NCBI GenBank assembly: GCA_001725505.1
Contig: MEGM01000087.1
Location: 1 to 34,756 of the forward strand
Length of the DNA stretch: 34,756 bases
Source: Rubrivivax sp. SCN 70-15
GTDB taxonomy: Bacteria; Pseudomonadota; Gammaproteobacteria; Burkholderiales; Burkholderiaceae_C
Direction of reading: 5' to 3'
Shown: one piece after another, positions 1 through 34,756 of the stretch
Layout of the letters: every line of letters starts with the position of its first letter
How positions within the stretch are numbered: position 1 is the first letter of the stretch
Notes under the pieces: generated by a model
The model's input: only the letters and a program-made list of their open reading frames with translations
Databases searched by the model: none
What the model was told of the DNA's origin: nothing
Translations under genes and position numbers: made by a program

Positions 1-1
1 G

Positions 2-91
2 CGCGCCATGCTCGGCAGCTTGCTGCGTGCGCTCGCCGCCACTCCGAAGCAGCCCGAGCGCGGAATCAGGGTTGCTGAGGTTCATCGCTAA
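2..91 (+). CDS. C-terminal fragment of an unidentified protein (possibly an NAD(P)-binding atypical SDR)
   Basis: The second frame is open from the window edge to a TAA at 89-91. It encodes about 29 residues, including LLRALAATPKQPERG and the ending VAEVHR. Codon third positions are mostly G or C, as expected for coding DNA here. The ending vaguely resembles the tails of NAD(P)H-binding epimerase-like proteins, which often close with a short GVRV-type strand, but the fragment is too short to identify. An AGGAGG sequence lies just after the stop (94-99). Start and function cannot be determined from this window. Confidence 0.3.
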   Translation, partial: RAMLGSLLRALAATPKQPERGIRVAEVHR

Positions 92-101
92 TCAGGAGGC
101 C

Positions 102-440
102 CGATGCGGCGGCACGGTGTTCGCCAGCAAGGTCGCGCCCAGCGACGAGGTCCGCGCCCCGGAGGGCGGCTTTCCGTCGGCGTGGTCGGTGCTGTGGCAC
201 CGCTTCGTGCCCTGGCTCGCGCCGATCCAGACGCCCAGGCTCGCCGACCTGCTGATCCGCACGATGACCGTCGGCGGTGAGGACCACATGCAGCGCGTGG
301 CGAGCCACGTCGACGTGCTGATCGAGCCCGAGGTGGACCGCTACGGGATGCTTCAGTTCAGCGCGCTCGAGGCCTTGGTCGAATGCGGATCGCTCGCCGC
401 GCGCCGATCGCTGGCGGCGTGGGCCGAGTCCGGGCGCTGA
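102..440 (+). pseudogene. C-terminal remnant of a patatin-like (NTE/RssA-type) phospholipase
   Basis: The third frame encodes about 112 residues ending in TGA at 438-440. It matches the C-terminal part of bacterial patatin-like phospholipases: an APSDEV strand end, a WSVLWHRF segment, a PRLADLLIRTMTVGG helix, then DVLIEPEVDRYGMLQF and a terminal EALVECG helix. The catalytic half (GxSxG serine nucleophile and DG[AG] aspartate) is absent. The sequence before about position 100 does not look like patatin, and a different frame looks coding there and stops at 91. I read this as a 5'-truncated pseudogene abutting another gene. A short reannealed gene starting at GTG 27 or GTG 117 is possible but would lack the catalytic site. 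Confidence 0.5.
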
Positions 441-558
441 GCCGGCGCGTGCTCGCGCGGCGCTTGACCTCGCGCAACGCCGGTCGTCGCGGCCCCGTCG
501 CCCGGGCTGCGGAACGCGCAAACTGTTCGTCGAATCGTGCTGCCGGTGGAGGACGGTC

Positions 559-951
559 ATGAATCTCGCGCACTGGGTTGGTCGGGGCGGCTTCGCGCTG
601 CTGCTGGCTTCGCTGTCGGTCGGCGCCGCGGCGGCCGAGGTGCCTTACGACAAGGCCCGCTTCGCCGCGGCGCTAGAGCGCTGCGCGCCCATCGTCGTCG
701 CGTTCGTCGCCGACTGGTGCTCGACCTGCAGCGTGCAGAAGCCCATCGTCACCGAACTGATCGAGGACCCCAAGTTCAAGGGCGTCACGGTGTTCATCGC
801 CGACTTCGACAAGGAGCTCGATCTGCGCAAGCGGCTCCGCGTCGCGCAGCAGAGCACCTTCGTGGCCTACAAGGGCTGCAAGGAGGTGGGCCGCTCGACC
901 GGGCAGACGCGCAAGGACGCGATCGCCAGGCTGTTCGCCAAGACCCTCTGA
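559..951 (+). CDS. Secreted thioredoxin-family protein
   Basis: This 130-residue protein starts with a probable signal peptide (residues 1-26, hydrophobic LLLASLSVGAAAA, cleavage near AAAE). A compact thioredoxin fold follows with the redox motif WCSTC (Cys54 and Cys57). The ATG at 559 has GGAGGA 8 bases upstream. Length and motif fit the periplasmic thioredoxin-like domain found at the C-terminus of DsbD, here as a free protein. The next gene, 19 bases on, is a CcdA-like membrane protein. By family knowledge the pair would pass electrons from the cytoplasm across the membrane to periplasmic thiol proteins. The final acceptor is not shown. Confidence 0.85.
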   Translation: MNLAHWVGRGGFALLLASLSVGAAAAEVPYDKARFAAALERCAPIVVAFVADWCSTCSVQKPIVTELIEDPKFKGVTVFIADFDKELDLRKRLRVAQQSTFVAYKGCKEVGRSTGQTRKDAIARLFAKTL

Positions 952-970
952 GCCGGGCAGCGCGCGGGCG

Positions 971-1699
971 ATGGACTTCGGCCCCGGCACCTACCTTCTC
1001 GGCTACGTGGCCGGCGTGCTGTCGACGCTCTCGCCCTGCGTGCTGGCGCTGCTGCCGATCGTCGTCGCCGCGGCGCTGGCCGAGCACCGGCACGGGCCGC
1101 TGGCGCTGGCCGCCGGGCTGACGGTGTCGTTCACCGCGGTCGGGCTCTTCGTCGCGACGATAGGCCTCGCCACCGGGGTCGACCAGGGCCCGCTGCGCAA
1201 GGGGGCGGCCGTGCTGATGATCGTGTTCGGCGCCTTCCTGCTCTCGGCCCGGCTGCAGCAGCGCTTTGCCCAGGCGGCGGCCGGCCTGGGCAACGCCGGG
1301 GACGGCCTGATCGCGCGCCTGCACCCCAAGGGCTGGAGCGGCCAGTTCGCGATCGGGCTGCTGCTCGGGCTGGTCTGGGCACCGTGTTCGGGGCCGACCC
1401 TCGGCGCGGCGGTGACGCTGGCCACACAGGGCACGCAACTCGCCCAGGCCGCCATCCTGATGGCGCTGTTCGGCCTCGGCGCGGCCACGCCGCTGCTCGC
1501 GGTGGGTCAGCTCTCCGCGGCGACGCTGAATCGCTTGCGTGGCAGGCTCGTCGCTGCCGGGACGACCGGCAGGCGCCTGCTCGGCGCCGTCCTGCTCGGA
1601 ATCGGCACGGCGATCGTCACCGGTCTGGACAAGAGCGTCGAAGCCTGGCTGCTGCGGCTCGCCCCGAAGTGGCTCGAAGAGCTGAGCACGCGCTTCTGA
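971..1699 (+). CDS. CcdA/DsbD-type transmembrane thiol-disulfide exchange protein
   Basis: A 242-residue membrane protein with about six hydrophobic segments. Two helices carry the conserved CcdA cysteines: LSTLSPCVLALLPIV (near residue 20) and VWAPCSGPTLGAA (near residue 138). In CcdA and the DsbD membrane domain these two Cys-Pro-type sites form the disulfide that relays electrons inward to outward. It lies 19 bases after the secreted thioredoxin gene, almost certainly in the same transcript, so the two together resemble a split DsbD. The ATG at 971 follows a modest upstream signal. Whether it serves cytochrome c maturation or general thiol reduction cannot be told. Confidence 0.85.
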   Translation: MDFGPGTYLLGYVAGVLSTLSPCVLALLPIVVAAALAEHRHGPLALAAGLTVSFTAVGLFVATIGLATGVDQGPLRKGAAVLMIVFGAFLLSARLQQRFAQAAAGLGNAGDGLIARLHPKGWSGQFAIGLLLGLVWAPCSGPTLGAAVTLATQGTQLAQAAILMALFGLGAATPLLAVGQLSAATLNRLRGRLVAAGTTGRRLLGAVLLGIGTAIVTGLDKSVEAWLLRLAPKWLEELSTRF

Positions 1700-1713
1700 C
1701 GACGCGCGGCAGG

Positions 1714-1761
1714 CACATCGCCCATACCCATTCGCGTTCGATCGTCGAGATGGGCCATGTG
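1714..1761. terminator. Inverted repeat between convergent genes, possible terminator
   Basis: CACATCGCCCAT (1714-1725) and ATGGGCCATGTG (1750-1761) are inverted repeats with one mismatch, separated by 24 bases. It sits in the 108-base space between the convergent ccdA-like and SDR genes. There is no T-run, so at most it is a weak or Rho-assisted terminator. Confidence 0.35.
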
Positions 1762-1807
1762 TCGGCTCGCGGCCCTTCATGCCCGGTCGGTCGATCGCGA
1801 GTCGGGA

Positions 1808-2575
1808 TCAGGCGCTCATGCCGCCGTCCACCGCGAGCATCGTCCCGGTCGTGAAGCTGCTCTGTGCCGACGCGAGGTAGAGCACCGAGTGCGCGATCTC
1901 GTCCGGCGTGCCGTGCCGGCCCATCGGGATGATCTCGTCGAAGAACTGCGTGCCGTCGCGGCCGATGATGCCTTGCAGGTCCTGCTCGACGGCAAGCTGG
2001 AAGCAGTTCGCGATCGGGCCCGGGTGGATCGTGTTGACGCGGATGCGGCGCGGCGCCAGTTCCTTGGCCAGGCAGCGCATCAGCCCGACCTGCGCGTGCT
2101 TCGCGGTGATGTAGGCATAGACGCCGGGGTCGCCGCGCGTGCCGGCGACGCTGGAGTTGATGACGATGCTGCCGCCGTCGTTCATCTTCGGCACCGCGTG
2201 CTTGCACATCAGGAACGCGCCCCGGACGTGCACCGCGTGGACCGCCTCGAACACGTCGAGCGGGTACTCGGCGATCGGGCGCACGACGCCGAAGTTGCCG
2301 GCGTTGCTGAACAGCACGTCGATGCCGCCCCAGCGCTGCGCGGTCGCCGCGATGGCGTCGCGCACGCTCGCCTCGTCGCTGACGTCGGCGGTCATCCACG
2401 CGCTGCACTCGGGGTCCAGCGGCTCGGCTGCGCGCTGCAGCGCCGCGGCGTCGAGGTCGACGAGCATCACGCGCGCGCCCTGCTCGACGAACAGCCGCGC
2501 GGTCGCGCGGCCGATGCTGCCGGCGCCGCCGGTGACGAGGCAGGTCTTGCCCTCGAGTTGTCGTGCCAGGTTCAC
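1808..2575 (-). CDS. SDR-family NAD(P)-dependent oxidoreductase
   Basis: A 255-residue classical short-chain dehydrogenase. The cofactor loop TGGAGSIG is at residues 15-22, Asp40 after the second strand favours NAD(H), NAG is at 91-93, the catalytic Ser is at 141/142, and Tyr155-Lys159 lie in YITAK. The C-terminal GTMLAVDGG strand is typical. It is the last gene of the importer operon, 36 bases after livF. It would oxidise or reduce an alcohol/ketone, probably in the breakdown of the compound the transporter brings in; that substrate link is inference. Confidence 0.88.
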   Translation of the reverse strand: MNLARQLEGKTCLVTGGAGSIGRATARLFVEQGARVMLVDLDAAALQRAAEPLDPECSAWMTADVSDEASVRDAIAATAQRWGGIDVLFSNAGNFGVVRPIAEYPLDVFEAVHAVHVRGAFLMCKHAVPKMNDGGSIVINSSVAGTRGDPGVYAYITAKHAQVGLMRCLAKELAPRRIRVNTIHPGPIANCFQLAVEQDLQGIIGRDGTQFFDEIIPMGRHGTPDEIAHSVLYLASAQSSFTTGTMLAVDGGMSA

Positions 2576-2611
2576 TCGCAGTCTCCGGTTCGTCCGTCGC
2601 GCGCTCGGCCG

Positions 2612-3325
2612 TCAGCCCGCCAGGTAGGCGGCGTGCAGCAGCTGCGGGTTGGCTTCGATCTCCGCCGGCGCGCCCTCGAAGTGGATGCGGCCGCGGTTCA
2701 TCACGTAGGCGTGGTCGGCGAGCTGCAGCGCGACATGGGTGAACTGCTCGATCAGCAGCACGCCGCAGCCCTCGGCAGCCAGCGTCTGCAGCACCTTCAT
2801 CAGCCTCGCGACGATCAGCGGCGCGAGGCCGAGCGACATCTCGTCGACGAGGATGAAGCGCGGCCGGCTCATCAAGGCCTGCGCCAGCGCCACCATCTGG
2901 CGCTGGCCGCCGGACAAGGTGCCGGCGTCGCGCGGCTGCAGCTCGCGCAGTTCAGGGAAGACCTGCAGCGTGCGTTCGATCGCGGCGCCGACCTCTCCTG
3001 GCGCCAGCACGCAGCCGGCGACGCGCAGGTTGTCCCGCACGCTCAAGCCGGTGAGCACCTGGTGGCCTTCGGGGATCGCGGCGATGCCGGCGCGGCGCAC
3101 CTCGTGCGGTGCGGCACGGCCGAGCGCGACGCCGTCGACGAGCACCTCGCCGGCGTCGAGCGGCAGCACGCCGCTCATCGCGAGCACGAGGCTGCTCTTG
3201 CCGGCGCCGTTGGGCCCGAGCACGGCCGCGATCCGGCCCGATTCGAGGCGCAGCGAGACGTCGGTCAGCACCGGCTTGCCGCCGCGCGACGCGCACAGGT
3301 CGCGCACCTCGAGCACCGAGGTCAT
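2612..3325 (-). CDS. livF: LIV-type ABC importer ATPase (LivF-like)
   Basis: A 237-residue ABC ATPase of the hydrophobic amino acid uptake (HAAT) family. Walker A is GPNGAGKS (residues 37-44), the Q-loop region follows IPEGHQVL, the signature LSGGQ is at 137-141, and Walker B is FILVDE with the catalytic Glu at 162. SLGLAP, characteristic of LivF, follows it. It forms a heterodimer with the LivG-like ATPase encoded just upstream to power the LivH/LivM permease. The start codon is ATG at 3325, 73 bases after the livG stop. The spacer carries a GC-rich inverted repeat. Confidence 0.92.
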   Translation of the reverse strand: MTSVLEVRDLCASRGGKPVLTDVSLRLESGRIAAVLGPNGAGKSSLVLAMSGVLPLDAGEVLVDGVALGRAAPHEVRRAGIAAIPEGHQVLTGLSVRDNLRVAGCVLAPGEVGAAIERTLQVFPELRELQPRDAGTLSGGQRQMVALAQALMSRPRFILVDEMSLGLAPLIVARLMKVLQTLAAEGCGVLLIEQFTHVALQLADHAYVMNRGRIHFEGAPAEIEANPQLLHAAYLAG

Positions 3326-3349
3326 GGCGCCGCCACGGCGCCTGCGACG

Positions 3350-3381
3350 CCGGCTCCCCGAGGGGGTGTTCGCCGGCTCGC
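3350..3381. repeat. GC-rich inverted repeat in the livG-livF spacer
   Basis: GGCTCCCCGAGGGGG followed by GTTCGCCGGC contains a CCCC/GGGG stem nested within GCCGGC arms. The core resembles the two larger CCCCCTC/GAGGGGG palindromes at 13218-13315, so it may be a decayed member of the same dispersed repeat family. It may also stabilise transcript ends within the operon. Confidence 0.3.
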
Positions 3382-3398
3382 GGTGGCCCGCCGCCGGC

Positions 3399-4118
3399 TC
3401 ACGCCGCCGCCTCCACGCCCAGGTAGGCGATCTTGACGCGCTCGCTCTGCAGCACCTCGGCGGTCGCGCCGAAGGCGATCAGCTCGCCGAAGTCGAGCAC
3501 CACGGTCGAGGTGCAGGTCGACGAGATCAGCTCGACGTCGTGCTCGATGAGCAGCGTCATCGCGCCGCAATGCGCGTGCAGGCCGCGGATCGCCTGGCGC
3601 AACGCGTCGACCTCGTCGTCGCGCAGGCCCGCGGCGGGTTCGTCGAGCAGCACCACGCGCGGCGCGCCGACCAGGGTCTTGGCCAGCTCCGCCATGCGCC
3701 GCTCGAAGGCGTTCAGCGACGCGCCCATCGCCTCGGCTCGGCCTTCGAGGCCGACGTGATGCAGCGCATCGGCGATCTGGCGCGCGGCGTCGCGGCGGCC
3801 GGCACGCGGCAGCCCGTCGAGCACCGCGCGCAGGTTGTCGGCCAGCGTCAGGTCGTCGACGACCTGCTCGTTCTGGAAGCTGCGCCGCAGCCCCCAGCGC
3901 GCGCGCCGGTGCGGGGCCATCGCCAGCAGGTCGGTGCCGAAGGCGTCGATGGCGCCGCCCTGCGGCTGCACGAAGCCGCTGAAGACGTTGAGCAAGGTCG
4001 TCTTTCCGGCCCCGTTCGGGCCGATGATGCCGACGATCGGATCGGTCAGCGTGACGCTGAGCCGGTTCAGCGCGCGCACGCCGCCGAACGCCACCGACAG
4101 GTCGCGGATCGCGATCAC
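3399..4118 (-). CDS. livG: LIV-type ABC importer ATPase (LivG-like) with atypical signature motif
   Basis: A 239-residue ATPase. I place the start at GTG 4118, overlapping the livM stop by GTGA; the open frame extends further upstream only as the shadow of livM. Walker A is GPNGAGKT (33-40), Walker B is VVLLDE (155-160) and the H-loop His is at 193. The ABC signature, normally LSxGQ/E, reads LNAFER around residues 135-140, so both the usual Ser and the central Gly are replaced. The rest is well conserved, which argues for a functional subfamily variant rather than decay. It pairs with LivF on the permease. Confidence 0.9.
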   Translation of the reverse strand: MIAIRDLSVAFGGVRALNRLSVTLTDPIVGIIGPNGAGKTTLLNVFSGFVQPQGGAIDAFGTDLLAMAPHRRARWGLRRSFQNEQVVDDLTLADNLRAVLDGLPRAGRRDAARQIADALHHVGLEGRAEAMGASLNAFERRMAELAKTLVGAPRVVLLDEPAAGLRDDEVDALRQAIRGLHAHCGAMTLLIEHDVELISSTCTSTVVLDFGELIAFGATAEVLQSERVKIAYLGVEAAA

Positions 4119-5107
4119 CGCTCGCTCCGCGGGCGGCGCAGCCGCGCCAGACCGTCGAGGATCTGCCCGGCAATGCCTTGCGGCGCCGTGATCAGCGCGT
4201 GCAGCAGCCCGATGCCGAACAGCGCATAGGCGAGGTTGCCGTCGACGCCCCAGTCGTTCAGCAGCGCCGGCGCGGCGCGGAAGAGCAGCCCGGTGAGCAC
4301 CTGGCCGAGCGCGCTGTAGGCGCCGCCGACGACGGTGAGCGCGAACAGCAGGATCGACTCGCTCGCCGGGAAGGTGGTCGCGTCGAGCACACCGATCGTG
4401 CCGGCGAGCAGCGCGCCGGCGATGCCGGCCAGGAAGCCGGCGATCGCGAAGCCCCAGGCCTTGTACAGCGCGACGTTGACGCCGGCGGCCATGGCGCACG
4501 CCTCGCTCTTGCGGATCAGCGCCCAGGCCCGGCCCGGGCGCGAGCGGCGCGCCCAGGCGACGAGGCCGAAGCACAGCAGCGCGACGACGCTGGCATAGCG
4601 CAGCATCGCCTCGTCGGAATGGCCGAGCGGCGGGCGCGGCATGAACACGCTGTTCACCGCGATGCCGAGCCAGCCGCCGCCGCCGTTCGGGAACTGGGTG
4701 CCGGTGACCAGGATCTGGAAGCCGGCCGCGGCCATCAGCGTGATGATCGCGAGGTACAGGCCGCGCATGCGCAGCGCCGGCAGCCCGACGAGCATGCCGA
4801 CCAGCGCCGACACCACGCCGGCGACGAGCATGTTCAGCTCGAAGGGCAGCCCGGTCGCGTGCCACATGCGCAGCGTGACCCAGCCGCCGACGCCGACCAG
4901 CGCCACCTGCGCCAGCGAGACCAGGCCCAGCCGCGCGTAGAGCAGCGCGGTGCCGGTCGCGGCGATCGTGAAGATCACCGACGAGATCATCACGCGCAGC
5001 CAGAGCGAATTGAGCAGCGGCGGCACGACCGCGACGGCGACGATCGCGAGCGCGAATCCGGCGAGCAGGCGCCGGTCGCCCAGGCGCCCGGTGATGGCGT
5101 CGCGCAT
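4115..5107 (-). CDS. livM: LIV-type ABC importer permease (LivM-like)
   Basis: A 330-residue polytopic membrane protein of the branched-chain amino acid permease family. The N-terminal part has several hydrophobic helices (e.g. LLAGFALAIVAVAVVPPLL). The family region GLYLAIITLMAAAGFQILV and the cytoplasmic RSRPGRAWALIRKSEACAMAAGVNV follow; the latter is the EAA-like coupling loop that contacts the ATPase. The start ATG at 5107 shares bases with the livH stop (TGATG), and the stop overlaps the livG start, so translation is probably coupled. Only LivM homology within the second half of a longer open frame is real. Confidence 0.92.
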   Translation of the reverse strand: MRDAITGRLGDRRLLAGFALAIVAVAVVPPLLNSLWLRVMISSVIFTIAATGTALLYARLGLVSLAQVALVGVGGWVTLRMWHATGLPFELNMLVAGVVSALVGMLVGLPALRMRGLYLAIITLMAAAGFQILVTGTQFPNGGGGWLGIAVNSVFMPRPPLGHSDEAMLRYASVVALLCFGLVAWARRSRPGRAWALIRKSEACAMAAGVNVALYKAWGFAIAGFLAGIAGALLAGTIGVLDATTFPASESILLFALTVVGGAYSALGQVLTGLLFRAAPALLNDWGVDGNLAYALFGIGLLHALITAPQGIAGQILDGLARLRRPRSER

Positions 5108-5973
5108 CAGTCCTGTCCCGAGAACGTGAGCCGGCGCTTGCGCTGCAGCCACAGCAGCAGCAGCGTGGCGACGATGAAGGGCGTCGCGGTGCGGTAGGCC
5201 GAGATCGGGTGCACGAGCGTGGCCATGGCCTCGACGACGCCGATCACCAAGCCGCCGGCGAGCGTCAGGCTCAGCGACTGCAGCCGCCCGACCACCGCCG
5301 CGGCCATCGCCGGGATGACGAGGAAGGTCAGCGCGCCCGGGTTCGGCCGCACGAGGTCGCCGAACATCAGCCCGGTGAAGCCGGCGAGCAGGCCGCTGAT
5401 CAGCCAGGCCGTCGCCTCGACGCGCCTGACCGGCACGCCCAGCATCGAGGCCAGGTCGCGCTGGCTGGCCAGCGCGCGCATCAGCAGCCCGATGCGGGTG
5501 CGGTTCAGGAACAGCGTGATGCCCAGCGTCATCACCAGCGTCGCGACCAGCACCAGTGCGCGCGTGCCCGTGACGCGAACGCCGAGCACGCGCAGCCCGA
5601 GGTCGTCGGTGGCCAGCGACAGCCGGCGCGGCGCCTCGACCCAGAAGTAGTTCAGGATGCCCAGGATCACGAGCGCGAAGCCCAGCGTCGCGACCGCCTT
5701 GACGACCGGCTCGCGCCAGGCCAGCAGCGGCGCGACGAAGCGGCCGTAGACGAAGGACAGCAGCGTCGCGACCGCGAGCGCCACCGCCCAGGCCACCGGC
5801 TCCGGCCAGGCCCATTGCTCGAGCTGCCAGGCGAGCATCGCGCCGGCGGCGCCGAGGGCGCCGTAGGCGAGGTTGAGCACGCCGGTGCAGCGGTAGAGCA
5901 CGACCAGCCCGACGCCGGACAAGGCGTACAGCGCACCCATCGCCAGGCCGGTGACGAAGAAGACGCCGTACAC
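5107..5973 (-). CDS. livH: LIV-type ABC importer permease (LivH-like)
   Basis: A 288-residue membrane protein starting at GTG 5973 (MYGVFFVTGLAMGALYALSG). It contains the LivH features YRCTGVLNLAYGALG near the N-terminus and the coupling loop RIGLLMRALASQRDLASMLGV in the middle. Its C-terminal helices end in KRRLTFSGQD. It partners with LivM to form the translocation pore. It lies 57 bases after the binding-protein gene. The substrate cannot be read from the permease; in this family it ranges from branched-chain amino acids to amides and aromatic or short-chain acids. Confidence 0.92.
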   Translation of the reverse strand: MYGVFFVTGLAMGALYALSGVGLVVLYRCTGVLNLAYGALGAAGAMLAWQLEQWAWPEPVAWAVALAVATLLSFVYGRFVAPLLAWREPVVKAVATLGFALVILGILNYFWVEAPRRLSLATDDLGLRVLGVRVTGTRALVLVATLVMTLGITLFLNRTRIGLLMRALASQRDLASMLGVPVRRVEATAWLISGLLAGFTGLMFGDLVRPNPGALTFLVIPAMAAAVVGRLQSLSLTLAGGLVIGVVEAMATLVHPISAYRTATPFIVATLLLLWLQRKRRLTFSGQD

Positions 5974-6031
5974 GTTGTCGGTTTGCCGCTGCGCGGGTCG
6001 GGGGTCGTGGCTCGAGGGTCCTGGGCCGCGC

Positions 6032-7339
6032 TCAGTTGCCGGTCAGGTGCTCGGCCTTCTCCATCGCGCGGATCTTGTCGAAGTACTTGCCGGTGACGTC
6101 GAAGCAGCCGGTCTCGGTCTTGAAGCCGTCCTTCTCGACGACGACCATCTGCGACGCGTGGTTCGGCTGGTGGAAGTCGGCATTGCCGAAGTACCACGGG
6201 CCGCAGAGCAGGTCGCTGCGGTAGTTCTTCACCGCCTTCAGCGCCGTCGTCACGCTCGCGCGGTCGATCTTCTTCGGGTCCATCTTCAGCAGCGTGTCGA
6301 CGAAGATGTTGGCCGAGACGAAGCCGGCTTCGCTGAAGGTGTCGCGCGGGTCGGTCTTCGCGGCGTACTTGTCCATCACCGCGCGCCAGCGCTTCGCGTC
6401 CGGGCCGGTGCCGTTCCACGGCGTCAGCTCGATCGCGATGTGCACCTTGCCGGCCCAGTAGGCGCCCAGCGCCTGCGGGATGCCTTCCTTGTACAGCGGC
6501 GTCGGCGAGATCCACTTGTACTTGTCGCGCAGGTCCTGCTCCTGCGCCGCCTTCAGGAAGGCCTGCGCCAGGCCGGCGGGCAGACTGACGAGCATCGTGT
6601 CGGCGCCCGAGGCCACCGCCTCGAGCAGCGCCGAGTTCGCGTCCGGCGCGCCCGGGTCCATCAGCACCGAGACGCCCTGCAGGCCCTTGTCCTTGAGCCA
6701 TTCGTTCGTCAGGTTGCACGACCAGACGCCGTTGCTCGGGATGTTCAGTCCGATGCAGGCGACCTTCTTGCTGCCCAGGTGCTGCACGCTCCATTGCACG
6801 GCCGAGATGTTGCTCGGCACCGGGCCCTGGTTGGTCGACGCGATGTTCTTCGCCTCGAAGCACTCGCGCACCGCGCAGGCCGACGCGACGACCGCGACGT
6901 TCTGCTGCCCGTAGAGCTTGGCGTTGACCGTCATCTCGACGAAGCTGCCGTTGCCCACGAGTGCGACGACGCCGCGGTCCTTGACCAGCTTGGACGCCAC
7001 CTGGCCGGCGACCTCGGGTTTCCACTGATCGTCCTCGATCAGGTACTGGATCGGCCGGCCGTTGATGCCGCCGTTGGCATTCACGCAGTCGAAGTAGGCC
7101 TTGGCCGTGCGCGCGGCCGAGCTGAAGTCGTCCGGGCCGGTCTTGCCGACCACGGCGCCGACGAGGATCGGCGTGCCGGTGGCGGGCTTGCCGTTGTCCA
7201 GCCCGCACGACTTGGGCGCGGCGGCGGCGCTGCCGGCGAAGGCCAGCCCGAACAGCGCGGCGGCGGCGGGCTTGGCCCAGGGGGTGAACGACGGCTTCGG
7301 CTTGCTTATGGACTTGTCTCCTGCACGTGGACCGGGCAT
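6032..7339 (-). CDS. ABC transporter periplasmic substrate-binding protein (LivJ/LivK-like)
   Basis: A type I periplasmic binding protein of about 400 mature residues. A signal peptide core (AAAALFGLAFAGSAAAAPKSC) is followed by PILVGAVVGKTGP, ANGGINGRPIQYLIEDDQW and VVALVGNGSFVEM, the standard HAAT binding-protein landmarks. The first usable ATG is at 7339 and gives 435 residues with a long polar leader. However, AGGAG at 7318-7322 sits 8 bases before an in-frame ATA (7307-7309), which would give a normal 425-residue precursor beginning ISKPKPSF. The native start may therefore be a mutated or non-standard codon. It is the first gene of the operon, divergent from the AraC gene. The ligand is unknown. 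Confidence 0.88.
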   Translation of the reverse strand: MPGPRAGDKSISKPKPSFTPWAKPAAAALFGLAFAGSAAAAPKSCGLDNGKPATGTPILVGAVVGKTGPDDFSSAARTAKAYFDCVNANGGINGRPIQYLIEDDQWKPEVAGQVASKLVKDRGVVALVGNGSFVEMTVNAKLYGQQNVAVVASACAVRECFEAKNIASTNQGPVPSNISAVQWSVQHLGSKKVACIGLNIPSNGVWSCNLTNEWLKDKGLQGVSVLMDPGAPDANSALLEAVASGADTMLVSLPAGLAQAFLKAAQEQDLRDKYKWISPTPLYKEGIPQALGAYWAGKVHIAIELTPWNGTGPDAKRWRAVMDKYAAKTDPRDTFSEAGFVSANIFVDTLLKMDPKKIDRASVTTALKAVKNYRSDLLCGPWYFGNADFHQPNHASQMVVVEKDGFKTETGCFDVTGKYFDKIRAMEKAEHLTGN

Positions 7340-7461
7340 GTGGGTTTGCTGGGCGTGACGCAGCACCGCGCTGCGCCATGACCCGCGCCGGCAGTGTAGG
7401 CAGGGCGGCCGCATCCGGCTTGCCTGGAGCGGACGAAATGCTTGCTCCGATCGGACGTCCG

Positions 7462-7481
7462 GGCCGGCGCCGGCGCCGGCC
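7462..7481. promoter_or_regulatory. 20-bp perfect GC palindrome in the divergent liv/araC intergenic region
   Basis: GGCCGGCGCCGGCGCCGGCC is a perfect palindrome within the 255-285 base space between the ABC operon and the AraC-type gene. No other gene is evident in 7340-7594. It might be a regulator site or a chance product of GC-rich sequence; AraC proteins usually bind direct repeats, so a link to the neighbouring regulator is doubtful. Confidence 0.3.
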
Positions 7482-7594
7482 GGCAATTAGGGGCGACACC
7501 GACGGCCCGGCGCGGGCCGGCCCGTACGATGCGCACCAAGCCTGCCGCCGGCGCCAGCACCGCGCGGCCCGACCCACCCGAGCAAGGTCTGCCG

Positions 7595-8574
7595 ATGAGC
7601 GAGTTCCTGGCCCCGGTCAGCGAGGTTTCCACCGACCATGTCGCGCCGCACGAGCGGCTCGCGTTCTGGGAAGCGCACAACGCGTCGGCGCTGATCGGCC
7701 TGCGCTGCTCGACCTTCGCCACCGGCGGGCTGCGCGCGCGCGAGCGCAGCTTCGACCTCGGCAGCGTGCGCATCACCGAGATCTGCGGCAACGAGCATGT
7801 CGTCGAGCGATCGCCGCGCATGCTGCGCACGCACCCGAAGGAATCGGTGTTCGCGAGCGTGCTGCTGCAGGGCAACGCCTTCTTCTACCAGTCCGGCCAG
7901 TGCATCAACGCCGCGGTCGGCGACGTGCTCGTCTATTCGACCGACATCGCCTACCTGCACGGCTTCACCGCCGACATGCGGCTGCTCGTCGTCGAGGCCG
8001 ACCTCGGCGCCTTGCCGGGGCCGCTGGCGCACCCGCGCGCGCCGATCAAGGTCGACACCCGGCTGCGCAGCGGCCGGCTGCTCGCCGGCGCGCTGCGCTC
8101 GACCGCGGTCGGCTTCGTCGAGCGCCCGCTGGCCGAGGACGTGCCCGGCGTCGCCGCGCGCACGCGCGGGCTGATACAGGCGCTGCGCAGCCCGCCGTGG
8201 GCCACGGCGAGCTCACCGACTCGGCCTACTGGCTGCTGCTGCGCGCCGAGGCCTACATCGGCGAGCACCTGCAGCAGCCCGGCCTGGACGCGCAGGCGGT
8301 GGCGAAGGCGGTCGGCCGCTCGCTGCGCCAGCTGAACCGGCTGTTCGCGGCGCGCCAGACCTCGGTCAGCCACACGATCTGGCGGCTGCGCCTGGCGCGC
8401 GCCGCCGACGACCTGGCCAGCGTCGCGCTGCGCCGGGTGCCGGTGGGCGACATCGCCGACCGCTGGGGCTTCGCGAGCCAGGCCCATTTCGCGCGCGCGT
8501 TCCGCGCCCGCTACGGCTCGTCGCCGAGCGAGCACCGGCGCCAGGCGCTCGCCGCCGGGTCGACGCCGTCCTGA
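7595..8574 (+). pseudogene. AraC-family transcriptional regulator, frame-broken between sensor and DNA-binding domains
   Basis: The ATG at 7595 opens a frame (MSEFLAPVSEVSTDHV) encoding an AraC-binding-like N-terminal domain, with RLAFWEAHNASALIGLRC near residue 22 and a cupin-like SVLLQGNAFFYQ strand. After TRGLIQALR (about 8190) the homology moves to the other frame, which reads AVGHGELTDSAYWLLL and then the AraC helix-turn-helix pair. That domain includes AVAKAVGRSLRQLNRLF and ADRWGFASQAHFARAF, and ends at TGA 8574. The first frame runs on out of register to 8335. One base deleted (or two inserted) around 8185-8210 explains this. If intact, it would be the natural regulator of the divergent ABC/SDR operon. 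A sequencing indel is an alternative. Confidence 0.8.
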
Positions 8575-8641
8575 CGGCGCCGCCCGGCCCGGCGCCGGTG
8601 CGACGACGCTGCTATCCTGCGCGCCCTTTGCGCAGCAACCG

Positions 8642-9094
8642 ATGGCCGCCCTGCACATCACCGACATCGAAGCCGCCATCAACTGGTGGCGCGAGCGCTC
8701 GCCGTCGCCCGACGGCGTGACCGCCTGCGCCGAGGTGCGCGCGCTGGCCGAGGTCTATGCGCTGATGGTCTACCACCACGAGCCGCTGTGCGACGAGGCG
8801 TCGATGCCGGCACGCGCACGCGAGGCCTGGCTCGCCTGGTACGCGAGCACGCCCGACGCGCCCTGCATCGCGATCTGCTCGACGAGCCAGGGCGACGCGG
8901 TCTGCAAGGGCTGCGGCCGCAGCGACGAAGAGGTGCGCCTGTGGCCCGCCTTCACGCCGGGCGAGAAGCGCGCGGTCTGGCGCCGCATCACGCAGGAAGC
9001 GACCGCCTGGCGCTTCAACCGCTACGCCGAACGGGCACGCACGGCGAGCGGTGTCGACCACCCGCAGGCCGGCGCGCCGCGGGACGCGGCTTGA
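8642..9094 (+). CDS. DUF3717 / DUF1289 domain protein
   Basis: A 150-residue protein. The N-terminal half (ITDIEAAINWWRERSP, then ALAEVYALMVYHHE) fits DUF3717. The C-terminal half has the DUF1289 pattern PCIAICS...CKGCGRSDEEVRLWPAFTPGEKRAVW, with four cysteines (PCxxxC and CxGC) that may bind metal. Both domains are common in Burkholderiales, and their function is not established. Its TGA overlaps the TTG start of the MATE gene (TTGA), so the two are translationally coupled. There is no good ribosome binding site before the ATG at 8642. Confidence 0.82.
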   Translation: MAALHITDIEAAINWWRERSPSPDGVTACAEVRALAEVYALMVYHHEPLCDEASMPARAREAWLAWYASTPDAPCIAICSTSQGDAVCKGCGRSDEEVRLWPAFTPGEKRAVWRRITQEATAWRFNRYAERARTASGVDHPQAGAPRDAA

Positions 9095-10473
9095 CGCGCG
9101 CGCTCGTCGCCAGCGCGCGGCGCATCGCGCCGCTGGCCTGGCCGGTGTTCGTCGGCCAGCTCTCGGTGCTCGCGTTCAGCACCGTCGACACCGTGCTCGT
9201 CGCGCGCCACGGCGCAGCCGATCTGGCCGCGCTCGCGGTCGGCACGGCGGCCTACGTGACGACCTTCATCGGCTTCATGGGCGTCGTGCTCGCGCTCGGG
9301 CCGATCGTCGGCCAGCTCCACGGCGCCGGCCGCGACACCGACGCCGGGCGCCAGCTGCACCAGGCGGTCTGGATCGCGATCGCGCTGTCCTTCGCGGGCA
9401 GCCTGCTGCTCGTCTTTCCCGGGCCGTTCCTCGCGCTCGCGCAGCTGTCGCCGCCGGTCGAGGCGAAGGCGCGTGCCTACCTGCTCGCGCTCGCGTTCTC
9501 GCTGCCGGCGTCGCTGCTGTTCGCGGCCTACCGCGGCTTCAACGTCGCGGTCTCGCGGCCGAAGGCGGTGATGGCGCTGCAGCTCGGCGGCCTGGCGCTG
9601 AAGCTGCCGCTGTCGGCGGCGCTGATCTTCGGCCTGCCGGGGCTGGGCCTGCCCGCGCTGGGCGTGCTCGGCTGCGGCATCGCGACCGGCATCGCGATGT
9701 GGGCGCAGGCGCTGGGCGCGTGGATCGTGCTGCGCCGCGACCCGCATTACGCGCGCTTCGCGATCGCCGGCCGCGGCCTGGACGCGCCCGAGCGGCGCGC
9801 GCTCGCGGCCCAGCTGCGCCTGGGTCTGCCGATGGGCGCGGCGATCCTGGTCGAGGTCTCGGGCTTCACCTTCATGGCGGTGTTCATCGCGCGCTTCGGG
9901 ACGACGCCGGTCGGCGGCCACCAGATCGCGGCCAACCTGGTCTCGATGCTCTACATGGTGCCGCTCGCGCTGGCCAACGGCACCGCGACGCTGGTCGCGC
10001 AGCGCATCGGCGCCGGCGACCTGCGCGACGCGCAGCGGCTGGGCTGGCATGGGCTGGCGATCGGCGCGCTGCTCGCCGCGCTGATGGGCGGCGCGCTGTA
10101 CTTCGCGCGCGCGACGGTGGTCGGCCTGTACACGCGCGACGCCGCGGTCGCGGCCGCGGCGCTGCCGCTGCTCGCCTGGGTCGCGCTGTTCCACCTCGCC
10201 GACGCGACGCAGACGGTGGCCGCGTTCGTGCTGCGCGCGTGGCGGGTCGCGGTCGTGCCGCTGCTCGTCAACGCCGGCGCGCTCTGGGGCGTGGGCCTGC
10301 TCGGCGGCTACCTGCTCGCGTTCGACCGGTTCGGCATCACGCCGGCCGCGCTGCGCGGCGCGCGCGGCTTCTGGCTCGCCGCGACGCTCGGGCTGGTGCT
10401 CGCGGCGCTCGCGCAGGCCTTGATCCTGGCGCGGCGCCGGCGCGTGCGCATCAGCCCGGCGCCGGCAGGCTGA
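9091..10473 (+). CDS. MATE-family multidrug/cation antiporter
   Basis: A 460-residue protein of about 12 membrane helices with the MATE family pattern. It opens with IAPLAWPVFVGQLSVLAFSTVDTVLVARHGAADLAALAVG, has a central LRLGLPMGAAILVEVSGF start of the second half, and carries GGHQIAANLVSMLYMVPLALANGTATLVAQ. The start is TTG at 9091 overlapping the previous stop; no in-frame ATG fits as well. It would export drugs or metabolites in exchange for Na+ or H+. Its 3' end overlaps the convergent kinase gene by 23 bases, so the two transcripts are antisense there. Confidence 0.88.
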   Translation: MTRALVASARRIAPLAWPVFVGQLSVLAFSTVDTVLVARHGAADLAALAVGTAAYVTTFIGFMGVVLALGPIVGQLHGAGRDTDAGRQLHQAVWIAIALSFAGSLLLVFPGPFLALAQLSPPVEAKARAYLLALAFSLPASLLFAAYRGFNVAVSRPKAVMALQLGGLALKLPLSAALIFGLPGLGLPALGVLGCGIATGIAMWAQALGAWIVLRRDPHYARFAIAGRGLDAPERRALAAQLRLGLPMGAAILVEVSGFTFMAVFIARFGTTPVGGHQIAANLVSMLYMVPLALANGTATLVAQRIGAGDLRDAQRLGWHGLAIGALLAALMGGALYFARATVVGLYTRDAAVAAAALPLLAWVALFHLADATQTVAAFVLRAWRVAVVPLLVNAGALWGVGLLGGYLLAFDRFGITPAALRGARGFWLAATLGLVLAALAQALILARRRRVRISPAPAG

Positions 10474-11727
10474 GCGTGAACACGCTGCCGCCGCCGGGGC
10501 GCGGCTCGCAGCGCACGCTGCCGCCGTGGCGTTCGGCGATCTGGCGCACGAGCGCGAGGCCGAGGCCGACGCCGCCTTCGCGCTCGGCGTGACCGGGCAG
10601 GCGGAAGAAGGGCTCGAAGATGCGCTCGCGGTAGGCCTCGGGCACGCCCGGGCCGCGGTCGGCGACCTGGACCTCGACCTTGGGCCCCGCGCGCGCGACG
10701 CCCACTTCGACCTCGTCGCCGGCGTAGCGGCGCGCGTTCTCGAGCAGGTTGCGCAGCGCGCGCCGCAGCAGCCGCTCGTCGCCCAGCACGCGCAGGTCGG
10801 CGCCGTCGGCGCTGGCCTGGACGCGCGCGGCTTCCTCGGCCGCGAGCGCGAGCAGCTCGACCTCGTCGTGGCGCTCGACGCCGACCGTCGCGTCGAGCCG
10901 GCTCGCGAGCAGCACTTCCTCGACGAGCGCGTCGAGCTCGCCGATGTTGGTGTCGACCTCGCGCTGCAAGGCCTGGCGCTGCTCGGGCGTCGCGTCCTCG
11001 ATCATCGAGACCGCCATCTTCAGCCGCGCCAGCGGCGAGCGCAGTTCGTGGCTCGCGTTCGCGAGCAGGCTCTGGTGCGAGCGCAGCAAGGCCTCGATGC
11101 GCGACGCGGCGCGGTTGAAGCTGGCGCCGAGCGCCGCGACCTCGTCGCGCCCGTCCTCGGCCACGCGCTGCTGCAGGTTGCCGGCGCCGAAGGCCTCGAC
11201 GCCGCGCTTGAGCGCCTCGAGCCGGTGCGTCAGCCGGCGCACGACCGGCCACGCGCCGCCGGCGACGGCGGCGAAGAGCACGAGCAGCAGCGCCCCCAGC
11301 GCGGGGGCGGACCCCCGTGCGGGCCCGGGTGCAGCCGGCCGGGGCGCATCACGGTGAGGGTGCGTCCGTCGTCGAGGTGGATGGGCTGCAGGCGCGGCGC
11401 GGCCAGCGGCGACTGCGCAGACTCGCGCCGGACGAAGGTGTCGGACGCTGCGATGCGCTGGCCGCGGGCATCGTCGAGCGCCATCGGCACGCGCAGCCGT
11501 TCCGACCAGGCGCGCAGCGCGGCCGCCTGCTCGTCGAGCGGGGCCTCGGGCCCGGGCAGCGAGCGCTGCAGCAGGTCGCCCCAGGCCGCGAGGCGCTCCT
11601 GCACCCGGACCTCGAAGCGCGCGTGCTCGGCGGCGAGGTGGTTCTGCAGCAGCCAGCCCGAGACGAGCGCGAACAGCGCCAGCGCGGCGACGACCGTCAG
11701 GTAGATGCGCAGGTAGAGCGAGCGCAT
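10451..11727 (-). pseudogene. OmpR-partner sensor histidine kinase (CpxA-like arrangement), frame-broken at the second membrane helix
   Basis: The N-terminal piece starts at ATG 11727 (MRSLYLRIYLTVVAALALFALVSG, first membrane helix) and encodes a periplasmic sensor of about 100 residues. At the second membrane helix the frame changes: the downstream frame reads ALGALLLVLFAAVAGGAW. It continues with HAMP, HisKA ([15 protein letters not shown]), the N-box NLLENARRYA and the HATPase G-boxes DRGPGVP and GVGLGLALV, ending at 10451. The break falls among runs of five C or G (11293-11297, 11303-11307, 11312-11316), which are prone to indels and to sequencing error. The gene begins 7 bases after the response regulator stop. 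Confidence 0.83.
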
Positions 11728-11734
11728 CGCGGGG

Positions 11735-12451
11735 CTATTGATCCGCGTCCTGCTTCTTCGCGAACACGTAGCCGGCGCCGCGCACGGTGAGCACGCGCTT
11801 GGGGTTCTTCGGGTCGTCCTCGATCACCGCACGGATGCGCGAGATGTGGACGTCGATGCTGCGGTCGAAGGCCTCGAGGGGGTGGCCCTTGAGCGCGTCC
11901 ATGATCTGGTCGCGCGACAGCACCCGGCCCGGGCTCTGCGCGAGCACGACGAGCAGGTCGAACTGGTGGCTCGTCAGGTCGCAGGGTTCGCCGTCCAGGC
12001 GCGCCTGGCGCGCGCCGAGGTCGACCTCGAGCCGGCCGAAGCCGAGCACCTCGTCGCCGCTGGGCTCGGGCGCGGCGCGGCGCAGCAGCGCCTTGATCCG
12101 CGCCAGCAGCTCGCGCGGCTCGAAGGGCTTGGGCAGGTAGTCGTCGGCGCCGAGCTCGAGGCCGACGATGCGGTCCATCGGCTCGCCGCGCGCGGTCAGC
12201 ATCAGCAGCGGCAGGCGCCGCGTGCGCGCGTCGGAGCGCAGCTCGCGCGTCAGGTCCAGGCCGTCGCCGTCGGGCAGCATCAGGTCGAGCACGAGCGCGT
12301 CGTAGGGGCGCAGCTTGAACTGCTCGCGGCCCGCGGCGAGCGAGCCGGCGGTGTCGACCTCGTAGCCGTTGCGGCGCAGGTAGTCGCCGACCATGGCGGT
12401 CAGCCGGGAGTCGTCGTCGATCAGCAGCAGTCGGCTCGTCACGTCGGGCAT
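11735..12451 (-). CDS. OmpR/PhoB-family response regulator
   Basis: A 238-residue regulator. The receiver domain has the acidic pocket DDD (12-14), phospho-acceptor Asp56 in LVLDLMLPDGDG, Thr in MLTARGE and Lys in LPKPF. A winged-helix DNA-binding domain follows: LTSHQFDLLVVLAQSPGRVLSRDQI, recognition segment RSIDVHISRIRAVIEDD, ending in VRGAGYVF. I chose ATG 12451 because the receiver fold begins at once; an upstream in-frame ATG would add about 22 unconserved residues. It forms an operon with the downstream kinase and follows the Spy/CpxP-like gene, which suggests envelope-stress signalling. Confidence 0.9.
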   Translation of the reverse strand: MPDVTSRLLLIDDDSRLTAMVGDYLRRNGYEVDTAGSLAAGREQFKLRPYDALVLDLMLPDGDGLDLTRELRSDARTRRLPLLMLTARGEPMDRIVGLELGADDYLPKPFEPRELLARIKALLRRAAPEPSGDEVLGFGRLEVDLGARQARLDGEPCDLTSHQFDLLVVLAQSPGRVLSRDQIMDALKGHPLEAFDRSIDVHISRIRAVIEDDPKNPKRVLTVRGAGYVFAKKQDADQ

Positions 12452-12544
12452 CCGGGAGGCAAAGGCCACCCCGACGCCAGGGCGCCGGGGCATCGGCCGG
12501 GGTTGCGGGATGGGCATCGCATCGCGCTCAGGATAGCGGAGACC

Positions 12545-13069
12545 TCACTTCACCGGCGCCGCGGCGCGCGGGTGCGCGGCGCGCCACTGTTCCATCTTCG
12601 CGCGCCGCTCGGCCATCATCTGGCCGAACTGCTGGCGCTGCTCGGGGGTCAGCACGTTGCTCACGTCGAGCATGGTCTGCAGCATTCGGCGGCTGGCCTG
12701 GTCGTGCTGGGTCAGCATCTGCTCGCGCAGCGATTCGGCGGCGCCGGCATCGACGTTCGGCGCGGTGAAGACGTCCATCATCTTCTGCTGCAGCGCGCGG
12801 CCGGCCTCGTGCTGGGCGCGCAGGTCGGTGCGCGCAGCCGCCAGGATCGAGGTGATCTGCGCGCGCTGCGCGTCGGTCGCGTGCAGCGTCTTCAGCAGGC
12901 TCTCGAGATGATGCGGGTTGCCCATCATCATCATCGGGCCGCCGTAGCCGCCCGGGCCGCGGTGCGGCTGTGCGATGGCGTTGACGGCCAGACCGCCGGC
13001 GACGGCGACCACCAGGGCGGCCGCGACGACACGCAGCGGACGGGCAGAGAAAAGCTTCGATCGGGTCAT
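12545..13069 (-). CDS. Periplasmic Spy/CpxP-like (LTxxQ) protein
   Basis: A 174-residue exported helical protein. The signal peptide (PLRVVAAALVVAVAGGLAVNAIA) is followed by a His/Gly/Met-rich stretch (RGPGGYGGPMMMMGNPHH). The paired helices characteristic of Spy/CpxP follow, with LTPEQRQQFGQMMAERRAKM near the C-terminus. ATG 13069 has AAGGAA before it. CpxP in enterobacteria damps the CpxA kinase and binds misfolded proteins, and Spy is a periplasmic chaperone. Here it precedes an OmpR-type regulator and kinase on the same strand, an arrangement matching cpxP-cpxR-cpxA. The Met/His segment could also bind metal. Confidence 0.82.
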   Translation of the reverse strand: MTRSKLFSARPLRVVAAALVVAVAGGLAVNAIAQPHRGPGGYGGPMMMMGNPHHLESLLKTLHATDAQRAQITSILAAARTDLRAQHEAGRALQQKMMDVFTAPNVDAGAAESLREQMLTQHDQASRRMLQTMLDVSNVLTPEQRQQFGQMMAERRAKMEQWRAAHPRAAAPVK

Positions 13070-13217
13070 GGCATTTCCTTCGGCAGGGGGGGGGAGATTC
13101 GATGCTCCGCACTGTGCCGGCCGGCCATGTCGCGGCCATGCGGCCGGGGTAAAGATCTGTGTCCTGGGCGGTTGGCGCCGGCGTGGCTCATGCCGAGGGG
13201 CCAGGGCCGGTTCGCAC

Positions 13218-13315
13218 GGCTCCCCCCGCCCCCTCCGAGAGGGGGAACCTGCATGACCGTCAGGCCGAATCGTCATCCGCGCTGGAGCCCCCTCGCGGAG
13301 GGGGCGCGGGGGAGC
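13218..13315. repeat. Pair of inverted CCCCCTC/GAGGGGG palindromes (REPIN-like)
   Basis: Two related GC-rich palindromes lie 40 bases apart in opposite orientation. The first (13218-13248) has CCCCCTC-CGA-GAGGGGG at 13229-13245. The second (13286-13315) has CCCCCTC-GCG-GAGGGGG at 13288-13304. Read on opposite strands they share GCTCCCCC, then a CCCCCTC stem. Paired inverted repeats of this kind are typical of REP doublets. They occupy most of the 287-base non-coding space 13070-13356, together with the hairpin at 13334-13364. Confidence 0.55.
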
Positions 13316-13333
13316 GGTGCAAGAGGCCCGTTC

Positions 13334-13364
13334 GGCCCTGAGCGGCCAACGGCCGCTCAGGGCC
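13334..13364. terminator. 14-bp perfect hairpin overlapping the lipoprotein stop codon
   Basis: GGCCCTGAGCGGCC, loop AAC, GGCCGCTCAGGGCC: a perfect 14-bp stem with a 3-base loop. The TGA of the lipoprotein gene (13357-13359) lies inside the right arm. There is no T-run on either strand, so it is a strong transcript-end hairpin rather than a textbook intrinsic terminator. Confidence 0.5.
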
Positions 13365-14280
13365 GCTCGACGCGCACCAGCCGGCGCTGGAGGTCGAAGC
13401 CCGGCATGCCGCTGTTCAGGTCCAGCCGCAGCAGCACGCCACTGGCGCGGTCGACGACGATCGAGCCGTCCAGCCGCGTGCTCGTGTTGCCGCGCTCGGC
13501 GTCGCCGAAGAGCTCGATCACCGCGACGTCGAAGCGCTGGCCGGCCACCGTCTGCGGGCCGACCGCGACGACCTGGCCGCGCACGCGGGCATGCGTGTAG
13601 GGATCGCCGGCGATGTCGAAATGCCCGGCGAGGATCTGGCCGAGCTCGAGGTCGCGGTGCAGCAGGCGAGGCCAGAACAGCGCGCCGGGCGGCGCGCGCG
13701 TCACGTTGCCGGCCAGGTCCTGGCGCCAGACGCCGCCGCCCTGCGGCAGCTCGAGGCGGAACTCGAACACGTCGCGGTGCAGCGCCGCGACGCGCAGGAT
13801 CCATTCGCTGCCCGGCCCGCCCTTGCCGCTGCGGTCCTCGTAGACCAGCCGCTCGCCCACCGAGACCGGCAGCTTCGCGAGCCGGGCCGGCGACAGGTCG
13901 CGCCCCGGCGGCGGGCAGTTCTTCTGCTGCGCGGCGACGCGCAGCGCGTCGTAGCGGCCCTTCAGGCGCGCGAGCTCGGCCGCGTCCAGTCCGTCCGGGC
14001 GCATCGCCAGGATCGCGGGCCAGAAGATGCCGATGCCGACGCCGAGCGCGATGATGTTGTTGCCGACGCGCTCGTCGACGGTGTAGGCGACGTCGGCCGC
14101 GCGTTGCTGGACCTTGTCGAGCTGGTCGGCGATGTGATCGCAGTCCCAGGCGATGAAATCGGCCGGGTCGGCCGGCAGCGGCTTGACGTCGGCCGAGCGC
14201 GTCGCGCAGCCGGCGAGCAGCGCGCCGACGAGGGCCAGGCAGGCCGCGCGTGCCGTTCGGGAAGGAGCGTTCGTGATCAA
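13357..14280 (-). CDS. Putative lipoprotein of unknown function
   Basis: A 307-residue protein with a lipoprotein signal: hydrophobic CLALVGALLAGC, with the lipobox LLAGC placing Cys near residue 25. The mature part begins with a Cys-containing helix (FIAWDCDHIADQLDKVQQRAADVAYTVDER). A short hydrophobic segment follows (NNIIALGVGIGIFWPAILAM), then an Arg/Lys-rich helix and a C-terminal beta-rich half resembling a recognition or structural domain (GERLVYEDRSGKGG, GQVVAVGPQTVAG). I do not recognise a family with certainty. It is probably anchored to a membrane. It has the same orientation as the enoyl-CoA hydratase-like gene upstream, 43 bases away. Confidence 0.7.
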   Translation of the reverse strand: MITNAPSRTARAACLALVGALLAGCATRSADVKPLPADPADFIAWDCDHIADQLDKVQQRAADVAYTVDERVGNNIIALGVGIGIFWPAILAMRPDGLDAAELARLKGRYDALRVAAQQKNCPPPGRDLSPARLAKLPVSVGERLVYEDRSGKGGPGSEWILRVAALHRDVFEFRLELPQGGGVWRQDLAGNVTRAPPGALFWPRLLHRDLELGQILAGHFDIAGDPYTHARVRGQVVAVGPQTVAGQRFDVAVIELFGDAERGNTSTRLDGSIVVDRASGVLLRLDLNSGMPGFDLQRRLVRVERP

Positions 14281-14323
14281 GGTGGGCTCATTGTGCCCGC
14301 GCCGGCGCCGCGTCGGCCTCGAC

Positions 14324-15073
14324 TCAGCGGCCGCGGAACACCGGTGCGCGCCGCTGCGCGAACGCGGCCCGGCCTTCGCGCAGGTCCTCGCTGGCGGCGC
14401 AGCGCTCGATGCGCTCGTCCAGGCGCGCCGGGTCGGCCGCGCCGCGCGCGAGCTCGTTCAGCGACTGCTTCATGCCGCGCACCGCGAGCGGCGCGTTTGC
14501 GGCCAGCGCGTGCACGAGGCGCGCCACCGCGGCATCGAGGGCGTCGGCGTCGACGAGCTCGTCGAGGTAGCCCAGCGCCTGCAAGGCCTCGGCCGGCACC
14601 GCCTCGGCGAGCAGGAACAGGCGCTTGGCCGCCGGCAGCCCGAGCCGGGTGATGTAGCGCTGCAGCCCGCTCGCGTAGTAGTGCAGGCCGAGCCTAGCCG
14701 CGGGCATGCGCAGCTCCATGCCGCGCACGCCGACGCGGAAGTCGCAGGCGAGCGCGAGGTCGGTGGCGCCGCCGTAGAGGCTGCCGTTCAGGCGCGCGAT
14801 GCTCGGCAGCGCCAGCGCCTCGAGTGCCTCGACGGTGGTCTCGAACAGGCGCGGGTCGTCCGCGCCGTCGAGCTCGCCGATGTGAAAGCCGGCGCAGAAC
14901 ACGCGCCCCTGGCCGGTCAGCACCAGCACGCGGGCGCGCGGCTCGACGGCGAGCACCGCGAACTGCTGCCGAAGCACCTGCAGGTCCTCGCGGTGGAGCC
15001 GGTTCAGGTGCTGCGGGCGGTTCAGCCGGATCGTCGCGACGCCGTCGTCGTCCAGGGTCAGCGTAGGGGTCAT
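14324..15073 (-). CDS. Enoyl-CoA hydratase/isomerase (crotonase) family protein
   Basis: A 249-residue crotonase-fold protein. It shows the N-terminal ATIRLNRPQHLNRL, the first oxyanion-hole strand GRVFCAGFHIGEL and the second oxyanion-hole region GSLYGGATDLALACDFRV. The segment that normally carries a catalytic glutamate (PExxLG) reads MPAARLGLHYYASG, so that acid is missing. It may therefore act as an isomerase, a non-hydratase crotonase, or on an unusual CoA ester. The start is ATG 15073. The downstream lipoprotein and upstream sugar dehydrogenase share its strand, but a functional link is not evident. Confidence 0.83.
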   Translation of the reverse strand: MTPTLTLDDDGVATIRLNRPQHLNRLHREDLQVLRQQFAVLAVEPRARVLVLTGQGRVFCAGFHIGELDGADDPRLFETTVEALEALALPSIARLNGSLYGGATDLALACDFRVGVRGMELRMPAARLGLHYYASGLQRYITRLGLPAAKRLFLLAEAVPAEALQALGYLDELVDADALDAAVARLVHALAANAPLAVRGMKQSLNELARGAADPARLDERIERCAASEDLREGRAAFAQRRAPVFRGR

Positions 15074-15104
15074 CGCCGCTGCGCGAGGAAGGTGTTCGCG
15101 CGCC

Positions 15105-16316
15105 TCACTTGCCGACGTAGCTGATGCGGTAGACCGCGCCGTTGAAGTCGTCGCTGACGAGCAGCGAGCCGTCCTTCAGCACCAGCAGGTCGACCGGCCG
15201 GCCGACGTAATGGTTGTCCTCGACGAGACCGGTCAGGAAGGGCTCCATGCGCGAGATGCCGCCGTTCGCGTCCGGCCAGGCGACGACGATGTCGGCGCCG
15301 TACTTCTGCGTGCGGTTCCAGGGCCCGTGGCGGGCGATGAAGATCGCGCCCTGGTAGCCCGGCGGGAACATCTTGCCGGTGTAGAAGCGCATCCCGAGCA
15401 CGCCGGCGTGCGGGCCCATCAGCTGCGCCGGCTGCGCGTAGTCGCTGCAGCGCCGGCCCCAGCCGTAGATCGGGTCGGCGATGTCGCCCTGGTCGCAGTA
15501 CGGGAAGCCGAAGTCCTGCCGGCCGGGGAAGGCGACGTGGTTCAGCGTGTCGTTGGGCAGGTCCTCGGACAGCCAGTCGCGGCCGTTGCTCGTGAACCAG
15601 AGGTCGCCGGTGGTCGGGTCGAAGTCGAAGCCGACCGAGTTGCGCACGCCGCGGGCGACGGTCTCGACGCCGCCGCCGTCGGGGTTCATCCGGACGATCT
15701 TAGCCGCATCGGGCCCGGGCTCGCAGACGTTGCATGGCGCGCCGATCGAGACATAGAGCTTGCCGTCGGGCCCGATCTTCAGGAACCGGGCGCCGTTCGC
15801 CGGCCCGGCGGGCATGCCGTCGTAGACCGTCACCGGCGCCGGCGGGGTGTCCAGCTGCGACTCGATCCTGTCGTAGCGCAGGATCTTCTGCGGCGTCGCG
15901 ACGAACAGCGAGCCCTTGTAGAACTCGATGCCGTTGGGCATGGACAGCCCGTCGGCGATCGTCTTGACCTCGCGCGGATCGCCCTTGTCGAGCACCGCGT
16001 AGATCTTGCCGGCGACCGACATCGTGCTGACGAAGACCGTGCCCCGGTCGCCCTGGCGCAGTCCGCGTGCGTCGAGCAGCCCGCTCGCCCAGACCTCGAC
16101 CTGGAAGCCGCGCGGCAGCTTCATCTTCGCCAGCGGCAGCTGGTCGGCCGGAGTCGGCACCGGCGGCGCGGCCACCGGGGTGATCTGCAGTGCGGCGTCG
16201 GTCGGCGGCCGGCCCTGGGCCCAATAGGGTTCGTCGGCGGCCTGCTGCGCCCACGCCCGCGCCGCCGCGAGGGCGAGCAGGGCGGCGGCGCAGGGTTTCA
16301 TCCAGGGCTGGGGCAC
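15105..16316 (-). CDS. PQQ-dependent sugar dehydrogenase-like (sorbosone/aldose dehydrogenase) beta-propeller protein
   Basis: A 403-residue exported protein. I chose GTG 16316 because AAGGAG (16326-16331) lies 9 bases upstream; an ATG at 16301 is the alternative. A signal peptide (MKPCAAALLALAAARAWA) precedes a six-bladed propeller of the glucose/sorbosone dehydrogenase family: LPRGFQVEVWASGLLDARGL, LSMPNGIEFYKGSLFVA, RFLKIGPDGKLYVSIGAPCNVC, RNSVGFDFDPTTGDLWFTSNGRD and RHGPWNRT. Family members oxidise sugars in the periplasm using PQQ. No PQQ synthesis genes are in the window, and many members lack proven activity. Confidence 0.85.
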   Translation of the reverse strand: MPQPWMKPCAAALLALAAARAWAQQAADEPYWAQGRPPTDAALQITPVAAPPVPTPADQLPLAKMKLPRGFQVEVWASGLLDARGLRQGDRGTVFVSTMSVAGKIYAVLDKGDPREVKTIADGLSMPNGIEFYKGSLFVATPQKILRYDRIESQLDTPPAPVTVYDGMPAGPANGARFLKIGPDGKLYVSIGAPCNVCEPGPDAAKIVRMNPDGGGVETVARGVRNSVGFDFDPTTGDLWFTSNGRDWLSEDLPNDTLNHVAFPGRQDFGFPYCDQGDIADPIYGWGRRCSDYAQPAQLMGPHAGVLGMRFYTGKMFPPGYQGAIFIARHGPWNRTQKYGADIVVAWPDANGGISRMEPFLTGLVEDNHYVGRPVDLLVLKDGSLLVSDDFNGAVYRISYVGK

Positions 16317-16501
16317 GGCGGCGGTCTCCTTCGTCTTCGGTCGGGTGCCACGCGGCACGCGCGGCGAGCGCGACGGTACCAGCGCCCGGCCGGTCGCCGC
16401 AATGTTGATAGCCCGCAATCGCACGCCGATGCCGGGGCCCAGAATCCCACTGGCCGCGGCCGGGTGTCGGAGCCGTGGCGGCGGCAACCGAAGGAACGTC
16501 G

Positions 16502-19111
16502 ATGAAGCATGAGCGGGGCGCGTCGATCCGCACGCTGCTGCACCTGCTGGTGCTGGCGGTGCTGGTGCCCTCGGCGGCGCTGCTGGCCTGGAGCAGCTAC
16601 GCGGGTTACGAGCGCGACCAGAAGCAGGCCGCCGACGCCGCCTACGACCTGGCCCAGGTGACGGGCGACGGCGTCGAGGCCTTCCTCGCCGATGCGCGCA
16701 GCCTGCTCGCCGGCCTGGCGCTGCGGCCGCGCATCCGCGCCGCCGACGCGGCGCATTGCGACCCGATCTTCGAGGAGTTCGGTGCGCTCTACCCGCAGTT
16801 TGCCAACTTCACGCAGGTCAACCTGGCTGGCGAGCTGATCTGCTCGGCGGTGCCGCAGCCCGACGACAAGCCGACCGTGGTCCGGGACACCGAGTGGTTC
16901 CGGCGCGTGATGGCAACAAAGGACTTCGTCGTCGCGCCGCCCTCCGTCGGGCTGGTGACGCACAAGCTCGTCTCGGTGCTTGCCTACCCGGTGCGCGACG
17001 ACGCCGGCCGCATGGTCGGCGCGATCGAGCTGCCGGTCGACCTGGTGCATTTCCGGCTCGTCGCCGGCGCCGACAAGCTGCCGCCGACGACGATCATCGC
17101 GATCATCGACAGCCGCGGCGTGATGGTCGCGCGCAGCCAGCAGGCGCACAAGTTCGTCGGCACCGACCGCAGCAACGCGCCCATCGTGCCGGTCGTGCTC
17201 GCGCGCCGAAGCGGCACCGCGCGCGCCGTCTCGACCGAGGGCATCGAGCGGATCTACGGCTTCGTCCCGGTGCGCGCCACCGACTGGTACGTCGTCGCCG
17301 CGACCGACACGCGCACGATGCTCGCTTGGGCGCGCCGCACGGCACTGGGCAACACCGGGCTCGGCCTGGCGGTGCTGCTGTTCGCGTTCGCGATCTCGAC
17401 GCTGCTGCGCCGGCGCATCACCGTGCCGATGCGGGCGCTGGCCGAGACCGCGCGCCAGGTCGCTTCGGGGCGCACCGCCGAGCGCGCGCCCGAGACCGGC
17501 CCGGCCGAGGTCGCCGCGGTCGCGGCCCAGCTCAACGTGATGCTCGACGCGCGCCGGCAGGCCGAGCAGGCCTTGCGCGCGAGCGAGGAGAGCTACCGCA
17601 TGCTGTTCGAGAACAGCCTCGACGCGGTGCTGCTGACGCACCCGGGCGGCGGCATCGTGCACGCGAACGCCGCCGCGTGCCGGATGTTCGGCTACACGGA
17701 CGAGGAACTGCAGGCGCTCGGCCGCGGCGCGATCCTCGACCTGGGCGATGCACGCCTGGCGCCACTTCTCGAGCGCCGTGCGCGCGAAGGCCGCGCGACC
17801 GGCGAGCTGCGCATGCGGCGCAAGGACGGCAGCCTGTTCGAGTGCGAGGTCGCGTCGTCGATCTTCAGTGCGAGCAATGGCGAGTTGATGAGCAACGTGC
17901 TCGTGCGCGACATCAGCGATCGCGTCCAGGCCGACCGGTTGCGCGCCGAGCACGAGGCGGCGCGGCTGGCGAGCCGCGAGAAGAGCGCGTTCCTGTCGCG
18001 CATGAGCCACGAACTGCGCACGCCGCTGAACGCGATCATGGGCTTCTCGCAGCTGCTCGAGGTCGGTTCGGCGAGCGACACGCCGGCGACGGTGCGCGCG
18101 AAGGCGACGCACATCCACGCCGCCGGCTTGCACCTGCTCGCGATGGTCAACGACATCCTCGACCTGTCGCGCATCGAGGCCGGCGCGATGCCGCTGTCGC
18201 CCGAGCCGGTCGCCGTCGACGCGCTGGTGGCCGAATGCCTGGCGCTGGTCGCGTCACTCGCGGCCGAGCAGGGCGTGAGCTGCCGGCAGGCGCTGGCGGT
18301 GCCGACGCCCTGGGTGCGCGGCGACCGCGTCCGGCTGCGCCAGGTGCTGGTGAACCTGCTCGGCAACGCGGTCAAGTACAACCGGTGCGGCGGCTGGGTC
18401 GAGGTCTCTGCGCAGGCCGCCGACGCCGGCGTGCGCATCGCCGTCCGCGACAGCGGGCGCGGCCTGAGTGCGGCGCAGCGCGCGCAGCTGTTCCAGCCCT
18501 TCAACCGGCTCGGCGCCGAGGCGACCGCGGTCGAGGGCACCGGGCTGGGCCTGGTGATCGTGCGCGAGCTGGTCGAGCTGATGGGCGGCGCGATCGAGGT
18601 CGACAGCGAGCCCGGCGTCGGCACGACCTTCACGCTCACGCTGCCGGGCGGCGCCCGTGGCGCCGGCGCCGGCCGGGCAGGCCGCGCCGCCATCCGCGCA
18701 GCGCCGCACGGTGCTCTATATCGAGGACAACCCGTCCAACGTCGCGCTCGTGCGGGAGATCGCGACGCTGCGCCCGGCGCTCGACCTGCACGTCGCGCGC
18801 GACGGCCGCAGCGGCCTGGCCGCCGCACGTGCCGCGCGGCCGGCGCTGATCCTGCTCGACATCAACCTGCCCGACATCGGCGGCTTCGAGGTGCTGCGCG
18901 CGCTGCGCGCCGACCCGGCTCTGGCCGGCGTGCCCTGCGTCGCGCTGTCGGCGAACGCGATCCCGGCCGAGATCGAGCGCGCGCGCCAGGCCGGCTTCAC
19001 CGACTACCTGACCAAGCCGATCCGCGTCGACGCGCTGCTGCGCCTGTTCGATGCCACGCTCGCCGCGGCCTGACGGTTCAGCCGTGGCGCGCCGCGAACT
19101 CGCGCAGGTAG
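16502..19111 (+). CDS. PAS-containing membrane histidine kinase (hybrid kinase whose receiver is out of frame)
   Basis: The ATG at 16502 follows AAGGAA. Membrane helix 1 spans residues 12-30; a periplasmic dCache-like sensor follows ([28 protein letters not shown]). Helix 2 is near residues 281-300 ([16 protein letters not shown]), then HAMP and a PAS domain from about 363 ([14 protein letters not shown]). HisKA has His at about 502 ([15 protein letters not shown]), and HATPase carries [12 protein letters not shown] and [12 protein letters not shown]. After TLTLPGGA (about 18650) the frame loses register and runs on as nonsense to 19111. The receiver domain is in the next frame, so an indel in the linker probably split a hybrid kinase. 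The kinase core is intact. Confidence 0.82.
18657..19073 (+). CDS. Response-regulator receiver domain, displaced C-terminus of the hybrid kinase
   Basis: A receiver domain of about 120 residues. It has [15 protein letters not shown] (acidic pair), the phospho-acceptor Asp in [14 protein letters not shown], Ser in VALSANA and Lys in YLTKPI. It starts in the +1 frame relative to the kinase, through an Ala/Pro linker ([15 protein letters not shown]). A GTG at 18657 could start a free protein, but there is no ribosome binding site. The linker style and the VLYIEDN opening are typical of receivers fused to PAS kinases. It ends 4 bases before the convergent serC stop. Confidence 0.75.
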   Translation: MAPAPAGQAAPPSAQRRTVLYIEDNPSNVALVREIATLRPALDLHVARDGRSGLAAARAARPALILLDINLPDIGGFEVLRALRADPALAGVPCVALSANAIPAEIERARQAGFTDYLTKPIRVDALLRLFDATLAAA

Positions 19112-20157
19112 TCGACGAGCGCGCGCACGCCTTCGATCGGCATCGCGTTGTAGATCGACGCGCGCATGCCACCGACGACGCGGTGGCCCTTGAGCTGGAC
19201 CAGGCCGCGCTCTTCGGCGCCGGCGAGGAAGGCGGCGTCGAGCCGGTCGTCGGCGAGGCGGAACGGCACGTTCATCCACGAGCGGCAGTCGCGCGCGACC
19301 GGGCTCGAATAGAACGGCGTCGCGTCGAGGAAGTCGTAGAGCAGCGCGGCCTTCGACCGGTTGCGCTCGGCCATCGCAGCCAGGCCGCCTTCGGCCTGCA
19401 GCCACTTGAACACCAGCCCGGCGATGTAGATCGCGTAGGTCGGCGGCGTGTTGTACATCGAGTCGTGCTCGGCGACCACCTTGTAGTCGAAGGCCGAAGG
19501 CGTGAGCGCCATCGCGTGGCCGAGCAGGTCCTCGCGCACGATCACGATCGTCAGCCCGGCCGGGCCGATGTTCTTCTGTGCGCCGCCGTAGATCAGCGCG
19601 TACTTCGAGACCTCGATCGGCCGCGAGAGGATGTCGCTCGACATGTCGGCGACCAGCGGCACGGCGCCGACCTCGGGCGTGAACTGGTACTGGACGCCGC
19701 CGATCGTCTCGTTCGAGCAGATGTGGACGTAGGCCGCGTCGGGGTCGAGGCGCCAGCTATCGCGCGGCGGGATCGTCGTGTAGCGGCTTGCTTCGCTGCT
19801 CGCGGCGACGTTGACGCGCCCGTAGCGCGCGGCCTCGGCGATCGAGCGCCGCGACCATTCGCCGGTGTCGACGTAGTCGGCGCCCTTGCCGCGCATCAGG
19901 TTCATCGGCAGGATCGCGTTCTGCCCGATCGCGCCGCCCTGCATGAACAGGATCCTGTAATGGGCCGGCACGTCGAGCAGCGCGCGCAGGTCGGCCATTG
20001 CCGCGGCGGCGATGGCCATGAACTGCGGGCCGCGATGGCTCATCTCCATCACCGACATGCCCGAGCCCTGCCAGTCCAGCATCTCGGCCGCGGCCTGGCG
20101 CAGCACCGGCTCGGGCAGCACGGCGGGGCCGGCGCTGAAATTGAACACGCGCGTCAT
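19078..20157 (-). CDS. serC: Phosphoserine aminotransferase
   Basis: A 359-residue PLP enzyme of aminotransferase class V. The N-terminus [22 protein letters not shown] is diagnostic for SerC, followed by [14 protein letters not shown] and [11 protein letters not shown]. The PLP lysine lies in [12 protein letters not shown]. The C-terminus [20 protein letters not shown] is also typical. It makes phosphoserine from phosphohydroxypyruvate and glutamate, and also acts in pyridoxal phosphate synthesis. AAGGA precedes ATG 20157. It is divergent from nrdZ, with about 93 bases for two promoters. Confidence 0.95.
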
Positions 20158-20250
20158 CGATCGGTCCTTCGGGCTTTGCTGCAGGTCATTATCGGCCGTG
20201 GCCGGCGGGTGTAAGTTCCGGCTTTCGTCCACAACCGCGGTGAGACCGGC

Positions 20251-23103
20251 ATGCAGCAGACCCAGCCCGTGACGAAGCGGCGCGCGCTCGCGCGCCAGCC
20301 GATCAGCGACGACGTGCTGCTCGAGAAATACGCGAAGGACGGCGAGCGCAGCGTCGACGACGTGCACCGGCGCGTCGCGCACGCGCTCGCCGAGGCCGAG
20401 GCGCCGGCGCAGCGCGCCGACTGGGAGGCGCGCTTCCTCGAGGCCCTGCGCGGCGGTTTCGTGCCCGCAGGGCGCATCCAGTCGGCGGCCGGCACCGGCT
20501 TGTCGGCGACGCTGATCAACTGCTTCGTGCAGCCCATCGGCGACAGCATCACGCAGGTGGAAGACGGCCACCCGGGCATCTACACCGCTCTCGCCGAAGC
20601 CGCCGAGACGATGCGCCGCGGCGGCGGTGTCGGTTACGACTTCAGCCGCATCCGCCCGCGCGGCGCCTGGGTCGGCAGCACGCGCAGCAGCGCGTCCGGG
20701 CCGGTGAGCTACATGCAGGTCTTCGACCGGTCCTGCGAGACCGTCGAATCCGCCGGCTCGCGCCGTGGCGCGCAGATGGGCGTGCTGCGCTGCGACCACC
20801 CGGACGTCGAGGAATTCATCCACGCGAAGGACCGCGGCGCGCTGAAGAACTTCAACCTCTCGGTCGGCGTCACCGACGCGTTCATGGAGGCGGTGGTCGC
20901 CGACCGCGAGGTCGAACTGGTGCACCGCGCCGAGCCCGGGCCGGCGCAGAAGGCGGCCGGCGCGGTGCAGCGCGGCGACGGCCTGTGGTGCTACCGGCGG
21001 CTGCCCGCGCGCGCGCTGTGGGACCAGATCATGCGCTCGACCTACGACCACGCCGAGCCCGGCGTGCTCTTCCTCGACGCGATCAACCGCGACAACAACC
21101 TCGCCTATTGCGAGAGCATCGCCGCGAGCAACCCCTGCGGCGAGCAGCCGCTGCCGCCCTATGGCTGCTGCTGCCTGGGCTCGATCGACCTGACGCGCTT
21201 CGTGCGCGCGCCGTTCGAGCCCGGGGCGCGCTTCGACGAGGCGGCGTTCGCGGCGCTCGTGCCGCTGGCGGTGCGCATGCTCGACAACGTGCTCGACCTG
21301 ACCGTCTGGCCGCTGCCGCAGCAGCAGGAAGAGGCGCGGCGCAAGCGCCGCGTCGGCCTGGGCTTCACCGGGCTGGGCGACACGCTCGTGATGCTCGGGC
21401 TGCGCTACGACACCGCCAAGGCGCGCGCGCTCGCCGCGCACGTCGCCGAGCTCATGCGCGACGCGGCCTACGCGGCGTCCGCCGATCTGGCGCGCGAGCG
21501 CGGCGCGTTCCCGCTCTTCAACGCCGACCTGCTGCTCGCCGGCAGCGCCTTCGCCGCGCGGCTGCCGGCGCCGCTGCGCGAGCGCATCCGCGCGAGCGGG
21601 CTGCGCAACTCGCACCTGCTGTCGATCGCGCCGACCGGGACGATCAGCCTGGCCTTCGCCGACAACGCGAGCAACGGCATCGAGCCGGCCTTCAGCTGGA
21701 CCTACACGCGCAAGAAGCGCCAGAGCGACGGCAGCACGCGCGACTACAGCGTCGAGGACCCGGCCTGGCGGCTGTACCGGCACCTGCAGGGTGCCGATGC
21801 GGCGCTGACGCCGGCCTTCGTCTCGGCGCTCGAGATCAGCGCGTCGGCGCATGCGGCGATGGTCGCCGCGGTCGCCCCCTTCATCGACAGCGCGATCAGC
21901 AAGACCGTCAACGTCCCGGCCGACTACCCCTATGCCGACTTCCAGGACCTCTACCTCGAGGCCTGGCGCGCCGGCCTGAAGGGGCTGGCGACCTACCGGC
22001 CGAACGCGGTGCTCGGCTCGGTGCTCAGCGTCGCGCCCGAGCCGGCGACGCCGATGCGCATCGACAGCGCGAACCGCCGCCTCGCGCTCGACAAGCTGCC
22101 CGCGCCGGTGCTGGCCAGCCTGCGCTGGCCGGGCCGGCCCGAGCTGCCGGCCGGCAACCCGTCGTGGACCTTCATGGTCCACCACCCGTTCGGCGACTTC
22201 GCGCTCTTCGTCGGCGAGGAGGGCACGCCGGCGCGGCCGTTCGAGCTCTGGGTCAACGGCGCGGAGCAGCCGCGCGGGCTGGGCGCGCTGGCCAAGACGC
22301 TGTCGATGGACTTGCGCGCGAACGACACCGCCTGGCTGCTGCTCAAGCTCGATGCGCTGGCCACCGTCGCCGAGGAGCGCGCGTTCGAGATGCCGTTTCC
22401 GCCCGACGGCCAGCGCCGGCTGTTCCCCGGCGTCGTCGCCGCGGTCGCGGCGGTGCTGCGCTGGCGCTGCGAGCAGCTCGGCGCGCTGCGCCCGGGCGGG
22501 CCGACGCCGGTGGTCGACGCGATGTTCAGCCGCGACGAGCCCAAGACCGGCACCTCGGGCACGCTGGCCTGGGCCGTCGACATCGACAACCCGGCCAGCG
22601 GCGAGGCGTTCACGCTGACGCTGAAGGAGGTCACGCTGCCGACGCCGGGCGGCGGCACCGTGACCCGGCCCTGCGCGATCGGCTTCTCGGGCAACTACCC
22701 GCGCGCGCTCGACGGGCTGGCGCGCGTGCTGTCGCTGGACATGCGCGTCATCGACCCGGCGTGGATCGGCATGAAGCTGCGCAAGCTGCTCAACTACGCC
22801 GAGCCGCTGGGCCAGTTCATGGCCTTCGTCCCCGGCCTGCCCGACGGCCAGCGCCGCCAGCAGACCTGGCCGTCGACGGTGGCCTACCTGGCCCGGCTCG
22901 TGATCCACCGCTACGCGATGCTCGGCGTGCTCGACGAGGACGGCCGGCCGCTGACGGCGATGGGCGTGCTCGACGCGCCGGTCGACGGCGCTGCGCGGCC
23001 GCTCGCCGGCCGGCCCTGCCCGGAGTGCGGCAACGCGACGCTGATCCACAAGGACGGCTGCGACTTCTGCACCGCCTGCGGGTACGTGGGGCAGTGCGGT
23101 TGA
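20251..23103 (+). CDS. nrdZ: Adenosylcobalamin-dependent (class II) ribonucleotide reductase
   Basis: A 950-residue class II reductase. The N-terminal [26 protein letters not shown] is the typical opening. The first redox cysteine is Cys91 ([12 protein letters not shown]), and the radical-site triad lies in N294-P-C296-G-E298 ([12 protein letters not shown]). STAPTGTIS is present as [11 protein letters not shown]. The C-terminal third holds two related TSCPD-type repeats ([14 protein letters not shown] near residue 670 and [14 protein letters not shown] near 820). It ends with a cysteine-rich tail CPECGN...[14 protein letters not shown] that probably binds zinc or relays electrons. It makes dNTPs with or without oxygen and needs vitamin B12. 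No cobalamin riboswitch was seen upstream. Confidence 0.94.
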
Positions 23104-23113
23104 ACCTGCGCCT

Positions 23114-23359
23114 TCAGCCGGCGAGGTCGCGCTTGCGCTGTTCGAACTCGTCCTTGCCGATCTCGCCGCGCGCATAGCGCTCGCGCAGGATCTCGAGCGC
23201 GCGGTCGACGGGCGGTTGCGGCGGGGGCTGGCGTCCTCGGTCGACGGCCCGGCGCGCCAGCAGCACGATGGCGACGACGACGAGCGCCCACCACAGCAGG
23301 TGGCTGAGCCCGAACCAGCCCCAGCCCGGGCCGCCCCATCCCGTCATCGATCCCCACAT
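23114..23359 (-). CDS. Small SHOCT-domain membrane protein
   Basis: An 81-residue protein. A Gly/Trp-rich start ([16 protein letters not shown]) leads into one membrane helix ([15 protein letters not shown]), and the C-terminus is a SHOCT motif ([26 protein letters not shown]). SHOCT helices are thought to mediate oligomerisation. It starts 18 bases after the Spy-like gene stop on the same strand, so the two are one operon, a pairing often seen in metal- or envelope-stress loci. It converges on nrdZ with 10 bases between stops. Confidence 0.85.
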
Positions 23360-23377
23360 GGCGCGAGGTCCCGTCGC

Positions 23378-23938
23378 CTACTGGCCGCCCCAGGCGCGGC
23401 GCACCTGCTGGCGCTGCTGCGGGGTCAGGATGGCGTCGATGCGCTGGCGTGCGTCGAGCGCGTTGTCGAACATCTGCTTGCGCAGTGCCGCCATCGCGTC
23501 GTAGGTCTTGCGCGCCTGGGCTTCGTCCAAGGTGTCGCCGCCCTTGCCGCCGCTCCGCCAGCCGAGCTCGTGCATGCTGCGCATCAGATCCCATTGCTTG
23601 CGCTCGACGTCGGCGTGGATCTCGGCGAGCTTGCTGCGCTGGTCGGCGCTCAGGTCGAGGCCGTGCAGGTCCAGGCGTCCGAAGCCGCCCATCATTCCCG
23701 GCCCCATGCCGAAGCCGGGGCCCATCCCGTAGCCGCCGCCGCAGCCGGGCCCAGCGCCTCCGCCCGGCCCGCCACCACCGCCCCAGCCCGGACCCATGGC
23801 GCAGCCACCGGGCCCCCAGCCACCGGGCCCGTAGCCAGCGCCCGAGCCCATCATCCCGGGACCCATCCCGTAGGGCTGGGCGAGGGCGGACGCGGCCCAC
23901 AGCGATCCGGCCAGCAAGGCAACGAGTTGGCGCTTCAT
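23378..23938 (-). CDS. Periplasmic Spy/CpxP-like protein with a Gly/Met-rich segment
   Basis: A 186-residue exported protein. I start it at ATG 23938, 6 bases after GGAG; an ATG at 23944 is too close to that site. A signal peptide (LVALLAGSLWAASALA) precedes about 65 residues of low-complexity Gly/Met/Pro sequence with repeated GMGPG units and two Cys (GGCAMGP, GPGCGGGYG). The helical Spy-type region follows (LDLSADQRSKLAEIHADVERKQWDLM) and ends LTPQQRQQVRRAWGGQ. Met- and Cys-rich stretches in such proteins suggest copper or other metal binding; that is inference. It shares an operon with the SHOCT gene. Confidence 0.82.
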   Translation of the reverse strand: MKRQLVALLAGSLWAASALAQPYGMGPGMMGSGAGYGPGGWGPGGCAMGPGWGGGGGPGGGAGPGCGGGYGMGPGFGMGPGMMGGFGRLDLHGLDLSADQRSKLAEIHADVERKQWDLMRSMHELGWRSGGKGGDTLDEAQARKTYDAMAALRKQMFDNALDARQRIDAILTPQQRQQVRRAWGGQ

Positions 23939-24137
23939 GGTCATCTCCATTCGGGTTCTGAACCATTCGAGCTTGCTCCGACGGCCCCCGTCGCCGTTGA
24001 GTTCGATCAATCGATGCGAACGGATCACCGATCGGAGCGCTTCGCAGCGCCACCGACTGGCATTAGCATGCCCGGGCCGCCGGCCGCGGGCCCGCTGCCG
24101 GCCGGCGCGCAACGCCGAACCCACCGAGGAGAACCGA

Positions 24138-24806
24138 ATGGCCAAGCCGATGATCGACCCCGACGCACTGATCACGATGTTCGAGAACGCCAGCGCGCAG
24201 CAGGGCGCGCAGCTGAAGAAGGCGGTCAGCGACACCACGCTCGCAGCGCTGCAGGGGCGCGAACTGACGCTGAAGAACATCCGTTCGGCGCTGAAGTCGG
24301 TGTCGGAGGCGGCGAGCCTGGGTGCGGCGAAGAACGCGACCGCGGGCCTGGACGTCGAGGCGCTGCTCGACAACGCGGTTGCCGGCATGGACGAAGCGCT
24401 GCTCAAGGCGGTGGACGCGAACCGGGTCGCGCTGCAGCAACTGGTCGCGCAGGGTGCCGACCTGCGCGAGAAGCACCTGAAGAAGGCGCTCGACGACCTC
24501 GACAAGTTCGAGGACACGATGTTCGCCGCGCTGAAGAAGACCGCCGAGGGCGCCGGCGCGCCGCTGGCCGGGGCGTGGAGCCAGGTGATCGAGAAGATGC
24601 AGGCCGGCGGCACGCTCTCCGGCGCGAAGGCGGCCACCACTGCCGAGCAGCTGGCCGAGCAGATGCAGGGCGCACTGCGCAGCACGCGCGCGGCGTCGAT
24701 GCGTGCCGCGCAGGCGATGGCGGAAAGCTACGCCGCGATGGTCAGCGGCGTGCTGATCGGCATGTCCGAGGCGATGCAGGCGAAGGCGCCGGCGAAGAAG
24801 AAGTAG
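24138..24806 (+). CDS. Phasin-like / DUF6781-type helical protein
   Basis: A 222-residue soluble, almost wholly helical protein, rich in Ala, Lys, Glu and Gln with no signal peptide. Segments such as MIDPDALITMFENASAQQGAQLKKAV, EALLDNAVAGMDEALLKAVDANRVALQQLV and a basic Ala/Lys tail (QAKAPAKKK) recall phasins, which coat polyhydroxyalkanoate granules, and the uncharacterised DUF6781 family. GAGGAG lies 6-11 bases before ATG 24138. No PHA genes are nearby. The 193-base space upstream (23945-24137), shared with the divergent Spy-like gene, holds the promoters but no motif I can name. Confidence 0.6.
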   Translation: MAKPMIDPDALITMFENASAQQGAQLKKAVSDTTLAALQGRELTLKNIRSALKSVSEAASLGAAKNATAGLDVEALLDNAVAGMDEALLKAVDANRVALQQLVAQGADLREKHLKKALDDLDKFEDTMFAALKKTAEGAGAPLAGAWSQVIEKMQAGGTLSGAKAATTAEQLAEQMQGALRSTRAASMRAAQAMAESYAAMVSGVLIGMSEAMQAKAPAKKK

Positions 24807-24851
24807 CCGCCTGCGGCGCGTGCGGTCCGCTGGCGAGTTATCGTCCGCCGC

Positions 24852-26291
24852 ATGCCTGCCCCCAGCTTCTTCTGGCACGACTACGAGACCTTCGGCCGCG
24901 AGCCGCGGCGCGACCGGCCGGCGCAGTTCGCCGGGGTCCGCACCGACGCCGAGCTGAACGAGATCGCCGCGCCGGTGATGCACTTCTGCCGCCCGGCACG
25001 CGACTACCTGCCCGACCCGGAGAGCTGTCTGCTCACCGGCATCCTGCCGCAGCAGGCGCTCGCGCAAGGCCTGCCCGAGGCCGAGTTCGCCGCGCGCATC
25101 GAGGCCGAGCTGGGCGCGCCGGACACCATCGGCGTGGGCTACAACAGCATCCGCTTCGACGACGAGGTGACGCGCTTCCTCTTCTGGCGCAGCCTGATCG
25201 ACCCCTACGCGCGCGAATGGCAGAACGGCTGCAGCCGCTGGGACCTGCTCGACGTGGTGCGCTGCTGCTGGGCGCTGCGGCCCGAGGGCATCGAATGGCC
25301 GCTGCACGAGAGCGGCGAGAGGCGCGGCCAGCCATCGTTCCGGCTCGAGCAGCTGACGGCCGCGAACGGCCTGGTGCACGAGGCCGCGCACGACGCGCTG
25401 TCCGACGTGCGCGCGACAGTCGCGCTGGCGCGGCTGGTCCGCACGCGCCAGCCGCGGCTGTGGGACTTCTGCCTCAGGCTGCGCCACAAGGATGCGGTGC
25501 GCGCCGAGATCGGCCAGCGCCGGCCCTTCGTCCATCTGTCGGGGCGCTATCCGGTCGAGCAAGGCTGCATGGCGGTGGTCTGGCCGCTCGCGCCGCACCC
25601 GACGAACCGCAACGAGCTGATCGTCTGGGACCTCGCGCAGGACCCGGCGCAGCTCGCCGACCTGGACGCCGACACCGTGCGCGAGCGGCTGTTCACGCCG
25701 CAGGCCGCGCTGCCCGAAGGCATGCAGCGCCTGCCAATCAAGACGATCCACGTGAACAAGTCGCCGGTCGTGATCGGCAACCTGAAGACGGTGGCGTCGG
25801 CGCAGCAGCGTTTCGGCCTCGACCTCGCGCTCGCGCAACGCCATGCCGAGCGCGCCGCAGCGCTGCCGGCGCTGGACGAACTGTGGGCGGCGGTCTATGC
25901 GCGGCCGGCGCCGGCCGGGGCGCCCGACGTCGACGAGGACCTCTACGGCGGCTTCGTCGGCAACCAGGACCGGCGCACGCTGGAGCGGCTGCGCGCGCTG
26001 CCGGCGCAGGCGCTGGCAGCGCGCCACCCGGCGTTCGACGACCCGCGCCTGGACGAGCTCGTGTTCCGCTACCGGGCGCGCAATTTCGAGGAAACGCTCG
26101 ATGCCGCCGAGCGCGAGCGCTGGCAGCAGCATTGCCGCGCGCGGCTGCTCGAAGGTGAGGGCGGGGCGCAGACGCTCAGCGCCTTCTTCGAGCGCATCGA
26201 TGCGCTCGCCGAGACCGCGGACGAACGCGGCCAGGCCCTGCTCGAGGCCTTGTACGACTACGCCGAGGGCATCGCGCCGGATCCGGGCTGA
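24852..26291 (+). CDS. sbcB: Exodeoxyribonuclease I
   Basis: A 479-residue 3'-5' single-strand DNA exonuclease of the DEDDh family. Asp10 and Glu12 lie in FFWHDYETFGREPRRDRPAQF, GYNSIRFDDEVTRF carries the second acid, and His180/Asp186 are in AAHDALSDVRATVALA. The SH3-like and C-terminal helical regions are present (FVGNQDRRTLERL). Length is normal for ExoI. It serves mismatch repair and recombination. The start ATG has no clear ribosome binding site and lies 45 bases after the phasin-like gene. Confidence 0.93.
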   Translation: MPAPSFFWHDYETFGREPRRDRPAQFAGVRTDAELNEIAAPVMHFCRPARDYLPDPESCLLTGILPQQALAQGLPEAEFAARIEAELGAPDTIGVGYNSIRFDDEVTRFLFWRSLIDPYAREWQNGCSRWDLLDVVRCCWALRPEGIEWPLHESGERRGQPSFRLEQLTAANGLVHEAAHDALSDVRATVALARLVRTRQPRLWDFCLRLRHKDAVRAEIGQRRPFVHLSGRYPVEQGCMAVVWPLAPHPTNRNELIVWDLAQDPAQLADLDADTVRERLFTPQAALPEGMQRLPIKTIHVNKSPVVIGNLKTVASAQQRFGLDLALAQRHAERAAALPALDELWAAVYARPAPAGAPDVDEDLYGGFVGNQDRRTLERLRALPAQALAARHPAFDDPRLDELVFRYRARNFEETLDAAERERWQQHCRARLLEGEGGAQTLSAFFERIDALAETADERGQALLEALYDYAEGIAPDPG

Positions 26292-26315
26292 CCCGCCAAG
26301 GGCGCTGGCGTCTCA

Positions 26316-26365
26316 GAGCCTGTGAACGTATGAATCGCGGGTGCGATTCATATCTTCACAGGCTC
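26316..26365. terminator. Long imperfect hairpin between convergent genes (bidirectional terminator or small repeat)
   Basis: GAGCCTGTGAA (26316-26326) pairs with TTCACAGGCTC (26355-26365). TATGAATCGC (26329-26338) pairs with GCGATTCATA (26343-26352). A 2x2 internal loop and a GGGT apical loop complete a 21-bp stem. It is far more AT-rich than its surroundings. It fills the space between the sbcB stop and the convergent sulfotransferase-like stop, so it can act for both transcripts. Confidence 0.65.
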
Positions 26366-27099
26366 TCAGCCCGCGTGGGCGAGCAGGCTTTCGTAGGCGT
26401 CGCGGCAGGCGTCGGCGACGCGCTGGTGCGCGCCGTCCAGCGCCGCCGGCAGGTCGCGTGCGGCCTCGAAGCCGGTGGAGCGCCAGACCGCGGCGTACCA
26501 GTGCGGTGCCCAGACGCCGTCGCTCGCACGCGGACCCGCAGGCCAGTGCAGCATGCGGTCGCTGAAGGCCAGGCCCAGGCGCGCGCACAGCCGCTGGAGA
26601 TGGCCGCGCGGGTCGCGCAGGAAGCGCTCCGCATCGATCACCGGCGGTGCCTGGCCGAGCCGGTCGGCGACCTCGTCGAACATGCGGCGCTGCTGGAGCA
26701 GCCCGATGTCCCCGGGCGCCACGTTCGCGCGCGACTTGACGTAGCTCGCGACCACGCGAACGGGGTCGCGGATCAGGAAGACGTTCGTCAGCGCGTGCAC
26801 CCAGGCGCAGTCCATGCCCGGGAGCAGATGGTGCGCCATGTGCTTCTGGTACCAGACCGGCCGGCCGCCGGGCACCGGCCCGCCGAGCGCGGCGACGACG
26901 CGCCGCCAGTCGAGGCTGTCGCCGGCGCGGCCGGCCGCGACGACCTCGTCGCGGCCCGGGTGGTCGAGGTCGGGTAATGCGCGTACAGCGGCTCGTCGCT
27001 GACCGCGCAGTCGCCCCGGTTCTCCCAGGCGCGCATCATCGCCGTGCTGATGTTGCGCGGGCCGCTCCAGGCGGCGATGCGAATCGGCGCCTCGGTCAT
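26366..27099 (-). pseudogene. Sulfotransferase-like P-loop protein, frame-broken
   Basis: The ATG at 27099 opens MTEAPIRIAAWSGPRNISTA and MMRAWENRGD, a sulfotransferase-type 5'-phosphosulfate loop. After DEPLYAHY the homology moves to another frame, which reads DLDHPGRDEVVAAGRAGD. It continues to GGRPVWYQKHMAHHLLPGM and the 3'-phosphate-type motif NVFLIRDPVRVVASYVKSR, ending at 26366. The break is at about 26968-26978 beside a GGG run. Total length (about 244 codons) matches intact relatives, so one indel is enough. The gene directly follows a class IV aminotransferase gene. As I recall, plants have fusions of such domains (BCAT-like proteins), which would suggest a shared pathway. Confidence 0.78.
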
Positions 27100-27166
27100 G
27101 GTTCTGCGGCGATGCGGATCGGCGCCTCGGTCATGGTTCTGCGGCGATGCGGATCGGCGCCGTCAC
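27074..27166 (-). repeat. Tandem 35-bp repeats spanning the sulfotransferase-like start, with two mini-cistrons
   Basis: On the plus strand, a 35-base unit beginning GCGGCGATGCGGATCGGCGC occurs at 27071-27105 (one mismatch) and 27106-27140, with a partial third copy from 27141 to about 27166. On the minus strand each copy carries a start codon and the APIRIAA coding stretch. GTG 27166 and ATG 27134 open frames of 11 and 12 codons (M-T-A-P-I-R-I-A-A-E-P and MTEAPIRIAAEP). Each stops in a TGA overlapping the next ATG (ATGA). The real gene starts at the last copy, ATG 27099. The first copy overlaps the aminotransferase stop as GTGA. Confidence 0.85.
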
Positions 27167-28095
27167 GCGCCCGCAGCGCTGCGCGCTGCCACGTCGCGCA
27201 AGATCAGCTCGCGGTACAGACCTTGCAGCCGCTGCACCATCGGCCCGGGCAGCGCATCGCCGATCGTCCGCCCGTCGATGCGGCGCACCGGCGCCAGACC
27301 GGCGTAGGTGCCGGTGACGAAGGCCTCGTCCGCGCTGTAGACGTCGGTCAGGCTGAAGTTCTTCTCGAAGGCCGGGATGCCGGCCTCGCGGCAGACCTGC
27401 AGCACGTTCGCGCGCGTGATGCCGGCCAGGCAGTAGTCGCCGGTCGAGGTCCAGACCTGGCCGCGCCGGACGATGAAGAAATGGGTCGAGTTGCAGGTCG
27501 CGACGAAGCCGTGCGGGTCGAGCATCAGTGCCTCGTCGGCGCCGGCCTCGGTGGCCTGGATGCAGGCGGTGATGCAGTTCAGCTTGCTGTGGCTGTTCAG
27601 CTTGGGGTCCTGGACGTCGGGGTACCCACGCCGCACGTGCACGGTGAACAGCGTCAGCCCGCGCGCCAGCGTCTCGGGCTTGGCCTGCTTGAACTCGGCG
27701 ATGATCACGACGGTGGCCGGGCCGACCGTCACGCGCGGGTCCTGGTAAGGCGTGCGCTTGACGCCGCGCGTGACCATCAGCCGCAGGTGCACGCCGTCGT
27801 GCATCGCGTTCGCCGCGAGCGTGTCGCGGATCGCCTGAGTGAGCCGTGCGCGGCTCAGGCCGATGTCGAGCGCGATCGCCTTCGCGCCTTCGAAGAGCCG
27901 GTCCAGGTGCGCGTCCAGGAACGCCGGCTGGCCGTCGACGACGCGCAGGCCTTCCCAGACGCCGTCGCCGAGCACGAAACCGCTGTCGAATACCGAGACC
28001 ATCGCTTCGGCGCGCGGCTTGAGCTGCCCGTTGATCCAGATCCGCAGGCCGGCATTGCGCGGGTCGTCGTGGAAGTCGTGAATGCTCTGGGACAT
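27163..28095 (-). CDS. Class IV (branched-chain/D-amino acid type) aminotransferase
   Basis: A 310-residue PLP fold IV enzyme. Landmarks are RIWINGQLKPRAEAMVSVFDSGFVLGDGVWEGLRV at the N-terminus, Arg/Leu-rich HLRLMVTRG, PLP lysine Lys171 in NSHSKLNCITA, and the phosphate-binding GITRANVL and FVTGTYAGLAPV. The strand that usually holds the Glu facing the PLP ring nitrogen reads GFVATCNSTHFF, with Thr200 in that place. This departs from IlvE and Dat. It starts at ATG 28095, 31 bases from the divergent MFS gene, and its stop overlaps the first repeat start of the sulfotransferase-like gene. The substrate is unknown. Confidence 0.88.
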   Translation of the reverse strand: MSQSIHDFHDDPRNAGLRIWINGQLKPRAEAMVSVFDSGFVLGDGVWEGLRVVDGQPAFLDAHLDRLFEGAKAIALDIGLSRARLTQAIRDTLAANAMHDGVHLRLMVTRGVKRTPYQDPRVTVGPATVVIIAEFKQAKPETLARGLTLFTVHVRRGYPDVQDPKLNSHSKLNCITACIQATEAGADEALMLDPHGFVATCNSTHFFIVRRGQVWTSTGDYCLAGITRANVLQVCREAGIPAFEKNFSLTDVYSADEAFVTGTYAGLAPVRRIDGRTIGDALPGPMVQRLQGLYRELILRDVAARSAAGA

Positions 28096-28126
28096 CGGGC
28101 CAGTCTATCGCGCCAGAATCGGGACG

Positions 28127-29359
28127 ATGAACCACCACGAAGCCGATTCCCGCTACGCCTGGCAGCGCCTGGGCGTGACCCTGGTGATGATGACGATCGG
28201 CAGCGCCGCGATGTACGTCGTCGCCGTCGTGCTGCCGGCGGTGCAGGCCGAGTTCGGCGTTGCGCGCGCCGATGCCTCGCTGCCGTACACGCTGATGATG
28301 CTCGGCTTCGGTGCCGGCGGCATCGTGATGGGCAAGCTTGCCGACCGCTACGGCGTGATGCTGCCGCTGTTCATCGGCGCCGGCGGGCTGGGGCTGGGCT
28401 TCGTCGCGGCCGGGACGGCCGGCAGCCTGACCGGCTTCGCGCTCGCCCATGGGCTGCTGCTCGGGCTGCTCGGCAGCTCGGCGACCTTCGCGCCGCTGGT
28501 CGCCGATACCTCGCTGTGGTTCGTGCGCCGGCGCGGCATCGCGGTCGCGATCTGCGCCAGCGGCAACTACCTGGCCGGCGCGATCTGGCCGCCGATCGTC
28601 GAGCATTTCGTGCGCACGGCGGGCTGGCGCGCGACCTACGTCGGGTTGGGCATCGTCTGCGCCGTGAGCCTGCCGCTGCTGGCGCTGTTCATGCGCGCGC
28701 GCCCGCCGGCCGCGGTGGCGTCGACCTCGGCGGCCTGTCGCGCGACGCCGTCGTCGCGGCCGTTCGGGCTGTCGATGAACCAGGCGCAGGCGCTGCTGTG
28801 CATCGCCGGCGTGGCCTGCTGTGTCGCGATGGCCATGCCGCAGGTGCACATCGTCGCCTACTGCGGCGACCTCGGCTACGGCGCCGCGCGCGGCGCCGAG
28901 ATGCTGAGCCTGATGCTTGCCTGCGGCATCGTCAGCCGGCTCGTCTCGGGCGCGATCTGCGACCGCATCGGCGGGCTGCGCACGCTGCTGCTCGGCTCGG
29001 TGCTGCAGGGGGTCGCGCTGCTGCTCTTCATCCCGTTCGACGGCCTGCTGTCGCTGTACGTGATCTCGGCGCTGTTCGGGCTGTTCCAGGGCGGCATCGT
29101 GCCCAGCTACGCGATCATCGTGCGCGAGCATTTCCCGCCCGCCGAAGCCGGCACGCGTGTCGGCGCGGTGCTGACGGCGACGCTGTTCGGCATGGCGCTG
29201 GGCGGCTGGATGTCGGGCAAGGTGTTCGACCTGACCGGCTCGTACCACGCCGCCTTCGTCAACGGCGTCGGCTGGAACCTGCTCAACCTGGGCATCGTGC
29301 TGCTGCTGATCACGCTGACGCGCCGCCGCGACCGCGTCGGGCCGCCCGCGCTGGCCTGA
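28127..29359 (+). CDS. MFS-family transporter
   Basis: A 410-residue protein with 12 predicted membrane helices. The MFS motif A region is GGIVMGKLADRYGVMLPLF between helices 2 and 3, with a second-half counterpart SRLVSGAICDRIGGLRTLLLG. The N-terminus MNHHEADSRYAWQRLGVTLVMMTIGSAAMYVVAVVLPAVQ and the GLFQGGIVPSYAIIVREHFPP segment resemble oxalate/formate- and monocarboxylate-type members. The ATG at 28127 follows GGGACG. Its divergence from the aminotransferase gene within 31 bases suggests joint regulation. Confidence 0.85.
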   Translation: MNHHEADSRYAWQRLGVTLVMMTIGSAAMYVVAVVLPAVQAEFGVARADASLPYTLMMLGFGAGGIVMGKLADRYGVMLPLFIGAGGLGLGFVAAGTAGSLTGFALAHGLLLGLLGSSATFAPLVADTSLWFVRRRGIAVAICASGNYLAGAIWPPIVEHFVRTAGWRATYVGLGIVCAVSLPLLALFMRARPPAAVASTSAACRATPSSRPFGLSMNQAQALLCIAGVACCVAMAMPQVHIVAYCGDLGYGAARGAEMLSLMLACGIVSRLVSGAICDRIGGLRTLLLGSVLQGVALLLFIPFDGLLSLYVISALFGLFQGGIVPSYAIIVREHFPPAEAGTRVGAVLTATLFGMALGGWMSGKVFDLTGSYHAAFVNGVGWNLLNLGIVLLLITLTRRRDRVGPPALA

Positions 29360-29366
29360 ACGGGTG

Positions 29367-30293
29367 CTACGCGATCGGGCGCGACAGGTAGACGCCTTCG
29401 CGGCCGACGACGGGCTCGCGCGTGGGCATCAGGATCGTGCAGTCGTCGCAGGGGGCGCGGATCTCGTCGCTGCCGTCGGTCGCGATCAGTTCGCCCGCGG
29501 CGAAGGTCTCGAAGCCGATCACCGGCCGCGCAAAGCGGAAGCCGGGCGTCTTGACGACCCAGGTCTGGAGGAGCTCGAAGCGCTGCTGCGCGACCCGGGC
29601 GCGCGGCTCGCGCTCGATGAGGCCGAAATGGGCCAGGAAGTCGAGCGCGACATCGACCGCGAGCTCGCTGGTGGCGCGGCGGAAATGCTGGCCGCATTCG
29701 GCGACCAGCGCGACGCCGTGATGCTCGTCCTGGCCGTGGTGCCCGTGCTGGATCAGCGGCGTGCCCGAGCCGCGCGGCATCACCAGGTGGACCGCCGGGC
29801 GGCCGATCGCGAGCGCCGCCTCGGCGTTGCGCGCGAACTTCGGGTAGACCCAGAACGGCTGCACGTCGGAGCTCGTCGAGTGCAGGTCGAGGATGTGATC
29901 GGCCGCCGCGACCACCGGGCGCAGCTCGCGCGCGCGCCGGAGCTCGGGGCTGTCGTCGCTGCCGTCGAGCCAGGCCGGCGACCAGATCCGGTTCAGGTTG
30001 TGCACCAACTGCCGGCTCTCGAAGGGGCGCGCCGGGTCGAAGGACTCGTACGCCGCGACGTTGGCGAAGCTGACCGTCAGCGTGCCGGTGCGCGGGCGCA
30101 CGCCGCGGTCGAGCAGCTGCGTCGCCGCGACCATGCCGCAGAACTCGTTGCCGTGGGTCAGCGCGTTGACCAGCACGTGCGGCCCGGGCCGGCCCGAATC
30201 GAAGCGGTGCACGTAGTCGATGCCGGTGTTGCCGGCGCGGTAGTGCGAGAGGTCGCGCGGCAGGACTTCGAGCGGCGGGGCGGTCGGGATCAT
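29367..30293 (-). CDS. Succinylglutamate desuccinylase/aspartoacylase (AspA/AstE)-family zinc hydrolase
   Basis: A 308-residue M14-fold enzyme. Zinc ligands are visible as His and Glu in VNALTHGNEFCG (HxxE) and a later His in ILDLHSTSSDVQPFW. The substrate-binding Asn/Arg region is VHNLNRIWSPAW, and a C-terminal beta domain follows (FRFARPVIGFETFAAGELIA). It would cleave an N-acyl amide, such as an N-acyl amino acid. I chose ATG 30293; the longer open frame upstream is antisense to the ParA-like gene. It converges on the MFS gene with 7 bases between stops. Confidence 0.87.
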   Translation of the reverse strand: MIPTAPPLEVLPRDLSHYRAGNTGIDYVHRFDSGRPGPHVLVNALTHGNEFCGMVAATQLLDRGVRPRTGTLTVSFANVAAYESFDPARPFESRQLVHNLNRIWSPAWLDGSDDSPELRRARELRPVVAAADHILDLHSTSSDVQPFWVYPKFARNAEAALAIGRPAVHLVMPRGSGTPLIQHGHHGQDEHHGVALVAECGQHFRRATSELAVDVALDFLAHFGLIEREPRARVAQQRFELLQTWVVKTPGFRFARPVIGFETFAAGELIATDGSDEIRAPCDDCTILMPTREPVVGREGVYLSRPIA

Positions 30294-30387
30294 CGGCGGG
30301 CAGCGGCGGGCGGTCGTCGATCTTATCCGGGCGTCGCAGCCGCGGCCCGTCGTGGCGCGCCGCGGCCGAGGCGGCACAATCGGTGCC

Positions 30388-31116
30388 ATGGAAGACGTCC
30401 CGACCCTCGAAACGCATCCGGTGTCGAAGATCCACCTGATCGGTGGCGAGAAGGGCGGCGTCGGCAAGTCGATGGTCTCGCGCCTGCTCGCGCAGTACTT
30501 CATCGACCACGACCTGCCGTTCACCGGCTTCGACACCGACCGGTCCCACGGCTCGCTGCTGCGCTTCTATGCCGACTACGCGTCGCCGGCGCTGGCCGAC
30601 AGCTACGAGGCGCTGGACCGCATCGTCGAAGCCGCGATCGAGCAGCCGGGGCGGCGCGTGCTCGTCGACCTCGCGGCGCAGACGCACGACCCGCTCGTCA
30701 AGTGGATGGACGAGTCCGGCGTGCTCGACATGGCCGACCTGTCGGGCATCTCGCTGCACTACTGGCACGTGATGGACAGCGGCCGCGATTCGGTGGACCT
30801 GCTGACGCGGTTGCTCGACCGCTTCGGCCAGCGCGTGCACTACGTGCTGGTGAAGAACCAGCTGCGCGGCGACGATTTCGGCCAGCTCGAGCGTTCGGGC
30901 CAGCTCGACCGCGCGCGCGGCCTGGGCGCGAAGGTGATCGACCTGAAGCGCCTGCACGACGCGGTGGTGCAGAAGATCGACGCCCGCAACGCCAGCTTCT
31001 GGGCGGCGAAGAACGCCTCCGCGATCGACGGCCCCGGCCTCGGGCTGATGGAGCGCCAGCGCCTGAAGCTCTGGCTCAACCACGCCTTCGGCGAGATCGC
31101 GAAGACCGACGCGTAG
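30388..31116 (+). CDS. Orphan ParA/MinD-type P-loop ATPase
   Basis: A 242-residue protein. The deviant Walker A is GGEKGGVGKSMVSRLLAQYF, with the signature first lysine (KGGVGK), followed by FTGFDTDRSHGSLL and a Walker-B-like RRVLVDLAAQTHDPL. VLVKNQLRGDDF later in the protein resembles the nucleotide-base strand. No ParB, parS-like array, pil or che gene is adjacent, so it is not a standard partition locus. Similar stand-alone proteins in Burkholderiales are often labelled mobilisation or CobQ/ParA proteins without evidence. It is divergent from the AspA/AstE-type gene, 94 bases apart. Confidence 0.82.
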   Translation: MEDVPTLETHPVSKIHLIGGEKGGVGKSMVSRLLAQYFIDHDLPFTGFDTDRSHGSLLRFYADYASPALADSYEALDRIVEAAIEQPGRRVLVDLAAQTHDPLVKWMDESGVLDMADLSGISLHYWHVMDSGRDSVDLLTRLLDRFGQRVHYVLVKNQLRGDDFGQLERSGQLDRARGLGAKVIDLKRLHDAVVQKIDARNASFWAAKNASAIDGPGLGLMERQRLKLWLNHAFGEIAKTDA

Positions 31117-31143
31117 CCGCCGCGTCGGTGGCGCGACGCCGGG

Positions 31144-31566
31144 TCAGCGCGCGGCGGTCGTCAGTCCGAGCTCGTGGGTCACGGGGACCACGGCGTCCTG
31201 CTGCACCTGGCGGCAGTCGTCGAGCATCCGGTGGCCCAGGCGCGAGTTGAGCAGCATCGACTTGGCGGGGATCTGCAGCCAGACGACGCCGGCACGGGCG
31301 TCCTCCAGGCGCACGGCGCCGGTGCTCGTCTCGACCGGGACCATGTCGTAGTGCGCGTTCTTGAACGCGAGCCTGAAGTGGCCGGGCTGGCCGGCGATGG
31401 CGGTCAGGCTGACCTGTTGCTTGAACTCGCACTGCGCGGTGCCGGTGAAGACATGCGCGGCGGCCTGGAGCTGCCCCTGCGACAGGACATCGGCGCGTGC
31501 GGGCAGCGCGGCCACGGCGGACAGCGCGAGGGCAAGGGTTCCAACGGCAGCGTGCAGGCGGGGCAT
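31144..31566 (-). CDS. Small secreted protein of unknown function
   Basis: A 140-residue protein with a signal peptide (AAVGTLALALSAVAALPARA). The mature part of about 115 residues is predicted beta-rich, with two Cys (TAQCEFKQQV and LDDCRQVQQ) that could form a disulfide. I do not recognise the family with certainty. GAGGAG stands 9 bases before ATG 31566. The 135 bases upstream (31567-31701) hold no evident gene and separate it from the CitE-like gene, so it probably has its own promoter there. Confidence 0.78.
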   Translation of the reverse strand: MPRLHAAVGTLALALSAVAALPARADVLSQGQLQAAAHVFTGTAQCEFKQQVSLTAIAGQPGHFRLAFKNAHYDMVPVETSTGAVRLEDARAGVVWLQIPAKSMLLNSRLGHRMLDDCRQVQQDAVVPVTHELGLTTAAR

Positions 31567-31701
31567 CCGGGGCTCCTCGAGTGAATGTGGGCGCGATTGT
31601 TCGGGCGGACTCGCGGCTTCAGGCGTGTTCAGGCGTCGATGTTTGCAACCACCTGCAAGCGCGGCTCGTCGGTGCCCGGCCGCGCGTGACGGAGTAGACA
31701 C

Positions 31702-32697
31702 TCAAGTGGCGTTCTCGTCAAAGAAAGCCCGGCGCACTTCGGCCGGCAGCAGCGCGGAGCCGACGCCCGCGCTGCGGTGCGCGCGCACCAGCAGCTGCCA
31801 GAAATAGCGGTAGCTCGCGCGGTCGTGCAGGGTGTCGCGGTGGCGGATCGGCGCCCAGTCGGCGGCCCTCGCGGCCTGCAGGATCTCGATCGCCTGGTCG
31901 ACCTCGGCGCGGGACGGCGTGAAGGCTTCGACGATGGGCCGGATCTGCGCCGGATGGATGCTCCACATGCGCGTGCAGCCCAGGCGCTGGCTCGCGGTCT
32001 CGGCGGCGCGACGCAGCGCGGGCAGGTCGTTGAACTCGGTCACGACGCAGTGCGACGCGACCTTTGCGTGGCCGTGGCAGGCGGCGGCGATCTCGAGCTT
32101 CGCGCGCACGACGAGCGGGTGCTCGAACTGGCCGGTGGCGCTCATCGCGCTCTGCGGGATCGCGCCTCGGTGCGCGGAAACGAAGTCCATCAGCCCGAAG
32201 GACAGTGACTCGACGCGCGGGTGCGCGGCGATCGCGTCGACCTCGCGCAGCGCGCCGTGGGTCTCGATCAGTGCGTGCAGCGGGATTGCGGCGCCGCCGG
32301 CGGCATCGACCGCCTGCGCGGCACGCTGCAGCTCGGCCAGGCCGCGCGGCTTGGGCAGCATCAGGTAGGCCGGCGCGCGCGTCGCGCCGAGCACGACGGC
32401 CAGCACTTCGGCGAAGCGCGGATGGTCGACCGGCAGCAGTCGTACGCCGACGCGGCCGTAGCGGTTCGCCGCCGAACCGAGCAGCGACGCGATCAGGTGC
32501 GCCTGCTCGACCTCGCCGCCGACCGGCGCGCCGTCCTCGTTGTCGAGGGTGACGTCGAACACCGGCCCGAGTTCGGCCTGCAGCGCCAGGCTCTTGCGCA
32601 TGCGCGCCTCGACGCCGGCGTAATGGTCGCAGACCGGCAGGTCGGGGACCGCAGCCTCGTCGGGGTCGAAAAGCGCATCGCGCGGGTGCAAGGGCAT
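31702..32697 (-). CDS. CitE-like HpcH/HpaI aldolase/lyase family protein
   Basis: A 331-residue TIM-barrel lyase of the citrate lyase beta-subunit-like family. Landmarks are [16 protein letters not shown] (strand with acidic metal ligands), [28 protein letters not shown] with the catalytic-region Glu, [12 protein letters not shown], and [17 protein letters not shown]. Relatives cleave or hydrolyse CoA esters such as malyl-CoA or citramalyl-CoA. There are no citrate lyase alpha or gamma subunits here, so it is not part of a CitDEF complex. It lies in the same orientation downstream of mdh, past the mdh terminator. This order is common in Burkholderiales. Confidence 0.88.
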
Positions 32698-32786
32698 GGC
32701 GCGATTGTCGGCGCCGGGCTGGGCGCTGCCAAGCGGGCAAGCACCGGCAGCGCCGCCGGCACGCCGGTCGGGGATGGCCGGCCGCG

Positions 32787-32821
32787 AAAGAAAAGGGCCG
32801 GCACCTCGCGGCAGCCGGCCC
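32787..32821 (-). terminator. Intrinsic terminator of mdh
   Basis: Read on the minus strand, GGGCCGGC, an 11-base loop, GCCGGCCC, then TTTTCTTT (32794 down to 32787). It has an 8-bp GC stem with an immediate T-run, 25 bases after the mdh stop. This is the only textbook Rho-independent terminator in the window. Confidence 0.88.
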
Positions 32822-32845
32822 GGTGGTCGCGTCGGGCGTGCCGGA

Positions 32846-33832
32846 TCAGAGCAGGTGCTTGACGCCGTCGCGCTCGCTGAGCAGTTCGGCCAGCGTCGCG
32901 TCGATGCGCTCCCGGCTGAACGCGTCGATCTCGAGGCCCTCGACGATCTTGTATTCGCCGTTCGCGGTGGTCACCGGGAAGCCGAACATCACGTCCTTCG
33001 GGATGCCGTATTCGCCATTGCTTGGCACGCCCATCGTGACCCAGCCGCCGTTCGTGCCCAGCGCCCAGTCGCGCATGTGGTCGATCGCCGCGTTCGCCGC
33101 CGAGGCCGCCGACGACAGCCCGCGCGCCTCGATGATCGCCGCGCCGCGCTTGCCCACGGTGGGCAGGAACACGTCCTTGTTCCAGACCTGGTCGTTGATC
33201 ATCTCCTTGACGCTCGCGCCGGCGATCGTCGCGAACCGGTAGTCCGCGTACATCGTCGGGCTGTGGTTGCCCCAGACGGCGAGCCGCTCGATGCTGGACA
33301 CCGGCTTGCCGGTCTTCGCCGCGATCTGGCTCAGCGCGCGGTTGTGGTCCAGGCGCAGCATCGCGGTGAAGTTCTTGCGCGGCAGGTCGGGCGCGCTGTT
33401 CATCGCGATGTAGGCGTTGGTGTTCGCCGGGTTGCCGACGACCAGCACCTTGACGTCGCGGCTGGCAACGGCGTTAAGCGCCTTGCCCTGGCCGATGAAG
33501 ATCTGGCCGTTGATCGACAGCAGCTCCGCGCGCTCCATGCCGGCCTTGCGCGGCATCGAGCCGACGAGCAGCGCGTAGTCGGCGTCCTTGAACGCGGTCA
33601 TCGGATCGGCGTGCGCCTGCATCCCGGCCAGCAGCGGGAACGCGCAGTCGGCGAGTTCCATCATCACGCCCTTGAGCGCCTTCTGCGGCCCTTCGGCCGG
33701 GACTTCGAGCAGTTGCAGGATGACGGGCTGGTCCTTGCCCAGCATCTCGCCCGAGGCGATCCGGAACAGCAGGGCGTAGCCGATCTGGCCGGCAGCGCCG
33801 GTGACCGCCACGCGAACGGGCTTCTTGCTCAT
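32846..33832 (-). CDS. mdh: Malate dehydrogenase
   Basis: A 328-residue NAD-dependent malate dehydrogenase of the long bacterial type (related to cytosolic MDH). The nucleotide loop is [12 protein letters not shown] (11-22), Glu43 after the second strand specifies NAD. The substrate arginines lie in [25 protein letters not shown] follows, and the catalytic His is in [17 protein letters not shown] precedes ATG 33832. It oxidises malate to oxaloacetate in the TCA cycle. It is divergent from gntR across a 90-base region with a palindromic operator. Confidence 0.96.
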
Positions 33833-33892
33833 GGGAGGCTCCTGAGAGTGTGTCTGTGCAGCCCGGCATTTTAGCGGCGGGTGGGCTTTCCA

Positions 33893-33913
33893 GTCTTATG
33901 TCTTATGTAAGAC
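33893..33913. promoter_or_regulatory. Palindromic operator in the mdh/gntR divergent promoter
   Basis: GTCTTATG (33893-33900) is followed directly by GTCTTATGTAAGAC (33900-33913), whose arms GTCTTA and TAAGAC are inverted about a central TG. The result is three GTCTTA half-sites, two direct and one inverted, just 10 bases before the gntR start. GntR/HutC proteins bind short palindromes of this type, so autoregulation and control of mdh are likely inferences. Confidence 0.7.
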
Positions 33914-33922
33914 AATCGAGCC

Positions 33923-34690
33923 ATGTCCGAAGCCGCGCTCGCCGCGCCCATGTCGTCCTCCGCGTTGCCTGCCACGCCGTCGTTCCTGCCGCTGTACCAG
34001 CAGATCAAGGCCTTGCTGATGCGCAGCCTGCAGGCGGGCGAATGGCGCGCCGGCGAGGTGATCCCGAGCGAGGTCGAGCTCGCGGCGCGCTTCAAGGTCA
34101 GCCAGGGCACGGTGAGGAAGGCGATCGACGAGCTCGCGACCGAGAACCTGCTCGTGCGCCGCCAGGGCAAGGGCACCTTCGTCGCGACGCATGCCGAAGA
34201 GAAGATCCAGTACCGCTTCCTGCGCCTGACGCCCGACGACGCGACATCGGCCGGCATGCAGCGCCGGCTGCTCGACTGCCGGCGCATGCGCGCACCGGCC
34301 GACGTGCTGCGTGCGCTCGAGATGAAGTCCGGCGAGGCGGTGGTCGAGCTGCGCCGGTTGCTGCTCGCCGAGGGGCGGCCGGTGGTGCTGGACGACATCT
34401 GGCTGCACGGCGCGCTGTTCAAGGGCCTGAGCGCCGAAAAGTTGGCCGGCTACCGTGGCCCGATGTACAGCCTGTTCGAGACCGAATTCGGCGTGCGCAT
34501 GATCCGCGCCGAGGAGAAGATCCGCTCCGTCGCCGCGGGCGCCGACGAGGCCGCGCTGCTCGCGGTGCCGGTGGGCACACCGCTGCTGTCGGTCGAGCGG
34601 CTGTCCTTCACCTACGGCGACAAGCCGGTCGAATTGCGCCGCGGCCTGTACAACACGGCGCATCATCACTACCGCAACGTGCTCAGCTGA
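33923..34690 (+). CDS. GntR-family (HutC-type) transcriptional regulator
   Basis: A 255-residue regulator. The N-terminal winged helix-turn-helix is YQQIKALLMRSLQAGEWRAGEVIPSEVELAARFKVSQGTVRKAIDELATENLLVRRQGKGTFVA. A UTRA-type ligand domain follows (VVELRRLLLAEGRPVVLDDIWL, and C-terminal PLLSVERLSFTYGDKPVELRRGLYNT). It lies between mdh and a promoter facing the probable sdh operon, so it probably adjusts TCA-cycle gene expression to an organic-acid signal. The ligand is unknown. The ATG at 33923 has only a weak ribosome binding site; an internal ATG (MSSSALP) is possible. Confidence 0.92.
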   Translation: MSEAALAAPMSSSALPATPSFLPLYQQIKALLMRSLQAGEWRAGEVIPSEVELAARFKVSQGTVRKAIDELATENLLVRRQGKGTFVATHAEEKIQYRFLRLTPDDATSAGMQRRLLDCRRMRAPADVLRALEMKSGEAVVELRRLLLAEGRPVVLDDIWLHGALFKGLSAEKLAGYRGPMYSLFETEFGVRMIRAEEKIRSVAAGADEAALLAVPVGTPLLSVERLSFTYGDKPVELRRGLYNTAHHHYRNVLS

Positions 34691-34711
34691 ACGCCGCGCG
34701 GGTCTGCTGCA

Positions 34712-34723
34712 TTGCAATAAAAT
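34712..34723 (+). promoter_or_regulatory. Putative promoter of the downstream (sdh) operon
   Basis: TTGCAATAAAAT stands out in the GC-rich end of the window. TAAAAT (34718-34723) would be a -10 element. It faces the window edge, where Burkholderiales usually carry sdhCDAB after this GntR gene. The downstream gene itself is not in the window, so the target is inferred from neighbourhood. Confidence 0.5.
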
Positions 34724-34756
34724 CTTCGAGGCTTGCGCGCGGCCGCGACCCCTGGC

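Follow-up and report, generated by a model that had tools for sequence, protein, structure and literature searches.

A tandemly duplicated stop/start overlap as a candidate mini-cistron relay into a frameshifted sulfotransferase-like gene of Rubrivivax sp. SCN 70-15

Analysis of a contig of Rubrivivax sp. SCN 70-15 revealed that an aminotransferase gene and the sulfotransferase-like gene behind it are separated by a tandem repeat that reads as two mini-cistrons, each ending in a stop codon that overlaps the next start. The window, meaning here the whole stretch of DNA that was analysed, is 34,756 nt long (assembly GCA_001725505.1, contig MEGM01000087.1, positions 1 to 34,756). On its minus strand, a class-IV aminotransferase gene (AT) lies 5′ of the sulfotransferase-like gene (ST, PF19798), and the comparison with relatives identifies the two as a predicted operon pair that usually shares a 4-nt NTGA overlap, the standard geometry of coupling by termination and reinitiation. 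We hold with moderate confidence that this ancestral overlap was parted in the window by insertion and duplication, that the duplicated units would form a relay of mini-cistrons and that the relay now feeds a broken ST.

Table 1. Features of the AT/ST locus and junctions with a relay
Feature	Position	Strand	Basis
AT, class-IV aminotransferase, intact, 310 aa	28095..27163	minus	PF01063, E=9e-45, profile 1-223 of 223
AT stop TGA	27165-27163	minus	sequence
Mini-frame 1, GTG start, 11 codons, MTAPIRIAAEP*	27131..27166	minus	sequence, relay chain
Mini-frame 2, ATG start, 12 codons, MTEAPIRIAAEP*	27096..27134	minus	sequence, relay chain
Tandem repeat, 35-bp unit, 2.6 copies, 98% match, score 175	27071..27161	minus	TRF
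Truncated ST-like ORF, 103 aa; codons 1-42 precede the deletion, remainder out of frame	26788..27099	minus	
10-nt deletion junction, frame shifted past codon 42	26973..26974	minus	alignment with ten relatives
ST C-terminal remainder of about 201 codons, uninterrupted in a different frame	26366..26973	minus	frame analysis
Relay junctions: window, L010, L011, L100, L108, L109, L122, L130, L191, L199, L200			

The repeat array and its reading frames

The preliminary description of this DNA had reported near-identical repeats of about 35 bp, mini-frames of 11 and 12 codons whose TGA stops overlap the following ATG, and a first start overlapping the AT stop, and all of these were recovered at exact minus-strand coordinates (Table 1). 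The GTG at 27166 overlaps the AT stop as GTGA, the stop of mini-frame 1 (TGA 27133-27131) overlaps the ATG at 27134 that opens mini-frame 2, and the stop of mini-frame 2 (TGA 27098-27096) overlaps the ATG at 27099 that opens ST, beginning MTEAPIRIAAWSGPRN; the geometry is ATGA at both of these later rungs. AT stop and ST start are 63 bases apart. The copies are adjacent, near-identical and in register, with a TRF period of 35, as a tandem duplication would leave them, and the longest exact self-match in the array spans 44 nt at a distance of 35. Among 61 arrays detected in 368,989 bp of the source genome (20 sampled stretches plus the window), this one has the second highest TRF score, after a 297-bp repeat; as a repeat, it exceeds chance. 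The chain of stops and starts, taken alone, is not rare in the GC-rich DNA of the source genome: a loose scan of the same 368,989 bp returned 80 NTGA chains, a figure that includes sub-chains and does not distinguish the share lying in real genes, and eight distinct chains of at least two rungs, the window's among them.

The absence of a good ribosome binding site before ST, also part of the preliminary description, agrees with a simple motif list, which found no such motif 4-18 nt 5′ of the ATG at 27099. The possibility that the repeats serve as an RNA structure was rejected, the 141-nt region folding no better than its shuffles (z 0.45), and no known RNA family matched the window at gathering thresholds.

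As to the two genes, the top NCBIfam matches of AT are branched-chain and D-amino-acid transaminases, every one of them under its cut-off, and the same search gave no name for either piece of ST. In an order search of 399 genomes, only one, through the window's own AT, reached the threshold (1/399). Two other repeats were seen in passing. A palindromic element (window 26316-26365, half-site GATTCATATCTTCACAGGCTC) separates the convergent ends of the exonuclease and sulfotransferase genes; its half-site, with up to three mismatches, occurs 17 times in the source genome and the reversed control pattern not once, and the element looks like a REP-type repeat or a shared terminator. At L150 (G000:C75, 767-1643), a 297-bp unit stands three in tandem with an 87% match, and the translation of its consensus, read by eye, starts QVTFYENEGFAGRSF, which we take to be reminiscent of beta/gamma-crystallin domains.

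Conservation of the overlap in relatives

Related junctions were gathered in two sets. The first started from 123 loci with an AT-like gene, of which 93 had the ST motif nearby and gave 88 distinct junctions; the motif was missing nearby in the other 30, many of them distant paralogues. The second drew in part on 75 places, one of which, at a contig edge (G1663), was left out, and its 81 loci gave 71 new distinct junctions, nine repeats of junctions already counted and one locus without the ST motif. An NTGA overlap was present in 71 of the 87 distinct relative junctions of the first set (50 ATGA, 13 GTGA and 8 TTGA), and over both sets a direct stop/start overlap was found in 133 of the 158 relative junctions having ST, the conservation expected of a pair coupled by termination and reinitiation. 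Comparison of repeat number in relatives, which the preliminary description had proposed, found the 35-bp array in none of these 158 junctions, all of which belong to other species or lineages. An exact direct repeat of at least 13 nt lies near just one of them, L199 (14 nt at a distance of 15), and the nearest same-genus matches across the whole gene pair reach only about 80% identity.

Origin of the array

Collapsing the two units yields GTGACGGCGCCGAT(T/C)CGCATCGCCGCCTGG, a plain GTGA overlap. The earlier proposal of a single-copy ancestor with such an overlap stands in this respect; the slippage route from that ancestor does not. Pure slippage is excluded by the 14 of the 35 unit nucleotides (AGAACCATGACCGA) that are missing from the collapsed form, and because this string is absent there, slippage must have been preceded by an insertion or by exchange with a different allele. 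The unit may have arisen either as a 35-nt insertion that was then duplicated or by an exchange that joined two alleles, in which case the AT end of one allele would read GCC GCA GAA CCA TGA. In the search for a template of the 14-nt filler, an 18-nt pattern with up to two mismatches matched the source genome only at the two sites in the window, and a 23-nt pattern searched in 81 genomes of the genus gave, beyond the window's genome, only two matches, with three mismatches. The order of events that we infer is that a 35-nt insertion, in part a local copy, would have entered the AT/ST overlap in the window's lineage, and that tandem duplication of these 35 nt would then have left 63 bases between AT stop and ST start.

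A unit of length 3n+2 that carries ATGA would make every copy read as a mini-cistron with its stop overlapping the following start. In any duplicated 3n+2 segment that contains an NTGA overlap, the frame of the first start leads to the copied TGA unless an earlier stop intervenes. Duplications simulated at six same-genus junctions gave a ladder in 6,032 of 17,802 cases (about one in three), all of length 3n+2; a ladder thus follows almost automatically from a tandem duplication of that length spanning an NTGA overlap. Because it follows arithmetically from the duplication, the two coupled frames amount to one coincidence, that of the unit length, and not to two.

The frameshifted downstream gene

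The frame beyond the ladder had been taken for the real gene, and its start is indeed in place, but the gene is not intact. Ten nucleotides that are present in all ten aligned relatives are deleted after codon 42, and the frame is shifted from there on. The truncated ORF matches PF19798 over residues 6-59 (E=5e-12), and the C-terminal remainder, which runs to a natural stop (26368-26366), matches the same family in the piece 26366-26875 (E=4e-35). Slightly downstream of the deletion, a 12-nt in-frame insertion further distinguishes the window from the ten relatives. In this respect the window departs from a termination-reinitiation coupled pair, in which the downstream gene is intact. A compensating frame was considered and ruled out: the GTG at 27166 shares the frame of the ST C-terminal part (two extra units plus the deletion make +60 nt), but the TGA at 27133-27131 intervenes and the product would lack the conserved N-terminal motif. 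The in-frame relation is regarded as a coincidence.

In the C-terminal part of the window's ST, 46-56% of the differences from the ten relatives fall at third positions, compared with 45-76% among the ST genes of six intact relatives; its residues differ from those six by 24-28%, and those of the six from one another by 3-26%. Because the third-position bias is kept, the frameshift appears to be either very recent or an assembly error, and any sign of relaxation is slight at most. Across the 159 distinct junctions, the ST frame stops within 220 codons past the motif in three (after 93 codons in the window, 74 in L068 and 145 in L223), and in L064 and L203 it runs off the contig. In L068 and L223 the shortened frame lies next to AT, which may mean that AT has been retained through more than one loss of ST.

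The array and the deletion might both be artefacts of a metagenome-like assembly (267 contigs) in which reads from two alleles were merged. The source assembly (4.03 Mb, 89.98% complete, 4.01% contamination) may be metagenomic and the locus a strain mixture; the two unusual indels are less than 200 bp apart, and the 14 nt of the unit resemble what would be another allele's natural AT/ST junction, the string ending in CCA TGA given above. The 18-nt pattern with this string is, however, unmatched elsewhere in the genome at up to two mismatches, and the 23-nt pattern is matched elsewhere in the 81 genomes of the genus only with three mismatches. The neighbouring AT, exonuclease and MFS frames are, moreover, open and match their families, an ordinary short read is longer than the 91-bp array, and sequencing errors do not typically delete 10 nt. 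We consider an artefact of this kind improbable.

The preliminary description had seen in the array a possible copy-number dial, whereby slippage by whole units would alter the number of reinitiation steps and tune downstream expression. The principle is sound in so far as the overlap geometry is arithmetically the same at any copy number, so that whole-unit slippage leaves the frame of ST itself unchanged, and slippage between near-identical copies is conceivable. As the leading reading, however, it was dropped, and we now regard it as very improbable. Because ST is frameshifted past codon 42, there is no intact gene with an output simply to be dialled; the array is known from a single assembly and from none of the 158 relative junctions, and, with only 2.6 copies of its 35-nt unit, it does not resemble the simple-sequence repeats of phase variation.

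Relays at separated junctions

Besides the 133 direct overlaps, the 159 junctions include 24, the window's among them, in which the ST motif lies more than 25 nt past the AT stop with no direct overlap; L073 (5-nt gap) and L128 (AT stop misassigned) were set aside. A start codon overlapping the AT stop is retained in 12 of the 24, and in 11 of these 12 a relay leads from the AT stop to the ST start, the frame opened there reaching a stop that overlaps the ST start, with two steps in the window and L100 and one step in the remaining nine. L222, whose insert is much longer, retains the start and has no relay; in the other 12 separated junctions nothing starts at the AT stop, and a relay is impossible by definition. 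The number of relays was compared with a null in which each gap was resampled from its own dinucleotides (from the flanks if the gap was short) and its length varied from -1 to +1, with the AT stop and ST start held fixed and conditioned on a non-direct junction. Against the 11 relays observed, 4.22 were expected (P 2.4e-5). The figure without the window, 10 of 11 relatives against 3.71 expected (P 4.6e-5), is post hoc, and the enrichment, which concerns one gene pair, was first spotted in the initial 88 junctions; the second set alone, gathered after the idea, gave three relays in four junctions, with 1.12 expected (P 0.056); of these three, L191 and L200 carry homologous inserts. Shared ancestry was addressed solely by dropping homologous inserts. 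Without the window, L200 (insert homologous to that of L191) and the two-step L100, there remained eight relays in nine junctions against 3.22 expected (P 7e-4).

Among the inserts of the relay junctions, BLAST found similarity past the shared ST start between L191 and L200 alone, L122 being too short to compare. In the wider set, some inserts match one another in either orientation, in the manner of palindromic elements, and relay and non-relay junctions alike contain related elements (L199 and L090; L108 and L099). The idea that a relay and a Shine-Dalgarno sequence simply replace one another found no support, a Shine-Dalgarno-like motif before the ST start being about as common in relay junctions (5/11: L010, L108, L109, L122 and L130) as in those scored junctions where nothing starts at the AT stop (5/11: L090, L099, L174, L192 and L205). 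Some junctions deserve mention individually. In L010, of the same genus, about 67 bases lie between AT and ST, a GGAG precedes the GTG of ST and a 24-codon frame links both genes, so that this junction is perhaps intermediate between coupling and independent initiation. In L191 and L200, two species of one genus, the homologous inserts of about 160 nt contain a large palindrome and are just 74-85% identical, with the relay frame kept in both.

Relays thus occur at AT/ST in at least eight relatives whose inserts have no recognisable kinship, and the tandem ladder of the window is a two-step case. From this pattern we infer that relays at this junction have been retained by selection: an insert would be tolerated preferentially when its length and frame are such that translation begun at the upstream stop ends at a stop codon overlapping the start of the downstream gene. 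Relays would then be a recurrent, selected means of keeping overlap-coupled genes coupled after DNA insertion, a generalisation that we put forward tentatively, as possible rather than probable. The recurrence suggests that coupling of AT and ST is worth keeping.

For the window itself, the duplication might instead have struck a dying or dispensable gene, the ladder being a by-product that never acted as a relay. This would agree with the frameshift in ST, with the 12-nt insertion as a third indel at the locus, with the ease with which duplications produce ladders (about one in three) and with the restriction of the array to one known assembly. It is harder to reconcile with relays in relatives being commoner than under the null, with the ST frames of the relay relatives, none of which stops within 220 codons, and with the third-position bias, by which ST was functional until recently. 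We judge neutral debris unlikely, if less so than an artefact of assembly.

Coupling by reinitiation

The preferred reading, in which the ladder passed ribosomes from AT to ST, draws on reporter work on reinitiation. As described in PMC10666635, overlaps of 4 nt couple, whereas most larger gaps do not, and coupling needs no more of the upstream gene than its last 15 nt; about 20 nt nearly abolished reinitiation in Haloferax, and in three E. coli pairs a distance of 38 nt reduced it by 80-100%. Because reinitiation in this published work drops steeply with distance, a gap of 63 nt should largely uncouple ST. Gaps do not always uncouple, since the same source describes one E. coli pair that bridged a 15-nt gap and PMC6728339 mentions a long intergenic region with partial coupling. 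Translated mini-frames (36 and 39 nt) would add two steps by which ribosomes pass from AT to ST, and such a relay would retain the coupling that the gap should otherwise mostly abolish. Judged by analogy with these sources, reinitiation at every rung is plausible, and we think that the ladder would work as a relay if translated. It may be an inefficient one, because removal of the Shine-Dalgarno sequence clearly lowered reinitiation in four of five E. coli pairs (PMC6728339) and none was found before the ST start of the window. At present the relay is probably without consequence, feeding as it does a gene that is frameshifted past codon 42, and because ST is broken no present benefit is expected from it.

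Implications

Little is at stake in the window alone, since its relay feeds a broken gene. If relays are selected, however, short unannotated frames in operon gaps would be functional connectors in which the frame matters and not the peptide. This would explain small ORFs that are conserved in position but not in sequence, and it would provide a direct comparative test of the natural strictness of termination-reinitiation. Relays that preserve coupling across inserts may be new: among the open-access papers searched, no title or abstract opening reports tandemly duplicated start/stop overlaps or mini-ORF relays that bridge inserts between coupled genes, and the passages of PMC3843671 on overlap disruption in Salmonella mention no such relays.

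Comparison with known systems

With simple-sequence-repeat phase variation the window shares, in principle, an expression that depends on repeat number; it differs in its 35-nt unit, its 2.6 copies and its broken target gene. Synthetic bicistronic designs likewise place a short leader cistron before the target gene; unlike the window they are engineered, and they usually have a single mini-cistron that is provided with a strong ribosome binding site. A synthetic two-cistron design with a short first cistron was reportedly described by Schoner (1986).

A natural precedent is the axe-txe minigene. According to PMC8708949, translation of a gene is raised in cis by very short natural ORFs 5′ of it, the distance from mini-ORF stop to gene start being the crucial parameter, and a longer mini-ORF whose stop overlaps the start is still effective. 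The leader minigenes, of two codons, were tested with reporters, removal of the whole leader raised output by 30%, and the authors invoke mRNA protection besides coupling. The likeness to the window lies in very short frames that aid downstream translation through proximity; unlike the window, the axe-txe minigene neither bridges two overlap-coupled genes nor involves a tandem repeat. The window may also be compared with termination-reinitiation coupling at gene pairs with ATGA and GTGA overlaps, as presented in PMC6728339 and PMC10666635. The same 4-nt overlap is found in most AT/ST junctions of relatives and likewise at every rung of the ladder in the window, whereas here a tandem duplication has interposed two mini-cistrons and the last gene carries a frameshift.
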